DNA of 64,000 nucleotides from Eubacterium sp. (GTDB taxonomy: Bacteria > Bacillota > Clostridia > Lachnospirales > Lachnospiraceae), in contig JAFRHL010000037.1 of the NCBI GenBank assembly GCA_017433295.1, positions 1-64,000 of the forward strand, given 5' to 3'. The position numbers and the translations under genes are program-made. The notes under the pieces are model-generated. The model did not search any database. It was not told the origin of the DNA and saw only the letters and a list, made by a program, of their open reading frames with translations. Below are positions 1 through 64,000 of this stretch, piece after piece; the stretch's first letter is position 1, and each line of letters starts with the position of its first letter.

Positions 1-1362
1 AAGGGCGACTGCGACACGGATCGCGCTGTATGCGTCGTTGCACTGGCCCATATCCATGATGCGGGGCAGTCCTCCAATCGTACCGATATCCAGATCATTG
101 AAGCGGTACTTTCCGCATGCCAGTGTCAGGATTACCGTGTCTGCAGGAGCCTGCTTTACGAATTCGGTGTAATAGTTCCTTCCGGGCTTCGCTCCGTCAC
201 AGCCTCCGACCAGGAAGAAGTGACGGATCGCACCGCCCTTCACGGCCTCGATGACAGTATCAGCAACACCGAGAACGGCACTGTGGCTGAAACCTGTGGT
301 GACAGTGGTGCCGCCATTGATTCCAGTGAACTGCGTGTCTTCGGAAAAACCTCCCAGTTCGAGGGCTTTCTCGATGACCGGAGTAAAGTCTTTGTCTTCT
401 CCGATATGTACGACCTCTGGATAGGAAACAACCTCTGTTGTAAACACGCGGTCTTTGTAGCTTGCCTTAGGAGGCATCAGGCAGTTGGTGGTGAATAAAA
501 TCGGTGCCGGGATGTTCGCAAATTCCTTCTGCTGATTCTGCCAAGCCGTACCGAAGTTGCCTTTTAGATGAGGATATTTCCGGAGCTCAGGATAAGCATG
601 TGCAGGAAGCATTTCACCGTGTGTATAGATGTTGATCCCTTTGTCCTTCGTCTGTTCAAGCAGCTGCTTCAGGTCATAAAGATCGTGGCCGGTGATTACG
701 ATAAAGGGGCCCTTTTCGACCAGCAGAGGTACTGTCACTGGAGTGGGGTTGCCATAGGTCTCGGTATTCGCCTTGTCAAGCATCTCCATGCACTTGAAGT
801 TGACCTCACCGACCTCCAGAACGATGGGAAGCAGTTCATTCATACCCCAGTCTTCACCGATAGCAAAGAGCGCCTTGGCAATAAACTCATTCACCTTCGA
901 ATCGGTATATCCCAGCACATCGGCGTGATAAGCGTATGCCGCAACACCTCTGATTCCAAACAGGATCAATGATTTCAGACTGCGGATGTCTTCGTCAGCA
1001 TCCCATACTTTGGACATCTCGTAATCATCATTCCTGCCGCAAGGGGCTCCGCAATCCGAGCAGTTGGGAACGAGTTTTTCTTTTTCAGCGTGTACCTCAT
1101 CGATCAGCGCTTGGATGGTCACTTCATTGAAGTTCACATTGGTAATGGTCGTAAACAGCCCTTTGACCAACAGCTTATAGGTATCCTCCGTTGGCTGAGT
1201 ATTACCGTCTGTCGCACGAGCAAGACCAATCAGAGCGCCGGTCAGCTGATCCTGCAATCCGGCAACATCAGCCTTCTTGCCGCATACTCCGGCAGCTCCG
1301 GTACATCCTTTACAGCCTGCCGTCTGTTCACACTGAAAACAAAACATCTGAGTGTTCATCAT
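1..1362 (-). CDS. hcp: Hydroxylamine reductase / hybrid cluster protein (3' end outside window)
   Basis: Reading the minus strand from 1362 gives 454 codons without a stop, running off the left edge; the family is usually about 530-550 residues, so the C-terminus is missing. The N-terminus carries the CFQCEQTAGCKGC motif followed by GVCGK, that is C-x2-C-x8-C-x6-C, the usual cysteine pattern for the N-terminal [4Fe-4S] cluster of the short Hcp class. Downstream blocks NCSDCGAPCGR, GHDLYDLKQLLEQT, TNCLMPP and GGCDGAKPGR are typical of Hcp. The family reduces hydroxylamine in vitro and is linked to nitric oxide detoxification in anaerobes. The start has a strong AGGAGG site; ATG at 1359 is equally possible. 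It is followed 16 bases upstream by the Fe-S gene, with which it is probably co-transcribed. Confidence 0.93.
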   Translation of the reverse strand, partial: MMNTQMFCFQCEQTAGCKGCTGAAGVCGKKADVAGLQDQLTGALIGLARATDGNTQPTEDTYKLLVKGLFTTITNVNFNEVTIQALIDEVHAEKEKLVPNCSDCGAPCGRNDDYEMSKVWDADEDIRSLKSLILFGIRGVAAYAYHADVLGYTDSKVNEFIAKALFAIGEDWGMNELLPIVLEVGEVNFKCMEMLDKANTETYGNPTPVTVPLLVEKGPFIVITGHDLYDLKQLLEQTKDKGINIYTHGEMLPAHAYPELRKYPHLKGNFGTAWQNQQKEFANIPAPILFTTNCLMPPKASYKDRVFTTEVVSYPEVVHIGEDKDFTPVIEKALELGGFSEDTQFTGINGGTTVTTGFSHSAVLGVADTVIEAVKGGAIRHFFLVGGCDGAKPGRNYYTEFVKQAPADTVILTLACGKYRFNDLDIGTIGGLPRIMDMGQCNDAYSAIRVAVAL

Positions 1363-1378
1363 CTGTTCCTCCTTCACC

Positions 1379-2188
1379 TTAATCTAAGATATGTCCGTCC
1401 CGGCTGATCGTTACGACCTGCCAAGGAATAAATTTCCCGCTTGCCTTGAGAGCGTTCTCAGCAGCCCTCTGCAATCCGCCGCAGCAGGGCACCTCCATCC
1501 GCACAATAGTTACACTCTTGATGTCGTTGTCCCGGATGATCGCAGTCAGTTTTTCCGTATAGTCTACATCATCCAGCTTGGGGCAACCGATAATTGTAAC
1601 CTTACCTTTCATAAATTCCTCATGCATATTGGCATAAGCATAGGCCGTACAATCCGCCGCGATCAGCAGCTTTGCGCCTTCGAAAAATGGAGCCTGTGCC
1701 GGTACCAGCTTGATCTGGCAGGGCCACTGGTTAAGACGGGAGACAGGATGGAATCCCGAATTGGGGGCATCTGTCTGAGCCGCTTCTTCTTCCCGCTTGA
1801 ACTGCATCATACGGGAGCCGGGGCAGCCACCGGCAGGATGCTGTCCACCTGCTGCCAGATGGGCCATCATTGCGGCTTTGCGTTTTGTCTCGTCCTCAAT
1901 CTGCATAATCTCTTCTGCTGACATGGATTTTCCTCCTTCCGCTGATGCAGCTTCCTGCTGTGCTGCCTTTACCGCTGCTTCATCGTAAGCCGGAGCTTCA
2001 CGCTCCTCGAAAGTGATCGCACCGGTAGGGCATCCTGGCAGGCAATCTCCGAAACCGTCGCAGAAATTCTCCCTGACCAGTTTTGCCTTACCATTTATGA
2101 TATCAATGGCACCCTCATGGCAGGCGCTGGCGCACAGTCCGCAGCCGTTGCACTTCTCTTCATCGATCTTGATGATTTTCCGGATCAT
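1379..2188 (-). CDS. Ferredoxin-domain Fe-S protein co-transcribed with hcp
   Basis: A 269-residue protein. I chose ATG 2188 because it has AGGAGG eight bases upstream and puts the ferredoxin domain at the N-terminus; the reading frame is open further upstream without a good site. Residues about 9-30 hold a [4Fe-4S] motif (CNGCGLCASACHEGAI) and about 42-60 a second, looser one (CDGFGDCLPGCPTGAI). A middle segment has HPAGGCPGS. The C-terminal half, with ADCTAYAY, IIGCPKLDD and VPCCGG, is a cysteine-bearing domain often found with this type of ferredoxin. It lies directly before hcp in the same orientation, so electron delivery to Hcp is the natural inference; the sequence does not prove it. 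Confidence 0.85.
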   Translation of the reverse strand: MIRKIIKIDEEKCNGCGLCASACHEGAIDIINGKAKLVRENFCDGFGDCLPGCPTGAITFEEREAPAYDEAAVKAAQQEAASAEGGKSMSAEEIMQIEDETKRKAAMMAHLAAGGQHPAGGCPGSRMMQFKREEEAAQTDAPNSGFHPVSRLNQWPCQIKLVPAQAPFFEGAKLLIAADCTAYAYANMHEEFMKGKVTIIGCPKLDDVDYTEKLTAIIRDNDIKSVTIVRMEVPCCGGLQRAAENALKASGKFIPWQVVTISRDGHILD

Positions 2189-2225
2189 TTGTGGGCTCCT
2201 CCTTTGGCTCTCTTGATTCTGTGCC

Positions 2226-2248
2226 TTGATTATAGTATAATATATCAA
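2226..2248. promoter_or_regulatory. AT-rich divergent promoter core with TTGAT/ATCAA arms
   Basis: Between the hcp-type operon and the Crp/Fnr gene, TTGAT at 2226-2230 and ATCAA at 2244-2248 form an inverted pair around an AT-rich core. The core contains TATAAT reading right, and TATACT or TATAAT reading left, so it could serve as the -10 region for both directions. The arms are identical to Fnr half-sites but are 13 bases apart instead of 4, so a promoter core is the safer reading. Confidence 0.4.
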
Positions 2249-2256
2249 ACAGTTCG

Positions 2257-2270
2257 GTTGTATTTACAAC
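2257..2270. promoter_or_regulatory. Candidate Fnr-type operator (GTTGT-N4-ACAAC)
   Basis: A perfect inverted repeat of GTTGT (2257-2261) and ACAAC (2266-2270) with a 4-base spacer, the same 14-base geometry as Crp/Fnr-family sites. It lies 14 bases before the start codon of the Crp/Fnr gene and downstream of the putative -10 region. This fits autoregulation and possibly control of the divergent hcp unit. Confidence 0.5.
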
Positions 2271-2284
2271 GGAAAGGAACTTTT

Positions 2285-2944
2285 ATGAAAGAATTTATTC
2301 CCGTGCTGAAGAGGACAAAACTGTTCGCCGGTGTAGGCGAGGATGATATCACTGCCATGCTTTCTTGCCTCGGCGCAAGACTTCGCACATTCAAAAAGGG
2401 AGACTATGTGCTGCGGCAAGGTGAGCATCTGGGTGACATTCTTGTCCTTGCGGAGGGGAAGCTCCACATTCAGAGAGATGATTACTGGGGCAACCGAAGT
2501 ATCCTCGGACATATCGGAATCGGAGAAATATTCGGCGAGGCATATGTGGCACCGGAAAGCGGAACACTCCTGAATGACGTCGTTGCGTTGGAAGACAGTG
2601 CGGTTTTTTTCTTTGATGTGAAGCGCGTTATTACGACCTGTTCATCCGCATGCCGTTTCCATACGATGGTCGTCCAAAATCTGTTCTTTGCGATTTCTGA
2701 AAAGAACAGGAGCTTGGTTCAGAAGCTGGATTATATGTCAAGGCGTACGACGAGAGAAAAACTGCTTTCTTATCTTTCCGAAGAGGCGAAGAAACAGAAT
2801 AGTCCTTACATCACGATTCCGTATAACCGGCAGCAGCTCGCGGACTACTTGTCTGTCGACAGGAGCGCAATGTCGAATGAACTGTGTAAGATGCGTGATG
2901 AAGGACTTCTGGAGTATGAGAAAAATCGATTTAAGTTGTTATAA
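2285..2944 (+). CDS. Crp/Fnr family transcriptional regulator
   Basis: A 219-residue protein with an N-terminal cyclic-nucleotide-binding-type beta barrel (about residues 10-120, with GDYVLRQGEHLGDILVL and IGEIFGE) and a C-terminal winged helix (about 145-219, including YNRQQLADYLSVDRSAMSNE as recognition region). The start follows GGAAAGGAAC at the right distance. I see no N-terminal cysteine cluster of the FNR kind, so it probably senses through heme or another ligand, or indirectly. It is divergent from hcp; in anaerobes such regulators (HcpR-like) commonly control hcp in response to nitrosative stress. That role is inferred from position. Confidence 0.85.
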   Translation: MKEFIPVLKRTKLFAGVGEDDITAMLSCLGARLRTFKKGDYVLRQGEHLGDILVLAEGKLHIQRDDYWGNRSILGHIGIGEIFGEAYVAPESGTLLNDVVALEDSAVFFFDVKRVITTCSSACRFHTMVVQNLFFAISEKNRSLVQKLDYMSRRTTREKLLSYLSEEAKKQNSPYITIPYNRQQLADYLSVDRSAMSNELCKMRDEGLLEYEKNRFKLL

Positions 2945-2962
2945 AATGGATCGGAGGACGCC

Positions 2963-3076
2963 ATGAAACAGATATCGAATAAGGAATATGAGAAATACCA
3001 GCAGTACCAGACCGACAAGCTGCATGGAGACAGAGAACCGTCCCCTGTCTCCTTCCTGTCTCCTAATTCTTCATAA
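2963..3076 (+). pseudogene. Small conserved-type protein, C-terminus replaced by the 27-bp repeat
   Basis: An excellent GGAGG site precedes ATG 2963. The first 22 residues (MKQISNKEYEKYQQYQTDK, then LHG) read like the start of a small clostridial protein family of about 60 residues. From codon 22, at base 3026, the reading frame is exactly the palindromic repeat (GDREPSPVS), followed by FLSPNSS and a stop at 3076. The normal C-terminal half is therefore missing. The last 14 bases overlap the convergent histidine kinase gene. Family membership is from memory; the abrupt junction with the repeat is seen directly. Confidence 0.5.
3026..3052 (+). repeat. 27-bp palindromic repeat, copy 1
   Basis: Arms GGAGACAG and CTGTCTCC enclose the 11-base loop AGAACCGTCCC. 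The right arm is echoed again at 3055-3062. The copy lies inside the truncated small gene, in its reading frame. The GGAG base of the stem is like that of REP elements mobilised by RAYT transposases, but no such gene is present here. Confidence 0.9.
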
Positions 3077-4382
3077 TCAGTGTGAAACGGAGTTTTCCTT
3101 CCCTGGTCTCGCCTGCTGTCAGGGTCCCATTGTTTTTTTCCGCAACGGACCGTGCGATGGCAAGTCCCAGTCCAAATCCGTTTTTGCCATCTGCATTGCT
3201 TCGTGACCGGTCTCCTCTGGTGAACCGGTCAAACATGGTTTCCAGCTTGTCCGGTTCTATGTTCCTTGCCCAGTCATTTTCTGTCTCAAAGAAGATCTTC
3301 CTTGCCTTCTGGTAAAGGCGGACCCGGATTACCTGATCTCCCCGGCTGTATTTGATGGCATTATCCATAAGGATGGAAAAGATCTGCCGGATCGAATTTT
3401 CATCGGCATGTACAGACAGGTCATTTTCGATATCGGATAGCAGATGCCTGCCGGCGGAGTTTGCAACAGGCCCATATAGTTCTACACACTCAATGGCTGC
3501 TTCGCTGATGGAAAAGGGTTCTATCATCAGAGCCGTTCCCTGCTCATCCATTTTTGAAAGGTAAACCAGACTGGTTACAAGATTTCTCAGCTTGCCGACC
3601 TGTTTTTTTGTTCCTTCTACCCACTCGTTTTGTCCCAGGTCCATAGTCAGGATATCCATGTTTGTGGCGATGACGGAGAGGGGTGTCTTCAGTTCATGAC
3701 CGGCATCTGTGATAAAACGTTTTTGTTTTTCCATGCTTTCTACCAGTGGTTGTATTGCTCTGTTGGATGTAAAAACGATAAAGAGGAAGGCAACCAGAGT
3801 TCCAAATAATCCAACGGCTATGGTGATCATCCACAGATCCGACAGGCTTCGGGCGTCTTCTGAACAGTCAAGTAATGAGATCATTTTTGTTCCCTTGTCA
3901 TCCGTCTGGATCTGATAGCGGTAATAATCCTGGTATCCAGTGCCTTTTCCGGCACGGAGGATTTTTGATGCTAGACGGTCAGCCTCTTCGTCGGTCATTA
4001 TGTCAGTATTACTGGAATAGAGATTGGTGGTGCCGTCTGAGTCCACTGTGATTACAAGAAACCGGCCGCCATATTGCATGATGGCAGAGCCGCGGCCTCC
4101 TTTAAAGCCTTTTCTTTTATGACCCTTTCCCCTTGACTGGAAGGGGGTGTTTTCCGTCATGTCTCCATAGGAATATCCGTCAGATTTTTCATCTTTATCG
4201 TCGGAGATATCCGAAAGATTTTGCAGGGTTTTCTCCTGCTGCTTCCGAACCTGCGCAAGGCGTAGAAGATTGATGGAAAGCACCAGGAGCAGGACGGCAA
4301 TAAATGTGGCCGCAGTCGCCCCCAGTATGAATTTTCTCCGGGCATTTTTTATCATTATATCCTGATGTGTACTGGTAATCAT
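3063..4382 (-). CDS. Membrane sensor histidine kinase
   Basis: A 439-residue kinase with TM1 at about 18-40, an extracytoplasmic loop of about 145 residues that is basic and glycine-rich in part (KGHKRKGFKGGRG), TM2 at about 186-208, a short linker, the DHp helix with the phospho-acceptor in DAGHELKTPLSVI, and a HATPase domain with DNAIKYS, FDRFTRGDRS and FGLGLAIAR. No clear HAMP domain is visible. It is the last gene of a leftward unit whose first genes are the double-cubane protein and its activase, and it follows its response regulator by 36 bases. The start is uncertain: ATG 4382 or the in-frame ATG nine codons later. Confidence 0.9.
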   Translation of the reverse strand: MITSTHQDIMIKNARRKFILGATAATFIAVLLLVLSINLLRLAQVRKQQEKTLQNLSDISDDKDEKSDGYSYGDMTENTPFQSRGKGHKRKGFKGGRGSAIMQYGGRFLVITVDSDGTTNLYSSNTDIMTDEEADRLASKILRAGKGTGYQDYYRYQIQTDDKGTKMISLLDCSEDARSLSDLWMITIAVGLFGTLVAFLFIVFTSNRAIQPLVESMEKQKRFITDAGHELKTPLSVIATNMDILTMDLGQNEWVEGTKKQVGKLRNLVTSLVYLSKMDEQGTALMIEPFSISEAAIECVELYGPVANSAGRHLLSDIENDLSVHADENSIRQIFSILMDNAIKYSRGDQVIRVRLYQKARKIFFETENDWARNIEPDKLETMFDRFTRGDRSRSNADGKNGFGLGLAIARSVAEKNNGTLTAGETREGKLRFTLIMKN

Positions 4383-4418
4383 AACTTACTGCTCCATAAT
4401 AGATAATGCACATGATTT

Positions 4419-5084
4419 TTATTCCATCACGTATCCGGCTCCGCGTACCATGCGGATATGAACATCGGAACCGATCTGGGAGAGTGCTTTGCGCAGCGTA
4501 GAGATATTCACCCATACCACATTGATCTCAGCTTCTGTATCCCATCCCCAGATATGAACCATCATTTTCTCTGCTGACAGGATGATTCCGGGAGAACGCA
4601 GGAACATTTCCGCCAGCTGAAAGGTTTTTTTAGAAAGCGCGGCCTGTTTTTTGCCGCAGGATAGCCGGTAGGTCGTGCAGTCGAGGGATATATCCCTGAA
4701 ATGCAGTATATCCGGTGTAAATTGCTGTGAACGGCGAAGCAGGGCACGGACCCGGGCGAGCAGTTCTCCGCCTGCAAAGGGCTTGGTCAGATAATCATCC
4801 GCACCTGCATCTAATCCATCGATCCGGTCTTCAATCTCATCCATGGCGGTAAGGAGCATCACAGGGATCCGGCAGCCTTCCTTCCGGATCCGGCGGACGA
4901 CTTCATCCCCGTTCATATCCGGCATCATGACATCGAGAATGGCTGCGTCATAATCCCCTTCCACGAGATATTCATAAGCATCTCTGCCATTATCCACCGC
5001 ATCGACCACATAATTACTCCTTTCCAGGAGCGTGACCACACCTCGGACAACGTCCGGATCATCTTCGGCAAATAAAAGTTTCAT
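4419..5084 (-). CDS. OmpR-family response regulator
   Basis: A 221-residue protein with an N-terminal receiver (acidic pair E7-D9, phospho-acceptor D51 in ILDVMMPDMNG, conserved Lys in DYLTKPF) and a C-terminal winged-helix DNA-binding domain (about 125-221, ending VRGAGYVME). AGGAGG lies seven bases before the ATG. Partner of the adjacent kinase. OmpR-type proteins bind direct repeats at a 10-11 bp period; exactly such repeats occur at 8071-8091 in the divergent promoter of this locus, so local control is a reasonable inference. Confidence 0.93.
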   Translation of the reverse strand: MKLLFAEDDPDVVRGVVTLLERSNYVVDAVDNGRDAYEYLVEGDYDAAILDVMMPDMNGDEVVRRIRKEGCRIPVMLLTAMDEIEDRIDGLDAGADDYLTKPFAGGELLARVRALLRRSQQFTPDILHFRDISLDCTTYRLSCGKKQAALSKKTFQLAEMFLRSPGIILSAEKMMVHIWGWDTEAEINVVWVNISTLRKALSQIGSDVHIRMVRGAGYVME

Positions 5085-5168
5085 TTCTGGCCTCCTGAAT
5101 TCCTTATTACTATATAATTATAAAGTAAGCAGCCATAATAAGCAACCATGGTACCTCCCCAAAAAACA

Positions 5169-5252
5169 GGAACAGTCTGTATTAAACGGCCGGGTTATTC
5201 CCGGCAAAGTTGGAACAGCCTGTATTAAGCAGCCAGAGTACTCCCGGCAAAG
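5169..5252. repeat. Tandem 43-bp duplication at the 3' end of the membrane protein gene
   Basis: Two imperfect copies start at 5169 and 5212 (period 43, about 80-85% identical by eye), each beginning GGAACAG and ending CCCGGCAAAG. The second copy encodes the last residues of the CcdA/TauE-like protein and its stop; the first is a non-coding duplicate just downstream of that stop. Confidence 0.7.
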
Positions 5253-5929
5253 CAGGACCAGGCAAAATATACGGCCACTACGATATAACAGGCAGCCCGG
5301 AACCAGTCGAGATATTTTGGAATCTCCTGGTATATCCGCACCGCAAGGATCCCGGACAGCAGGAGCAGGATCAGCATGGGAGAGATGGCACTTGCCATGG
5401 CAAAGACTGCCCCGACCATGGCTGCATTTGGGAAGGGTAAGGTTGCACAGTATCCGGCTATGAAAATCAGAGGGGCGCATGGTGTGATCCCATATCCCAG
5501 ACCCATAAAAAAGATGGCGGCTGTTCTCATCTTTGCAGGGCAGGCATCGTGCCCGGATGTGCCGGCGTGGTTACAGTGTGCACACTTCTTCCTTCCGGCT
5601 TTCTCTTTCCAGAGGTCATAAAGCAGCCATAATGCCATAGCCATCATACAGACATCAACGACTTTTATCAGAGGAACCTGCCCCATGTAACCTTCTTTGT
5701 CAAGCAAATGTTTTCCCGCAAAAGAAGATGCCAGGCAGATGGAAACGACAGCAATGATCTTTCCAAGATAAAAGGTCAGAAAGCCGGCAAAAGATTGCCG
5801 AAAGCTTCTGGCATGTGTCATCAGATATCCGGAAAGAAAGGCGCTGATCCCCGATCCGCAGCAGGTCCCGCATCCCACACCGACACTCCCTGCGGTAGCA
5901 ATGCCGGAGAGCATGATTTCCCATCCCAT
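5225..5929 (-). CDS. CcdA/TauE-like cysteine-rich membrane protein
   Basis: A 234-residue protein with six or so hydrophobic helices. TM1 carries VGCGTCCGSG and a central helix GYGITPCAP, placed like the paired reactive cysteines of the DsbD/CcdA and TauE/SafE-UreH superfamily. The cytoplasmic-looking middle loop is Cys/His-rich (KKCAHCNHAG, then GHDACPAK), unusual for these families. It starts three bases after the activase stop, with AAGGAGGG inside the activase end, so it is translationally coupled. Thiol or electron transfer across the membrane fits the redox neighbourhood; small-molecule export is the alternative. Confidence 0.7.
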   Translation of the reverse strand: MGWEIMLSGIATAGSVGVGCGTCCGSGISAFLSGYLMTHARSFRQSFAGFLTFYLGKIIAVVSICLASSFAGKHLLDKEGYMGQVPLIKVVDVCMMAMALWLLYDLWKEKAGRKKCAHCNHAGTSGHDACPAKMRTAAIFFMGLGYGITPCAPLIFIAGYCATLPFPNAAMVGAVFAMASAISPMLILLLLSGILAVRIYQEIPKYLDWFRAACYIVVAVYFAWSCFAGSTLAA

Positions 5930-5931
5930 GA

Positions 5932-6720
5932 TCAGGCCCTCCTTGTGCTGGCGATCAAAGCAGCACCGATGGCACCGTTGAACTGGGGATGGCGGGCGAC
6001 AAAGATGTCTTCCATCAGTTCGTCTTCAAATGCTTTCCTGAGGCCGATGTTCATCGCTCCACCGCCTGTCATGAGGATGTCTCCCCGCTTTTCATTCTTT
6101 TTCATCATCTTTATGATCCTTCGGGCCATGGACTGGTGCATCCCTGCCAGGATATCGCGGCGGTCGAATTTGCGGGCGATCAGGGATATGACCTCCGACT
6201 GGGCGAATACAACGCAGGTACTGTTGATATCGCAGGGTTCTGAGGCATCAAGAGATAAAGGCCCCACCTGGTCGATGGTCGTCTCCAGGATCTGGGCAAT
6301 GACCTCCATGAATTTCCCGGTCCCTGCGGCACATTTGTCATTCATGCTGAAATTTTTCACCACATAGTGGTCATCCAGATAGATGATCTTGCTGTCCTGG
6401 CCTCCGATATCTATGATCATTCCGGGACGATAGTCAGCAGGCGCTGTCATCCTTACCCCATAAGCATGGGCCGTGATCTCGGAAATGTCATCGTCTGCCA
6501 CTTCCAGGATTTTCCGGCTGTAGCCTGTGGCCATAATATAACCAATCTGATCTGGTGTGATGTGGTTTCTTTTGCAGAGATCCTGTATCAGCCGGTCTGC
6601 GGCTCCATTGTTATCAATTCCCGTATTACATACCAGTGTGTCAACCACATGGCCGTCTTTTATCATGGCAGCCTTCAGATAGGTGGAACCACCATCCAGT
6701 CCGATAAAATATTTCCCCAT
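5932..6720 (-). CDS. ATP-dependent activase of the HgdC/BadF/BadG family
   Basis: A 262-residue ASKHA-fold ATPase: phosphate-binding GLDGGSTYLKA at the N-terminus, DIGGQDSK in the middle, and NDKCAAGTGKF, whose cysteine normally ligates the [4Fe-4S] cluster bridging the homodimer, with a second ligand in STCVVFAQSEVI. The length is typical. Such proteins use ATP to fire a low-potential electron into a 2-hydroxyacyl-CoA dehydratase, benzoyl-CoA reductase or double-cubane protein. It lies 11 bases downstream of the double-cubane-type gene, the obvious partner. Start 6720 has AGGAGG. Confidence 0.92.
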   Translation of the reverse strand: MGKYFIGLDGGSTYLKAAMIKDGHVVDTLVCNTGIDNNGAADRLIQDLCKRNHITPDQIGYIMATGYSRKILEVADDDISEITAHAYGVRMTAPADYRPGMIIDIGGQDSKIIYLDDHYVVKNFSMNDKCAAGTGKFMEVIAQILETTIDQVGPLSLDASEPCDINSTCVVFAQSEVISLIARKFDRRDILAGMHQSMARRIIKMMKKNEKRGDILMTGGGAMNIGLRKAFEDELMEDIFVARHPQFNGAIGAALIASTRRA

Positions 6721-6731
6721 ATGAGCCTCCT

Positions 6732-8030
6732 TTAAACTCTGTGTTGTGCCGGTCCTTTTTGTAATTTGATCATTTCTATAAATGCTTCGATCCGGATCCG
6801 TAACTGTTCTATGTCTTCTTCGTTGTAGTCTGTTTCCAGCCGGATTACCGGGATCCCGAGTCTTCCAAGGTCTTCTTCGATCTGTTTGTATTCAAAATCA
6901 TAGACAAGGCATCCCCGGAGTACATGATAGACAAGGCCTTCGATCTGATAATCGCGGATCATCTGACGGATACGGTAGATCCTTTGTTTATTATCCGCAA
7001 ATGTAGGACAGGAGCAGGGGCGGATGGCGCGTACTGCCAGGGCCCGGACCAGTCCATCGAAGCTTTCGTCGGTGGGAACCACCGGGTCGGACATGCCCCG
7101 TTCTCCCATGCAGGTCTCATCAGCTGCAACTACTCCGCCCATTTCTTCAATCAGAAGAGGGATCTTAATATTAGGAAAAATGATGGGTGACCCTGTGATC
7201 ATTACACGGGGAAGCTGCCTTTTTGTAAATGGTTTTTTGAGCCGGACCCTTTTTTCAAGAGCATCATTTACTCCCCTGACCTGGTCTGCCCATATCCCTG
7301 CATTCATATAGGCGGCTGCATTCATCATGGCCATGCTGTGGGTTCCCCGCATCAGATAGGGCATTTGTTTTTTTAAGGAAAGGAATCGGGACAGTTCATA
7401 GGCTGCCTGCCCGGTCATACGAATGGCCCCGGCCAGAGAATCATAGCTGATCCTTTTCCCGGTCAGGTCTTCGAGTTTTTCCATAAAGAGGTAGAGTTCC
7501 TCAACATACTGCTCGATATCCTCATCTTCTTTCTTTACCGGTACATGAAGCACCACCAGCTCCCGTTCCCCGGACAGCATACCGGCGATCTTTTTTTTGC
7601 AGTCGCATGTAATGGGGACCACCATCAGCCGGCAATCACGATAAAGGGGCATGGTATCGGTGCTTTGGAAACCTTCCACCGCTTTCACCAGGGGGCAGGC
7701 ATCTCTGGGAACTTTGTCATCCCCCACAGAAAATGCGGTATAGCTGCCGCTGCATAGTTTAACAGGTTGTGCACCCGCCGCATAGACCAGCTCCTGGGGA
7801 GCCATCACACAATAGGTTCCGACCATCGGGATATCCTCCGGAATATCCAGTCTTTCCATTTTGGTATATACCTTGTCCAGTATGTCGAAAAACCGTGTCA
7901 TTTCTTCCGGCGCACCGCTTAATTCTTTCATCCTTCTTAAGTATCGGATGGAAGTATAGGATGATTTCCTTTGAAATCGCTCTTTCATCCGGGCTTCTTT
8001 ATCCGATGTCTTTCGATCTTTTTCTTCCAT
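6732..8030 (-). CDS. Double-cubane cluster protein (2-hydroxyacyl-CoA dehydratase D family)
   Basis: A 432-residue member of the HgdB/FldC superfamily. Ten cysteines are present (C74, C93, C112, C133, C142, C144, C307, C339, C341, C374), in blocks GTYCVMAPQE, RDACPLVK, PITCDCKKK, IRPCSCPTFADN and RGCLVYDFE. This richness and the single subunit with its own activase fit the double-cubane proteins, which bind an [8Fe-9S]-type cluster and reduce small molecules with ATP, better than a two-subunit dehydratase. No acyl-CoA transferase or second cysteine-bearing subunit is nearby. The substrate is unknown. First gene of the leftward unit, AGGAGG before the ATG. Confidence 0.85.
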   Translation of the reverse strand: MEEKDRKTSDKEARMKERFQRKSSYTSIRYLRRMKELSGAPEEMTRFFDILDKVYTKMERLDIPEDIPMVGTYCVMAPQELVYAAGAQPVKLCSGSYTAFSVGDDKVPRDACPLVKAVEGFQSTDTMPLYRDCRLMVVPITCDCKKKIAGMLSGERELVVLHVPVKKEDEDIEQYVEELYLFMEKLEDLTGKRISYDSLAGAIRMTGQAAYELSRFLSLKKQMPYLMRGTHSMAMMNAAAYMNAGIWADQVRGVNDALEKRVRLKKPFTKRQLPRVMITGSPIIFPNIKIPLLIEEMGGVVAADETCMGERGMSDPVVPTDESFDGLVRALAVRAIRPCSCPTFADNKQRIYRIRQMIRDYQIEGLVYHVLRGCLVYDFEYKQIEEDLGRLGIPVIRLETDYNEEDIEQLRIRIEAFIEMIKLQKGPAQHRV

Positions 8031-8070
8031 AAAGGAACCTCCTGATTTTTATGTGTCGAGTATAACCGGT

Positions 8071-8091
8071 CAACTTAAAGCCAACTTAAAG
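8071..8091. promoter_or_regulatory. Direct repeats CAACTTAAAG at 11-bp period
   Basis: CAACTTAAAG occurs at 8071-8080 and 8082-8091, exactly one helical turn apart. It is followed by AATATATTTT, a possible -10 region for the rightward gene at 8187, and by a loosely inverted echo at about 8103-8115. OmpR-type regulators bind tandem repeats of this spacing, and the OmpR-type gene at 4419-5084 is the natural candidate. Confidence 0.5.
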
Positions 8092-8186
8092 AATATATTT
8101 TAGGTTGATTTTAAGCTGAACCATTATCATCAGGATACAGCAGAGGGAAAATGTCTGAAAAACGTTTGGTTTGGAGGTGGTTATAA

Positions 8187-9437
8187 ATGAATGACAAACA
8201 GGAACGATACAGGAAAGAGATCCTTTCCGGATTGGACCGGCTTTGGAAAGATAATGGCCGGATAAAAGCTTTTAAATATTTTGAGGATCTGGCATACAGG
8301 TCCCTGGTTTCAGAAATCTTCGGGGAGCCTGAACCGGATGTTGTTCTTCTCGGCACAGGGATACCGGAGGTTTTACTCCGGGCTTTCCCCATCAATTACA
8401 GATATATTACGGGTGGAAGCCATGCCATGACTGCCTGGTCCGATGACCTGGTGCCGAGGGACACGGATCCCGTCAGCCGTTCAATTCTGGGACAGATCCA
8501 TGCTCCGGGAATAATGGATTTAAGCCGGTCCCTTTTTCTTATTCCGATTCAATCGGACAGCATGCGCAAGATTGCCTTCCTTTTAAAAGAAGAGGGATAT
8601 CACACATTTACACTGGATATCCCGCCGGCTCGTGATGAAAGATCTGTCGGGGAATGGGAAAGACAGCTGGTCCTTATGGTGGAGGCAATCGCCGGACATG
8701 CTCATAAAAGAATATCTTTAGCCAGGATTAAAAAGGCGGCAAAGACAGTTACAGGTGCCCGATATCACTTAAACAGGTTTATTTCTGACACGGAAGACAG
8801 GGGTCAGGGTATCAGCGGGGCAGGGAAAATGCTCATCAGAAACAGCTTCTATTATGCCGACGATCTTGAAGAATGGACCTACCATCTGAAAGTCCTTGGG
8901 TGGGAAATAGAACATTCAGCTTCCAGATACAGACAGGATGTCCGGCCGGGGATCCTGCTGACCGGTTCGCCGATCCTTTTCCCCAACTATAAGATCCCTT
9001 TCCTGATTGAAGATGTGGGAATGAGAATCCGGGACTTTATAGATCCATCCACCGTAAGACAGGAGGAGTTTTTATCCACGAAGGGGATACATGGGACAAA
9101 AAACGCAATGCATGCAATCGCAGCTTCCTCCTATAAATATGATGCGTCTCCCGCATACACCTGTAATGAAGCATTGATGACTGCAATCCACGGGTCGATT
9201 CGGGACGGGAAGATAGAAGGAGTCATCTTTCATATATTGAAGGGTCAGATTGAATATGATTTTGAACTGGAACGTATGACGGAGATGTTCGAATCTTATG
9301 ATATACCTGTATTCCGGCTTGAGACGGATTTTCAGGACCAGGATATAGAGCAGCTGCGGATCCGCCTGGAAGCATTTTGTGAGATGCTGTCCCAGAAACA
9401 TTGTATGCAGGGTAAGAGGATCGTGCAGGCATCCTGA
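8187..9437 (+). CDS. Double-cubane-family paralogue lacking all cluster cysteines
   Basis: A 416-residue protein clearly related to the divergent neighbour: shared blocks TGSPI-FPN-KIP, the YDFE motif, IPV-RLETD and DIEQLRIR-EAF align with a constant offset of about 20 residues. At the aligned positions every cysteine is replaced: C74 to I59, C93 to T75, C112 to D94, C142 and C144 to S123 and S125, C339 and C341 to D319 and S321, C374 to Q354. Its only cysteines (326, 398, 406) lie elsewhere. It is full length with a good GGAGG site, so it looks like a maintained protein. It probably cannot hold the cluster; a scaffold, sensor or heterodimer role is inference. It leads a three-gene unit. Confidence 0.82.
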   Translation: MNDKQERYRKEILSGLDRLWKDNGRIKAFKYFEDLAYRSLVSEIFGEPEPDVVLLGTGIPEVLLRAFPINYRYITGGSHAMTAWSDDLVPRDTDPVSRSILGQIHAPGIMDLSRSLFLIPIQSDSMRKIAFLLKEEGYHTFTLDIPPARDERSVGEWERQLVLMVEAIAGHAHKRISLARIKKAAKTVTGARYHLNRFISDTEDRGQGISGAGKMLIRNSFYYADDLEEWTYHLKVLGWEIEHSASRYRQDVRPGILLTGSPILFPNYKIPFLIEDVGMRIRDFIDPSTVRQEEFLSTKGIHGTKNAMHAIAASSYKYDASPAYTCNEALMTAIHGSIRDGKIEGVIFHILKGQIEYDFELERMTEMFESYDIPVFRLETDFQDQDIEQLRIRLEAFCEMLSQKHCMQGKRIVQAS

Positions 9438-9487
9438 TACAGACTAAAAAACGATACGAATTATCAATCGAAATGGAGATATATACC

Positions 9488-10660
9488 ATGAATCCTTATA
9501 GAAAAACGGCTGTGACCGGGTTGATTTGCATCGCGCTTATGGTGATAGCATATTTTTCCCATAAGTTTCCTTTTTTTGAATATGCGAAAGAATCTTATAC
9601 AACGACCAGAGATCAGCTTTTCACATTGGACTGGCTGCTTCACCTGCTGCCGCTTATTCTGATCCTGGCGCTCTCCGCTTTCGGGATCCTTCTTTGCATT
9701 GCTGCCCGAAAAAGAATGCTGCGAAAGAATAAGGCTGCCCGGCGTTTTGCCTGGGCACGGTCTCATAGCAAAGGACAGGACTTGCCGGGTCAGAAGCTTT
9801 CCGCTTTTATGGTGGTAAGGTGGCTCAGCATGATTCTTTTCTCATTTTTTATGATCTTCGGAGGGATCCTTTTGGGCGTCAGGTATGAGAAAGCAGCTAT
9901 TCCGGTGTTTTCCTGTCCGGTTAATATGAATCAGTTAACAGAGAGCAGCTGTTATTATCTGTCCCATCTTTCCGACCTGTTTTCCCTGCCGGCGGGAGAT
10001 ATCATTTTGTTCATCGTTTCTACGATCGGATTTGCTGTGATCCTTGGCAGGGTCATATGCGGATTCTTATGTCCCATGGGCCTGGTTCAGGATCTTATGG
10101 ACGTGATCAGGCGCAGGACAAAAACAGAAGGAATTATTATGAACGACCGTATGTACAAAGCTCTGGTACCCATCCGGTGGACCCTGGTATTTTTGATGAT
10201 GGGTCTCACATTTGCTGGCGGGAATTTCTGCAATTTCTGTCCGGCTGTCACACTCTCGCCGGTATTGGCCGGTCTTGAGGTCAGCCTTTTTGCCTCAGGC
10301 TTTGTGATGATATTTGTGCTGATCGGCAGTTTTTTTAAGCGCCGCTTTTTCTGTACCATATGCCCGCTGGGCTACCTGATCGGTTTATGTCACAAGATAT
10401 CACCCTTCCGCATAAAGAAGGACTGTACGGCATGTACAGAATGCGGTGCATGCTATGACGCCTGTCCCATGGGGATAAAAGCGATATATAAAGAAAGAGA
10501 GAAGGCAGATGTAACAGACATCACCTGCATTATGTGCGGGGAATGTGTCAGGAAATGTCCGGAGGACAGGGCCTTGTGTGTCACATGCTTTGGTAAACCG
10601 GTCTATACCGCCTCACGGGAGAAAGTGGTGGCCAATTACAAGAAGGAGAAAAATCTATGA
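9488..10660 (+). CDS. NapH-like membrane 4Fe-4S protein
   Basis: A 390-residue protein. I chose ATG 9488, which has GGAG eight bases upstream; an in-frame ATG 15 bases earlier overlaps that site. About five or six membrane helices, with the NapH/NosR-type cytoplasmic motifs CGFLCPMG and CTICPLGY at helix ends. The C-terminus holds two [4Fe-4S] ferredoxin motifs (CTACTECGACYDACP and CIMCGECVRKCP). Such proteins pass electrons between quinol or extracytoplasmic carriers and soluble Fe-S proteins. It follows the cysteine-free paralogue by 50 bases and overlaps the next gene by four (ATGA). It could couple the membrane to the double-cubane system. Confidence 0.88.
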   Translation: MNPYRKTAVTGLICIALMVIAYFSHKFPFFEYAKESYTTTRDQLFTLDWLLHLLPLILILALSAFGILLCIAARKRMLRKNKAARRFAWARSHSKGQDLPGQKLSAFMVVRWLSMILFSFFMIFGGILLGVRYEKAAIPVFSCPVNMNQLTESSCYYLSHLSDLFSLPAGDIILFIVSTIGFAVILGRVICGFLCPMGLVQDLMDVIRRRTKTEGIIMNDRMYKALVPIRWTLVFLMMGLTFAGGNFCNFCPAVTLSPVLAGLEVSLFASGFVMIFVLIGSFFKRRFFCTICPLGYLIGLCHKISPFRIKKDCTACTECGACYDACPMGIKAIYKEREKADVTDITCIMCGECVRKCPEDRALCVTCFGKPVYTASREKVVANYKKEKNL

Positions 10661-11097
10661 AGTATCAATTCATAAAGACAATATTCGGAATCTCTCTGGC
10701 AGTCTGCACTGCCTACAGTGCATTGCGGAGTGCCTATACGACGGTTGCCATGCCTGGCACAGAGTCGGTCACGGAAAGAAGTACCGTTTCCACAGAAGAA
10801 TATGCAGAAATGCCGGAACCAGAAGAGGGGGACGATACGTCTGACAGGGGAAACTCCGGGGAAGGAGAGGACATCAACAGCATCGAATCAGAGCAGGATT
10901 CCGGAGACACAGATGAGTACTACGTAGAGCCGGATCAGGGATCAGAGCAAGCGGAAGTCTCGTTGGCAGACTTCCTTGCGGGTTTACGATGTGGAGCCTG
11001 TGGCCGGAACTGTTCCTTGCTTGCTCCACATTGCAGAAATGGGATGTTTAAAGCACAGCAGGCAGAACAGGAATATTATGAAATGTATGGCGGATGA
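10657..11097 (+). CDS. Exported acidic protein with a C-terminal four-cysteine motif
   Basis: A 146-residue protein. An N-terminal hydrophobic helix (about 5-28) looks like a signal or membrane anchor. A long acidic, Ser/Glu/Asp-rich linker follows (about 35-100). The C-terminus is a compact cysteine module, LRCGACGRNC then SLLAPHCRNG, with spacing C-x2-C-x3-C-x6-C, suited to a metal or Fe-S centre or to thiol exchange. The start overlaps the stop of the NapH-like gene (ATGA), so the two are coupled. I do not recognise a named family with confidence. A soluble partner on the outer face for the NapH-like and CcdA-like proteins is inferred. Confidence 0.75.
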   Translation: MKYQFIKTIFGISLAVCTAYSALRSAYTTVAMPGTESVTERSTVSTEEYAEMPEPEEGDDTSDRGNSGEGEDINSIESEQDSGDTDEYYVEPDQGSEQAEVSLADFLAGLRCGACGRNCSLLAPHCRNGMFKAQQAEQEYYEMYGG

Positions 11098-11124
11098 GGA
11101 GACAGAGAACCGTCCCCTATCTCC
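11098..11124 (+). repeat. 27-bp palindromic repeat, copy 2
   Basis: Same element as copy 1 with one change (CTATCTCC in the right arm). It starts on the base immediately after the stop codon of the exported cysteine protein. Confidence 0.88.
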
Positions 11125-11157
11125 TTGACTATATCCATGCTGACTGGTAAAATAAGT

Positions 11158-11191
11158 AATGCTTTGCCGTATTTTTTCCCGGCAAAGCATT
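11158..11191. terminator. Hairpin between the redox unit and ridA
   Basis: A perfect 12-bp stem, AATGCTTTGCCG at 11158-11169 paired with 11180-11191, and a T-rich loop. No clean T-tract follows on either strand, so it may be an intrinsic terminator of the upstream unit or a barrier structure in the ridA leader. Confidence 0.5.
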
Positions 11192-11220
11192 TGACTTAAT
11201 TTGATGAAGGGAGAATAAAG

Positions 11221-11592
11221 ATGAAGAAGATTTATACGGAAAAAGCGCCTGCGGCAGTGGGACCCTACTCGCAGGCGGTTGTAACAGGCGGGATAGTTTA
11301 TACATCAGGCCAGATTGCTCTGGATCCTGTCTCGGGAGAACTTGTCGGGACTACCATTGAAGAGCAGGCGGACCAGGTCATGAAGAATCTGGTATCCATA
11401 CTTGAGGCAGCCGGGACGAAACCGGAAAATGCGGTAAAGACCCTCTGCTTCCTCACTGACATCAGTGATTTCGCTGCATTTAACGAAGTGTACGCGAGAT
11501 ACTTTACCGAAAAACCAGCCAGGTCCTGTGTGGGCGTTCAGGCACTGCCCAAAGGTGCCCTCTGTGAAGTGGAGGTTATAGCTGCGCTTTAG
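11221..11592 (+). CDS. ridA: RidA family enamine/imine deaminase
   Basis: A 123-residue protein of exactly family length. It has the N-terminal GPYSQAV, SGQIALDP in the middle, and the C-terminal ARSCVGVQALPKGALCEVE, with the arginine that binds the substrate carboxylate and the catalytic-site glutamate. RidA hydrolyses reactive 2-aminoacrylate-type enamines released by PLP enzymes. GAAGGGAG lies at proper distance before the ATG. It stands alone behind a strong hairpin. Confidence 0.95.
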   Translation: MKKIYTEKAPAAVGPYSQAVVTGGIVYTSGQIALDPVSGELVGTTIEEQADQVMKNLVSILEAAGTKPENAVKTLCFLTDISDFAAFNEVYARYFTEKPARSCVGVQALPKGALCEVEVIAAL

Positions 11593-12898
11593 CCCTTGCT
11601 GCGCATTTTATCTTCATACATGGCTTTGTCGGCTCTCTGAAAGACTCTGTTTGCATCGTCATCGACTGCCGGATCGAATACGGCATAGCCTATGGCTGCA
11701 CTTATCTTGAGCCATGGTTCGTCCCCTTCCCTGTTCCTCTGTGCTTTCAGGTCGTCCCGGAAGCGTCTTACCAGAGAATCGATCTGCTCAAGATCGTGAT
11801 CTTTCAGTATTACGGCGAACTCATCGCCGCCGTATCTGTAGACGGGGGACCGCTGTCTCATAGGAGCGCTTGTTCTTGACGCCGGTAAGAGGATCCTTGT
11901 TTGCGCTGCGGGCCATTTCCTCCGCATATTCCCTGGTGTTGGTGAGCTCACGTTTTGTTGAGAGCAGAGCCTTGATGTGGTCATCAATATCCTTCTCCAT
12001 TTTCGCCATGGATTCTGCAAGGGTTTCAATCTCATCTCCGGTATGGATGTTCAGATTAGAAAAGCTGTTTACTTTATCTGTCATTTCCGGGTCAGTGGAA
12101 TAAAAACGGACGGACGCGTCAGATAATGCGTTTATGGGCTTTACGATCGACCGGTCGACCAGTCTGATCACAACAAATGCCGAAATGGCGGAGAGCAGAG
12201 CGATCATGATTATGGAAACGATAAGGAAATGACGCTGGTTCTCCAGAAGACTCTCGATAGAATAGTCCAGGCCGGCATAGGCGATCACACGATGATTTGA
12301 CCCATATATGGGCATAGCCGTGGTTACCAGTTTGTTTCCATCCTCGGTGTCGCTCATCAGTGAGCCGAAGCCGGAATCAATATTGCCCTTTTCTCTGAAA
12401 TCTGTGTCATACAATACTTCCAGAGTGCCGGGCTCCCATATGTCCTCATGGGCCCCATCAACGAGATACACGATCCGGTGTGTTTCTTTATCCGGGAAAA
12501 TAATATACAGGCACTCAACGTGGGCAACGTCCTGAGAGCGTCTGAGGGCATCGCGCAGGGAGATGAATTCTTCCATATCCTTCACATGAGCATAATGAGC
12601 AAGATAATCCTTGTATCCGGCTTCGCCTTCCTGGTTGCTCAGCAGGCATTTCTGACGGATTCAGACTCCGGTAAATGCCCATGACCTCCCTGCTGACAGC
12701 CTCCACCTGGGACACATTAAGAGAACCGGCCACGGTGCTGGAAATGTCTGAGCAATGGATCACATACTCTGAGCGCGCAATGTCGAGTGCTCCTTTGTAG
12801 AACAAAGAAACACTGGCGATCCCTACTATAGCAAAGGCCGCTATCATAACGAGCATTGTTTTCTTTTTCAGTGAATTCTTTTGTTTTTTCTCAGTCAT
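11589..12898 (-). pseudogene. Broken diguanylate cyclase (frameshift plus internal deletion)
   Basis: Three overlapping frames together spell a membrane GGDEF protein: N-terminal helix and sensor start (MTEKKQKNS onwards, from 12898), the rest of the sensor, a second TM segment and a HAMP-like region (to NKDPLTGVKNKRSYE), then YRYGGDEFAVIL to the end. A one-base shift near 12660 breaks the sensor. Near 11850 the sequence jumps from KNKRSYE to RSPVYRYGGDEF in another frame; roughly 60-65 codons of the cyclase core, including the metal-binding Asp region, are gone. It cannot make an active enzyme. Its start overlaps the stop of the nicotinamidase-like gene by four bases, so the two were once coupled. 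Confidence 0.85.
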
Positions 12899-13428
12899 TT
12901 TTCTTCATTTATAATATGGATCTGACAGGATTTCATGGTTTCTAATGCAGCCAGGTGTCTGTCCGGAGTAACGCCGGCGCAGCATGCCGCATCCACTGAA
13001 ATCTTTACTTCAGGCATGGTTGCTTTTAAGAGCAGTGCATTGGATACTACACAGATATCCGTACATAAACCGATCAGCTCCAGTTCAATTTTCTCCCTCT
13101 CAGAGATCATTTTAAGATCTGCGGCCAGCGCGGTGCTGCCGAAGGTCGGTTTCTCATAGATCTTTGCTTCAGTCAGAAGTTCTGCGATATCCGGCCGGAG
13201 CTGCCAGCCATCTGTCCCCTTGATACAATGCATGACCGGAAGGTTTAAGCCTTCCTGTGATTCCATATAGTCTTCACTGTGGGTATCCATGGTGGCAATC
13301 ACATCCTCCGGCGGGTAGGAACGGATTTTTTCTTTCACAGAGTCTATAATAGCCACTGCCTCCTTTGTACCAAGGGCAGCATCAATAAAATCATTCTGCA
13401 TGTCGATGACAATCAGTATTTTTCTCAT
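12895..13428 (-). CDS. Cysteine hydrolase, nicotinamidase/isochorismatase family
   Basis: A 177-residue single-domain hydrolase. The catalytic triad is visible: Asp in VIDMQNDFIDAALGT, Lys in CIKGTDGW, and Cys in LIGLCTDICVVSNAL. TMDTHSEDY supplies Asp and His at the metal-site position of nicotinamidases. The QNDF-IDAALGT start and the overall size favour nicotinamidase (nicotinamide to nicotinate, NAD salvage) over isochorismatase, without proving it. Its 3' end overlaps the decayed cyclase gene. Confidence 0.85.
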   Translation of the reverse strand: MRKILIVIDMQNDFIDAALGTKEAVAIIDSVKEKIRSYPPEDVIATMDTHSEDYMESQEGLNLPVMHCIKGTDGWQLRPDIAELLTEAKIYEKPTFGSTALAADLKMISEREKIELELIGLCTDICVVSNALLLKATMPEVKISVDAACCAGVTPDRHLAALETMKSCQIHIINEEK

Positions 13429-13563
13429 AAGCTTATCCTCATTTCCAAAAACAATTATATCTATTAAGATAATTCTGTTCTGCTTATAGCATAGTGTAGT
13501 TTTGAGGATATTTCAATCAATATTTCATTTTTTGTTCGATAAACCGCTGATCATCAGGGAAAA

Positions 13564-13722
13564 ACATCAAATTTCCGGGTTTATCGTTGAAAACGAGCCG
13601 GATTACTGGTAAACTCAATATGGATCAGCACGCCATCCCGGAGGTATTAGAAACCAGGGGCTATCAGATTCACCGTGGACGATTTTCAGGAAGCGTATGA
13701 ACTGCTGATCAAAAACGAATGA
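13564..13722 (+). pseudogene. Remnant of a small ACT-domain protein
   Basis: This stretch, in the 327-base gap between the nicotinamidase-like gene and the flavin-binding gene, shows pieces of one protein in different frames. KHQISGFIVENEP followed by a stop resembles the first strand of small ACT-domain proteins, then AIPEVLETRGYQI, then TVDDFQEAYELLIKNE and a stop at 13722. There is no start codon or uninterrupted frame. The family assignment is tentative. I see nothing else in this gap apart from the leftward leader of the nicotinamidase-like gene. Confidence 0.35.
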
Positions 13723-13755
13723 GGTCCATCATTTGCCAGAAAAGAGGAGATGCAT

Positions 13756-14247
13756 ATGACCAGAAGAGAGTTGGAAGTCAAGGACCCGGTAAAAATCCTG
13801 GAGATTCTTAACAAATGTAAAGTGACACATATTGGACTGGTGGATGATGGCATGCCTTACATTGTCCCAATGAACTTTGGCTATACCATGGAAGATGGGA
13901 AATTAACCCTGATTCTTCACTGCGCAGTGAAAGGGTATAAACTTGACGTCATTGCCAGGAACCCGGTCTGTTGCTTTGAAATGGAATGTGACGTGAAGCC
14001 ATTTGAAGGCAGACTACCATGTCAGTATGGAACCGCGTATGCCTCCCTTATGGGGAGAGGGACCATTGAGGTGGTTGAGGAGGTGCAGGAGAAGATCGAT
14101 CTAATGACGATCTTCATGAAATCCCAGTGCGGAAGGGACTTCGAGTTCAATGAGAGGCAGATGTCCATTGTCACGATGCTGAAGGTACATGTTGAGGAAT
14201 ATACCGCAAAAGAGCGTCTTCTTCCGGCAGTCATGAGAATGGACTGA
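13756..14247 (+). CDS. Pyridoxamine-phosphate-oxidase-like flavin-binding protein (NimA type)
   Basis: A 163-residue split-barrel flavoprotein. I chose ATG 13756 because AGAGGAG then lies six bases upstream; ATG 13750 overlaps the site. Typical features are MTRRELEV at the start, THIGLVDDGMPYIVPMNFGY forming the first strands, the HCAVKGYKLD segment where HCA-GKK-D is usual, FEMECD and a late GRGTIEVV. Relatives include nitroimidazole-resistance and general flavin-nucleotide-binding proteins; the substrate cannot be predicted. Confidence 0.88.
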   Translation: MTRRELEVKDPVKILEILNKCKVTHIGLVDDGMPYIVPMNFGYTMEDGKLTLILHCAVKGYKLDVIARNPVCCFEMECDVKPFEGRLPCQYGTAYASLMGRGTIEVVEEVQEKIDLMTIFMKSQCGRDFEFNERQMSIVTMLKVHVEEYTAKERLLPAVMRMD

Positions 14248-14260
14248 GGAGAAGGAGAGA

Positions 14261-14287
14261 GGAGACAGAGAACCGTCCCCTGTCTCC
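14261..14287 (+). repeat. 27-bp palindromic repeat, copy 3
   Basis: Perfect copy, 14 bases after the stop of the flavin-binding gene and directly abutting the beheaded EAL fragment that starts at 14288. Confidence 0.9.
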
Positions 14288-14635
14288 TTGGGCTATGGCT
14301 TCGCTCTGGATGATTATGGTGTCGGTTATTCCAGTATCTATCGGGTCAACCATATTATGCTGAGTGTCATCAAAATCGACAAAAGTATGCTGGATGAGAT
14401 TTCATCCAATAATGGACGGAAGATCCTTGAATATACTATCCGCATGATGCAGAGCATCGGCAAGCAGCTGGTAGCTGAGGGCGCGGAGACCGAATATGAG
14501 GTTGGTATTCTGGAAAATATGGGTTGTGATTATATCCAGGGCTTCTATTTCTCCCGGCCCCTGCCTGAGGACGAGTTTATCCGCTATATTAAGGAACAGA
14601 ACGGATCCGGAGTAAGGGTGACAGGGCAGGCCTGA
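14288..14635 (+). pseudogene. C-terminal fragment of an EAL phosphodiesterase
   Basis: From the first codon after the repeat the frame reads GYGFALDDYGVGYSS, the DDFGTGYSS-type motif of EAL domains, then LVAEGAETEYEV and GCDYIQGFYFSRPLPEDEF, the domain's end. The N-terminal half of the domain, including the EAL signature and the first metal ligands, is absent, and no ribosome-binding site precedes the only possible start, a TTG inside the junction. It is a decayed gene beheaded at the repeat. Confidence 0.8.
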
Positions 14636-14680
14636 GGATCATATATAATAAATATTTCTTTATAAAGGAGGAGAGAGAAA

Positions 14681-16039
14681 ATGAATAACCTGAAAAAGAG
14701 GAAGAAAGGCATCCTGCCGCTATGTATTTTACTGTTTAGCCTTGTACTGGCAGTGGATGTGGGGGCGGCATCCATAAAGCTGAACAAAAAGGCTGTCACC
14801 CTGGAAGCCGGTAAGTCAATTACGCTTAAGGTGAAGGGGACTAAAAAGAAGGTGACCTGGACCAGCTCCAATAAAAAGGTGGCAACTGTTTCAAAAGCAG
14901 GAAAGGTCACTGCGAAAAAGAAGGGAACTGCAAATATTTACGCCAAAGTAAAGAATAAGAAACTGAAATGCAGGGTTACCGTAAAGGCGGCAAAGGCAAA
15001 AACACCCCTGTCCAAGTACTGGGCAGCTGATTCCAATGCGGCAAAGAGGCTAAGAAATTATGTGAAAAAGGCAACGGACCCCAGGGACAAGGCCCATTAT
15101 ATTCCAAAGAGGGATCGCATAGCCGTATTTGATATGGACGGAACCCTTACCTGTGAGACCTATTATACCTATTATGATACCATGATGTTTATCGAGTACT
15201 GTTTAAAGGATCATCCTGAAAGAGTATCTGAAGACCTGAAAAATACAGCCGCATCCATAAAGCCGGGATACACTGCGGGGGAGGCTCTCGCAAGAGACTT
15301 TGCCAGGGCATATGCCGGGATGACCATCCAGCAGCTTTATGATTATGCGGTGAAATTCGGAAAAAAGAAAACCACAAGCTTTAACAATATGAGATACATC
15401 GATGGCTTTTATCTGCCCATGGTGGAAGTAGTAAAGTATCTCTATGACAACGGCTTTACAATTTATGTGGTCAGTGGTACCGAGCGCACCACCACCCGCG
15501 CCATAGTGGCAAATTCGCCCATTAAAAACTATGTGACTCCAAACCATGTTATCGGTACTGAATTTGAGGTAAAGCAAAAGGGGCATGAGACAACACCTTC
15601 CAATATGGATTACAAATACGTCGATGGTGATGATCTGGTGATCACAGGTGGCTTTGTTCAGAAAAACTTAAACAGCAACAAATCCATATTTATCGAAAGA
15701 GAGATCGGACAGCGTCCTGTTCTGGCGTTCGGGAACAGTGGAAGTGACACCAGTATGATGAATTATACCCTTGACAGGAGAAATCCCTATCCGGCACAGG
15801 CTTATATGGTGGTTGCGGATGATAATGTCAGAGAGTGGGGGACCCAGGACTGGGCTAAGAAGTCTGCTGAGTATACTGCCCAGGGATATATTCCGGTTTC
15901 CATGAAAAAAGACTTTGCCCGGATTTATCCTGCCCCCATCACCAGGTCAAAACAGCAGTATACGGGGCCGGTATCAGAACTTCCCAAGACAGAGTTTCTT
16001 AAGAAAGCCGGCGCAGAAGGGTATATAAAAGCAGCATAA
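14681..16039 (+). CDS. Secreted BIG2-HAD phosphatase-like protein
   Basis: A 452-residue protein with a signal peptide (about 1-29), one bacterial Ig-like BIG2 domain (about 30-102, very lysine-rich, with WTSSNKKVATVSKAGKVTA), and a HAD-superfamily hydrolase domain. The HAD nucleophile motif is FDMDGTLTCETYY, followed by VVSGTERTTTR (motif II) and FGNSGSDTSMM (motif IV acidic pair region). BIG2 domains usually bind cell wall or other surface polymers. An exported HAD hydrolase resembles class B/C-type acid phosphatases. AGGAGGAG precedes the ATG. It may form a unit with the Nudix gene 24 bases downstream. Confidence 0.82.
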   Translation: MNNLKKRKKGILPLCILLFSLVLAVDVGAASIKLNKKAVTLEAGKSITLKVKGTKKKVTWTSSNKKVATVSKAGKVTAKKKGTANIYAKVKNKKLKCRVTVKAAKAKTPLSKYWAADSNAAKRLRNYVKKATDPRDKAHYIPKRDRIAVFDMDGTLTCETYYTYYDTMMFIEYCLKDHPERVSEDLKNTAASIKPGYTAGEALARDFARAYAGMTIQQLYDYAVKFGKKKTTSFNNMRYIDGFYLPMVEVVKYLYDNGFTIYVVSGTERTTTRAIVANSPIKNYVTPNHVIGTEFEVKQKGHETTPSNMDYKYVDGDDLVITGGFVQKNLNSNKSIFIEREIGQRPVLAFGNSGSDTSMMNYTLDRRNPYPAQAYMVVADDNVREWGTQDWAKKSAEYTAQGYIPVSMKKDFARIYPAPITRSKQQYTGPVSELPKTEFLKKAGAEGYIKAA

Positions 16040-16063
16040 AAATGATAAGGCAGGGGATGATTC

Positions 16064-16648
16064 ATGGAACTGCTAGATATCAGAGACGTCCGGGGCAGCC
16101 TGACCGGAGAAGTAAAGGAAAGAGAACGGGTTCATGAGGACGGGGACCTTCATGGAACGTCTCATGTGTGGATAGTCCGCAGGAATGACAGGGGGAAGTA
16201 CGAACTCCTGCTGCAGAAACGCAGTGCAGATAAGGATTCTTTTCCCGGCTGCTATGATATCTCCTCTGCCGGGCATATTCCGGCCGGCCAGGATTATCTG
16301 CCCTCGGCAATCAGGGAACTGGAAGAGGAGCTGGGTATCTGCGCTGCTGCAGAGGATCTGGTCTTTCTGGGAATGCATGAGGGTTACTGCAGAGAGGAAT
16401 TCTACGGGAAACCTTTCATCAACCACGAGATATCCAAAGTGTATCTATATATAAAACCGGTGGATGAAAAAGAACTGATCCTTCAGAAAGAAGAGGTGGA
16501 TTCCGTTTCCTGGATGGAGCTGGATGAATGTTTCCGGCGGGTTTTGGAGAAGGATCCTTCTTACATTATGTTTCCGGATGAACTTACGATGATAAAAAAG
16601 TGGTGTGACGTCCAGTCAACAGCCGCGAATAGTGCAGAAATGAAGTGA
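16064..16648 (+). CDS. Nudix hydrolase (Idi/YfcD-like)
   Basis: A 194-residue Nudix protein with the box from GHIPAGQDYLPSAI to RELEEELGI. The downstream REUxEExGU half is intact, but the first conserved glutamate of the box is glutamine. The N-terminal ERVHEDGDLHGTSHVWIV and LLLQKRSADKDSFPGCYDIS are typical of the isopentenyl-diphosphate-isomerase-like Nudix subgroup, which has broad pyrophosphatase activities. Substrate unknown. It lies between the BIG2-HAD gene and a sensor-GGDEF gene with small gaps. Confidence 0.88.
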   Translation: MELLDIRDVRGSLTGEVKERERVHEDGDLHGTSHVWIVRRNDRGKYELLLQKRSADKDSFPGCYDISSAGHIPAGQDYLPSAIRELEEELGICAAAEDLVFLGMHEGYCREEFYGKPFINHEISKVYLYIKPVDEKELILQKEEVDSVSWMELDECFRRVLEKDPSYIMFPDELTMIKKWCDVQSTAANSAEMK

Positions 16649-16658
16649 AGGATGACCG

Positions 16659-18587
16659 ATGAGTAATGCAAGAAAACTGATCGCCTTTATGGGCGGCATG
16701 CTGGATGAAGAAAAAAACACTAATTTCATACATGAGATCGAGAAGGAATGTACGAAACAGGGGTATCTCATATTGGCTTTCGGCTTCTCGGAAACCAGTT
16801 TTCAGAAGCAGGACAGAAATAACTGTGACTTGAAGCTTATTGAAATTGCGGGGCAGATAGATCTTTGCGCCATCATCATGCAGCTTGAATTCATAAAGGA
16901 TGAGTATCTGTTCGAAGCCATCAGGAATCTGGCCAGAAAAAAAGGAATCCCTCTGATCGTCATGGAGAGGAAGATCCCGGGAAGCATCTGTATATCCATG
17001 CGCTACAGGGATGGCTTTGCTGAAATGGTCAGACATGTGATCAATGTGCATGGCTGCCGTAAGATAAATATGCTGGCGGGTCCACGGGGAGACCGGTTTT
17101 CTGAAGAAAGGATAGAAGCCTACAAAGAGGTGCTGTCCGAAAATGGGATCCCTCTGGAACCGGAACGGATCGGTTATGGTGATTTCTGGGACAGACCGGC
17201 AAGGAAAGCTGTCAGGAAGTTTATAAAGGCGGGCCTTGTTCCGGAGGCCCTGGTCTGCGCCAACGACGCCATGGCCATCGCTGCCTGCGATGAACTGCAG
17301 AGACTGGGCTACAAAGTTCCCGGAGATCTGATCGTAACCGGGTTTGATGGAATCAGGAGCGGACTTTTTAACGTGCCGGCCATCTCCTCCGCAGAACCTG
17401 ATTACGCAGGTGAGGCGGCACAGCTCTTTGACCTGATCAGGAAATATGAGAATGATCCCGAAGCGGAAGCAGGCTATGATGTTGATTTTGTGTTAAGATT
17501 AAGAAGCTCCTGTGGCTGCTCTGATCACGATGATGTCTGGTCTCCGGAGGAGATAACCACCCTTTCTTCCGGGTATTCAGATGTCAACTGGGCAGTAAGA
17601 AGTATAAACCGGCTTGTTTCCAAAGCAGCCACCATGGATTCAATGACAGAGCTGTCTGATGTTATTGTTGATACACTCTGGCTTAAAGACTCAGACTTTA
17701 TCTTTGCAGGCGTGTTTTCTGACATTATGAGTCGGGAAACAGGAAGGGCGGACTCACATGATTTTACAACTCTTTTCCGCTGTGAAAACTACGGGCGCAC
17801 AGGGATAGGTGTATCCTACGATCAGAAAGATTTTATACCGGGATTTGATAAGCTGATCGCCAATGAAAACTTAAGTGTGCTGCTGGTGCGGCTTCTTTTC
17901 ACAGGAGACAAAACTTTCGGATATGTGGTGGAGGGAAGCAGGACTACATCCAACAGGGATATTCACAGATGCGAAGAGTTCAGTATGTTTTTATCAACGG
18001 CCATTAACGTTGTGCTGACCAACAGGGCCCTGGTAGATATACATCATGAAGTGGAACGGATCTCCGTGTCGGACTATCTTACCGGAATACCGAACAGAAG
18101 AGGTTTTTACTCAGAATTAAAGGATATTGTCGAAAAAACATCGAACAGGGGGAAATGGATCACTGCTTTTTCTGTCGATATGGATAACCTCAAACATATC
18201 AATGACTTTTATGGACATGCCCAGGGAGATTTTGCCATAAAGAGCATGGCTGAAGCCATAAAGAATTTTTCATCAAGAAACGGGATATGCGCCAGATATG
18301 GCGGGGATGAATTTACCTGTGTGCTTATTACAGACAGTCCGGTAGATCTGCCGGCAGATACTGTAAGAAACAGGTTTGATCATGTACTTCTGGCAAAAGA
18401 GGAAGTCAGGTCAAAGGCATACAGGATCACTGCAAGTATAGGAAGCGCCCGGGCAGTCATTGATGAAAAACTGGACATTGACCGGCTGCTGAGTGAAGCA
18501 GATGAAATGATGTATAAGGACAAAAAGCAGAGAAAGCAGAGTGCCGGCGCCGGACTCCCGAGGAATGACCGGGGTGATTTCGATTAA
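16659..18587 (+). CDS. Periplasmic-binding-fold sensor with active-looking GGDEF domain
   Basis: A 642-residue cytoplasmic protein with no signal peptide or TM helix. Residues about 5-285 have the LacI/PurR-type ligand-binding fold (ALVCANDAMAIAACDELQRLGY, then VTGFDG) without a DNA-binding helix-turn-helix. A middle region (about 300-460) is GAF-like. The C-terminus is a diguanylate cyclase with DYLTGIPNRRGFY, FSVDMDNLKHIND and an intact RYGGDEF. It should make cyclic-di-GMP in response to an intracellular small ligand, likely a sugar given the fold. It starts 11 bases after the Nudix stop. Confidence 0.9.
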   Translation: MSNARKLIAFMGGMLDEEKNTNFIHEIEKECTKQGYLILAFGFSETSFQKQDRNNCDLKLIEIAGQIDLCAIIMQLEFIKDEYLFEAIRNLARKKGIPLIVMERKIPGSICISMRYRDGFAEMVRHVINVHGCRKINMLAGPRGDRFSEERIEAYKEVLSENGIPLEPERIGYGDFWDRPARKAVRKFIKAGLVPEALVCANDAMAIAACDELQRLGYKVPGDLIVTGFDGIRSGLFNVPAISSAEPDYAGEAAQLFDLIRKYENDPEAEAGYDVDFVLRLRSSCGCSDHDDVWSPEEITTLSSGYSDVNWAVRSINRLVSKAATMDSMTELSDVIVDTLWLKDSDFIFAGVFSDIMSRETGRADSHDFTTLFRCENYGRTGIGVSYDQKDFIPGFDKLIANENLSVLLVRLLFTGDKTFGYVVEGSRTTSNRDIHRCEEFSMFLSTAINVVLTNRALVDIHHEVERISVSDYLTGIPNRRGFYSELKDIVEKTSNRGKWITAFSVDMDNLKHINDFYGHAQGDFAIKSMAEAIKNFSSRNGICARYGGDEFTCVLITDSPVDLPADTVRNRFDHVLLAKEEVRSKAYRITASIGSARAVIDEKLDIDRLLSEADEMMYKDKKQRKQSAGAGLPRNDRGDFD

Positions 18588-18653
18588 TTTATTCTCATAG
18601 GCAATCGCTCCTCATTGTATTGTTAAATCTTTATTAATTGTGTTGAAAAACAG

Positions 18654-18682
18654 TTGAAAAACGCAAAAAAAAGAGATATACT
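18654..18682 (+). promoter_or_regulatory. Sigma-A-type promoter for the YgjP-like gene
   Basis: TTGAAA at 18654-18659 and TATACT at 18677-18682 are separated by 17 bases, 71 bases before the GTG start of the metallopeptidase gene. Confidence 0.6.
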
Positions 18683-18753
18683 CTTAAATAACACTTTAAA
18701 TTTCTCTTCTTTGCGGTTTTTTAACTGTTTTTATTTTTCTGAGGAGGTTTGCT

Positions 18754-19581
18754 GTGGCCCTGATTCAGATTCCCTATCATGATGGAAAACTGGATATTAA
18801 TATTCTGACCGCGGTCAGCCGGTGTGTCGATGTCACGGTCCATGATGATCTGCGCATTGACATGAAGGTTCCGGTGGGAATGAAGCAGGATATGATCGAG
18901 CTTTATGTGAAGCGGAACCGGGACAGCATCATCAAGAAGTATGAACAGGCAGGGATGAGGAACCATCAGGCACTGCAGGCTACCCTGGAGCTTAAGGAGG
19001 GACTGGTCCAGTACAGAAACGGGCTCCGTCTGCCCTTCCTGGGGGAGATGAAGCTCTGTCTTCACATTGTGCAGATCCCCGAACTGGAAGATACAAGGAT
19101 CTACTCCGGGGAATCTGATAATGGAGACAGGACCCTGACCATTAAGACAGATACAGATGACCAGGATTTTCTGCGGTACCTTGTCATGCGTTATTATAAG
19201 AAATGTGCCGGCCGGATCATCCGGGAGAGGGCGACCGCATTTGCAAAGAAGATGGAGCTTTCCTTTCAGGAGATCCAGATCATCGGTCTCGTAAGAGGAA
19301 CCTCACCCAGATTCCCCAGGATGTCCTACCAGAACATCGAAATCGGGAACCAGAAGACCTTGTGGGGAAGCTGCAGCCGGAAGAAGAACCTGAAATTTGA
19401 CTGGAAGCTTTTAATGCTGCCGGCAGAGGTGGTGGATTATGTTATAGTCCATGAACTGGGACATATTAAAAAGATGAACCATTCCTCTTCTTTCTGGAGG
19501 GAAGTGGAAAAGGTCATGCCCGAGTACAGGGAATGCCGGAACTGGCTTGATAAACACGGGCAGGAATATGAGATTTTCTGA
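18754..19581 (+). CDS. YgjP-like (DUF45) metallopeptidase
   Basis: A 275-residue protein starting at GTG with GAGGAGG seven bases upstream. The C-terminal half carries TLWGSCSRKKNLKFDWKLL and YVIVHELGHIKKMNHS with the HExxH zinc motif and the third His ligand in NHSSSFW, the YgjP/WLM-type signature. The N-terminal half is the usual beta-rich domain. The family is associated with SprT/WLM-type cytoplasmic proteases; the physiological target is unknown. It ends before an intrinsic terminator. Confidence 0.9.
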   Translation: MALIQIPYHDGKLDINILTAVSRCVDVTVHDDLRIDMKVPVGMKQDMIELYVKRNRDSIIKKYEQAGMRNHQALQATLELKEGLVQYRNGLRLPFLGEMKLCLHIVQIPELEDTRIYSGESDNGDRTLTIKTDTDDQDFLRYLVMRYYKKCAGRIIRERATAFAKKMELSFQEIQIIGLVRGTSPRFPRMSYQNIEIGNQKTLWGSCSRKKNLKFDWKLLMLPAEVVDYVIVHELGHIKKMNHSSSFWREVEKVMPEYRECRNWLDKHGQEYEIF

Positions 19582-19661
19582 TGACCGGTTGAATTGATAT
19601 ATGAATATATAGAAGCATATTTTTATATCTCGGATCTGTTTTAAATTGTTTTCCGCAAAAG

Positions 19662-19691
19662 GGCTCACTAAATAAGTGGGCTTTTTCTTTT
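19662..19691 (+). terminator. Intrinsic terminator after the YgjP-like gene
   Basis: An 8-bp stem with two G-U pairs (GGCTCACT with AGTGGGCT) is followed by TTTTTCTTTTT. Confidence 0.7.
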
Positions 19692-19761
19692 TATCTTTAT
19701 ATAAAATTACTCTTGAATTTTTTTACCGGCTTATATAAACTGTTAGGGTAGGCGAATCAGT

Positions 19762-21435
19762 GTGACTTTTGTCGAACAGGAAGCCTCATCGGATAGATGG
19801 GGTTTTGATGAGGAAGCGATTAATTCATGGAGAAACAGTGATCCGATGAAGGCAGAGGAATCAAAAAATAAAAGAATAGACCATCCGATCCCGCCCTTAT
19901 TTGACAAGGATTCCCGCATACTGATCCTTGGAAGCTTTCCATCGGTTAAATCCCGAGAGGCGGCTTTTTTTTATGGACATCCCCGGAATCGTTTCTGGAG
20001 GATCCTGTCGGAATTATTGTCCTGTCCCCTGCCGGAAACGGTGGAGGAGAAAAGGAATTTTCTCCACAGGAACCACGTGGCTGTCTGGGATGTGATAAAG
20101 AGCTGTGACATTATAGGGTCTTCAGACAGCAGCATCCGGAATGTTATACCCAATGATCTTTCAGAGATTCTTGCCGCTTCACCCATAGAGGAGATTTTCT
20201 GTAACGGGGCCAGATCCTTCGAGTACTATGAAAAATATTTATGGGAGAAAACCGGAATAAAGGCAAAAAAGCTTCCTTCCACCAGCCCCGCCAATGCTGC
20301 TTTTTCGCCGGAGCGGCTGAAAAATGAGTGGAAGGCTGTATTGAGGCCCCTTAAGGCTGCCCCTCCGGATACAGGACAGGTACTGCTTTCCTGGTATGAC
20401 TATAATGCCAGGCTGCTTCCCTGGAGAAGCGACCCTGCACCCTATCATATCTGGATTTCAGAGATCATGCTGCAGCAGACCAGGGTGGAAGCGGTTAAAG
20501 CCAGCTACGACAGGTGGATGCGGGAGCTGCCGGATGTAAAAAGCCTCGCGGAAGTTTCCGATGAGAAGCTGATGAAGCTCTGGGAAGGACTCGGATATTA
20601 TAACCGGGCCAGGAATCTCAAGGAGGCTGCCTTGTCTGTAATGGAAGACTACGGAGGAGAACTGCCCGCAGACCGTCAGGAGCTTATGAAACTTAAAGGT
20701 ATAGGAGAGTATACATCAGGAGCCATTGCATCCATAGCCTTCGGTCTCCCCGAGGCAGCCGTTGATGGTAATGTACTGAGGGTCTTTGCCAGGCTGTTAG
20801 GAGAATCCGGCCAGATCGGCTCTGCTTCTGTTAAACGGTCCATTACCAATGAAGTATACAGAGTGCTGCCCCATAAACGTCCGGGAGACTTTAACCAGGC
20901 ATTAATGGACCTTGGCGCCACAGTATGTCTTCCGACCGGAAAACCGCTCTGTGACAGGTGTCCCTTTGAAAGCGCCTGCGCGGCCCATCACCAGGGCAGA
21001 GAGACAGATTATCCGGTCCGGCCGCAAAAGAAAGAGAGAAAAAAAGAAAAAAAAACAGTCCTTGTCATAGAAGCTCCGATGAAGGATGCAGAAGGCGAAA
21101 GAGGGTTCGTGCTGCATAAAAGACCCGGAACCGGTCTGCTGCCTGACCTGTGGGAGTTTCCCAACCTGGAAGGAACATATACCGGGGCTAAGGTTTCAGA
21201 GCTGGCGGATACGTGGGGACTTGGAGATTATGAAATACAGGACATGGGGAAGGGAAAGCACATATTTTCCCATGTTGAGTGGCAGCTGAGGGGATACCGT
21301 CTGATAACCGCCGGGATCCCGGAAGACCTGTGCCGAAAGAAGGCCTGGAAGATCGTATCCAGAGGGAACCTGGAAAATCGGTATGCAGTCCCATCAGCCT
21401 TTGAACTGTTTAAAAAACAGATATTAGACGATTAA
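19762..21435 (+). CDS. Fusion of DNA-deoxyinosine glycosylase and MutY adenine glycosylase
   Basis: A 557-residue two-enzyme repair protein. Residues about 40-195 are a uracil-DNA-glycosylase-superfamily domain of the hypoxanthine/deoxyinosine type, with ILGSFPSVKSREAAFFYGHP, VWDVI and STSPANAAF. Residues about 205-557 are a complete MutY: EIMLQQTRVEAV with the catalytic Glu, the HhH segment LKGIGEYTSGAIAS, AAVDGNV with the catalytic Asp, an Fe-S loop CLPTGKPLCDRCPFESAC, and a C-terminal Nudix-like domain. It would remove deaminated adenine (hypoxanthine) and adenine opposite 8-oxoG. The start is uncertain: GTG 19762 has a weak site, and ATG 19846 gives a more usual N-terminus. Confidence 0.88.
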   Translation: MTFVEQEASSDRWGFDEEAINSWRNSDPMKAEESKNKRIDHPIPPLFDKDSRILILGSFPSVKSREAAFFYGHPRNRFWRILSELLSCPLPETVEEKRNFLHRNHVAVWDVIKSCDIIGSSDSSIRNVIPNDLSEILAASPIEEIFCNGARSFEYYEKYLWEKTGIKAKKLPSTSPANAAFSPERLKNEWKAVLRPLKAAPPDTGQVLLSWYDYNARLLPWRSDPAPYHIWISEIMLQQTRVEAVKASYDRWMRELPDVKSLAEVSDEKLMKLWEGLGYYNRARNLKEAALSVMEDYGGELPADRQELMKLKGIGEYTSGAIASIAFGLPEAAVDGNVLRVFARLLGESGQIGSASVKRSITNEVYRVLPHKRPGDFNQALMDLGATVCLPTGKPLCDRCPFESACAAHHQGRETDYPVRPQKKERKKEKKTVLVIEAPMKDAEGERGFVLHKRPGTGLLPDLWEFPNLEGTYTGAKVSELADTWGLGDYEIQDMGKGKHIFSHVEWQLRGYRLITAGIPEDLCRKKAWKIVSRGNLENRYAVPSAFELFKKQILDD

Positions 21436-21519
21436 ATCAGAAATCGGATGATTGTTTGATCGATTAGAAGAGCCAGGACAACAATTATTATATATTTGAG
21501 GAATTAGATAGAGGAAAAA

Positions 21520-22773
21520 ATGTCGGAAAAATATAGAAAGTTTAAAAAGAAATGCCTGCTTGCCATGCTGGGAACCGTTTTGCTGGGGAGTCAGATGCCT
21601 TTTGCTGCTGTGACATCCCTGGCTGCGGATACCGGAGCCGCCCAGACACAGACAGTGACCTGCCCTTCGGGCCTGACCGCAGAATCCATTACATACAAGA
21701 TCGTTCTTGACCCCGGACACGGAGGAGACGATACCGGAGCCGATGGATGGAATTCTTCCGAGAAGAGACTGAACCTCAAAATTGGTTTATATCTTAAGGA
21801 GGAGCTTGAGAAATATAATAACGTCCAGGTGGAAATGACAAGGAATAAGGATGTATTTGTAGGTCTCCATAAAAGAATAAGGATCGCCGCCACAAATAAT
21901 GCGGACCTGATGATCAGCCTTCATAATGATTCCTGGGATTCGGCAACCCCCTATGACAACGGCTGCAGTGTCCTGGTGGCAAAGAAGGGCAGCTACCGGC
22001 CCGAGATGATTACCCAGGAGGTTTATCTGGCCAGAAATATTCTTAGTGAACTGAAAGGAATCGGCCTGGTGAACCGGGGAATGATGCGTAAGAAATCAGA
22101 CCGGGTTCCGGAGTATGAAGACGGATCCAAAGGAGACTATCATGCCATAATCAGGGATGGTATACGTATGGGTATTCCCAGTATTCTGATCGAGCATGCC
22201 TTCTGTGACAGTAAGCATGATTATAAAAGATTCTTAAAAACCGACGGACAGCTTAAAAAGCTGGCCCAGGCCGATGCCAGGGGTATAGCCAGGTTTCTCC
22301 AGCTGAAAAGGAAAGATACCGGCGAAGTACTTCCTTCCATTGAGGTCAAAGGGAAAATACAGCAGTGTTCTGCTGATCCCGGAGCCTATTACACTCTGGC
22401 ACAAAAAAGATATTATAATGTATTATATGATGGGATAATGGCCCAGGGAGGTCTCCGTCATACGACAAATCTGAATATTGCGGGAACCGTTACAGAGACC
22501 GCAGATTCAGAGGCCTCAGACTCAGCAGAAGCACTTGAGCTTGCCAAGGCGGCACAGATTAAAGCGGAAGAGATTGCCCGCCGGAATGAACAGGCCCAAA
22601 AAGATCTCCCCTATGTCATTTGGGGAATACTGGCGGGCTTTGGCCTGCTGGTTCTGATCAGAGAGATGGACTTCGGCTTCAGTTTCTCTATTCGCATAAA
22701 GAGGCGCGGCGAGAAGTACGAAGCATGGAAAAACTGGAAAACGCAGTATAATTATGATAAAATGAATACATAG
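21520..22773 (+). CDS. N-acetylmuramoyl-L-alanine amidase with C-terminal membrane anchor
   Basis: A 417-residue protein. It has a signal peptide (about 1-37), then an Amidase_3 domain (about 57-268) with the zinc ligands visible: DPGHGGDDTG, the Glu in SSEKRLNL, SLHND, and the catalytic Glu in LIEHAFCD. It cleaves the amide bond between MurNAc and L-Ala in peptidoglycan. A linker follows, then an Ala/Glu-rich helix and a TM segment (about 365-380, VIWGILAGFGLLVLI) with a basic C-terminal tail. That anchor is unusual for this class and would hold the catalytic domain at the membrane. Confidence 0.9.
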   Translation: MSEKYRKFKKKCLLAMLGTVLLGSQMPFAAVTSLAADTGAAQTQTVTCPSGLTAESITYKIVLDPGHGGDDTGADGWNSSEKRLNLKIGLYLKEELEKYNNVQVEMTRNKDVFVGLHKRIRIAATNNADLMISLHNDSWDSATPYDNGCSVLVAKKGSYRPEMITQEVYLARNILSELKGIGLVNRGMMRKKSDRVPEYEDGSKGDYHAIIRDGIRMGIPSILIEHAFCDSKHDYKRFLKTDGQLKKLAQADARGIARFLQLKRKDTGEVLPSIEVKGKIQQCSADPGAYYTLAQKRYYNVLYDGIMAQGGLRHTTNLNIAGTVTETADSEASDSAEALELAKAAQIKAEEIARRNEQAQKDLPYVIWGILAGFGLLVLIREMDFGFSFSIRIKRRGEKYEAWKNWKTQYNYDKMNT

Positions 22774-22833
22774 ATATCCGGAAGGAGGCAGACTTACCCG
22801 GTTGGCGGGCAAAAGCCCTTGCCGGGCTCGCGC

Positions 22834-22860
22834 GAAATCGCCGGGGCGATTTTGACTGAT
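22834..22860 (-). repeat. Second small palindromic repeat, copy A
   Basis: AAATCGCC (22835-22842) and GGCGATTT (22845-22852) form a perfect 8-bp stem, flanked by TGACTGAT. Read in reverse, the core and flank (ATCAGTC, then AAATCGCC) match copy B at 57168-57197. Confidence 0.6.
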
Positions 22861-22876
22861 CTTAGAAGGAGTAATT

Positions 22877-23683
22877 ATGGAAAAGCTGATCGTACTTGGA
22901 ACGGGAAATGCATCAGTCACCAGATGTTATAATACCTGCTGGATCCTCCAGGATGCCGCAGGCAGATATTTTATGATCGATGCGGGCGGCGGAAACGGCG
23001 TGCTTACCCAGCTTGAGAAACTTGACATCTCCCCTGCCCATATCCACCATCTTTTTGTGACCCATGAGCATACCGACCACCTGCTGGGGGTGATCTGGAT
23101 GATCCGGACCATTGGCCAGCTGATGAACCGGGGCAAATATGAGGGAAATCTGGACATTTACTGTCATGAGGGACTTGTGGATAAGATAAAGGATATCTGC
23201 TTCATGACGGTATCAGGTAAGGTGACAGGCCTCATAGGGAAACGGATATTAATACATGTGGTAAAAGACCGGGAAGAACTCCTGATTTACGATTATAAGA
23301 TCAGATTTTTTGATATCCGGTCCACAAAGGCTAAACAGTTTGGCTTTGTAACCGTTTTAAATAACGGGAAACGACTGACCTTCTGCGGGGATGAACCCTG
23401 TCAGGAGCACTGCTATGAGTACGCATCGGGGACGGACTGGTTCCTGCACGAGGCCTTCTGTCTTTATGAGGACAGGGACCGCTTTAACCCTTATAAAATA
23501 TGCCACAGCACAGTGAAGGACGCGGCAGAGCTGGCGGCACGGCTGCAGGTCAAAAACCTGCTCCTGTGGCACACAGAGGATAAAAACATCCGCAGGAGAA
23601 AATCTCTTTACAAAAGAGAAGCCCGGAAGTATTATAAAGGCAATATATATGTTCCCTATGACAGGGAGCAGATTGAGTTATAG
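22877..23683 (+). CDS. MBL-fold metallo-hydrolase (RNase Z-like)
   Basis: A 268-residue metallo-beta-lactamase-fold protein with an N-terminal LGTGNAS, the metal motif THEHTDHLLG, a later FCGDEP Asp ligand and LLLWHTED His ligand. The layout follows tRNase Z-like short MBL proteins, but the exosite arm of genuine tRNase Z is not evident, so nuclease activity is open. A good AGAAGGAG site precedes the ATG. Confidence 0.85.
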   Translation: MEKLIVLGTGNASVTRCYNTCWILQDAAGRYFMIDAGGGNGVLTQLEKLDISPAHIHHLFVTHEHTDHLLGVIWMIRTIGQLMNRGKYEGNLDIYCHEGLVDKIKDICFMTVSGKVTGLIGKRILIHVVKDREELLIYDYKIRFFDIRSTKAKQFGFVTVLNNGKRLTFCGDEPCQEHCYEYASGTDWFLHEAFCLYEDRDRFNPYKICHSTVKDAAELAARLQVKNLLLWHTEDKNIRRRKSLYKREARKYYKGNIYVPYDREQIEL

Positions 23684-23767
23684 TGATCTGGGCGGCTGCA
23701 ATAGCATCTGCCGGGTCTTCCCGGCATAGAGGCCGGATGGCCCGGAGATGGACAGCAGGAGGCGCAT

Positions 23768-24538
23768 ATGAGATTTCGGCCCTGTATCGATATACATAAC
23801 GGAAAGGTAAAGCAGATCGTCGGAGGCAGTCTCAAGGACAAAGACAATTATGCCGAAGATAATTTTGTTTCAGAAAAGGATGCCGCCTGGTACGCAGACC
23901 TGTATAAAAGCAGGGGGCTTTATGGCGGACATATTATCCTGCTGAATCCTTCCGGCAGTGACTATTACGAAGAGGATGTCCGGCAGGCCTGCCTTGCCCT
24001 TGCCGCCTGGCCCGGCGGACTGCAGATCGGAGGAGGAATGACCGATGAAAATGCGGAATTTTTCCTTGAAAAAGGTGCCAGCCATATTATTGTGACATCC
24101 TTTGTTTTCCGGAACGGGCAGATCGATTACGGGAATCTTGAAAGAATAAAAGCAGTGACAGGAAAAGAGCATCTGGTGCTGGACTTAAGCTGCCGCAAAA
24201 GAAACGATGCTTATTATATTGTTACCGACCGATGGCAGAAGTTTACTAAGGTAAAGCTTACGGAGGATGTCCTTGATGAGCTTTCCGGCTATTGTGATGA
24301 GTTTCTGATCCACGCAGTTGATGTGGAAGGAAAGGCATCGGGCATCGAGACGGATTTAGTCAGCCTGCTGGGCAGATGGAAAGGCCTTCCGGTCACCTAC
24401 GCAGGAGGCGTCGCCGGTTTTGAAGACCTGGCCCTGTTAAAGAAGCTGGGAGGCGGCAGGGTGGACGTGACCATCGGCAGTGCGTTGGATCTTTTTGGCG
24501 GAGATATGAATTTTGAAGAGGTGCTTCATTATTTATAA
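23768..24538 (+). CDS. hisA: Eukaryotic-type phosphoribosylformimino-AICAR-ribotide isomerase
   Basis: A 256-residue TIM barrel that reads like yeast HIS6 rather than bacterial HisA: FRPCIDIHNGKVKQIVGGSL at the start, LQIGGGM, HIIVTSFVF, VLDLSCRKRND, FLIHAVDVEGKASGI, YAGGV and VTIGSALDLFGG at the end. The catalytic acids sit in CIDIHNG and HAVDVEG. It isomerises ProFAR to PRFAR in histidine synthesis. No other his gene is near; it sits between an MBL hydrolase and an HPr gene. Such a stand-alone variant suggests acquisition by transfer or a genome with a scattered pathway. Confidence 0.88.
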   Translation: MRFRPCIDIHNGKVKQIVGGSLKDKDNYAEDNFVSEKDAAWYADLYKSRGLYGGHIILLNPSGSDYYEEDVRQACLALAAWPGGLQIGGGMTDENAEFFLEKGASHIIVTSFVFRNGQIDYGNLERIKAVTGKEHLVLDLSCRKRNDAYYIVTDRWQKFTKVKLTEDVLDELSGYCDEFLIHAVDVEGKASGIETDLVSLLGRWKGLPVTYAGGVAGFEDLALLKKLGGGRVDVTIGSALDLFGGDMNFEEVLHYL

Positions 24539-24568
24539 ACACTATGTGGCAAAGAGGAGGAGGCTACG

Positions 24569-24826
24569 ATGAAAGAGTTTGATTATACCTTAAACATTAA
24601 GATGGGAATCCATGCAAGACCCGCAGCCCTGATTGCGGACCGGGCAAAATTCATTGATGAAAAAATCAGTGTTTCATTCAATGGAAAGACTGCCGATGCT
24701 TCAAAGATCATGAAGCTGGTAAGTCTTAGAGCCAAGAAGGGTGATACCGTTCACGTTACGGTGGAAGGGCCGGAAGAAGAGAAGGTTGCTCTGGAGATGG
24801 AAAAGCTTTTCAAAGAGAATCTCTAG
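24569..24826 (+). CDS. HPr-family phosphocarrier protein with altered regulatory site
   Basis: An 85-residue HPr-like protein. The catalytic His15 is present in MGIHARPAAL, so PEP-dependent phosphorylation by enzyme I is plausible. At the kinase site normal HPr has K45-S46-I-M; here it reads S45-K46-I-M, so the canonical HPr-kinase serine is replaced by lysine, with a serine one position earlier. It may be a paralogue outside CcpA-type control. It lies 30 bases after hisA with a strong GAGGAGG site. Confidence 0.88.
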   Translation: MKEFDYTLNIKMGIHARPAALIADRAKFIDEKISVSFNGKTADASKIMKLVSLRAKKGDTVHVTVEGPEEEKVALEMEKLFKENL

Positions 24827-24956
24827 TACACCGTTTTTTACATATAAATGATTTTTCGGCCTGCCGAATGAAATCGTTGATGTAAATGCTCTCAGGACGG
24901 TTCATAAAGATACCAAAGTTGATGTTTAATTAGTGAGACTGACCCAGACATAAAAG

Positions 24957-24987
24957 CGGAGCACTTTTGATAGTGCTCCGTTTTTTT
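24957..24987 (+). terminator. Intrinsic terminator after the HPr gene
   Basis: A strong hairpin, CGGAGCACT paired with AGTGCTCCG, is followed by seven T. It also separates the convergent cbiG gene. Confidence 0.88.
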
Positions 24988-25066
24988 AAAATCTACCACA
25001 AGTTGATAACGCACCCGGTTTTTGGGGTCATTAAGCAACTTTCTAGAAAAGGCTCTGCCAGAAGAT

Positions 25067-26101
25067 CTATAGTTTTCTCTTGCTTAAGGCAATGGTGATC
25101 CCCTTAAATTTCACCTTATCCCTTAATATGGTCCCCCTGCCTGAGGCCAGGTAGGAGCTGGCAGTGGAGACCGACAACACACCGGTCCGGCTGGCTACAA
25201 ACTCGGACTGCCGGATATTCAGGCTGTTAAGATCCAGGTCCTCTATTTCCTCTGTGGGAATCACTGTAAGAGGTACGCCCAGATGGTCGGCAGTGGTCAG
25301 GATCCCGGGTTCTTCTGCCTTCAGAGGAATGGTACTGATACATTTCAGCGAGAGGGGAGAAAGTCCTTCTTCAGCCAGCACCTCCCGCAGGGCTGTTTCG
25401 ATGGGGGCCGCTTCCATATTCTTCTTGCAGCCGATTCCGGCACAGATGGTGCGGGGGCGCAGATAAAGAACAGGAGAAAAATCATCCGGCGGCAGGACAA
25501 GTCCTTCGTCAATAACAACTGCCGGATTCATCGGGCCGGCATCCTCCAAAGGTCTCCTGAAGTCCTTTGCAGATAATAGTTTCATTTTTCCCTTCTCCGC
25601 TGCTCTGGTCAGTTCGGGAAATCTGTAATCAGAAATAACGGTGACAGGCCGGCCTGAGAGTAAAGCGCCGCTGATATGCTTGAGAGTGGAGATGTTTTCG
25701 ATGGACATATCATGGGACTTGGCAAAGCTGTCAAAGGACAGTTCTCCCGCCACATCGGTGGCTGTGGTAATGACGGGATCGCCTCCGGAGATGGCAGCCA
25801 TCTCCCGGGCCAGGTCATTGGCTCCTCCCAGGTGGCCGGAAAGGAGGCTGATGGCATGCTGTCCTTTCTGGTCCATCACCACCACTCCGGGATCACTGGT
25901 CTTGTGGACGATCAGAGGTGCCAGGATGCGGACAACTATGCCGGTGGCCATGATGCAGACCAGATAATCATATTCGGAGAAAGCCTTTCTCAAATTTTCT
26001 TTAAAATTATCTTTTCCGTAAATATCTCCGGGATGGGTGCCGGCAAGCCTTTCGGCAAGTATGCCGCCTTCCTCTGTGAGATAAAAATAAGCAGTGTTCA
26101 T
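25067..26101 (-). CDS. cbiG: Cobalt-precorrin-5A hydrolase
   Basis: A 344-residue CbiG with the N-terminal domain (MATGIVVRILAPL, LLSGHLGGANDLAREMA, TTATDVAG) and the C-terminal domain (CAGIGCKKN, ISTIPLKAEEPG). It opens the delta-lactone of cobalt-precorrin-5A, releasing acetaldehyde, in the anaerobic B12 route. It is the only corrin gene in the window on the minus strand, behind a LysR gene and apart from the long rightward operon that carries the rest. Confidence 0.93.
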   Translation of the reverse strand: MNTAYFYLTEEGGILAERLAGTHPGDIYGKDNFKENLRKAFSEYDYLVCIMATGIVVRILAPLIVHKTSDPGVVVMDQKGQHAISLLSGHLGGANDLAREMAAISGGDPVITTATDVAGELSFDSFAKSHDMSIENISTLKHISGALLSGRPVTVISDYRFPELTRAAEKGKMKLLSAKDFRRPLEDAGPMNPAVVIDEGLVLPPDDFSPVLYLRPRTICAGIGCKKNMEAAPIETALREVLAEEGLSPLSLKCISTIPLKAEEPGILTTADHLGVPLTVIPTEEIEDLDLNSLNIRQSEFVASRTGVLSVSTASSYLASGRGTILRDKVKFKGITIALSKRKL

Positions 26102-26181
26102 TGTAAGCCCTTTCTTAATGCAAATCTATATTGTTTTTTAATTTTCCCCAGGAAAAAATCCGCTCATATGGGTATATAAAA

Positions 26182-27087
26182 TTATTTTTCTCTGCCTGTC
26201 CCATCTTCTGCATGCTGTGAAATGATGTGGTCAATATATTGTTGTGTTTCTCTGGCGGGTATGATGTCTCTGAGGGAGACCAGGTGGGTCTCTATATGGT
26301 AATTGCTGTGGGCATCTTCCTTCAGGGGGATGAAAACAACCTCAGGGAAATTAAAATGCCGGAAGACTTCTCTGGGACAAAATCCGATCAGATCGAAGGT
26401 ATGGAGTACAGGGAGAAACTCGCTGGAACCCGAGGAACCGTATACAGCATATGTGATACCCTGGGAATCCGCGTCTTTAAGAATCTGTTCATTGAAGGCC
26501 TGCAGCTGGTTTAAGAGCAGCAGCTGCTGGCAGTGCAGGTCGGAAACAGAAATGCGTCGTTTTAATGCCAGGGGATGAGTCCGGTTCATCACGGCGCAGA
26601 TAGGATCCCGGCGTATCATCTGGTAAGACTGCAGGATCCGGGGAATGGGCTCAAACATAAAAGCCAGGTCAGCCTTCCGGTTCTGTAGATGATCCGGAAT
26701 CATATCATTATCGTCTTCCTCATACTGGATTCTGGATCCCGGATAAAGTTCCTTGTACTGGGGATAAAGTCCTTTACTGCAGGACAGGGCAAAACCCTGA
26801 TAGGCAATGACTTTAAGCAGGTGTTTTTGCTTTAAGTCATCGATGGCCTGCTCCAGATCCTGGTAGGAGGAAGCCACCTTATCAAAATAATGGTACAAAG
26901 ATAAACCTGCCTCTGTGGGGACCACGCCGGAAGCAGACCGTTCGAAGAGAGGAAAGCCCAGCTCATCCTCCAGCCGGTTAATGGACTTGCTTAATCCCTG
27001 CTGAGATATAAAAAGCTTGTGGCTTGCCCTGGTGATGTTGCTGTCTTTGAAGAGCTGCATGACGTACTGGATCTGTCTCAGTTCCAT
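26182..27087 (-). CDS. LysR-type transcriptional regulator
   Basis: A 301-residue protein with an N-terminal winged helix (MELRQIQYVMQLFKDSNITR, then ASHKLFISQQGLSKSINRLE and FPLFERS) and a C-terminal co-inducer domain of two periplasmic-binding-like lobes. It is transcribed towards cbiG, 80 bases away, and divergent from the hem/cob operon, so control of tetrapyrrole or cobalamin synthesis is the positional guess. The ligand is not predictable. Confidence 0.88.
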   Translation of the reverse strand: MELRQIQYVMQLFKDSNITRASHKLFISQQGLSKSINRLEDELGFPLFERSASGVVPTEAGLSLYHYFDKVASSYQDLEQAIDDLKQKHLLKVIAYQGFALSCSKGLYPQYKELYPGSRIQYEEDDNDMIPDHLQNRKADLAFMFEPIPRILQSYQMIRRDPICAVMNRTHPLALKRRISVSDLHCQQLLLLNQLQAFNEQILKDADSQGITYAVYGSSGSSEFLPVLHTFDLIGFCPREVFRHFNFPEVVFIPLKEDAHSNYHIETHLVSLRDIIPARETQQYIDHIISQHAEDGTGREK

Positions 27088-27103
27088 ATCGTTACCTCTA
27101 AAA

Positions 27104-27130
27104 GGAGACAGGGGACGGTTCTCTGTCTCC
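27104..27130 (-). repeat. 27-bp palindromic repeat, copy 4
   Basis: Reverse orientation (loop reads GGGACGGTTCT). It forms an inverted pair with copy 5, 40 bases further on, in the 368-base LysR-hemL gap. Confidence 0.9.
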
Positions 27131-27170
27131 TTAATGTCATCATATCGCTTTAAATACCTGTCCCGAAAAA

Positions 27171-27197
27171 GGAGACAGAGAACCGTCCCCTGTCTCC
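27171..27197 (+). repeat. 27-bp palindromic repeat, copy 5
   Basis: Forward orientation, opposite to copy 4. The rest of the gap to hemL (27198-27455) is AT-rich, with several weak -10-like hexamers; no B12 box or other recognisable riboswitch was seen. Confidence 0.9.
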
Positions 27198-27455
27198 TTT
27201 CTTTGTCTTCATGATATCTGTAAAAAGATGGGATGTCAAGAAAATTTGTCTGGCAAAAAATGAATGTTTTAATTGTATAATTACCCCTTTTTTAAATATT
27301 AAAATTGTGTTACAATAACTAAAGTTTACAGCTGGAAAACAAATGTTGGAAGATACTGTACAATTTTTTCTAGTATAAACGACATAAAAATACTCTTTTT
27401 CAACGGTAAATTATTGCTGTAAAAACAAGAATATATCAGACGGGGAGGTCGGATA

Positions 27456-28727
27456 ATGAATGCTTCAAAATCAGAAGAATTATATCGCATTGCGCAGGAT
27501 CTGATGCCGGGAGGAGTCAATTCTCCGGTCAGGGCTTTTGGCTCTGTGGGCCGGAATCCTCTGTTCATTGATCATGCCATAGGTTCCCATATTTTTGATG
27601 TGGATGGCAACGAGTTTATCGACTATGTCTGTTCCTGGGGCCCGGGTATCCTGGGTCATGCCCACCCGAAGGTGATCGAGGAAGTAGTAAAGGCCTGCTA
27701 TGACGGCCTGACCTTCGGCGCTCCCACAGGGAAGGAAAACGAGCTGGCAGCGCTGATCCGTGATTGTGTACCCTCCATGGAGCTTGTGCGCATGGTGAAT
27801 TCCGGCACGGAGGCTACCATGAGCGCCATCCGGGCTGCCAGAGGATTTACCGGCAGGGACAAGATCATCAAGTTTAAGGGCTGCTATCATGGCCACTCGG
27901 ACGGTCTTTTAGTACAGGCAGGTTCTGCCGCCCTTACCCAGTCAGTTCCCGACAGCAGCGGCGTGCCCGCTTCCTTTGCCAGCCAGACCCTGGTGGCATT
28001 GTTTAACGACAAAGATTCTGTCAGGGAGCTTTTTGAGAACAATAAAGACCAGATCGCAGCCCTGATCGTTGAGCCGGTGGCGGCCAACATGGGCGTGGTT
28101 CCCCCGGAGGAAGGCTTCCTTGAGTTCTTAAGAGAGATCACTGAGGACAACGGAACCGTTCTGATTTTTGATGAGGTGATCACCGGCTTCCGTCTGGGGA
28201 CCGGCGGAGCCCAGGCATATTACGGCATCAGCCCGGATATGACCACCCTGGGCAAGATCGTGGGCGGCGGTATGCCCATGGCTGTTTATGGAGGCCGCAG
28301 AGATATTATGAAGAATGTGGCGCCCACCGGCAAGGTATACCAGGCCGGCACCCTCTCCGGCAATCCCATTGCCACCACGGCAGGCATCAGCACCATCCGC
28401 CTGCTCATGGAGGATCCGGACATTTATACCCGCATAGAGGCAAATGCCGTGAAGCTGAAGGAAGCATTTCTGGCCAGGGCGAAGAAGCTTGGTATAAATC
28501 TGCATGTGAACCAGGTGGGATCTCTGCTCAGCGCTTTCTTTACAGACCAGGAGGTTAAGGATTATGCCGGAGCCCTGTCTTCTGATACCGAGGCCTATGC
28601 AGACTACTTTAATTATATGCTGGAAAATGGCATCTATGTGGCTCCCTCCCAGTTTGAAGCCATGTTTGTGTCCGGCGCTCACAGTGATGAAGATATCGCC
28701 AGGACCATAGAAGTTCTTTTAGGGTGA
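27456..28727 (+). CDS. hemL: Glutamate-1-semialdehyde 2,1-aminomutase
   Basis: A 423-residue class III aminotransferase-fold enzyme with MPGGVNSPVRAF at the start, NSGTEATMSAIRAARG, CYHGHSD, IFDEVITGFR, and the PLP lysine in TLGKIVGGGMPM. It converts glutamate-1-semialdehyde to 5-aminolevulinate in the C5 pathway. GGGGAGG lies seven bases before the ATG. First gene of the rightward tetrapyrrole/B12 unit; hemA, the preceding step, is two genes on. Confidence 0.96.
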   Translation: MNASKSEELYRIAQDLMPGGVNSPVRAFGSVGRNPLFIDHAIGSHIFDVDGNEFIDYVCSWGPGILGHAHPKVIEEVVKACYDGLTFGAPTGKENELAALIRDCVPSMELVRMVNSGTEATMSAIRAARGFTGRDKIIKFKGCYHGHSDGLLVQAGSAALTQSVPDSSGVPASFASQTLVALFNDKDSVRELFENNKDQIAALIVEPVAANMGVVPPEEGFLEFLREITEDNGTVLIFDEVITGFRLGTGGAQAYYGISPDMTTLGKIVGGGMPMAVYGGRRDIMKNVAPTGKVYQAGTLSGNPIATTAGISTIRLLMEDPDIYTRIEANAVKLKEAFLARAKKLGINLHVNQVGSLLSAFFTDQEVKDYAGALSSDTEAYADYFNYMLENGIYVAPSQFEAMFVSGAHSDEDIARTIEVLLG

Positions 28728-28831
28728 TCGGAGCCGGTTTTGTTCGGATCTGAGAAACAGAGACAGCTGCGAAACCGGGCAGCCGGACTCATTTGTTAAA
28801 AAATATATATTTAATGGAGGAGAAAGAGGAT

Positions 28832-29587
28832 ATGGTACATTTTATCGGGGCAGGTCCCGGAGATCCGGAATTACTTACTATCAAGGGAAAGAAGCTGATC
28901 GATCAGGCGGATGTTATCATTTACGCAGGATCACTGGTGAATAAAGAGGTCCTGGCCGGAGCCAAAGAGGGGGCAAAGATCTATAACAGTGCCACCATGA
29001 CTCTGGAGGAAGTGATCGATGTGATGAAGGAAGCCGACGCAAAGGGGCTTGAGGTGGCCAGAGTCCACACGGGGGATCCGGCCATTTTCGGCGCCCACAG
29101 GGAGCAGATGGACGAGCTGGACCGCCTGGGCATTGCCCATGAGGTGATTCCGGGAGTAAGCTCTTTCCTGGCTACTGCCGCAGCCCTTCAGAAGGAATAT
29201 ACCCTTCCCGGAGTATCCCAGACCGTGATCCTTACCCGCATGGAGGGAAGGACCCCCATGCCGCCAAAGGAGAAGCTCGCGGACCTGGCAAAACACAACT
29301 CCACCATGATCATTTTCTTAAGTGTGGGCATGATCGAGGAACTGGCAGAGACCCTGAAGAAGGAATACAGGGAAGATACACCGGTGGCAGTTGTTTATAA
29401 AGCTTCCTGGGAGGACCAGAAGATCGTCATCGGCAATCTCACCAACATAGCCGAGAAGGTAAAAGAGGCCGGCATCACCAAGACAGCCCTTACGGTGGTA
29501 GGGGATTTCCTGGGTGACGAATATGAACTGTCAAAACTGTATGATAAAACATTTACCCATGAATTCAGGACTGCCAAAGAAGTATAG
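28832..29587 (+). CDS. cobM: Cobalt-precorrin-4 C11-methyltransferase
   Basis: A 251-residue SAM-dependent tetrapyrrole methylase (CbiF/CobM). I chose ATG 28832, giving the normal start MVHFIGAGPGDPELLT; the frame is open further upstream. The motifs HTGDPAIFGAHREQ, IPGVSSFLATAAALQ and LTRMEGRTPMP are diagnostic for this member. It adds the C11 methyl group in the anaerobic corrin pathway. It lies between hemL and hemA. Confidence 0.94.
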   Translation: MVHFIGAGPGDPELLTIKGKKLIDQADVIIYAGSLVNKEVLAGAKEGAKIYNSATMTLEEVIDVMKEADAKGLEVARVHTGDPAIFGAHREQMDELDRLGIAHEVIPGVSSFLATAAALQKEYTLPGVSQTVILTRMEGRTPMPPKEKLADLAKHNSTMIIFLSVGMIEELAETLKKEYREDTPVAVVYKASWEDQKIVIGNLTNIAEKVKEAGITKTALTVVGDFLGDEYELSKLYDKTFTHEFRTAKEV

Positions 29588-29634
29588 ACGCAAAATGGCA
29601 GTAATAGTTATATTACAATGAGGGATAAAGTATT

Positions 29635-30816
29635 ATGGCGATTCAGATAATCAGTATCAGTCATAAGGCAGCCCCTCTTCGTATCCGGGAGAAATTTGCC
29701 TTTACGAAAGAGCAGCAGATCGAGCTGATGAAAAGGCTTGTGGAGCATCCGGAGGTGGATGAGGCCCTGATCCTTTCCACCTGCAACCGGACTGAACTGT
29801 ATGCTTATGTGGACGACCCGGACAATAGAAGAGAGGCTTTCCGGACCATGGAGAAGGAGCTTCTTACCATGGCCGGCGCCCGGGATGAGGAAGATATCAG
29901 CGATTACATTCTCTTTTTCCATGGAGATAAGGCCATACACCACCTGTTCCGGGTGGCCACGGGGCTTGATTCCATGGTGGTGGGAGAAGACCAGATCCTG
30001 GGCCAGGTGAAGACTGCCCACAGTATGGCCATCGGGGCCGGGACCACCGGCGTTTACCTGAATACATTTTTCAGGGATGCGGTGACCGGGGCCAAAAAGG
30101 TAAAGACGGCCACAGACCTGTCCAAAACATCCGTATCCACGGCAACCCTGGCCATCAAGGCCGCGGAGGATGCTCTGGGTACCCTGAAGGGAAAGAAGGT
30201 TATGGTCATCGGCGCCACCGGCAAGATCGGCGGTGTGGTTCTCATGAATCTTGTCCGGGTCTCCGGAGCAGAGATCTACGTTACCACCAGGGGCAACAAG
30301 GTGATCACCTTAAAGCATGGGGAAAAGAATTTCACCATTCTTGAATATGAGGAAAGATACGATCACATTGACGAGATGGATGTGATCATTTCCGCCACAT
30401 CCAGTCCCCATTATGTGCTGACCTGTAATAAAGTGAAATACTCTATAAAAACGGACAAACCCAGGGTTTTTGTGGACCTGGCGGTGCCCATGGATATTGA
30501 GAAATCCATAGCCGATCTCGACCAGATACATTACTATAATATAGATGACTTTGAGAGGATCGCGGAGAAAAACAACCGGAAGAAGCAGAAGGAGGCAGAG
30601 CTGGCCGAGGGTATCCTTGGAGATTATGAACTGCAGTTCCGTAAATGGATGATCTTCCAGAAGGCGCTTCCCGTAATGAGAGAGGAAAAACAGAATTTCA
30701 GAAAAATGGTGGAGTTTAAGGGACTGGATTATGCTCTGAACCAGTTCTATATCTGGGTCAGGGAAAACAACAGTCCGGAAGACCTGGAGATCTTTTTCCG
30801 GTGTATCGAGCATTAA
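29635..30816 (+). CDS. hemA: Glutamyl-tRNA reductase
   Basis: A 393-residue protein. The catalytic cysteine C50 is in LILSTCNRTELY; GEDQILGQVK and the NADPH-binding KKVMVIGATGKIGGVVL follow, then a helical dimerisation region at the C-terminus. It reduces glutamyl-tRNA to glutamate-1-semialdehyde, the first step of tetrapyrrole synthesis, and hands it to HemL. Slightly shorter than many family members but complete. Confidence 0.95.
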   Translation: MAIQIISISHKAAPLRIREKFAFTKEQQIELMKRLVEHPEVDEALILSTCNRTELYAYVDDPDNRREAFRTMEKELLTMAGARDEEDISDYILFFHGDKAIHHLFRVATGLDSMVVGEDQILGQVKTAHSMAIGAGTTGVYLNTFFRDAVTGAKKVKTATDLSKTSVSTATLAIKAAEDALGTLKGKKVMVIGATGKIGGVVLMNLVRVSGAEIYVTTRGNKVITLKHGEKNFTILEYEERYDHIDEMDVIISATSSPHYVLTCNKVKYSIKTDKPRVFVDLAVPMDIEKSIADLDQIHYYNIDDFERIAEKNNRKKQKEAELAEGILGDYELQFRKWMIFQKALPVMREEKQNFRKMVEFKGLDYALNQFYIWVRENNSPEDLEIFFRCIEH

Positions 30817-30837
30817 GATTATAAAAGGAGAATAGTA

Positions 30838-31584
30838 ATGGGCAAATTATATGCCGTGGGCTTCGGACCCGGCGGTTATGAACATATGACACAGAAGGCC
30901 GTAGACGTTATCAACAAGGCGGATATTATCACCGGTTACACCACTTATGTGGAAATGCTTAAAGAGTTTTTCCCCGATAAAGAATATCTGGCTACTCCCA
31001 TGACCAAGGAGATTGACCGCTGCAAGATGGCTTTGGACCTGGCCGAAGAGGGCAAAACCGTCGCCATGGTAAGCTCCGGTGACAGCGGCATTTACGGTAT
31101 GGCAGGCATCCTCCTGGAGATTGCCAACGAAAGAGGAAGCGACGTGGAGATAGAGACCGTTCCCGGGATCACAGCGGCCAGCGCCGCAGCGTCAGTGCTG
31201 GGTGCCCCGCTTATGCATGACTTTGCCATCATCAGCTTAAGTGACCTTATGACTCCTTTTGACCTGATCATGAAGCGGATAGACTGCGTCGGCCAGGGAG
31301 ATATGATCGTCTGCCTTTATAATCCAAAGAGCAAAAAACGCGCGGATTATGTGGAGAAGGCGGCAGATATCCTGATGAAGTACAGAAGCGGCGATACTCC
31401 GGTGGGGATCGTGCGCAATGCGGGCCGGGCAGACCAGTCATCCTGTATCACCACCCTTGACAAGGTAAAGGATGCCCCCATCGATATGTTCAGTATCGTG
31501 CTGATCGGCAATTCCAATACCTATGTGAAGAATAATAAAATGATCACTCCAAGAGGATATGAGGAAAAGTACGGACTGGACTGA
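30838..31584 (+). CDS. cobJ: Precorrin-3B / cobalt-factor-III C17-methyltransferase
   Basis: A 248-residue methylase (CbiH/CobJ): GFGPGGYEHMTQKA at the start, VSSGDSGIYGMAG, VPGITAASAAASVLGAPLMH and LYNPKSKKR are typical. In the anaerobic route it methylates C17 and drives ring contraction. It starts 21 bases after hemA with AAAGGAGA before the ATG. Confidence 0.95.
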   Translation: MGKLYAVGFGPGGYEHMTQKAVDVINKADIITGYTTYVEMLKEFFPDKEYLATPMTKEIDRCKMALDLAEEGKTVAMVSSGDSGIYGMAGILLEIANERGSDVEIETVPGITAASAAASVLGAPLMHDFAIISLSDLMTPFDLIMKRIDCVGQGDMIVCLYNPKSKKRADYVEKAADILMKYRSGDTPVGIVRNAGRADQSSCITTLDKVKDAPIDMFSIVLIGNSNTYVKNNKMITPRGYEEKYGLD

Positions 31585-31622
31585 TTGTCTGCAAAGCAAT
31601 GACGGACGGAATCCCGTATCTG

Positions 31623-31650
31623 GGGCCCCGCCTCGATTTCGATTGATTCA
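31623..31650 (-). repeat. Second small palindromic repeat, degenerate copy C
   Basis: Read on the minus strand: GAATCAATCGAAATCGAGGC, close to the left half of copy B at 57168-57197; the right arm is lost in a GGGGCCCC stretch. In the gap before the HemC-CobA-HemD gene. Confidence 0.4.
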
Positions 31651-31674
31651 GCTGGCATAATGGAGACATTATTT

Positions 31675-34125
31675 ATGAAGAATATAATTCGGGTCGGTAC
31701 GAGAAAGAGCCTGCTGGCCCTGGCTCAGACCGACATTGTAAAACAGAAAATAGAAGAGGCATTTCCCGAGGTCACGGTGGAGATCGTGAAGATCGATACG
31801 AAGGGAGACCAGATCCTTGACAGGTCCCTGACTTCCTTTGGCGGAAAAGGCGTATTTACCGCCGAGCTGGAGGCGGAACTGCTCTCCGGCGCCATTGATA
31901 TTGCGGTCCACAGTGCCAAGGATATGCCCATGGAATTTCCGGAGGGACTCGCCATCGGTGCCGTACTGGACCGGGCCGATGTCAGGGATACCTTCGTGAC
32001 CACAAGCGGAAAAAAGCTTGCCGACCTTGAGCCGGGAAGCATAGTGGGGACCAGCTCCCTGCGCCGGGAGATCCTGATAAAGGAGATCAATCCCTATGTG
32101 CAGATCAGGTTGCTGCGCGGTAATGTGCAGACCCGCCTGCGCAAACTGAGGGAGGGCATGTATGACGGCATCATTCTGGCGGCTGCCGGAATTGAGCGTC
32201 TTGATTTGCATGAGGAGCAGGGTATTTATTACGAATATCTGGATCCGGATACATTTCTGCCGGCGGCGGGCCAGGGGATCCTGGCGGTGGAGAGCCGGAA
32301 GGATGACCGGGAGATCGCCCCGGTCCTTGCCGCCATCCACAGCCCGGCGGCGGAGCTTCTGCTGACTGCCGAGAGATCCTATCTGGTCACCATCGGGGGA
32401 AGCTGCAATGCCCCGGCGGCGGCACATTGTATAGAAGAAGACGGCAGGCTTATCATGAGGGCTATGTTTGTAAAGGACGGCATCCACGGAAGAAAGACAC
32501 TGAAAAGTGTGGAGCTTGACGGACCGGATGGCTCAGATCCCCTGGAGGCTGCCCGCAGGCTGGGTGAGGCTGCCGCAAAAGAAGTAAATAAAGGAATGGT
32601 ATACCTGGTGGGAGGCGGCCCCGGAGATGAAGATCTCTTCTCCAGAAAGGGACTGCGCCTGATTCGGGAGGCAGACGTGGTGGTCTATGATAATCTTGCC
32701 TCCAGTTCCCTCTTAAATGAAGTCCGGGATGACGCGGAACTCATTTATGCCGGGAAACGTTCCTCCCATCATCATTTAAAACAATATGAAACCAATCAGT
32801 TATTGATCGACCTGGCCCTTTCCGGGAAAAATGTAGTTCGCTTAAAGGGCGGCGATCCCTATATATTCGGCAGAGGCGGCGAGGAAGGCCAGGAGCTTCG
32901 GGAGGCCGGCGTGGATTTCGAAGTGGTGCCGGGCATATCCTCCTCCTATTCGGTACCTGCCTACTGCGGCATCCCCGTGACTCACAGGGACTATGCTTCT
33001 TCCTTCCATGTGATCACCGGCCATGAGGGCAGCCATAAGAATGGAGCAACTGTACTTGACTATGGCACACTGGCCAGGGAAGAGGGCACACTGATTTTTC
33101 TCATGGGCCTTAAGAACCTGCCCAATATCGTAAGCGCCCTGATTGAAAACGGGAAAGACCCCGCAACACCGGTGGGTGTTCTGCAGGAAGGGACCACCGC
33201 AAGGCAGAAGGTGGCCACAGGCTGCCTTTCCGATATTGTGGAGGTGGTAAAAAGAGAAGGGATTCGTACGCCCGCCATTACGGTAGTGGGCGATGTTGTC
33301 GGTCTCTCAAAGGTGCTGGACTGGTACGGCCATAAGCCCCTGTCGGGAAAGAGTGTGCTTGTTACGGGCAGCAGGGCCATGGTGGACCGCCTGTCCCCCA
33401 TCCTCAAGGAGGAAGGGGCCGAAGCTATTTCCTTCAGCCTGATACGGACAGAAAATCTCCATAATCCGCAGCTCAAGGAAGCGCTTAATGAAATTGATAC
33501 CTACAGCTGGATCATCTTTACCAGTGCCAACGGAGTAGCCTGCTTCTTTGAAGAGCTAAAAGAACTGAGGAAAGATATCAGAGAGTTTGCCCACATTCAT
33601 TTTGCTGTGATCGGCGAGGGAACAAAGAAGGCCTTGGAGGACCACGGGATCTACAGTGATTTTGTACCCACGGCATATTCTTCCGCGGATATGGCCCGGG
33701 CTATCCTGCCTCTTTTACAGGAGTCCGACCGGGTTCTGATGCTCAGGGCCCAGGAAGCCAATCAGGTGCTCCCGGATGCCTTTGATGCGGCACACATTTC
33801 CTATACCAATATCTCCCTCTATCATACAGTGAGGGATTACCGTAAGGCAGACGAGCTGAACCGCCTGATCGCCATGACAGACTATATTACATTTGCCAGC
33901 TCCAGCGCAGTAAAAGCCTTTGTGGAGATGGTGGATGATCTTTCCCTGGTTAAAGGAAAGTATATCAGCATCGGTCCCGTCACCACAAAGACGGCCGGGA
34001 AGCTGGGCCTTACCATAGATAAGACAGCCGTATCCTACACGGCCCGGGGCATCCTGGATATGATCCTGCAGGACGTGGCAGAAGAAAAGGCAGCTAGCCG
34101 GGAAAAAGGAGATGACCTGCCATGA
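31675..34125 (+). CDS. HemC-CobA-HemD triple fusion (uroporphyrinogen III / precorrin-2 synthesis)
   Basis: An 816-residue protein holding three complete enzymes. Residues about 1-305 are hydroxymethylbilane synthase (VGTRKSLLALAQT, HSAKDMP, GTSSLRRE, and the dipyrromethane-binding Cys in IGGSCNAP). About 308-550 are uroporphyrinogen-III C-methyltransferase (VYLVGGGPGDEDL, RLKGGDPYIFGRGGEE, VVPGISSSYSVPAYCGIPVTH). About 555-800 are uroporphyrinogen-III synthase (VLVTGSRAMVDRL, IIFTSANGV, ITFASSSAVKAF). It would turn porphobilinogen into precorrin-2 on one chain. ATG 31675 has GGAG upstream and is preferred over the ATG at 31660. Its stop overlaps cobS by four bases. Confidence 0.94.
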   Translation: MKNIIRVGTRKSLLALAQTDIVKQKIEEAFPEVTVEIVKIDTKGDQILDRSLTSFGGKGVFTAELEAELLSGAIDIAVHSAKDMPMEFPEGLAIGAVLDRADVRDTFVTTSGKKLADLEPGSIVGTSSLRREILIKEINPYVQIRLLRGNVQTRLRKLREGMYDGIILAAAGIERLDLHEEQGIYYEYLDPDTFLPAAGQGILAVESRKDDREIAPVLAAIHSPAAELLLTAERSYLVTIGGSCNAPAAAHCIEEDGRLIMRAMFVKDGIHGRKTLKSVELDGPDGSDPLEAARRLGEAAAKEVNKGMVYLVGGGPGDEDLFSRKGLRLIREADVVVYDNLASSSLLNEVRDDAELIYAGKRSSHHHLKQYETNQLLIDLALSGKNVVRLKGGDPYIFGRGGEEGQELREAGVDFEVVPGISSSYSVPAYCGIPVTHRDYASSFHVITGHEGSHKNGATVLDYGTLAREEGTLIFLMGLKNLPNIVSALIENGKDPATPVGVLQEGTTARQKVATGCLSDIVEVVKREGIRTPAITVVGDVVGLSKVLDWYGHKPLSGKSVLVTGSRAMVDRLSPILKEEGAEAISFSLIRTENLHNPQLKEALNEIDTYSWIIFTSANGVACFFEELKELRKDIREFAHIHFAVIGEGTKKALEDHGIYSDFVPTAYSSADMARAILPLLQESDRVLMLRAQEANQVLPDAFDAAHISYTNISLYHTVRDYRKADELNRLIAMTDYITFASSSAVKAFVEMVDDLSLVKGKYISIGPVTTKTAGKLGLTIDKTAVSYTARGILDMILQDVAEEKAASREKGDDLP

Positions 34126-34922
34126 AGACCCAGCTGAAGCGGTTTTTCCTGACCCTGGGTTTTATGACCCGTATTCCTGTGAACGTGGATCTGGGGGAGG
34201 TCAAGGACGAGGATATGCACAAGGGATTCCTTTACTATCCCGTGGTGGGCCTTATCATAGGCCTGGTGGACCTGGCGGTATACCTTCTGGTGACCCTGGT
34301 GCTGCCCGAGATCTTCGGAATCATCTTTGCCCTGCTGGCTAATTTCTGCGTAACGGGAGCCTTCCATCTGGACGGCCTTTCCGATACCGCCGACGGCATC
34401 TATTCCGCCAGGACCAGAGAGCGGATGCTGGAGATCATGAAGGACAGTCGCATAGGAACCAACGGAGCCATCGCCATGTGCTTTGACATTATGCTCAAAG
34501 TGGCAGGCCTTATCAGCATAGAATCCGGAATGAAATGGCTGATGATCCTCATGATGCCCATAGCGGGAAAAATGGTTCAGGGGGCCATTGTATATAAAGC
34601 AGTTTATCCCAGGGAAAAGGGAATCGGCATCTATGTGGGAACCATTGACCGTGGCACCCTGATCGGAACCATACTATTTGGCCTCATCTTTATGGGGGCG
34701 GCATTTTTCTACTGGGGTATCCTCATGTATGTGGTGCTTTTTGCCTTTGCCTATCTTTTCCGGGTCTATATCACCGGCAAGATCGGCGGCATCACCGGAG
34801 ATGTCATGGGAGCTGGCAGCGAGCTTTCCGAAGTGCTCCTGCTGATACTGGTGCTGATCATAACGAAATATGCCGGATTTCCCACAGGGGTGTGGGGCTG
34901 GCTGGCCGGCGCAGGGTTTTAG
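34122..34922 (+). CDS. cobS: Adenosylcobinamide-GDP ribazoletransferase (cobalamin synthase)
   Basis: A 266-residue integral membrane enzyme with about six helices, the conserved FHLDGLSDTADG motif near residue 83, KDSRIGTNGA, and ITGDVMGAGSELSE near the end. It joins the activated lower ligand (alpha-ribazole) to adenosylcobinamide-GDP, the last step of nucleotide loop assembly. Coupled to the fusion gene by an ATGA overlap. Confidence 0.95.
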   Translation: MKTQLKRFFLTLGFMTRIPVNVDLGEVKDEDMHKGFLYYPVVGLIIGLVDLAVYLLVTLVLPEIFGIIFALLANFCVTGAFHLDGLSDTADGIYSARTRERMLEIMKDSRIGTNGAIAMCFDIMLKVAGLISIESGMKWLMILMMPIAGKMVQGAIVYKAVYPREKGIGIYVGTIDRGTLIGTILFGLIFMGAAFFYWGILMYVVLFAFAYLFRVYITGKIGGITGDVMGAGSELSEVLLLILVLIITKYAGFPTGVWGWLAGAGF

Positions 34923-34979
34923 TGTAAAACAGACGCAGGTTTTGTGGGTTAACAGACGCAGGTTTTTGGATTAACAGAC

Positions 34980-35110
34980 GCAGGCCGGAGGCAGGCATAT
35001 CTCTGCAGGCTCCGTTCCTGCTCGGAAGCCTGTGATTATTTTTAAGCCGGGACCTTTCAGCTTCCTGCGCTGCAAAGTCGCCTGCGGAGATATGCCTGCC
35101 TCCGGCCTGC
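34980..35110. repeat. 31-bp inverted repeat (one mismatch)
   Basis: Left arm 34980-35010 (starting GCAGGCCGGAGGCAGGCATA) is the reverse complement of 35080-35110 with a single mismatch. The similarity extends loosely outward to a TTAA on each side. The arms are 69 bases apart. Confidence 0.85.
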
Positions 35111-35240
35111 TGGTTGTTTAAGGGAGAAGACCTGTGACAGCAGAAAGCAGAAATAAGCCCCGGAGGCCGATGTAGGCTGTAAACGTTGTACAAGGCCGGC
35201 AGTTTAAAGATAACAACAGGCTTCCGAGCAGGAACGGAGC
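35009..35240. repeat. 25-bp perfect inverted repeat, interleaved with the 31-bp pair
   Basis: Left arm 35009-35033 (starting GCTCCGTTCCTGCTCGGAAG) is the exact reverse complement of 35216-35240 (starting ACAGGCTTCCGAGCAGGAAC). The left arm begins inside the end of the first 31-bp arm, so the two pairs cannot both close completely in one strand without trading bases. Confidence 0.85.
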
Positions 35241-35331
35241 ATGAGGACAAATACTGGCCCTATCGATGCGTCAATTATAACGGAAAATGAGGACAATACC
35301 GGCCCTATCGATGCGTCAATTATAACAGAAG
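35241..35331 (+). repeat. Tandem 46/45-bp duplication before cobT
   Basis: Units 35241-35286 and 35287-35331 both start ATGAGGACAA and share CCCTATCGATGCGTCAATTA; they differ by one inserted A and a few substitutions. The unit's GAGGACAATACC resembles the cobT leader GGAGACAATACC directly before its ATG. Confidence 0.85.
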
Positions 35332-35363
35332 TTATAAAAATAAGAAGAACAGGAGACAATACC

Positions 35364-36422
35364 ATGTTGTTAGAGAAAACGATTCAGGCCATCCGCCCTC
35401 TGGACCAGGAGGCCATGGCCTTTACCCGGGCCAGGTGGAATACCCTGGGCAAGCCTCTCTACAGTCTGGGAAGGCTGGAAGAGATGGTTATCCAGTTTGC
35501 CGGGATCTACCGGGATAAAAAGCCCCATATGGGGAAAAAGGCAGTCATCGTTATGGCTGCGGATAACGGTGTGGTGGCTGAAGGAGTTACCCAGACCGGC
35601 CAGGAGGTTACGAAAACAGTTACAGAGAATATGACGAAGCATAATGCCACCATCTGTATCATGTCCGGTATGAGCGGGGCGGATGTATATCCCGTAGATA
35701 TAGGTATCGCCACAGATTGTGACAATCCCAAAGTACTTAATCGTAAGATAAAATACGGAACGGATAATATGCTCCATGGTCCGGCCATGTCCAGAGAGGA
35801 AGCCATCCGGGCCATTGAAGTGGGCATTGAGGTGGTTAATGACTTAAAGGAGAAGGGATATAATGTTCTGGCCACCGGAGAGATGGGCATCGGAAATACT
35901 TCCACCAGCAGTGCCATCTGTTCGGTTCTCCTGAACCAGTCCGTGGAGAAGGTGACCGGTAAGGGTGCCGGGCTATCCAGCAGGGATCTGGAGCATAAGA
36001 TCGAAGTGATCAGGGAAAGTATCCGGATCAACCATGTGGATCCGGAGGATCCCATAGATGTTCTTTCCAAGGTGGGCGGCCTGGATATCGCCGGCCTGGT
36101 GGGATGTTATATTGGTGCCGCCGCAGCGGGTATTCCGATTTTTATTGACGGATTTATTTCTTCCATTGCGGCTTTGCTGGCCATCAGAATCGCGCCGGCC
36201 TGTGATCCTTATCTGTTCCCATCCCACTGCTCCAACGAACCCGCCGGCCGGATGATCCTTGATGCCATGGGCAAGCAGCCCTATATTCTGGCCAATATGT
36301 GCCTGGGTGAGGGAACCGGAGCCGTGATGGGCTTTACCATTGCGGATTATGCTTTCAAGGCATACTGGGAACTGCCCAGCTTTGAGCAGACGGCTTTCGG
36401 AACCTACGAGGAGCTTGATTAA
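35364..36422 (+). CDS. cobT: Nicotinate-nucleotide-dimethylbenzimidazole phosphoribosyltransferase
   Basis: A 352-residue CobT. I chose ATG 35364 with AGGAG eight bases upstream, giving MLLEKTIQAIRPLD, the normal N-terminus; the 41 extra codons upstream are encoded by the tandem repeat. Visible motifs are MAADNGVVAEGVTQT, GEMGIGNTSTSSA, KVGGLDIAGLVGC, and the catalytic Glu in LGEGTGAVM. It makes alpha-ribazole phosphate for the lower ligand of B12. Confidence 0.95.
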   Translation: MLLEKTIQAIRPLDQEAMAFTRARWNTLGKPLYSLGRLEEMVIQFAGIYRDKKPHMGKKAVIVMAADNGVVAEGVTQTGQEVTKTVTENMTKHNATICIMSGMSGADVYPVDIGIATDCDNPKVLNRKIKYGTDNMLHGPAMSREEAIRAIEVGIEVVNDLKEKGYNVLATGEMGIGNTSTSSAICSVLLNQSVEKVTGKGAGLSSRDLEHKIEVIRESIRINHVDPEDPIDVLSKVGGLDIAGLVGCYIGAAAAGIPIFIDGFISSIAALLAIRIAPACDPYLFPSHCSNEPAGRMILDAMGKQPYILANMCLGEGTGAVMGFTIADYAFKAYWELPSFEQTAFGTYEELD

Positions 36423-36436
36423 CAGGGGGAATATAT

Positions 36437-37063
36437 ATGCTTGATAAAATACAGATTGTAAAACCTGAAGATATAGAAAAGCGCAGCATGGAGATCATCA
36501 CCAGCGAGCTTAACGGGAGAACCTGGCCCGATCCGGAGTTTGCCATCGTAAAGCGCTGTATCCATACTTCGGCGGATTTTGATTACGCCGATAATCTATG
36601 CTTTTCTGAAAATGCCGCAAAGCTGGGTATGGAGGCTATAAAGAAGGGAGCCCATATTGTGACGGATACCCGTATGGCATGGTCGGGTATCAACAAGAAG
36701 AAGCTGGCTTCCTTTGGTGGAGAGGCCCATTGCTTTATGTCAGATGAAGACGTGGCAAAGGAAGCGAAAGAGAGAGGCTGCACAAGAGCTGCCATCTGCA
36801 TGGAGAGGGGGGCAGCCTTAGGAGATAATGTGATCTTTGCCATCGGCAACGCTCCCACAGCCCTGATTCGCCTCTACGAACTGATACAGGAGGGAAAGAT
36901 AAATCCGGCCCTGATCATCGGCGCACCGGTGGGATTTGTAAATGTGGTGGAGTCCAAGGAGCTTATCATGGAAACGGCTGTGCCCTATATAGTCCCGAAA
37001 GGGCGTAAAGGGGGCAGCAATATAGCCGCCACTATCTGCAACGCCATGCTTTATCAGTTATGA
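36437..37063 (+). CDS. cbiC: Cobalt-precorrin-8 methylmutase
   Basis: A 208-residue CbiC with IVKRCIHTSADFDYADNL, which holds the catalytic His of the 1,5-methyl shift, DTRMAWSGI, IGNAPTALIRL and IIGAPVGFVNVVESKE. It converts cobalt-precorrin-8 to cobyrinate. It lies 14 bases after cobT, and its stop overlaps cbiD by four bases. Confidence 0.96.
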   Translation: MLDKIQIVKPEDIEKRSMEIITSELNGRTWPDPEFAIVKRCIHTSADFDYADNLCFSENAAKLGMEAIKKGAHIVTDTRMAWSGINKKKLASFGGEAHCFMSDEDVAKEAKERGCTRAAICMERGAALGDNVIFAIGNAPTALIRLYELIQEGKINPALIIGAPVGFVNVVESKELIMETAVPYIVPKGRKGGSNIAATICNAMLYQL

Positions 37064-38175
37064 AAAAATTAAGAGAAGGTGTGTCCACCGGCTCCTGCAT
37101 GACAGGGGGAGCGGCGGCGGCGGCCCTGTGGCTGACCACCGGCAAATGCCCGGACGTGGTAAGGGTGGACACTCCCATAGGAAAAACTTTATATCTGGAT
37201 GTCATCCCAAAGGCGCCGGGCACCTGCGCCATCATAAAGGATGCCGGAGACGACCCGGATGTGACCCATGGCAGCGAAATTATCACCAGAGTAGACCTGC
37301 TGCCCGGCGAGGGGGAGATTCGGTTTGCGGGCGGTGAAGGTGTTGGCACCATCACCCAGGAGGGATTAAAGCTTCCGGTGGGTGAGCCGGCCATCAATCC
37401 GGTACCCCGGGATATGGCAGTCAAAGCACTCAGAAAGATCATCGGCAGCCGGGGCGCCCTGGTTACCGTGACCATTCCCGGCGGGGAGGAGCTGGCAAAA
37501 AAGACCTTCAATCCCAGACTGGGCATTGTCGGCGGCCTGTCTGTCCTTGGCACCACCGGAATCGTCCGGCCCATGAGCGAGGAGGCCATGAAGGACTCCC
37601 TGCTGGCTGAGCTTGATATGTACGCCAGGCAGGGACACAGGTCCATCCTCTTTGTCCTTGGTACCACCGGGGAGAACGCCCTAAAAAAAATATATGGTGA
37701 ATTTGAATGTATATTGCAGGTCAGCAATTATATCGGCTTTATGATCGAGGAGGCCGTGGAGAGGGGCTTTACCCATATCCTTATCGGAGGCTTTGTGGGA
37801 AAGCTGGTTAAAGTAGCTTCGGGGACCATGAACACCCACAGCCATGTGTCGGATGGCAGGATCGAGACCATCTGCACCCATGCGGCCCTGCATGGAGCCC
37901 CGGTTAAAACCATCCGAAGGATCTATGACTGTCTGACCACCAAAAAGGCCATGGAGATCGTAAAAGAGGAGGGCCTTGATGTGATCTGGCCGGGTATGGC
38001 CCAAAAGGCATCCGCTTACTGTAAAAAAACTGCCCATGAAATGGCGGAGGTGGCAGTGATCTTTCTCGATGGACAAAATAAGATCCTGGCACAAAGTCCA
38101 AACACACCCGAGGTACTCGGGCACGTTCTGAAAAAGAATGGTGATATGGTTAATGACCCCGGAGGAGAAACATGA
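37060..38175 (+). CDS. cbiD: Cobalt-precorrin-5B C1-methyltransferase
   Basis: A 371-residue CbiD with LREGVSTGSCMTGGAAAAAL at the start, DAGDDPDVTHG, GEGVGTIT, VLGTTGIVRPMSEEA and GGFVGKLVKVASGTMNTHSH. It methylates C1 in the anaerobic route. It overlaps cbiC and the CbiE-CbiT gene by ATGA, consistent with tight coupling. Confidence 0.96.
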   Translation: MKKLREGVSTGSCMTGGAAAAALWLTTGKCPDVVRVDTPIGKTLYLDVIPKAPGTCAIIKDAGDDPDVTHGSEIITRVDLLPGEGEIRFAGGEGVGTITQEGLKLPVGEPAINPVPRDMAVKALRKIIGSRGALVTVTIPGGEELAKKTFNPRLGIVGGLSVLGTTGIVRPMSEEAMKDSLLAELDMYARQGHRSILFVLGTTGENALKKIYGEFECILQVSNYIGFMIEEAVERGFTHILIGGFVGKLVKVASGTMNTHSHVSDGRIETICTHAALHGAPVKTIRRIYDCLTTKKAMEIVKEEGLDVIWPGMAQKASAYCKKTAHEMAEVAVIFLDGQNKILAQSPNTPEVLGHVLKKNGDMVNDPGGET

Positions 38176-39437
38176 GTAAATTAACGATTATCGGTATCGG
38201 ACCGGGAAGTGAAGGCTATGTGATGCCTGCAGCAAAGACCTGTATGGAAAAGTCCCACACAGTGATCGCGGCGAAAAGGGTCCTGCCCATGCTGCAGTCT
38301 GTCTGTGACAGCCCGGCATCAGCCGGTTTGTCTGAACCAGGTATTCCAAAACCGGAGACGGTATTTTCTCCCATGGGCCGGATAAAGGATACCTTCGCCC
38401 AGATTGACAGCCTGCTGAAAGAAGATAAAGATGTAGCCCTGGTGGTAAGCGGAGATCCTCTCATGTACAGCCTGTACAAAACCATACTGAATGATCCCGT
38501 AAGCACGGACTGGGATATGGTGATCCTGCCGGGGATAGGGTCCCTGCAGATGCTGGGGGCCGCCCTGGGGGAAACCATGGAGGACGCCCGGATCGTCAGC
38601 GTTCACGGCCGAAGTAAGACCCCCGGTTCCATTGCCCTGACGGTAACGGAGAATCCCAAAGTATTTTTTCTGTGCAGCAAGGACCAGGGACCGGCCTGGC
38701 TTTCCCGGATCATGCTGGATTTCGGCCTTACGGATGTGACAGTATCTGCCGGAGCCAATCTCTCCTATGAGGATGAAATGGTCATAAGCGGCAGCCCTGC
38801 CCAGATGGCAGAGAAGGAATTTCCTGCATTATGTGTGGCCATGATCAAAAATCCGGCCCCCAAAGCTGTGACCAGGCCCTGTTTCTTGTCAGATGCAGAC
38901 TTTGAGAGAGACAAAACTCCCATGACCAAAGAGGAGATCCGGGTATTGATCCTTCATAAAATGAAGCTCCATGCGGATGATATTGTATGGGATATCGGCG
39001 CGGGGACAGGATCTGTTTCTGTTGAATGCGCAAGGCAGACACCCTTTGGGGAAGTGCATGCCGTGGAACGCAGCGAAAAGGCAATAGAGCTGATCCGTAA
39101 GAATAAAGAGAAGTTTTCCGTTGATCATCTGCACATTTATCATGGTGATGCCGCAGAAGAGGTGAAAAAGCTTCCGGTGCCGGACAAGGTATTTATCGGG
39201 GGCAGCGGCGGAAAGCTTGAGGAGATCATGGAGGTCATCGCCTCCTTTGATAAGAAGGTACAGGTGACCGTATCGGCGGTGACCCTTGAGACCATAGCTG
39301 AAGCCGAAGAGATATTAGGGAAATACGATCCCGGTTATGATGTGATCCAGGCCACGGTGGGCCGGGGCCGCAAGATCGGACAGTATCATATTATGGATAC
39401 CAATAATCCGGTCATGCTGTTTACGGCAGTTGTTTAA
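38172..39437 (+). CDS. CbiE-CbiT fusion: cobalt-precorrin-7 C5/C15 methylase and decarboxylase
   Basis: A 421-residue fusion. The N-terminal part (about 1-225) is the CbiE methylase (IIGIGPGSEGYVMPAA, VVSGDPLMYSLYKT). The C-terminal part (about 250-421) is the CbiT methylase-decarboxylase with SAM motif WDIGAGTGSVSVECA and FIGGSGGKLEEI. The order is like CobL of the aerobic pathway, but the neighbours are anaerobic-type. It carries out the C5 and C15 methylations and the ring-C acetate decarboxylation. Confidence 0.94.
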   Translation: MSKLTIIGIGPGSEGYVMPAAKTCMEKSHTVIAAKRVLPMLQSVCDSPASAGLSEPGIPKPETVFSPMGRIKDTFAQIDSLLKEDKDVALVVSGDPLMYSLYKTILNDPVSTDWDMVILPGIGSLQMLGAALGETMEDARIVSVHGRSKTPGSIALTVTENPKVFFLCSKDQGPAWLSRIMLDFGLTDVTVSAGANLSYEDEMVISGSPAQMAEKEFPALCVAMIKNPAPKAVTRPCFLSDADFERDKTPMTKEEIRVLILHKMKLHADDIVWDIGAGTGSVSVECARQTPFGEVHAVERSEKAIELIRKNKEKFSVDHLHIYHGDAAEEVKKLPVPDKVFIGGSGGKLEEIMEVIASFDKKVQVTVSAVTLETIAEAEEILGKYDPGYDVIQATVGRGRKIGQYHIMDTNNPVMLFTAVV

Positions 39438-39493
39438 GAGAAAAACCGGGCAGCTCCTGACAGAAGGTAAAAGACTCCGGAATATAGGAGAAA

Positions 39494-40276
39494 ATGAATA
39501 TGAACAAAAAAGCTTTAGTAGTAGTCAGCTTCGGAACCAGTGTGGATATTGCCTTTCCGGCCATCACCAATGTGGAGGAAAAGGTAAAAAAGGCTTTTCC
39601 GGACTATGATTTTTTCAGGGCATTTACTTCAAAAATGATTATCCGAAAGCTGGCCAGGACAAAGAATATTACCATCAACAGTCCCGAGGAGGTATTCGAG
39701 AAGCTGGTAGCGGAAGGCTGCCGGGAGGTCATCTGCCAGCCCACCCATATTATACCCGGTCTGGAGTATGAAAAGATGCTGGATATGATCACCCCCTATA
39801 AAGATGATTTTGATTCTTTCCGTGTTGGCAGGCCCCTGCTTACCACACCGGAGGATTATGAGGAAGTGGCCCATATTGTAATGCAGGAAATAACACATCC
39901 CCTTCCGGAGGATGAAGCATTTCTTCTGATGGGCCATGGGACGACCCATTCCGCTGACAGCACCTACTGTAAGATGGAGCATGTCCTCCGGGACCTGAAT
40001 TATGACAATACCTTTGTGGGAACCGTGGAAGGCTTCCCGGATCTGGATTATATCAGGGGACGCTTCAGGAGGAAACGGATCCGGAAGGTGACCATGATGC
40101 CCCTTCTGATCGTAGCCGGGGACCACGCAAGAAATGACCTGGCAGGAGAAAAAGAAGACTCCTGGAAGTCCGTTCTGGAAAAAGATGGTTACGAAACAGA
40201 GGTGATCCTTCAGGGACTGGGCGAGATAGATGCCATTGGCGAGTTTTTTGCTGAGCATGCGAAAGAGAGCCGTTAA
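39494..40276 (+). CDS. cbiK: Sirohydrochlorin cobaltochelatase
   Basis: A 260-residue CbiK-type chelatase with VVSFGTSVDIAFPAI, QPTHIIPGLEYEKM and LMGHGTTHSADSTY, giving the metal-binding histidines of the two half-domains, and the late MPLLIVAGDHARNDLAGE. It inserts cobalt into sirohydrochlorin, committing the precursor to B12. No signal peptide. The presence of CbiK marks the cobalt-early route. Confidence 0.95.
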   Translation: MNMNKKALVVVSFGTSVDIAFPAITNVEEKVKKAFPDYDFFRAFTSKMIIRKLARTKNITINSPEEVFEKLVAEGCREVICQPTHIIPGLEYEKMLDMITPYKDDFDSFRVGRPLLTTPEDYEEVAHIVMQEITHPLPEDEAFLLMGHGTTHSADSTYCKMEHVLRDLNYDNTFVGTVEGFPDLDYIRGRFRRKRIRKVTMMPLLIVAGDHARNDLAGEKEDSWKSVLEKDGYETEVILQGLGEIDAIGEFFAEHAKESR

Positions 40277-40318
40277 ACGTCTGATGATAATGATGATTAT
40301 AATGAAAAGGAGAAGACA

Positions 40319-41014
40319 ATGAAAGGGAAATTATATGGAATAGGAGTTGGACCGGGGGATTCTGAATTAATGACACTGAAGGCGGTCAGACTGATCAAGG
40401 AGTGTGACATCCTTGTGGTACCCGTGAAGAAACGGGGAGAGGAAAGTGTGGCTCTGGACATTGCCAGGGGCGCGGTGGAGATCCCGGATGAAAAAATCTA
40501 TGAAGTGGTATTTTCCATGAATAAGGACCTGGCAAAGAGGGAGGCAGACAGAGCAGCCGCCACAGCAGAAGTAAAAAAGCTTCTTGATGAAGGAAAGAAT
40601 CTTGCCATGGTGGTACTGGGAGATATCGGGATCTACAGCACCTATTCTTATATCCATAAACCTCTGATGGAAGCAGGCTATGAGGTGGAGATGGTTTCCG
40701 GTATTCCGGCATTCTGCGCGGGAGCCAGCAGGGCAAATATCTCCATCGTGGAAGGTAACGACGGCTTTGGTGTGATTCCTTCCTTAAAGGGAGTCGATGA
40801 GGTAGAAAAGGTACTGGATGTTTTTGAGAACCTGGTGATCATGAAGACTGGCAATCACGTCAGAGCCATCTACGATCTGCTGAAGGCCAGAGGCAAAGAA
40901 AACAATGCCATCATTATCAGCAATGTGGGTATGGAGGGAGAATATGTCGGCCCCGTCCTGCCTGACAGGGAATACGGCTACTTTACCACCATGATCATTA
41001 AAAAGGAACTCTGA
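40319..41014 (+). CDS. cbiL: Cobalt-factor-II / precorrin-2 C20-methyltransferase
   Basis: A 231-residue methylase with GIGVGPGDSELMTLKAVRL at the start, VVLGDIGIYSTYSYI, VSGIPAFCAGASRAN and MKTGNHVRAIYDLL. First methylation after cobalt insertion. An AAAGGAGAA site lies before the ATG; the stop is six bases from cbiJ. Confidence 0.95.
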   Translation: MKGKLYGIGVGPGDSELMTLKAVRLIKECDILVVPVKKRGEESVALDIARGAVEIPDEKIYEVVFSMNKDLAKREADRAAATAEVKKLLDEGKNLAMVVLGDIGIYSTYSYIHKPLMEAGYEVEMVSGIPAFCAGASRANISIVEGNDGFGVIPSLKGVDEVEKVLDVFENLVIMKTGNHVRAIYDLLKARGKENNAIIISNVGMEGEYVGPVLPDREYGYFTTMIIKKEL

Positions 41015-41019
41015 TTGCC

Positions 41020-41727
41020 GTGAAATATGATACAATAGTGATTGCGGGAACCACCGAGTCCCGCCGGGTGATAGAGGACCAGTTAAAGGAAGGCAGGAAG
41101 GTCCTGGCCTGTGTCGCCACAGAGCTGGGCAGGGAAATGTTTGACGGCTGCCCCATCGAGGTGCACACAGGACGGCTTGATGAGGATGGTTTTATCCGTC
41201 TTTTTCAGGAGAATCCCTGCGACAGGATCATTGATGCCTCCCACCCCTTTGCGAAAATAGTCACTGAAACGGTAAAAAGCGCTGCCAAAAAGCTGCATAT
41301 CCCTTATGAGAGATATGAAAGACAGGAACTTCTTTATGATTATGACAGGATCATCTATGTGTCGGATGCCAATGAAGCGGTCAAAGTACTGAATACCATT
41401 TCAGGCAATATCCTGCTGACCACCGGTGTCAACACAGCAGCCATCTATGCGGATGGCGTCTCTGAGGCAAAGAAACGGCTTTTTATCAGGGTCCTTGATA
41501 ATGAAAGCTCCTACGCCGGCTGCAGGGCTGCGGGTTATCCCGATGACCACGTCTTTGGCCGGATGCCTCCTTTCAGTGTGGAGGATAATGTTGACCTGAT
41601 CCGTAAGACCGATGCCAGGGTACTGGTTAGCAAGGACAGCGGGAAAAGCGGAGGCGTGGATGTAAAGGTGGATGCCTGCCGCAGGACAGGGATCGCCATG
41701 ATCATGATCAGACGTCCCGGCCAATAA
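41020..41727 (+). CDS. cbiJ: Cobalt-precorrin-6A reductase
   Basis: A 235-residue CbiJ/CobK starting at GTG. IVIAGTTESRRVIEDQL is the nucleotide-binding start; RIIDASHPFAKIVT and the C-terminal VSKDSGKSGGVDVKVDA are characteristic. It reduces the corrin ring with NADH or NADPH. Confidence 0.93.
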   Translation: MKYDTIVIAGTTESRRVIEDQLKEGRKVLACVATELGREMFDGCPIEVHTGRLDEDGFIRLFQENPCDRIIDASHPFAKIVTETVKSAAKKLHIPYERYERQELLYDYDRIIYVSDANEAVKVLNTISGNILLTTGVNTAAIYADGVSEAKKRLFIRVLDNESSYAGCRAAGYPDDHVFGRMPPFSVEDNVDLIRKTDARVLVSKDSGKSGGVDVKVDACRRTGIAMIMIRRPGQ

Positions 41728-41798
41728 AGGCAGAGCAGCTACCGGGCAAACAGCGAAAAAGCAGCTTTGCAAAGCAGACTTTATGCAGGATAATAATT

Positions 41799-43163
41799 AT
41801 GAATAATGAAAAAAACATGCCCCGGATCCTGATTGCCGGGGCAAACAGCGGGTGCGGCAAAACCAGTATTACATGCGGTATTCTGAAGGCTCTTACTGAC
41901 AGGGGATTTCATATTCAATCTTATAAATGTGGCCCCGATTATATTGATCCCATGCTCCATGGGCATATAACCGGAACTGAGTGCCGGAATCTGGATCCCT
42001 TTTTTTCCACGGAGGAAGACCTGAAGTGGCTTATGGCAAAGGACAGCCGTAATGCGGATTTTACGGTTGCCGAAGGAGTCATGGGCTATTATGACGGCAT
42101 CGGTGTATCCTGTGAGAAAAGCAGCCATACTGTTTCCGTGGCCACCGGTTCACCAACCATTCTTATTGTGAATGTAAAGGGTATGTCCCATACTATGATT
42201 CCCATCATAAAGGGGCTGATCTCCTACAGGGAAAATCCGGTAAAGGGTGTGATTCTCAACCGCTGCACAAAGGGACTTTATGAGATGATGAAGCCCGTGA
42301 TAGAGGAGGAGCTGGGTATCCGTGTGGCAGGATATTTTCCCGAAAAGGATGGCGTTCATATAGGGAGCCGTCATCTGGGACTCATGACAGCTGCGGAGAT
42401 ATCCAACCTGGATGAGGTGATTTCTCTTCTGGGACAGACTGCCGAAGAGACCATAGACCTGGATCTGCTGCTGGATATTGGACGAAAAGCGGAGCCGCTG
42501 CCTGTGGTGGAAGCTCCGGCGATCCCGGAGAAAAAAAGAACCAGGATCGCGGTGGCCTGGGATAAGGCATTTTGTTTTTATTATAAGGAGAATCTGGAGA
42601 TCCTGGAGCAGATGGGGGCAGACCTGGTTTATTTCAGCCCCGTGCTTGATACGGAGCTGCCGGAGAACATCGGTGGGATCTATCTGGGAGGAGGATATCC
42701 GGAGACCTACCGCCGGGAACTGTCCGAAAATGTATCCATGCGGGCCGCCATCCGGGATGCCGCCCGGGCGGGGAAACCGGTATTTGCGGAGTGCGGAGGA
42801 TTTATGTACTCCTGTAAGAATCTGATAGAGACGGACGCAAGCTCTATGCCCATGCTGGGACTGGCAGATACAGATGTGGAGATGACAAAAAGGCTTTCCA
42901 TGCAGTTTGGCTATGTCTATGTGGAGGCAGACAGGGACACGCCCTTCTTCAGGAAAGGGGAAGTGATCCGGGCCCATGAGTTTCATTACTCCAGGGCAAG
43001 CCGGCGGGGTGACGCCTGCACCATGCGCAAATCCACGGGTCGAAGCTGGAAGGGAGTCTACGTGGTGGGCAATGTTCTGGCAGGATATCCCCATTTTTAT
43101 TTCCATAACTGCCCGGAGATGGCCCGGAGATTTGTAGACCTGGCAGCCGGCCGGGAAACTTGA
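41799..43163 (+). CDS. cbiA: Cobyrinate a,c-diamide synthase
   Basis: A 454-residue amidotransferase with P-loop GANSGCGKTSITCGILKAL, YKCGPDYIDPMLH, VAEGVMGYYDG, and a class I glutaminase domain with the catalytic Cys in PVFAECGGFMY and His in the C-terminal AHEFHYSR region. It amidates the a and c side chains using glutamine and ATP. The later amidase, cobyric acid synthase, is not in the window. Confidence 0.95.
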   Translation: MNNEKNMPRILIAGANSGCGKTSITCGILKALTDRGFHIQSYKCGPDYIDPMLHGHITGTECRNLDPFFSTEEDLKWLMAKDSRNADFTVAEGVMGYYDGIGVSCEKSSHTVSVATGSPTILIVNVKGMSHTMIPIIKGLISYRENPVKGVILNRCTKGLYEMMKPVIEEELGIRVAGYFPEKDGVHIGSRHLGLMTAAEISNLDEVISLLGQTAEETIDLDLLLDIGRKAEPLPVVEAPAIPEKKRTRIAVAWDKAFCFYYKENLEILEQMGADLVYFSPVLDTELPENIGGIYLGGGYPETYRRELSENVSMRAAIRDAARAGKPVFAECGGFMYSCKNLIETDASSMPMLGLADTDVEMTKRLSMQFGYVYVEADRDTPFFRKGEVIRAHEFHYSRASRRGDACTMRKSTGRSWKGVYVVGNVLAGYPHFYFHNCPEMARRFVDLAAGRET

Positions 43164-43181
43164 GAAGGAAAATATAATAAT

Positions 43182-44222
43182 ATGAAACTGATCTATGCCA
43201 TGATCCTGGGCTTTTTTATGGATCTGATCCTGGGGGATCCCCATAGGATGATCCACCCCGTCCAGATCATCGGATGGTTTATTGACAAACTGAAAAAAGC
43301 ACTGCAGTACCTCATTTACGGATGCTCTTACGAGCAGGTAAAGGAAGAGGGGATAGAGAGAAAGCCGGGGGCAGAGCTGCTGGCAGGCTATTTCCTCACC
43401 CTGGTCATCGTACTGGGAACATTTTTTGTAATGACCGGCATCCTTTTTCTGGCCGGCAAGGTTCACCCATATCTGGCCTTTGCACTGGAGCTGTGGTTTA
43501 TTTATCGGATCCTGGCCACCAAAAGCTTAAAGACCGAATCCATGAAGGTATACAGGAAGCTTAAGGAAGGGGATCTTCCCGGAGCCAGAAAGGAGATCTC
43601 TTATCTGGTGGGACGGGACACCCAGAATCTGAGCGAGAGCGAGATCGCAAAGGCAGATGTGGAGACCATCGCCGAAAATACGGCGGACGGCATCATCGCC
43701 CCCATGTTTTTCATCGCCCTGGGAGGCGCCCCCCTGGGATTTGCCTACAAGGCGGTCAATACACTGGATTCCATGGTGGCCTACAGGAATGATGAGCTGA
43801 TCCACATCGGCCATGCGTCGGCAAAGCTTGATGATGTCTGCAATTTCATTCCGGCCAGACTGGCGGCGGCCATGATGATCCTGGCCTCTGCCATATTAAG
43901 GTTTGATGTAAAGGGCGCAGTCCGGATCTTCAAGAGGGACCGTTTCAACCATTTAAGTCCCAATAGCGCCCAGACCGAAGCCGTAGCTGCCGGAGCATTG
44001 AACATACAGCTTGGCGGGACCCATGAATATTTCGGAAAACCTGTGGTGAAACCTACCATAGGAGATGACATTCGTCCGGTGGAGTATGAGGATATCAGGA
44101 GGACCAACCAGCTGCTCTATGTCAGCGCTTTCTTGTCCCTGATTGTCTGCTGCGGCATCAGCTATTTTATTTACTGCTCCAATTTCTTTTCTAATCTAAA
44201 AATAATAACAGGTATCCCCTGA
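43182..44222 (+). CDS. cbiB: Adenosylcobinamide-phosphate synthase
   Basis: A 346-residue membrane protein with DLILGDPHRMIHPVQIIG at the start, SYLVGRDTQNLSESEIAKA, AENTADGIIAPMFF and DDVCNFIPARLAA. It attaches aminopropanol phosphate to cobyric acid. It comes just before the enzyme that makes that side chain. Confidence 0.95.
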   Translation: MKLIYAMILGFFMDLILGDPHRMIHPVQIIGWFIDKLKKALQYLIYGCSYEQVKEEGIERKPGAELLAGYFLTLVIVLGTFFVMTGILFLAGKVHPYLAFALELWFIYRILATKSLKTESMKVYRKLKEGDLPGARKEISYLVGRDTQNLSESEIAKADVETIAENTADGIIAPMFFIALGGAPLGFAYKAVNTLDSMVAYRNDELIHIGHASAKLDDVCNFIPARLAAAMMILASAILRFDVKGAVRIFKRDRFNHLSPNSAQTEAVAAGALNIQLGGTHEYFGKPVVKPTIGDDIRPVEYEDIRRTNQLLYVSAFLSLIVCCGISYFIYCSNFFSNLKIITGIP

Positions 44223-44258
44223 CAAAAGGATAATGAAGTTTATCTGAGGAGATTTAAC

Positions 44259-45350
44259 ATGAAAACAGATTCCCATGGTGGAAATATATATAAAAAAGCA
44301 AAAGAGCTGGGGCTTTCTGAGTCCCAGCTTATGGATTTTTCGGCAAATATCAGTCCCCTGGGACTGCCAGGCCATATGCGTAAAGCAATGATAGATGCAA
44401 TTGACGGTGTAATCAATTATCCGGATCCGGAATGTATGGAGCTGAAAGAGGCTATTGCTTTAAATGATAAGGTAGAGCCGTCGCACATTACCTGTGGAAA
44501 TGGTGGGGCGGACCTTCTTTACCGGCTGGCCTTTGGCCTGCGTCCGGGAAAGGTTTTGCTGCCCGTGCCTGCCTTTGTGGAGTATGAGGAGGCCTGCACA
44601 GCGGCAGGTGCCTCCATGGTCTATTACCCCATGCAGGGGGATTTTCAGGTCCATGAGGATTTCCTTGACATGATTACGGAAGAGATCGAACTCATTATCC
44701 TTTGTAATCCCAATAATCCCACAGGACTCCTGACACCCCGGAAGCTTATATTAAGCATCCTTGACAGGGCAAAGGAAATGAAGGCCAGGGTGATGGTGGA
44801 TGAATGTTTTCTGGAGATCTGTCCCGATGAAGCGGATTATACTTTAAAGCCCCATGCAGAGGAGTATGAAAACCTGCTTATTTTAAAATCCTTCACAAAG
44901 CTTTATGCCATACCGGGGGTAAGACTGGGTTATATTATAAGCTCTGATCCGGCAGTCATTAAAAAAATCGACCATGCCGGGCAGGCATGGTCGGTCAGTT
45001 ACATAGCGCAGCAGGCCGGACTGGCGGCCTTAAGCTGTCCTCAGTATAAAGAAGCAGTGATAAAAGAAGTGGCCGGTGAGCTTTCCTATATGAAAAAGGA
45101 GCTTGCCGCCTTGCCCCTAAAGCTCTGTGACGGCCAGGCCAACTATCTCTTTTTCAGGACGCCCGGAATCACAGATCTTGATAAAAGACTGGAGCCCTTT
45201 GGCATCATGATCCGGAACTGCAGTAATTATGAGAACCTGGGCAATGATTACTGGAGAGTCGGGGTAAAGAGTCATCCGGAAAATGTGAAGCTCATAGAAG
45301 CTTTATCCAGATGTTTCTGTGATCCTGGCAATGACAACCAGACAGGCTGA
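44259..45350 (+). CDS. cobD: L-threonine-O-3-phosphate decarboxylase
   Basis: A 363-residue PLP enzyme of the histidinol-phosphate-aminotransferase fold. It has HGGNIYKKAKELGLSESQL, DFSANISPLG, LCNPNNPTGLL, DECFLEI and the PLP lysine in LKSFTKLYAIPGVRLGY. The start and DFSANISP favour the CobD decarboxylase over HisC. It makes aminopropanol phosphate for CbiB. Its 3' end overlaps the convergent EAL gene by 48 bases. Confidence 0.92.
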   Translation: MKTDSHGGNIYKKAKELGLSESQLMDFSANISPLGLPGHMRKAMIDAIDGVINYPDPECMELKEAIALNDKVEPSHITCGNGGADLLYRLAFGLRPGKVLLPVPAFVEYEEACTAAGASMVYYPMQGDFQVHEDFLDMITEEIELIILCNPNNPTGLLTPRKLILSILDRAKEMKARVMVDECFLEICPDEADYTLKPHAEEYENLLILKSFTKLYAIPGVRLGYIISSDPAVIKKIDHAGQAWSVSYIAQQAGLAALSCPQYKEAVIKEVAGELSYMKKELAALPLKLCDGQANYLFFRTPGITDLDKRLEPFGIMIRNCSNYENLGNDYWRVGVKSHPENVKLIEALSRCFCDPGNDNQTG

Positions 45351-48236
45351 GTTCCCGGTAACCGGGTTTACTGCGATATGCTGAACCATGGCATGGACCA
45401 CCACACCGTCAGCCAGTTCGTTATATGTCAAAACCCTGTCATGATTGGCATGACATTGCCGGACAGCCTCTATAAACGGGGCTATGGGTTTTAGCCGGGT
45501 GGAAGAGAGACTGACATACCTGGCCGGTTCGATCTTTCCCAGATCTTTTTCCAGACGCTCCAGAAATTTCCGGTAGGATTTATTGGAGCGGATGATCTTA
45601 AAATGCTCTTCAGCTGTTTCGATGACTGCCATGGGGAATGTATTGAAATAATTGCCGATATCCCCGTAACTGTCTGTTGACACCGCCATCAGATCATAGA
45701 GGTTGATGCCTCCCACAGATGCGTAATACTCTGTTTCCTCCGGGTTCTCATATCCGATCTGGATGCCTTTTTTGTTTCTTTCCACGATTTCTTCCAGGGG
45801 AATTGCCCTGCAGAAATAGAAGCCCTGCAGCTTGGTGCAGCCGACTTCTTTCAGGAATTTCACCTGTTCTTCTGTCTCGACGCCCTCCGCAACGGTTTCA
45901 ATGCCGAGGGCGATAGCCATCTTGAACAATTCAGTCAGTATGATGCTGCTGTCGTTACCGGCGCTGAACCGGTGCATAAAACGCATATCAAATTTAATCA
46001 GGTCAAAGTGGATGTCCTGAAGTACATCCAGGGATGAATAGCCGCTGCCAAAATCATCCATCCATACTTGAAATCCCAGGTCCTGCAGCTTATTGATCTG
46101 TTTCCTGATAAAGTCAAAATCCCTTCCCACAACACTCTCTGTAAGCTCGATGGTGAGTTTTTCCCGGGGGATCCCGGCATCGTCTACCCGCCGGCGTATT
46201 TCTTCAATAATGTCACATTCATCGAAATCGGTTCGGGACAGGTTCAGGGACTGGGGTACCAGATATAAACCGGCCTGCAGCTGCCTTTGCATTTTCAGGA
46301 GCATATGATCCAGCACATAGAGATCCAACTTATAAATGAGCCGGGATCTTTCCAAAACAGGGATAAACTTCCCGGGGGAAAGGAGCCCTTTTACAGGATC
46401 GATCCAGCGGGACAGGGCTTCTTCATCACAGACCCTGCCGCTGGTGGTGCGGATGATGGGCTGGTAGAAGACCTGGATCCATTCTTCCTTCAGGGCCCGG
46501 TCCAGATTGTTGATGATATAATGGTAGTTTTCAATCTCATCCAGCATCGCTTCATCAAAAAAGCAGTAGGCGGAAAGATAAGACCCGCTGTACCGGCCGC
46601 AGGCATACTTTGCCCTGTCACAGGCGATATTGGGTTCAACGGTTTCCAGACGGTAAGGGTAGATGCCTGCCTGGATGGGGAGAGATTTATGATCATTGGC
46701 TTTTGTACACTGGTCGAATATTGTTTCCAGTATTTCCTTAACATTTTCTTCACAGGTCACTGCGGCGAAATGTCCCTGGCCGAAGTGGGCACAATGGTCC
46801 ATGCCGAAGCTTTGGGACAGAATTCGGGCCACATCGCAGATCAGCCTGTTTCCTTCAGGAAAACTATACTGGCGGTTATAATACTTTAAACCCACCACGT
46901 TAAAAAACAGCATGGCAGGATGTCTGCCTTCCTCCAGGAGGGCCAGTCTTGTGGTCTCGGCCAGCTGGGCGAAATGGTGTCTGTTGGGAAGGCCGGTGAG
47001 TTCATCTGTATAGATCCTTCTGTTAAGATCTTTGATGTAGAGCTTCAGGTGGTCTCTCATCTGTGTAAAGGCACCGGTCAGCACACCGACTTCATCAGAA
47101 CCTGTATAATCCAGCTCCAGTTCATAGTCTCCGGCTGCAAGCCTCCGGGAAGCGGAGGTAAGCCGCTGGAGGGGCCGGACGATGATCCCCATGGCAAAGA
47201 GGACCAGGAGAGCATAAAAAACAATGATTACTACCGTGGCCAGGAAAATGACCCGGGACAGATTCGTCCAGTTAGAAAATATCTCCTGAACAGGTGCGGT
47301 CACCACGATCTTCATACCGTTCCGCAGTGTGTCAAAGGCCAGCTGCCTGTGTTCTCCAAGATATACATAGCGGATGGGTTTGCTTCCGCTGTTTTTCTCC
47401 TGAAATACAATTTTGAAAAAGGACTGGTCTGGTATATCAGGGATGGTCCCGGATTTCAGTTTCGGATGATAGAGAACATGTCCCTTATTATCCAGAAGAC
47501 AGGCAAATCCGCTCTTATAGATCTTCACCTGTTTGACAAGAGAAACCATGGAATCGAAAGGGATATCCATGCCCAGTACGCCCACCAGGGTGCCCGTTTT
47601 ATAAATCGGAATCACATAGGAAACGGTCCACATGTCATTAAGATACTGTTTCTTATAGGGGCCGATCCAGGAGGGCCTTCCCCGTTCGATGGAGGTAAAA
47701 TACCAGCTGCTGTGCTCCGAATCATTCGGATCAAGCTCCTCGGCATTCAGGGGAGGCTGGGCATAAAAACCGGTTTTCCCTGCCTTTGTATAGTAGAAGC
47801 CGTGGACAGTTCTGCTGACCTCCGGATTGATACAGTAAAAATAGGATACGACGCCCTGGGTTCGGCCGACAACGCTGTTGAAAGCATCCTGAATCTCGTC
47901 TAAATATTCTGACAGATAGGCATCAAGCCTCGCCGCCTGCTCCGGTGTCTGCCCGGACTGCTCCGATGGCATCCGGCTGACACCGTTTTCCACCAGACTG
48001 ACACCATCCAGTGAATCTGCCGCCAGTTTGGCCACTGTTTCCACAGACTGTTCGATGCTTTCAGAGTAATCATCCAGCGATTTTTTAACATTTTCACTTA
48101 ATAGATTCATCTTTTCAGCGGAATTCCGGTTGCTTTCCTTTCTGATGGAAAAGTAGCACGCTCCGATGACAGACAATACACTTGTGAGAATTGCCGCTAT
48201 TGTAATTATTGTGATTTTAAAGCGGATAGAATGCAT
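45303..48236 (-). CDS. Cache-HAMP protein with degenerate GGDEF and intact EAL domain
   Basis: A 977-residue protein. ATG 48236 (AAAGGAG five bases before) gives an N-terminal TM helix; the frame is open upstream. An extracytoplasmic dCache sensor follows (about 40-320, FYYTKAGKTGFYAQPPL, GVLGMDIPF), then a second TM, HAMP, and a GGDEF domain in which the signature is GQGHF, so cyclase activity is unlikely. The EAL domain has QPIIRTTSGRVCDEEALSRW, NLSRTDF, IELTES and DDFGSGYSSLDVL, all expected of an active c-di-GMP phosphodiesterase. A C-terminal PAS-like extension is shared with the protein at 57238. It lies 10 bases after the binding-protein gene. Confidence 0.9.
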   Translation of the reverse strand: MHSIRFKITIITIAAILTSVLSVIGACYFSIRKESNRNSAEKMNLLSENVKKSLDDYSESIEQSVETVAKLAADSLDGVSLVENGVSRMPSEQSGQTPEQAARLDAYLSEYLDEIQDAFNSVVGRTQGVVSYFYCINPEVSRTVHGFYYTKAGKTGFYAQPPLNAEELDPNDSEHSSWYFTSIERGRPSWIGPYKKQYLNDMWTVSYVIPIYKTGTLVGVLGMDIPFDSMVSLVKQVKIYKSGFACLLDNKGHVLYHPKLKSGTIPDIPDQSFFKIVFQEKNSGSKPIRYVYLGEHRQLAFDTLRNGMKIVVTAPVQEIFSNWTNLSRVIFLATVVIIVFYALLVLFAMGIIVRPLQRLTSASRRLAAGDYELELDYTGSDEVGVLTGAFTQMRDHLKLYIKDLNRRIYTDELTGLPNRHHFAQLAETTRLALLEEGRHPAMLFFNVVGLKYYNRQYSFPEGNRLICDVARILSQSFGMDHCAHFGQGHFAAVTCEENVKEILETIFDQCTKANDHKSLPIQAGIYPYRLETVEPNIACDRAKYACGRYSGSYLSAYCFFDEAMLDEIENYHYIINNLDRALKEEWIQVFYQPIIRTTSGRVCDEEALSRWIDPVKGLLSPGKFIPVLERSRLIYKLDLYVLDHMLLKMQRQLQAGLYLVPQSLNLSRTDFDECDIIEEIRRRVDDAGIPREKLTIELTESVVGRDFDFIRKQINKLQDLGFQVWMDDFGSGYSSLDVLQDIHFDLIKFDMRFMHRFSAGNDSSIILTELFKMAIALGIETVAEGVETEEQVKFLKEVGCTKLQGFYFCRAIPLEEIVERNKKGIQIGYENPEETEYYASVGGINLYDLMAVSTDSYGDIGNYFNTFPMAVIETAEEHFKIIRSNKSYRKFLERLEKDLGKIEPARYVSLSSTRLKPIAPFIEAVRQCHANHDRVLTYNELADGVVVHAMVQHIAVNPVTGNSACLVVIARITETSG

Positions 48237-48246
48237 CCTGTCTCCT

Positions 48247-49914
48247 TTAATCCGGATCTTTCCGTGACATATAACGATAATTGGCCTTGACAGAACCGTT
48301 CCAGGCTGCCTTAAACCCTTCAATATTTTCTCCTGTCACATAATAACGGATCCGGGAGAAAAGCGGGATCCAGGCGGCATCCTCCTGTACGATGATCTTT
48401 TCCAGCTCCTGATATTCTTTAATTCGTTTGCTGTCATCCGTGATGCCTCTGGCCTTAGTTACCCTGTCCATGATCTTCTCATTGGGATAACAGAGACTCC
48501 GGAAACGGGTATTTTCCGGATTACCGAAAAAGGTATAGATAAAATTGTCCGGGTCATTGTAATCCGCAGTCCAGGTGGCTGTATAACAGGCCAGCTGGCC
48601 GCTCTTACGCAGACTCATAAATTCGTCTTCTGATATTACTTTGACAGATGCGTTGATTCCCAGCTTTTTCCACATGGCAACGGCGTTATTCACCAGGATC
48701 AGCTCCCATTGGGTTGAAGAAGATTTTACACTGATGACCAGATCAAAGCCCTGGGGATAACCGGCTTCCTTGAGAAGCTCCTTAGCCTGCTCCGGATCAT
48801 AGGGGATCTCATCCAGTTCCGGATTAAAACCTTTCAGTCCATGAGAAAAGATTCCGTTTTCCAGAGAGCCTCTGCCGCTGTAAACAGCATCCAGGAGAGC
48901 ATTGCGGTTCAAACCCAGCTGGAGGGCTTTCCGCACTTTGACATCATTCAAAGGTTCTATGGATTCATTCAGCGCAATATAATTAAGTCCGATGGGCTGT
49001 ACCTGGTGAAGACGGTCCTGGTAAATGTCTCCGTGGATAAAGTATTCAGCCAGGTCTCCCATTTCATCCAGATCCAGGATGTCCAGTTCCCCGTTCTCAA
49101 ACATTGATCTTTCCGCTTCCGCTTCTGTCATGAAACGCAGGTCCAGGCCTTCACAGGCGGGAGCACCGTCAAAGCAGTCGGGATTGGCGGTGAGCAGCAT
49201 GCCCTCACCGGGATTCCATTCTCTTAAGATGAAGGGACCGGTTCCGATCGTATAGTCCGGTTCCTTTCCGAACCGGTCACCGGCAGCCTCGGTGGTTTCC
49301 TGGTCCAGGATGGAAGCTCCGGGCATGGATAAGCAGGCCAGGAATGCCTCAAAGGGCTGGGCCAGTGTAATAACAAAATCTGTGTCATTAATGATACGGA
49401 AGCCCTCCAGCTCATCCGTCTCTCCCTGCTCCAGCCGGTCCGCGCCGGCGATCTCTTCTGCAATATCTCTGTTGCAGCTGTCCGGATGGGTCAGTAATCT
49501 GGTAAATGTGTAGAGGACGTCGGAGGAAGTCAGGGGAGAACCGTTGCTGAAGGTGACCCCCTCGCGCAGATGAAAGGTGTAGCTTCGTCCGTCGTCGGAC
49601 ATATCCACGGACCGGGCCAGTGACGGCTGAATTTCCGCATTTCCTTCCTCGTCAGATGTCATCTCCACCAGACGGTTAAAAACATTCTGGGCAACCGTAT
49701 AATGTATGGAGGTACATTGAAAATCAACAGTATCAGGCTCATCTTCCACAGCCACCAGGAAACGGCTGGTATCCAGAGCCTTATCCTCTGTTTCCTCAGA
49801 AGCTGCAGGGGATTTACCCTTACTTGAGTCTCCACAGCCGGATAATGAAGAGACTGTCAGTAAAACTACCGTAAACAGGCATAAAAACCTTCGTATTACT
49901 TTAGATATTCTCAT
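48247..49914 (-). CDS. Peptide-type (SBP_bac_5) substrate-binding lipoprotein
   Basis: A 555-residue protein with a lipoprotein signal (SSLSGCG, acylation at the cysteine near residue 27), a Ser/Glu linker, and the two-lobed DppA/OppA-type fold (LVAVEDEPDTVDFQ, YTFHLREGVTFSNGSPLTSSD, VRKALQLGLNR). No permease or ATPase gene accompanies it; the next gene, 10 bases on, is the Cache-EAL protein. It may feed a ligand signal to that sensor or serve a transporter encoded elsewhere. AGGAGG lies nine bases before the ATG. Confidence 0.9.
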   Translation of the reverse strand: MRISKVIRRFLCLFTVVLLTVSSLSGCGDSSKGKSPAASEETEDKALDTSRFLVAVEDEPDTVDFQCTSIHYTVAQNVFNRLVEMTSDEEGNAEIQPSLARSVDMSDDGRSYTFHLREGVTFSNGSPLTSSDVLYTFTRLLTHPDSCNRDIAEEIAGADRLEQGETDELEGFRIINDTDFVITLAQPFEAFLACLSMPGASILDQETTEAAGDRFGKEPDYTIGTGPFILREWNPGEGMLLTANPDCFDGAPACEGLDLRFMTEAEAERSMFENGELDILDLDEMGDLAEYFIHGDIYQDRLHQVQPIGLNYIALNESIEPLNDVKVRKALQLGLNRNALLDAVYSGRGSLENGIFSHGLKGFNPELDEIPYDPEQAKELLKEAGYPQGFDLVISVKSSSTQWELILVNNAVAMWKKLGINASVKVISEDEFMSLRKSGQLACYTATWTADYNDPDNFIYTFFGNPENTRFRSLCYPNEKIMDRVTKARGITDDSKRIKEYQELEKIIVQEDAAWIPLFSRIRYYVTGENIEGFKAAWNGSVKANYRYMSRKDPD

Positions 49915-50044
49915 GGCGGCCCTCCTTATTATTGTTTTGATAATATATTGTGTTTCATATCAATTGAAATTGCGCAAAATAATCCACTTTCAGTTTATCA
50001 TAAAGAAAGGGGTATTTCAAGAAAATTGGTTCACACAATTTGAA

Positions 50045-50058
50045 TGGAAACGTTTCCA
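50045..50058. promoter_or_regulatory. LacI-type operator O1
   Basis: TGGAAACGTTTCCA is a perfect 14-bp palindrome with the central CG typical of LacI-family sites (also cre-like). It lies about 110 bases upstream of the importer promoter. Confidence 0.75.
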
Positions 50059-50165
50059 AACAAAGGGTATCAGAACAGAGGAGCAGGGCATCCTGAAATA
50101 TGCATAATCAAATGGCGAATTTCTTGTGCAAATACAACAAAAATATTGATTTATTTATATAATGC

Positions 50166-50193
50166 TTGAAATAATTGCAAAGAGGATTATAAT
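50166..50193 (+). promoter_or_regulatory. Promoter of the alpha-glucan importer operon
   Basis: TTGAAA (50166-50171) and TATAAT (50188-50193) with a 16-base spacer, between the two operators. Confidence 0.65.
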
Positions 50194-50229
50194 AATAAAC
50201 ATGAAGAAACTTGTTGACTAAATACAAAA

Positions 50230-50243
50230 TGGAAACGTTTTAA
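50230..50243. promoter_or_regulatory. LacI-type operator O2
   Basis: TGGAAACGTTTTAA shares 11 of 14 bases with O1, degenerate on its right side. It lies just downstream of the -10 region, where a bound repressor would block elongation. Its centre is 185 bases from that of O1. Confidence 0.65.
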
Positions 50244-50266
50244 TAAGTTTGTGAGGAGGAGAACTT

Positions 50267-51583
50267 ATGAGAAGGAAATTATTAGCACTGGCACTTACAG
50301 GCCTGATGACTGTCACAGCATTGACAGGGTGCGGCGGCGGATCCGGCAGTGATTCATCCACAGGAAGCGCATCGGGTTCCGGGTCGGTTTATTATCTGAA
50401 CTTTAAACCGGAGCAGGATGAAGCCTGGCAGAATCTTGCCAAAAAGTACACCGAAGAGACCGGCGTTCCGGTGGAGGTTGTTACCGCCGCTTCCGGAGAG
50501 TATGAGACCACCCTTACCAGTGAGATGGCCAAGAGCAGCGCTCCCACCCTGTTCCAGGTGAACGGACCGGTGGGGCTTGCCAGCTGGAAGGATTATTGTA
50601 TGGATCTTAAGGATTCTGACATTTACGGACAGCTTACCAGTGATGCCTATGCATTGAAGGATGGAGATGCCGTGGATGGAATTGCCTATGTTATTGAATC
50701 CTACGGTATTATCACTAATAAGAAATTACTGGAGAAGGCCGGCTATAAAGCAGAAGATATCAAGTCCTTTGCCGACCTTAAGAAGATTGCCGAGGATATT
50801 ACCGCAAGAAAAGATGAATTAGGCTTTGCGGCATTTACATCAGCGGGAATGGACGGCTCCTCTGACTGGAGGTTCAAGACCCACCTGGCCAACATGCCCA
50901 TCTATTTTGAATATCAGGACAAGGGGATTGATTCCACAGATGCCATCGAGGGAAAATACCTTGACAACTACAGAGCCATTTATGACCTCTATATTAACAA
51001 CAGCACCTGTGATCCCGCAGACCTGGCAGATAAGACCGCAGATGATTCCGAGGCAGAATTCCTGAATGAAGAAGCGGTATTCTTCCAGAATGGTTCCTGG
51101 GAATACGGCAATCTGGTGGGAGACGGCAAGTTTACTGATGATGACCTGGTTATGATCCCCATCTATGTGGGCGCAGGTGACGAGGCCAATCAGGGACTTT
51201 GTACCGGCACAGAGAACTACTGGTGTGTAAACAGCCAGGCTTCCGAAGAAGACCAGAAGGCCACTCTGGACTTTATCAACTGGTGTGTAACCTCCGATGA
51301 GGGAACAAAGGCCATGTCCGAGGATATGGGCTTTACCATTCCTTTCAAGAGCGCAAAGGAATCCCCCAATTTATTTGTAAAGCAGGATGCCCAGTATACG
51401 GCTGAGGGAAAGGTTCCGGTTTCCTGGAATTTCAGCACCATGCCTTCTGAAGAGTGGAAGAACGGTGTCGGCAGCGCCCTTACAGCTTATGCGGCAAAGC
51501 AGAACGATGCCAACTGGAAGGAAGTTGTGACAGCATTTGTGGACGGCTGGAAGACAGAATATGAGCTGGCTAATCAGCAGTAG
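50267..51583 (+). CDS. Carbohydrate ABC transporter substrate-binding lipoprotein
   Basis: A 438-residue protein: lipoprotein signal (ALTGCGGG, cysteine about 23), a Ser/Gly linker, then the type 1 extracellular solute-binding fold of the MalE class (VPVEVVTAASGEYETTL, TSAGMDGSSDWRFKTHLA, WEYGNLVG). It binds an oligosaccharide, probably an alpha-glucan given MalQ in the operon. GAGGAGGAG lies before the ATG. Followed by two permeases, a LacI regulator and MalQ; no ATPase is encoded, so a shared MsmK-type ATPase elsewhere is expected. Confidence 0.93.
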   Translation: MRRKLLALALTGLMTVTALTGCGGGSGSDSSTGSASGSGSVYYLNFKPEQDEAWQNLAKKYTEETGVPVEVVTAASGEYETTLTSEMAKSSAPTLFQVNGPVGLASWKDYCMDLKDSDIYGQLTSDAYALKDGDAVDGIAYVIESYGIITNKKLLEKAGYKAEDIKSFADLKKIAEDITARKDELGFAAFTSAGMDGSSDWRFKTHLANMPIYFEYQDKGIDSTDAIEGKYLDNYRAIYDLYINNSTCDPADLADKTADDSEAEFLNEEAVFFQNGSWEYGNLVGDGKFTDDDLVMIPIYVGAGDEANQGLCTGTENYWCVNSQASEEDQKATLDFINWCVTSDEGTKAMSEDMGFTIPFKSAKESPNLFVKQDAQYTAEGKVPVSWNFSTMPSEEWKNGVGSALTAYAAKQNDANWKEVVTAFVDGWKTEYELANQQ

Positions 51584-51601
51584 GCACTCACCGGAGGACT
51601 T

Positions 51602-52453
51602 ATGGAAAGAGCATTAAAAAAATATTCTCCCGTTTTTGTCCTTCCCACCCTGGCGGCTTTTATCATAGGCTTTGTGGTACCGTTTATTCAGGGTCTGTAC
51701 CTGTCCTTCTGTAAATTTATCACAGTGGACAACGCATCCTGGGTCGGGCTGGGCAATTATAAATACGCCTTTACCGATGCATCCTTCCGCCATGCCTTCG
51801 GTTTTACGGTAAGCTTTGCGGTGGTATCCATCCTTTTCATCAATGTGGGCGGCCTCGGTCTTGCTCTCCTGCTGACAAGGAAGCTTAAAGGGACCAATAT
51901 CTTTCGTACGGTCTTTTTTATGCCGAACCTGATCGGCGGTATTGTTCTGGGATATATCTGGCAGATCCTGATCAACTGTGTCCTCTCCCTGGCGGGAAAG
52001 CCTCTTCTGGCTTTGAACTCCACTGCCGGTTACTGGGGGATGATCATCCTCATGTGCTGGCAGCAGATTGGATATATGATGATCATTTACATAGCCGGTC
52101 TGCAGAATGTACCGGATGATGTGATTGAAGCCGCGCAGATTGACGGCGCTTCTGATTTAAGGACATTTTTCAGTGTCAAGCTGCCCATGATCATGCCGTC
52201 CATTACCATCTGTGTTTTTCTGACACTGACCAACTCTTTTAAGCTGTTTGACCAGAACCTGGCTCTTACCGCCGGTGAACCCAAACATATGACAGAGATG
52301 GTGGCCTTAAACATTTATAATACATTTTACTCCAGGGCAGGTCTTCCCTGGCATGGCTACGGCCAGGCTAAAGCAGTGATCTTCTGTGTCATCGTCATCC
52401 TGATTTCGCTGGTACAGCTGTCTGTTACAAGGTCAAGGGAGGTGCAGCAGTAA
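51602..52453 (+). CDS. Sugar ABC transporter permease (MalF/UgpA type)
   Basis: A 283-residue protein with six helices and the EAA loop VIEAAQIDGASDLRTFFSVKLP before the last helices, which contacts the ATPase. First permease of the importer. Its stop overlaps the next start (TAATG). Confidence 0.93.
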   Translation: MERALKKYSPVFVLPTLAAFIIGFVVPFIQGLYLSFCKFITVDNASWVGLGNYKYAFTDASFRHAFGFTVSFAVVSILFINVGGLGLALLLTRKLKGTNIFRTVFFMPNLIGGIVLGYIWQILINCVLSLAGKPLLALNSTAGYWGMIILMCWQQIGYMMIIYIAGLQNVPDDVIEAAQIDGASDLRTFFSVKLPMIMPSITICVFLTLTNSFKLFDQNLALTAGEPKHMTEMVALNIYNTFYSRAGLPWHGYGQAKAVIFCVIVILISLVQLSVTRSREVQQ

Positions 52454-53295
52454 TGGAAAACAGAAAAAAAACAACGGACAATATCTGGACCGTTTTTCTG
52501 GCGATCCTGGCAGTGGCCTACTGCTATCCGGTATTTATGATCCTGATCAACTCCCTGAAAAAGGAGAGAGCCATAGGAACCGGGAATATCTTTAAGCTTC
52601 CGACGGCGGAGACCTTTAACGGACTGGCCCACTATGCGGCGGCCATCAATTCCCAGGGGTTTTTAAAGAGCCTTGGCTTTTCACTCCTGATTACGGTCAC
52701 CTCAGTGGCGGCCATTCTCCTGTTCTGTTCCATGTGCGCCTGGTACATAACCAGGGTGCAGAACAGGTTTACGAAAGCCCTGTATTACCTGTTTGTATTC
52801 TCCATGGTCGTTCCTTTCCAGATGGTTATGTTTACCCTGTCTCAGACAGCGGATAGACTTGGACTGAACAGGCCGGTCAATATCTGGATCATCTACCTGG
52901 GCTTTGGAGCCGGGCTGGCGGTATTTATGTTTGCCGGCTTTATGAAATCCATTCCCTTAGAGATCGAGGAAGCCTCCATGATTGACGGATGCAATCCCCT
53001 GCAGACCTTCTTTCTTATCGTGCTTCCCATTTTAAAGCCGACTCTGGTATCGGTAGGTATCCTGGAAGCCATGTGGGTCTGGAATGATTATCTGCTGCCT
53101 ACCCTGGTCCTGGATATCAGGAAATATAAGACCATCCCCATGCTGATTCAGTATTTCCGGGGCGGCTACGGGAAGGTGGCCATGGGGCCCATGATGGCAA
53201 GCATCATGCTCACCATTATTCCCATAATTATCGTATACTTGGCCGGCCAGAAGCACATCATCAAAGGCGTTGCGGCCGGAGCCGTAAAAGGGTAA
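52453..53295 (+). CDS. Sugar ABC transporter permease (MalG type)
   Basis: A 280-residue six-helix permease with the EAA loop IEEASMIDGCNPLQTFFLIV. Partner of the preceding MalF-type protein; together they form the importer's membrane channel. Confidence 0.93.
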   Translation: MENRKKTTDNIWTVFLAILAVAYCYPVFMILINSLKKERAIGTGNIFKLPTAETFNGLAHYAAAINSQGFLKSLGFSLLITVTSVAAILLFCSMCAWYITRVQNRFTKALYYLFVFSMVVPFQMVMFTLSQTADRLGLNRPVNIWIIYLGFGAGLAVFMFAGFMKSIPLEIEEASMIDGCNPLQTFFLIVLPILKPTLVSVGILEAMWVWNDYLLPTLVLDIRKYKTIPMLIQYFRGGYGKVAMGPMMASIMLTIIPIIIVYLAGQKHIIKGVAAGAVKG

Positions 53296-53322
53296 GTAAA
53301 GACCCGGCCGGAGGTTATATAC

Positions 53323-54330
53323 ATGACAATAAAAGATATCGCAAAAGAATCCGGTTATTCGGTGGGCACCGTGTCCCGGACCCTCAATGGCAGCGGAAGT
53401 GTCTCGGAGAGAGCCAGAAAACGTATTCTGGAGGTCGTGGAAAAACATAATTTTGAGCTGAATACCAATGCCAGGCATTTAAAGAAACAGAGCAAGGACG
53501 GGATAGCGATCATCATTAAAGGAACCAACAATATGCTGTTTGCGGCCCTGGTAGAGCAGCTTCAGGGAATGATCCGCCTTCGGGGATATGCCTGTATGGT
53601 TTATTACATCGATGAAGATGATAATGAGGTGGAGCAGGCCATCCGCATCTGCCAGGACAGGAATCCTTCGGGAATCCTTTTTCTGGGCTGCTACAAAGAA
53701 CATTTCAGGAAGAAGTTTTCTTCTATATCTGTTCCCTGTGTTCTGGTCACCAGCTCAGCGGAGGATATGGGTTTTGAACATCTTTCCAGTGTTGGAACGG
53801 ATGATACGGAAGCTGCCAGATATGCGGTCAGTCACCTGTTTTCCCATGGTCATGAGAAGATCGGTGTGCTGGGAGGTAATATGAAGCGGTCCCAGGCTGT
53901 TTTTGACAGATACCGGGGGATTCTTCAGGCCTTTGAAGAAAGGGGAATGGAATTTCATCCCGACCTGCAATATGAATCAGCACATTTTTCCATATCGGAA
54001 GGATATTCCGCGGCCAAAAAGCTGATCAGAAAGATGCCGGATCTTACCGCCATCTTTGCCATGGCGGATATTACGGCCATCGGAGCCATCCGGGCCTTTA
54101 CGGATGCGGGATACCGGGTGCCGGAGGATATCTCGGTGATCGGTTTTGACGGACTGGAGATCGGGGCATATCTGGTTCCCCGGCTGACCACCATTCACCA
54201 GAATGTGTCAGGTATAGCCACAAAATGTGTAGAGATCCTGCTTTATAACATGGATAACGGGATTTCAGCGATTCATGAACGGGAACCATTTTATCTGGTT
54301 CCGGGAGAAACTGTGGTGACCAGAAAATAA
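53323..54330 (+). CDS. LacI-family transcriptional regulator
   Basis: A 335-residue repressor: helix-turn-helix with hinge (MTIKDIAKESGYSVGTVSRT, then LNGSGSVSERARKRI) and a sugar-sensing periplasmic-binding-like domain (ADITAIGAIRAFTDAGYRVP, then VIGFDGLEIG). It lies inside the importer operon, so it most likely binds the palindromes at 50045 and 50230 and is released by the imported sugar. Confidence 0.93.
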   Translation: MTIKDIAKESGYSVGTVSRTLNGSGSVSERARKRILEVVEKHNFELNTNARHLKKQSKDGIAIIIKGTNNMLFAALVEQLQGMIRLRGYACMVYYIDEDDNEVEQAIRICQDRNPSGILFLGCYKEHFRKKFSSISVPCVLVTSSAEDMGFEHLSSVGTDDTEAARYAVSHLFSHGHEKIGVLGGNMKRSQAVFDRYRGILQAFEERGMEFHPDLQYESAHFSISEGYSAAKKLIRKMPDLTAIFAMADITAIGAIRAFTDAGYRVPEDISVIGFDGLEIGAYLVPRLTTIHQNVSGIATKCVEILLYNMDNGISAIHEREPFYLVPGETVVTRK

Positions 54331-54350
54331 CCCGGAAGGGAAGTAAGGAT

Positions 54351-55895
54351 ATGAGAACCAGTGGAATATTAATGCATATATCATCTCTGCCATCGCCCTG
54401 TGGAATCGGCAGCCTGGGAAAGGCCGCCAGAGAGTTTGCGGATTTTCTGTCAAAGGCCGGCCAGTCCTGCTGGCAGACCCTTCCCATCTGCCCCACCAGC
54501 TACGGAGATTCACCCTATCAATCCTGTTCCGCCTATGCGGGCAATCCCTATTTTATTGACCTTGATCTGCTCCGGGAGGAAGGTCTGCTGGATGAAGAGG
54601 ATTATCGTTTCATCAACTGGGGGGATGACCCCGGGACAGTGGACTACGGAAAACTTTACGAAAAGCGTTTTGAGGTACTGGAGCTGGCTGTGAAACGGTT
54701 TATTGAGAAGACCGGCCATCAGGATCCTCAGGATCCTGACAGGGACTGTTTGTATCCGGACCTTAAGGAGTATCAGAGCTTCTGTCGAAGGAATGCCTTC
54801 TGGCTTGATGATTACGCCTTATTTATGACCATTAAGGAAGTCCATGGAGGTCGTTCCTTCATGGACTGGGAACCGGATCTCAAGAACAGAAAACCGGAAG
54901 CAATAAAGCTGGTAAAGAAGGATTATGCCTTCCGGATCGTTTACTGGAAGACCATCCAGTTCTTCTTTTTCAGACAATGGCATTCCCTCCATGAATACTG
55001 CAGGAAAAAGGGAATTTCCATCATCGGGGACCTGCCCTTTTATGTGTCCCTTGACAGCGTGGATGTCTGGGCCCATCCCGAGCTTTTCCTTCTGGATAAG
55101 GACAATGTCCCCATCGAGGTGGCGGGAGTTCCCCCGGACGGCTTCAGCGAGACGGGACAGCTCTGGGGCAACCCGGTCTACCGCTGGGACGAGCACAGAC
55201 GTACAGGATATGCCTGGTGGATCAGTAAGATTGATTATCTCTGTCATGAATATGACATTTTAAGGATCGATCATTTCAGAGGCTTTGATTCCTATTATAC
55301 AGTTTCCTATGGCTCAGAAGATGCCAGGGGCGGAAAGTGGAACCCGGGACCCGGGACAGAGCTTTTTAACGCCTTAAAGCAGGCTGTGGGAGAAAGAAGG
55401 ATCATTGCGGAGGATCTGGGCTATACCACGGAGTCTGTGAAGAAACTCCTGGCGGACACAGGCTTTCCCGGGATGAAGATCCTCCAGTTTGGTTTTGACG
55501 AGCGGGATGAGAGCAGCCCGGCCCATCGCCCCCATGTCTACCCGGTAAACTGTGTGGCCTACACCGGCACCCATGACAATGATACTTTACTTGGTTTTCT
55601 GGAAAATGCTTCCCGGGAGAATGTGGCCCTGGCAAAGGATTATCTGCGTCTGCAGGATCCTGACCGTTACCACTGGGATATGATCAAAGCCCTTTTTTCC
55701 ACAGCGGCGCAAACCGTCATCGTGCCGGTACAGGATCTGCTGGGCCTGGGCAGTGACTGCCGCATGAATACCCCTTCAACCCTGGGAGGCAACTGGTGTT
55801 TCAGAGTACGTGATGGTGCCCTGGACGATGCGCTGGCAGCCAGGCTCCGGCATATCACAGAGCTTTATGGAAGGAGTGAGGGTGAAAGGAGTTAG
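54351..55895 (+). CDS. malQ: 4-alpha-glucanotransferase (amylomaltase)
   Basis: A 514-residue GH77 enzyme: SGILMHISSLPSPCGIGSLG at the start, QTLPICPTSYGDSPYQS, IIGDLPFYVSLDSVDVW, LRIDHFRGFDSYY with the catalytic Asp, IIAEDLGYTTESV with the acid/base Glu, and YTGTHDNDTLLGF. It disproportionates maltodextrins after uptake. Its presence points to an alpha-1,4-glucan as substrate of the operon. Confidence 0.96.
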   Translation: MRTSGILMHISSLPSPCGIGSLGKAAREFADFLSKAGQSCWQTLPICPTSYGDSPYQSCSAYAGNPYFIDLDLLREEGLLDEEDYRFINWGDDPGTVDYGKLYEKRFEVLELAVKRFIEKTGHQDPQDPDRDCLYPDLKEYQSFCRRNAFWLDDYALFMTIKEVHGGRSFMDWEPDLKNRKPEAIKLVKKDYAFRIVYWKTIQFFFFRQWHSLHEYCRKKGISIIGDLPFYVSLDSVDVWAHPELFLLDKDNVPIEVAGVPPDGFSETGQLWGNPVYRWDEHRRTGYAWWISKIDYLCHEYDILRIDHFRGFDSYYTVSYGSEDARGGKWNPGPGTELFNALKQAVGERRIIAEDLGYTTESVKKLLADTGFPGMKILQFGFDERDESSPAHRPHVYPVNCVAYTGTHDNDTLLGFLENASRENVALAKDYLRLQDPDRYHWDMIKALFSTAAQTVIVPVQDLLGLGSDCRMNTPSTLGGNWCFRVRDGALDDALAARLRHITELYGRSEGERS

Positions 55896-55935
55896 GGTCT
55901 GGTCCCCGGCGGAAGCTCTTAAGAGGGTTACAGGT

Positions 55936-56952
55936 TTAAATCCAATAACGTTCCAGCTGCTTTTCATCCAGTTTATCGACAAAGGCACGTTTATAAGCGA
56001 GGAAGGAATCCAGACCCATCAGGATATGAAAGAGCAGGGCTCTGCTCTCGAATTCCTGCCGGGTCTTCGGCATTTCTTCCTTTTTCATATTAATGAAGAT
56101 CTCCTCCAGCAGTTTTTCCTGCTTCTCGGGGTTGTTTTTTTCCAGAATAAAGTCTGTCAGGTAATGGATATAATCCGCAACCACCGCTGCCTGGGCCGGA
56201 ACATTCCGGATCAGTACCATGGACGAATGGAGACTCTGAAGAACCTGGCACTGGTCATACCTCATTTCAAAATAATCGATGTAGTAGACCGGGTGGGACC
56301 GGAATGTATTCTCCTGGTACTCTCTGGCATCTTCTATGAATCCGCGGAGGTCTTCTTCCAGCTTCAGAATCTGTGACCAGACATCATCATGGGATTCGTC
56401 TTCAGCAGGATCCATCAGATAACGGGCCATATGTGAAAGAATCTCCTTAAGTTCCTCTTCGGTCTTTCTCATATCCTCGATCATAACCCTTAAATGGGTC
56501 CGGTTGGCATGGAAAAGATTGAGAAAAAGAGCCAGCACAATGCCGATCAGGACTAAAAGGAATTCATTAATGATGGATGCCCGGGAAAAATCGTGGGTGA
56601 TGAGCAGATGGGCACCCATTACTGCGTTTACAGAAATCGTCGTGCGCCATCCAAGCATCTCTGTGATCAGTACTGTCAGGAAAACATAGGTACCATATGC
56701 AATAGTGATGTTATCGATATGCAGGAAGACTGCCCACGCGATACAGACGCAAATGGCAAAGGTAATAAGCCGGTAAAGAGAGAGCCTGACGGTTTCCCAC
56801 TTTGTTGCCATAAGAGTAAGGAGGGCGATGGTACCCGCTGAGACTGTGTTATCAAGTTTCAGCTGACTTGCGATAAATATGGCCAGGCTGCTTCCGATTC
56901 CGAGCTTAAAGGTAAACAGCAGCCGCTGTCTGATATACTTTTTCTTCTTCAT
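55936..56952 (-). CDS. Aromatic acid exporter family (FUSC-like) membrane protein
   Basis: A 338-residue protein. ATG 56952 has AAGGA eight bases upstream and gives MKKKKYIRQR before the first helix. Four to five helices (about 12-150) carry the FUSC/ArAE pattern (FTFKLGIGSSLAIFIASQLK, GWRTTISVNAVMGAHLLI), then a long cytoplasmic helical domain rich in Glu and Asp. The family is linked to efflux of aromatic acids; substrate unknown. Convergent with malQ. Confidence 0.83.
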   Translation of the reverse strand: MKKKKYIRQRLLFTFKLGIGSSLAIFIASQLKLDNTVSAGTIALLTLMATKWETVRLSLYRLITFAICVCIAWAVFLHIDNITIAYGTYVFLTVLITEMLGWRTTISVNAVMGAHLLITHDFSRASIINEFLLVLIGIVLALFLNLFHANRTHLRVMIEDMRKTEEELKEILSHMARYLMDPAEDESHDDVWSQILKLEEDLRGFIEDAREYQENTFRSHPVYYIDYFEMRYDQCQVLQSLHSSMVLIRNVPAQAAVVADYIHYLTDFILEKNNPEKQEKLLEEIFINMKKEEMPKTRQEFESRALLFHILMGLDSFLAYKRAFVDKLDEKQLERYWI

Positions 56953-57034
56953 GGTTTTATTCCTTAATGTAAAAATTTGTGATATTATAGCACAAATGTC
57001 TAGGATTAACAAGAGTCGGTTTCAAGGAGACGAA

Positions 57035-57061
57035 GGAGACAGAGAACCGTCCCCTGTCTCC
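57035..57061 (+). repeat. 27-bp palindromic repeat, copy 6
   Basis: Perfect copy; the right arm is repeated once more (CCCTGTCTCC, 57062-57071) and the left arm is preceded by a partial GGAGACGA. Upstream of the exporter start, in the gap before the EAL gene. Confidence 0.9.
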
Positions 57062-57141
57062 CCCTGTCTCCTTGGTGTGTCTGAATTGTAACAAAAAGGT
57101 CACAAGTGTAATGAATAAGGATTTTAATAGTTGCTATTCTG

Positions 57142-57150
57142 TGGTATAAT
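57142..57150 (+). promoter_or_regulatory. Extended -10 promoter of the EAL gene
   Basis: TGGTATAAT, a TGn-extended consensus -10, lies 88 bases before the start at 57238. No convincing -35 is seen. The small palindrome copy B sits in the leader. Confidence 0.5.
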
Positions 57151-57167
57151 GCAAATATAAGTCTGGG

Positions 57168-57197
57168 AATCAGTCGAAATCGCCCGGGAGGCGATTT
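57168..57197 (+). repeat. Second small palindromic repeat, copy B
   Basis: AATCAGTCG then AAATCGCC (57177-57184), a CGGGA loop and GGCGATTT (57190-57197). The same core and left flank occur in reverse at 22834-22860 and, degenerate, at 31623-31650. Confidence 0.6.
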
Positions 57198-57237
57198 ACC
57201 TGTTTCGGAACCATACTCTGTAGATGGAGAGATAGTT

Positions 57238-60204
57238 ATGGAAAAATATATTTTTAGTCCGGAAGAACATTCACTGCTGGAAAGCATGCCTCAGCCCTTT
57301 GCTGTTTACCAGTTCCTTAACGAACAGGTGGTTACCCTTGTTCTCTCGGATGGTTTTCTGGAGCTGTTCAGATATGAAGACCGCGCCAAAGCATATTATG
57401 ATATGGACCATGATATGTACAAATATGACCACCCGGATGATGTGGGCAGAATTATAGAGTCCGCGCTGCGATTTGCCAGAGAAGAGAGCGGTTATGATGT
57501 GATTTATCGCACAAAAAACAGATCCGGTTCCGGTTTCAGGGTCATCCATGCCACAGGGAAACATGTTTACAAAAGCTCCGGCGTCCGTCTTGCTTATATC
57601 TGGTATATCGATGAGGGCGTTTATACAGAAGATACGGATTCCCGGAGAAGTAATTTCAGCCGGTCCCTTTATGATGCCCTTCATGAGGAGAGCCTGATAA
57701 AGGCCAGCCGCTATGACTTTCTGACCGGCCTTCCCAGTATGACCAGTTTTTTTGAACTGGCTGAAGCCGGGAAGAAATCTATCCGGGAAGAGGGAGATTG
57801 GGCAGTTTTTCTCTTCATTGATCTGAGTGGTATGAAGTTTTTTAACCATAAGCACGGTTTCGCTGAGGGAGACAGGTATCTGCAATCCTTTGCGGATCTT
57901 CTCAGGAATCTGTTTGGAAATGATAACTGCTGCCGTCTGGGGCAGGATCATTTTGGAATATATACAGCGGAAGAGGGACTTGAGGACAGGCTTCGGATAC
58001 TGTTTGATGAGAACGGGAAATTAAATGGCGGGAATTCTCTTCCCATCCGTGTGGGTATTTACCAGACCCGAATGAAGGATGTCCCGGTCAGCTCCGCCTG
58101 TGACAGGGCAAAGCTGGCCTGTGATGCCATCAGGGGAGTTTACGAATCACATTATAATTATTTCAGCCAGGAGCTGCGGGATGACATGGTCGCCCAGCAG
58201 TACATCCTTGAGAATTTTGACAGGGCCATCGAAAACAGGTGGATCCAGGTTTACTACCAGCCCATCATAAGAGCAGTAAACGGAAGAGTCTGCGACGAGG
58301 AAGCGCTGGCAAGGTGGATCGATCCTGAGAAGGGTTTGCTGTCCCCTGCTGAGTTTATCCCTTATCTGGAGGAAGCAGACCTTATTTACAAGCTGGATCT
58401 TTGTGTTTTGGACCAGGTTCTTGAGAAACTGAAGTTTCAGATGGAAGCGGGCCTTGATATTGTTCCCCACTCTGTCAATTTGTCCCGGTCTGATTTTTAT
58501 GCCTGCGATATCGTGGAGGAGATCCGCAGGCGGGTGGATGATGCGGGAATAAAACGTGAAATGATCACCATCGAGATCACTGAGAGCACCCTGGGCAGAG
58601 ACTTTGAGTTTATGAAAGAAAAGATTGAGTGTTTCCAGGAGCTGGGCTTTCCGGTATGGATGGATGATTTCGGAAGCGGGTATTCCTCACTTGACGTGCT
58701 GCAGAGCATCAAGTTCAATCTGCTCAAGTTTGACATGAGCTTCCTGCAGAGGCTTGACGAGGGGGACAGTGGTAAGATCATCCTGACAGAGCTTATGAAG
58801 ATGGCCACATCCTTAGGAGTGGATACCATCTGCGAGGGCGTGGAAACGGAAGAACAGGTTATCTTCCTTCAGGAGATCGGATGCTCCAAGCTCCAGGGCT
58901 TCTATTACTGCAGGGCAATTCCTCTCGAGCAGATAATGGACCGCTACAAAAAAGGTATACAGATCGGTTATGAAAACCCGGAGGAAGCAAATTATTATGA
59001 GCTGATGGGACGTATCAATCTTTATGATTATTCCGTGATCGCCAGTGAAGGTGATTATGCTTTCCACAACTATTTCAATACCCTGCCCATGGGCATTATA
59101 GAGGTGAAGGACGATAAGACAAGGTTTGTCAGGAATAATCAGTCTTACCGGGATTTCTTCAAAAGGTATTTCCATCTTGATCTTTCCCATGAGGGGTCAG
59201 ACTTTGCAAAATTCAGTGACGCATTTATGAAAACCGTCGCTAAAACCTGCTGTGAACAGGGCCTCAGGGCCTTCTATGATGAAAAGATGCCGGACGGTTC
59301 CATAATCCATTCCTTTGCAAGGCGGATCGGTATCAATCCGGTCAATGGCAATATCGCAGTTGCCATTGCGGTCCTTTCCATCACAGAGGCCGACGAGGGT
59401 AAGACATATGCGGATATCGCCAGGGCTCTGGCTTCTGATTATTATAATATATATTATATTGATCTGGAAACAGAGCATTTTATCGAATACAGCTCCCTGG
59501 TGGGAGGAGAGGAACTGGCGGAAGAAAGGCATGGAGATAACTTCTTTGAATCAGCCAGAAGAGATACATTTACCCGGATCTATGAAGAGGACAGAGCCCC
59601 CTTCCTGGCGGTATTCACCAAAGAAAACGTCATCCGGGAACTTGACGAACAGGGAGTTTTCACCACCACCTACCGCCTGATCGATACCGGCTCCCCCATG
59701 TATGTCAATATGAAGATCACCCGGATGAGAAGGGGCAGCAACAGCATTATCATGGGTATCAGCATTGTGGATTCCCAGATGAGGCAGCAGGAGCTCCTGG
59801 AAGAAGCCCGGAAGGAGCGGGATACCCTTGCCAGGATCATGGCCCTCAATGAAGACTACCTGAGTCTGTATACCATTAATCCGGATACGGGACGCTATGT
59901 GGAGTTTACCGCGTCAGACGAGTACGAGAGCCTGGGATTCGCCAAGACAGGAGATGACTTCTTCGGACAGAGTATAGAAGACGGGAAGAAAGTGGTTTAC
60001 CCTGACGACCTGCCTGAATACCTGGACCGTTTTTCCAAGGAAAAGATCCTGGATGATATCCGGAATAAGGGTGCCTTTAAGCTTCAATACCGACTTGTCA
60101 TTAACGGGAAGACAAGGCCCGTCAGCCTCAGGATCGCTCCCTTCAGGGAAGGCGATGAAGAGAAATTATTCGCCGGCGTGAGAGCCTGGCGAGTCAGGAA
60201 ATAG
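57238..60204 (+). CDS. EAL phosphodiesterase with degenerate GGDEF and PAS-like C-terminus
   Basis: A 988-residue soluble protein. It has an N-terminal PAS-like region (about 1-140), a GGDEF domain whose signature reads GQDHF, so it is probably inactive as a cyclase, and an EAL domain with QPIIRAVNGRVCDEEALARW, NLSRSDF, IEITES and DDFGSGYSSLDVL, all catalytic parts present. After KKGIQIGYENPEE come two to three PAS-like repeats (NYFNTLPMGIIEV, then two related segments to the end). It is a paralogue of 45303-48236 from GGDEF to the first C-terminal repeat but lacks the membrane sensor. Confidence 0.9.
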   Translation: MEKYIFSPEEHSLLESMPQPFAVYQFLNEQVVTLVLSDGFLELFRYEDRAKAYYDMDHDMYKYDHPDDVGRIIESALRFAREESGYDVIYRTKNRSGSGFRVIHATGKHVYKSSGVRLAYIWYIDEGVYTEDTDSRRSNFSRSLYDALHEESLIKASRYDFLTGLPSMTSFFELAEAGKKSIREEGDWAVFLFIDLSGMKFFNHKHGFAEGDRYLQSFADLLRNLFGNDNCCRLGQDHFGIYTAEEGLEDRLRILFDENGKLNGGNSLPIRVGIYQTRMKDVPVSSACDRAKLACDAIRGVYESHYNYFSQELRDDMVAQQYILENFDRAIENRWIQVYYQPIIRAVNGRVCDEEALARWIDPEKGLLSPAEFIPYLEEADLIYKLDLCVLDQVLEKLKFQMEAGLDIVPHSVNLSRSDFYACDIVEEIRRRVDDAGIKREMITIEITESTLGRDFEFMKEKIECFQELGFPVWMDDFGSGYSSLDVLQSIKFNLLKFDMSFLQRLDEGDSGKIILTELMKMATSLGVDTICEGVETEEQVIFLQEIGCSKLQGFYYCRAIPLEQIMDRYKKGIQIGYENPEEANYYELMGRINLYDYSVIASEGDYAFHNYFNTLPMGIIEVKDDKTRFVRNNQSYRDFFKRYFHLDLSHEGSDFAKFSDAFMKTVAKTCCEQGLRAFYDEKMPDGSIIHSFARRIGINPVNGNIAVAIAVLSITEADEGKTYADIARALASDYYNIYYIDLETEHFIEYSSLVGGEELAEERHGDNFFESARRDTFTRIYEEDRAPFLAVFTKENVIRELDEQGVFTTTYRLIDTGSPMYVNMKITRMRRGSNSIIMGISIVDSQMRQQELLEEARKERDTLARIMALNEDYLSLYTINPDTGRYVEFTASDEYESLGFAKTGDDFFGQSIEDGKKVVYPDDLPEYLDRFSKEKILDDIRNKGAFKLQYRLVINGKTRPVSLRIAPFREGDEEKLFAGVRAWRVRK

Positions 60205-60214
60205 AAGAAGACAA

Positions 60215-60241
60215 GGAGACAGGGGACGGTTCTCTGTCTCC
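60215..60241 (-). repeat. 27-bp palindromic repeat, copy 7
   Basis: Reverse orientation, 10 bases after the EAL gene stop. It is followed by TCTTTTT, so it may also act as a terminator for that gene. Confidence 0.9.
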
Positions 60242-60250
60242 TCTTTTTAT

Positions 60251-60286
60251 CAGATGCGCCGGCGGCATTTTGCCCCGGCGCATCTG
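60251..60286. repeat. Long perfect hairpin between repeat copies 7 and 8
   Basis: CAGATGCGCCGG pairs over 12 bp with CCGGCGCATCTG, and the loop itself pairs GGCA with TGCC. There is no T-tract after it. It lies centrally between the two inverted 27-bp copies. Confidence 0.8.
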
Positions 60287-60312
60287 CTGTGTTTGGGTCA
60301 GCGCCGGGAGGA

Positions 60313-60339
60313 GGAGACAGAGAACCGTCCCCTGTCTCC
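60313..60339 (+). repeat. 27-bp palindromic repeat, copy 8
   Basis: Perfect forward copy, mirror image of copy 7 around the central hairpin. Confidence 0.9.
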
Positions 60340-60594
60340 TTCTCCTTCTGCAAAATTTTCTACCCCCTTTCAAAAAATTTTCTTCTAATATCCCCAAAAG
60401 AAAAAAATTATACTTTAGTCAATAAATCCGATAGCAAGGGTTCTGCGTTATTATTGCAGATTAAAGGATTTATTACCAATAGGAACAGGCACCTGGCTGC
60501 GCACAGGAAGAGGGCCGGTCATGCCGGCCGCGCAGCTGGTGCTGATCTCCTTTCGGGTACATGATTAAATAAAGAGAGAGAAGGAGGGTTATCA

Positions 60595-62106
60595 GTGGCA
60601 GAAGATCTGATTCTTGAACTGAAAGGAATAACGAAAATCTTTCCTGGCGTAAAAGCCCTGAATAATGTTCAGTTCCAGCTTCGCCGCGGCGAGGTACATG
60701 CGCTGATGGGAGAAAACGGTGCGGGAAAGTCTACGTTTATCAAGACCATTACCGGTGTCCATCAGCCGGAAGAAGGACATATTTACTTTAACGGCCAGGA
60801 AGTGAGCTTTAAGGGGACAAAGGATGCCCAGGAGCTTGGTATAGCGGCAGTATATCAGCATCCCACATCTTATCCGGAGCTTACGGTAACAGAGAACATT
60901 TTTATCGGACATGAGATCATTAAAAACGGTATGATCCAGTGGAATGAGATGAATAAGGAAGCAAAGAAGCTTCTGGACCGTCTCCATGCCAACTTTAATG
61001 TGACGGATGAGGTCGGTGCCCTGACCATTGCCCAGCAGCAGATGGTGGAGATCGCCAAGGCTCTTTCCACCAATGCAAAGGTCATCCTTCTGGACGAGCC
61101 CACGGCAGCTCTTACGGCCAACGAGTCCCAGGATCTTTATCGGATCGTAGATGAGCTTCATGCGGAGGGCGTATCCATTATCTTTATTTCTCACCGTATG
61201 GAGGATATGTACCGCCTGGCCCAGAGGATCACGGTGTTCCGCGATTCCCAGTATATCGGAACCTACAATGTTGATGAGATCACGGAGCCTGAACTTATCA
61301 AATATATGGTAGGCCGTGAGATCACGGATATGTATCCAAAGCCTGAGGTTGAGATCGGGAAAGAACTGTTTAAGGTAGAAGGACTTACAAAAACCGGATA
61401 CTTTAAAGATGTAAGCTTTACTGTACATGCCGGTGAGATCGTAGGACTGACCGGCCTGGTGGGTGCCGGAAGAACCGAGACCATGCAGGCCATTACCGGT
61501 ATCAACAGAGCAGATTCAGGCAAGATTATCCTAGACGGCAAAGAGCTTAATATCAGAAGACCCAAGGATGCCATGAAGGCAGGTATCATCATGCTTCCCG
61601 AGGACAGGCAGAAGCAGGGCCTGATCATGAACTGGGGCCTGGGAGTTAACGTAGTTCTTCCCATTCAGGACGAACTGGCAAATAAAGGTTTTATTAATCA
61701 TAAAAAAGAACGGGAGATGTCCAAGCAGTATCTTGAAGATGTGGATACCAAGGCGGTAACCATCTTCGATCCGGCCAGCTCCTTATCCGGCGGTAACCAG
61801 CAGAAGGTGGTGGTGGCCAAGGCCCTTGTTCAGAAGAATATGAGACTGGTCATCATGGACGAGCCCACAAAGGGTGTGGATGTCGGCGCCAAGGCTGAGA
61901 TCTATGCCATCATGGGAGACCTGGCAAAACAGGGTTACGGCATTATCCTGGTATCCTCCGAGATGGCTGAGGTGCTGGGTATGAGCGACAGGATCTATGT
62001 CATGTGCAAAGGACGTGTGACAGGCTGTCTTGATGTGGCGGATGCCACCCAGGAGAAGATCCTGGAGCTTGCCATGGAGAAATCTGACAAGGAGGTGGAA
62101 GCATGA
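60595..62106 (+). CDS. Sugar ABC transporter ATP-binding protein (RbsA/MglA class)
   Basis: A 503-residue double ATPase starting at GTG after GAAGGAGGG. The first domain has Walker A GENGAGKSTFIKT and Walker B VILLDEPTAAL. The second has the degenerate Walker A GLVGAGRTETM usual for this class, signature LSGGNQQKVVVAKAL and VIMDEPTKGVDVGAK. It energises uptake of a pentose, AI-2 or a similar small sugar. The substrate-binding protein is not in view and may follow the window. Confidence 0.95.
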   Translation: MAEDLILELKGITKIFPGVKALNNVQFQLRRGEVHALMGENGAGKSTFIKTITGVHQPEEGHIYFNGQEVSFKGTKDAQELGIAAVYQHPTSYPELTVTENIFIGHEIIKNGMIQWNEMNKEAKKLLDRLHANFNVTDEVGALTIAQQQMVEIAKALSTNAKVILLDEPTAALTANESQDLYRIVDELHAEGVSIIFISHRMEDMYRLAQRITVFRDSQYIGTYNVDEITEPELIKYMVGREITDMYPKPEVEIGKELFKVEGLTKTGYFKDVSFTVHAGEIVGLTGLVGAGRTETMQAITGINRADSGKIILDGKELNIRRPKDAMKAGIIMLPEDRQKQGLIMNWGLGVNVVLPIQDELANKGFINHKKEREMSKQYLEDVDTKAVTIFDPASSLSGGNQQKVVVAKALVQKNMRLVIMDEPTKGVDVGAKAEIYAIMGDLAKQGYGIILVSSEMAEVLGMSDRIYVMCKGRVTGCLDVADATQEKILELAMEKSDKEVEA

Positions 62107-63086
62107 AAAAGAATAAATCCCTGATCAAACAGATAACGGGATCACGTGAGGCCAGTCTGGTAATCGTACTGGTGGTGCTGCTGGCAGTGATCTCCATCAT
62201 GAGTCCCTCCTTCTTATCCCCCACAAATATTTCACAGATTTTCAGAAATAACGCATTAACCATGCTGATGGCTCTGGGTATGCTCTGCGTCATGCTTACG
62301 GCAGGCATCGACATTTCCATCACATCTACACTGGCTTTTTCAGGTATGATCATCGGACTTTTACAGAAGTACGATGTAATACATAATACGTTTCTCCTCT
62401 TCATAATTGGTACCCTGATCGGTGCGGTCTGCGGTCTGATCAACGGTCTGATCATCTCGAAAGGGAAGGTTGCGCCGATCATCTGTACCATGGGTGCCAT
62501 GTACATATGGAGAGGAATGGCCTATGTAATTTCAAATAACGCGTGGGCCTCGGGAGCCGACGTTTCCGGCTTCTCGGATTTCGGTAAGGATGGTGCTCCG
62601 GGACCTTATATTATCCTGATCATCGCCTACATTCTGTTCTTTGTAATGATGAAATGGACAAAATTCGGACGGAAGATCTACGCGGTCGGTTCGAATACAG
62701 AAGCGGCGGAAATCTCCGGTATCAATGTGGGACGGACCATCATATCCGTTTACATGATCATGGGAATCCTGGCCGGTCTGGCCGGTGTCCTCTCAGTTGC
62801 CATCTATGCCTCAGCCCAGCCTGATATGCAGTATGGCATGGAAATGGATGTAATCGCTGCCTGCGTAATCGGCGGTGTCAGCATGAGCGGCGGCCGGGGC
62901 ACAGTATTGGGAACCTTCCTGGGTGCCCTGATCATGGCCATCATCGCCAAGGCACTTCCTCTGGTAGGAATCAACGCACTTGCCCAGAACCTGGTAAAGG
63001 GAGTGATCATCCTTGCGGTCGTAGTACTTAATGTTATCACACAGAGAATGATGGATAAACAGGCTCTGTCAAGGAGGGAGATGTAA
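62103..63086 (+). CDS. Sugar ABC transporter permease (RbsC class), first
   Basis: A 327-residue permease with eight to ten helices; it carries LTAGIDISITSTLAFSGM, NGLIISKGKVAPIICTMG, AVGSNTEAAEISGINV and GGVSMSGGRGTVLGTF. ATGA overlap with the ATPase gene. Confidence 0.94.
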   Translation: MKKNKSLIKQITGSREASLVIVLVVLLAVISIMSPSFLSPTNISQIFRNNALTMLMALGMLCVMLTAGIDISITSTLAFSGMIIGLLQKYDVIHNTFLLFIIGTLIGAVCGLINGLIISKGKVAPIICTMGAMYIWRGMAYVISNNAWASGADVSGFSDFGKDGAPGPYIILIIAYILFFVMMKWTKFGRKIYAVGSNTEAAEISGINVGRTIISVYMIMGILAGLAGVLSVAIYASAQPDMQYGMEMDVIAACVIGGVSMSGGRGTVLGTFLGALIMAIIAKALPLVGINALAQNLVKGVIILAVVVLNVITQRMMDKQALSRREM

Positions 63087-63088
63087 GT

Positions 63089-64000
63089 ATGGCTGGTAAA
63101 TCTGGTAGAACAATATCTGCCACTCCCCAGGGTGGCATGAAAGAAAAAATCTTCAGCTGGGAAGGCGCAATGGTCCTCCTGCTGATCGTGGTAAATATTT
63201 TCGGCATGATCCTGTCTCCCAACTATAATCTGACAAATATTTTAAGAGAAAGTCCCAGATATCTGGCAGAGATCTTCATGCTTTTCGGAATGGCCTTTAT
63301 CCTGGTGCTGGGTGACATTGATATCTCCGTAGGTTCCATTGTCTGCCTGGCAACCACCGTAGGGTGTATGGTCAGCAATGCCGGCTCACCGCTTATCGTA
63401 GTGGTTCTGGCCTGCCTGGGGACAGGACTTGTCTGCGGTATGTTGAACGGTTTTATCGCCACACAGTTTACAGAGCTGCCCACCATGATCATTACCCTGG
63501 GTACCCAGATCATTTTCCGGGGCATCGCCGAGGTGGCTCTGGGCAGCGGAGGCTCCGCTTCCATGGAAAATATCCAGGGTGTAGCCCCCTTAAGGACGAT
63601 GGTGGGACCGGTTCCCCTGTCCTTCTTCATCGTAATAATCTGTGCGGTCATCTTTATCACGGTGCTCAACAGGACAACCTTCGGCCGCAAGCTTTATGCC
63701 ATCGGTTCCAACAGCACCACCGCCTATTATACAGGTATTGAAGTACAGAAGATTCGCTTTTTCAGCTTTTCACTGATCGGTTTCCTGGCAGGACTTTGCG
63801 GCCTCTTCCTCCTGGCCTCCACCTATGGAGCCAATACCACCACAGGTAATGGTTTTGAGATGGAAGTAATCGCCATGTGCGTATTCGGCGGCATTGCCAC
63901 CACAGGAGGTAAAGGAAACATCATCGGCGGCTTCATCGCAGCCTTCATCATTGTCTGCCTGAGGATCGCCTTTGGCCAGATCAACATGAATACACAGCTG
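63089..64000 (+). CDS. Sugar ABC transporter permease (RbsC class), second, cut by window end
   Basis: 304 codons from ATG 63089 with GGAGGG upstream, open to the window end. Same family as the preceding gene but distinct (LGDIDISVGSIVCLATTVG, NGFIATQFTELPTMIITLGT, AIGSNSTTAYYTGIEV). Two different RbsC-class permeases behind one ATPase are characteristic of AI-2 (LsrC/LsrD) and rhamnose (RhaP/RhaQ) importers rather than ribose importers. Only a few C-terminal residues are likely missing. Confidence 0.93.
   Translation, partial: MAGKSGRTISATPQGGMKEKIFSWEGAMVLLLIVVNIFGMILSPNYNLTNILRESPRYLAEIFMLFGMAFILVLGDIDISVGSIVCLATTVGCMVSNAGSPLIVVVLACLGTGLVCGMLNGFIATQFTELPTMIITLGTQIIFRGIAEVALGSGGSASMENIQGVAPLRTMVGPVPLSFFIVIICAVIFITVLNRTTFGRKLYAIGSNSTTAYYTGIEVQKIRFFSFSLIGFLAGLCGLFLLASTYGANTTTGNGFEMEVIAMCVFGGIATTGGKGNIIGGFIAAFIIVCLRIAFGQINMNTQL

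Follow-up and report, generated by a model that had tools for sequence, protein, structure and literature searches.

The locus and its genes

The DNA analysed here, a stretch of 64,000 nucleotides from Eubacterium sp. that we refer to as the window, contains a gene, X, surrounded by the genes N, 4C, D, A and T and by genes for a response regulator and a sensor histidine kinase (Table 1).

Table 1. Features of the window around X, with their positions and the basis on which each was named.
Feature	Description	Position	Strand	Basis
Sensor histidine kinase		3063..4382	-	ORF; named by eye
Response regulator	Downstream of T	4419..5084	-	ORF; named by eye
T	DsbD_2 (CcdA/DsbD-like) membrane protein, 234 aa, 7 conserved Cys	5225..5929	-	Pfam match of relatives
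A	Activase, BadF/HgdC-type ATPase, 262 aa	5932..6720	-	PF01869 E 1.1e-53; TIGR00241 226.5 bits (cut-off 125.4)
D	Double-cubane-type protein, 432 aa, six ligand Cys	6732..8030	-	NF040772 321 bits; PDB match
Direct repeat	Perfect 10-bp repeat CAACTTAAAG x2, 11 bp apart, between the divergent D and X	8071..8091		Repeat search
X	Predicted cluster-free HGD-D/DCCP paralogue, 416 aa	8187..9437	+	Pfam, alignment to D, ligand columns, tree
N	NapH-like membrane Fe-S protein, Fer4_5 and C-terminal [4Fe-4S] motifs, 395 aa	9473..10660	+	Pfam/NCBIfam
4C	N-terminal hydrophobic segment, acidic linker, C-terminal C-x2-C-x3-C-x7-C, 146 aa	10657..11097	+	Translation
GGDEF-type gene	Three overlapping ORFs in different frames, possibly a frameshifted gene	11589..12898	-	Named by eye
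Short ORF	Looks like just the C-terminal part of an EAL domain	14288..14635	+	By eye

X is an intact open reading frame of 416 codons that starts with ATG, encodes three cysteines and has a Shine-Dalgarno-like ggaggtgg directly 5′ of its start, in agreement with an earlier note on this DNA that had described the gene as intact and provided with a good ribosome-binding site. Both X and D pass the gathering cut-off (28.4) of the Pfam family HGD-D (PF06050), X with 138 bits (E 7.5e-40) and D with 286 bits. Pairwise BLAST aligns the two proteins with 30% identity over 379 positions (E 2e-46). Among PDB structures, X matches the DCCPs 7yyl (E 3.6e-17) and 6eno (E 5.7e-17), and D matches the same two with E about 1e-61. 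At the level of sequence, the view that X is full-length and keeps the fold of the family is borne out. On the DCCP equivalog model NF040772, X scores 120.6 bits and D 321.3 bits, both below the cut-off of 350, and X was ruled out as a member of that equivalog.

The membrane protein N has 18 columns with at least 80% Cys in an alignment of 73 sequences. Its match to the NapH model TIGR02163 reaches 75.4 bits against a cut-off of 213, on which ground N was rejected as a NapH quinol dehydrogenase ferredoxin subunit; the NosR and CcoG models also matched weakly. Where the N match reaches 150 bits or more (76 loci), N is 580 aa or longer in 24 cases and then has an extra N-terminal region. As to T, six of the nine members of its alignment match DsbD_2 (PF13386; best E 1.4e-10), the window T not being one of them, and the seven cysteines are conserved among 61 sequences. 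The relatives of 4C share the C-x2-C-x3-C-x7-C end and have a variable linker, either acidic or Ser/Thr-rich. 4C matches no Pfam or NCBIfam family at E 0.001 and, judging by eye, is probably exported. An NCBIfam search of T, 4C and the ectodomains of N gave matches below the cut-offs only.

Regulators near the core genes vary by locus. Among the 80 loci of X relatives described below, LysR is found near the core in 20, while a relative of the response regulator is at most two genes away from a core gene in 13 loci and a relative of the histidine kinase in 9. The repeat between D and X is a candidate response-regulator box; a similar phased CTTAA repeat adjoins X in another locus (L034), whose operon also has a response regulator.

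Ligand columns of X and D

The ligands of the [8Fe-9S] cluster of BzdN are given as Cys36, Cys73, Cys100, Cys263, Cys293 and Cys327 in PMC11971306. We defined the ligand columns from BzdN and mapped them by alignment onto D and X. The BzdN ligands align to C74, C112, C142, C307, C341 and C374 of D, which therefore has six of the six DCCP cysteines, and to G56, D94, S123, P287, S321 and Q354 of X, which has none (pairwise BLAST of X and D sets I59, not G56, opposite C74). The earlier note had claimed that every cluster cysteine of X is replaced, and this is what the ligand columns give. Its list of residues fared less well: five of the ligands were right, C307 was missed, and C93, C144 and C339 were added, although these align with no BzdN ligand. 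It had also named leftover cysteines at ligand positions as one observation that would speak against it; none of the three in the window X lies at a ligand column.

The same picture is found in the family. Among 81 X sequences (80 fetched relatives and the window), the C74 column is G in 80, the C112 column D in all 81, the C341 column S in 78 and the C374 column Q in all 81, while the C142 column has S, N or C in 41, 26 and 11 sequences respectively, and the C307 column is mixed, with three Cys. No ligand cysteine is left in 67 of the 81 proteins and a single one in the other 14. All six are present in 63 of 64 D sequences, the remaining one having five and a gap at C374; this D count covers 63 of the 80 loci, and in the other 17 D is missing, truncated at the end of a contig or split into pieces shorter than 370 aa. 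One of the two peptide patterns used in the scan for relatives contained a KGQI motif, so that the conservation of Q354 was partly selected by the search; neither pattern included D94 or G56. Q occupies the C374 column also in 10/10 members that matched solely the pattern without KGQI and in 9/9 X rows of another set, made up of the window and eight proteins obtained by protein search. G56, D94 and Q354 are kept in all 25 rows of X and of its divergent relatives X′ (see below).

X proteins are not cysteine-free as such, since the total per protein, as called, ranges from 2 to 15. At any one column Cys is present in at most 26 of the 81 members, and thus no three-Cys catalytic [4Fe-4S] site is apparent in X. 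We rejected the three leftover cysteines of the window X as metal ligands, because they occupy no ligand column and are not among the columns with Cys in at least 8 of the 81 members.

D has further cysteines besides its ligands. C93 is Cys in 23/23 D, 3/3 D′ (the D of the X′ operons), 47/47 other DCCP-like and 5/5 HgdB-like rows. C133 is found in 23/23 D and 3/3 D′ but in 9/47 other DCCP-like rows. C339 is likewise Cys in 23/23 D and 3/3 D′, and mostly Ile in the 47 other DCCP-like rows. C144 is Cys in 23/23 D and 0/3 D′, with Gly in 45 of the 47 other rows. C144 and C339 each lie two residues from a ligand, C142 and C341 respectively.

Distribution and conservation

Contigs of GTDB species were scanned with a nine-member X profile and with the patterns derived from it. 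The scan found 112 X relatives, of which the best 80 were fetched. These belong to Lachnospiraceae, Oscillospiraceae, Acetobacterium and Coriobacteriia, and include Ruminococcus (among them R. albus KH2T6), Eubacteriaceae, Anaeromicropila populeti 743A, Coriobacteriaceae and Atopobiaceae; within Acetobacterium, X was found in A. fimetarium, in A. wieringae DSM 1911 and in a metagenome-assembled genome called A. woodii. By their record titles, they span two phyla. In 397 genomes of the same family as the window, X-type matches (E at most 1e-70) occur in nine genomes and D-type matches (E at most 1e-100) in nine, eight of which are shared. Both non-shared genomes have truncated contigs: in G332 the contig with X ends inside N, and in G076 D lies on a 6.2 kb contig that ends inside N. 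G332 also has a 69-residue X-like fragment on a separate contig.

The X reading frame is at least 392 aa long in all 80 named loci. An alignment of 79 of the 81 sequences (L102 and L144 were omitted) has 36 invariant columns, and dN/dS for the 25 closest of 78 pairs is 0.09–0.33. X is under purifying selection, and the earlier statement that the gene is not simply decaying stands on these values. In one order-level genome (G537; locus L160, 8236-9237), X has an in-frame TAG inside the profile match, which leaves an ORF of 333 aa. Judged from the sequences, the window X is not a one-off but a member of a conserved family of DCCP paralogues predicted to be cluster-free.

Operon organisation

Gene order was counted in the 49 of the 80 loci that have at least 6 kb downstream of X, with gene pieces counted as present and the other 31 excluded. 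N is present in all 49 of these long loci, D and A in 48 each and T in 47, and the exact order X-N-D-A-T is found in 46. The exceptions are L091, where T was not detected, L154, where N is in two ORFs, and L137. In L137 (8977-19125), a short piece of N comes after X; the genes beyond it are of other kinds, a recombinase among them, and D is not found on the DNA fetched. A mobile element may have been inserted into this operon. L038/L158 (one record) and L039 have the order N-D-A-T-X-N′, in which N is in two parts and X precedes the N-terminal one.

The operon is usually collinear on one strand. The divergent form, with X-N-4C on one strand and D-A-T on the other, was seen in the window and, among the 80 loci, in L081 only. 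Genes often overlap: X-N junctions overlap by 1–20 bases in 59/73 loci, compared with 29/68 for N-D, 12/63 for D-A and 34/59 for A-T.

These counts bear on the question, raised in the earlier note, of whether X-type members always sit next to a cysteine-rich copy, a NapH-like gene and a four-cysteine gene. D (whole or in pieces) and the NapH-like gene accompany X in 48/49 long loci. For the four-cysteine gene the constancy is lower, 4C-like proteins being found in 31 to 34 of the 80 loci, many of whose contigs end early. Beyond what had been noted, the activase and DsbD_2 genes are nearly as constant (48/49 and 47/49), and X, D and A occur together in 48/49 long loci.

Outside the core, neighbours are far from constant. 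Among the 40 largest neighbour families, known by their sequence starts, none is present in more than 21 of the 80 loci, the most frequent being LysR (21) and two unannotated families (19 and 18). In consequence, no constant catabolic pathway is apparent, and a fixed catabolic partner was rejected. Some loci have genes related to metals. In the order-level locus L161 (1743-15878), X-N-D-A-T-4C is flanked by FeoB-like, DUF4198, large lipoprotein and iron-dependent-repressor-type genes, which suggests a metal-uptake regulon, and FeoB-like genes adjoin 4C in L094 and L095. By eye and from sequence starts, in the loci listed up to L131, L110 has a copper-ATPase-like ORF beyond the operon, and L122 has zinc-ABC-like ORFs upstream of it. 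Because FeoB-like genes occur in 3 of 85 loci (80 named and 5 order-level), metal uptake as a function is a lead only.

Origin of X

A tree of 70 rows chosen for spread was built with IQ-TREE under a profile-mixture model. It comprised 22 X, 3 X′, 23 D, 3 D′, 14 other DCCP-like and 5 HgdB-like rows, where the last two labels were assigned by profile score rather than by family search. The X′ and D′ rows were taken from three genomes (L162–L164) that belong to a different family of the order and whose deeply divergent operon reads X′, one or two small proteins, N, D′, A and T. In X′ the C74, C112 and C374 columns read G, D and Q; the C307 column is Cys in 3/3 sequences, and the other five ligand cysteines are missing.

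X and X′ form one clade (support 100/100), which answers in the affirmative the question of whether members without the ligand cysteines group together; X without X′ is monophyletic in 52% of 200 bootstrap trees. X, X′, D and D′ are jointly split from the 14 other DCCP-like rows (100/100), a result from which we read a common origin of X and D. The group of D and D′ is weak (85/60). Long branches meet in the tree, for which reason X and D are less securely placed as sisters than X and X′ are as a clade.

The members of the operon diverge to different extents, with mean distances of 0.96 for X, 0.93 for T, 0.81 for N and 0.53 for D. Partial correlations of the distance matrices with that of X over 55 loci are 0.43 for D, 0.25 for A, 0.09 for N and −0.04 for T, values that mildly favour D as the partner of X, although such correlations are weak evidence.

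What might a DCCP paralogue predicted to be cluster-free do?

In the reading that we hold most likely, and to which we give an even chance, X would be the subunit without a cluster in an X:D heterodimer: a neofunctionalised duplicate of D that works in an ATP-driven, membrane-coupled reductase. X would have arisen from the D of its own operon and kept the fold, while its cluster cavity would have become a conserved polar pocket, with Gly, Asp, Ser and Gln at the old ligand sites. X and D would then pair as the homologous subunits of HadBC/HgdAB and BzdNO do. Activase A would deliver ATP-energised single electrons to a presumed double cubane of D, and X, taking the place of the second cluster-bearing subunit, would bind the substrate or a partner. 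N and T might serve as electron and thiol conduits that link the X/D unit to the membrane. So conceived, X:D would be a further step on the DCCP-to-BzdNO/HAD route of subunit specialisation. A more specific version, which we regard as possible but tentative, is an ATP-driven transmembrane reductase in which super-reduced electrons from A and D are gated by X or passed through it to N, and in which the DsbD_2 protein and 4C form an outer thiol relay; its target would perhaps be an extracellular metal complex or another hard-to-reduce compound.

The pairing of X with D is favoured by their joint occurrence in 48/49 long loci and by the eight genomes shared among the nine with X-type and the nine with D-type matches. 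The clades of the tree, the fixed replacements at four of the six ligand columns, the dN/dS values, the distance correlation of X with D and the heterodimer of homologous subunits in HAD also count in favour of this reading. Several observations speak against it. X diverges more than D, 14/81 X proteins keep one ligand cysteine, and the known heterodimers described in PMC11971306 and PMC11574389 carry a cluster in both subunits. In addition, the coupling of X at gene level is to N and not to D (59/73 X-N junctions overlap), and in split operons X is found together with N and 4C, and D with A and T. These last points are what an adaptor would lead one to expect: X would dock the unit of D and activase onto the NapH-like N, so that low-potential electrons are exchanged between cytosol and membrane, and D would be a homodimer. 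X remains with N in both split operons (the window and L081) and precedes the N-terminal part of N in L039 and L038/L158. Nevertheless, the distances of X correlate with those of N much less than with those of D, and adjacency of genes alone is no proof of contact, so that we hold an adaptor to be unlikely.

X could also act on its own, as a separate cytosolic protein that binds a substrate, or as a carrier or sensor (of a metal ion or a small anion, for example), and forms no stable complex with D. New residues fixed at three of the old ligand sites in 25/25 X and X′ rows fit such a binder, as do the metal-related neighbours in L161, L094 and L095. The FeoB-like genes among these neighbours are confined to 3/85 loci, however, and the strict co-occurrence of X with D suggests a joint machine; a separate binder thus appears quite unlikely. 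That X is a paralogue encoded alongside D recalls NifEN, the nitrogenase scaffold that is a paralogue of its enzyme, and would suit a factor that assembles or protects the [8Fe-9S] cluster of D. We consider this improbable: X has no conserved cluster-ligating cysteine, and in 103 of 398 genomes, that of the window left aside, the X profile finds HGD-D proteins, none of them with an X-type score (best E 1.7e-51 vs 4.9e-180), so that related proteins evidently manage without X. Finally, the greater divergence of X relative to D and the interrupted X of L160 could be taken as signs of a decaying paralogue that hitchhikes in the operon. The full length of the reading frame in every named locus, its invariant columns, the dN/dS values and the presence of X in two phyla make decay extremely unlikely, and on conservation and dN/dS we rejected it.

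Significance

We recognised no description of this operon in the open-licence literature searched, most of it at the level of listings. The accessible part of a paper on the MCR activation complex draws no link to HGD-D proteins. A DCCP paralogue that to all appearance lacks a cluster, encoded in a near-fixed and membrane-linked operon, is a broader finding than the earlier note had put forward, with a mechanism that is so far our reconstruction. In this operon a DCCP-type protein comes with partners that hardly vary (46/49 long loci), which makes the function of that protein genetically and biochemically testable. The 112 relatives in GTDB species include the named strains Ruminococcus albus KH2T6, Acetobacterium wieringae DSM 1911 and Anaeromicropila populeti 743A. 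X would extend the proposed series of cluster losses to a subunit with no cluster at all, and its remodelled cavity should reveal what a cluster site can become. With two membrane proteins among the partners, a link between electron activation driven by ATP and the cell envelope seems possible. If the transmembrane reductase proved true, X would become the first known case of an HGD-D subunit that functions without a metal cluster.

Comparison with known systems

According to PMC11971306, DCCPs form homodimers in which each subunit bears a cluster; they are called there the archetypes of the BCR/HAD family and their biological function is stated to be unknown. DCCP (6eno, 7yyl, NF040772) and the system described here have in common the family to which X and D belong, the co-encoded activase and the six ligand positions, which D retains. 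What sets the present operon apart is that it also codes for a paralogue that is putatively cluster-free and for two membrane proteins.

The membrane ferredoxins NapH, CcoG and NosR resemble N in its weak model matches and its ferredoxin motifs, and DsbD_2 proteins resemble T through the relatives of T that match this family. Unlike NapH, N falls far under the cut-off and is tied to an ATP-driven HGD-D system. We know of no other pairing of a NapH-type protein with such a system and, to our knowledge, NapH-like and DsbD_2 proteins are no part of HAD. HAD (HadBC/HgdAB, 3o3m) is like X and D in having a pair of homologous HGD-D subunits with an activase. Its component D is a heterodimer of homologous subunits, each with a [4Fe-4S]-type cluster (PMC11574389); both subunits thus bear clusters, whereas X has no set of ligand cysteines.

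Class I benzoyl-CoA reductase BzdNO (8s02) likewise combines two homologous HGD-D subunits with a BadF-type activase, and DCCP, BzdNO and HAD are all served by ATP-using activases (PMC11971306 and PMC11574389). It differs from the present system in that BzdO has a catalytic [4Fe-4S] cluster on three cysteines and X has no conserved cysteine, and in that no constant catabolic neighbours are apparent in the X loci (no non-core family in more than 21/80). The BzdNO pair may itself stem from the duplication of a DCCP-like ancestor followed by partial loss of the cluster, as proposed in PMC11971306, and X would be a case in which, within one subunit, the loss has gone to completion.
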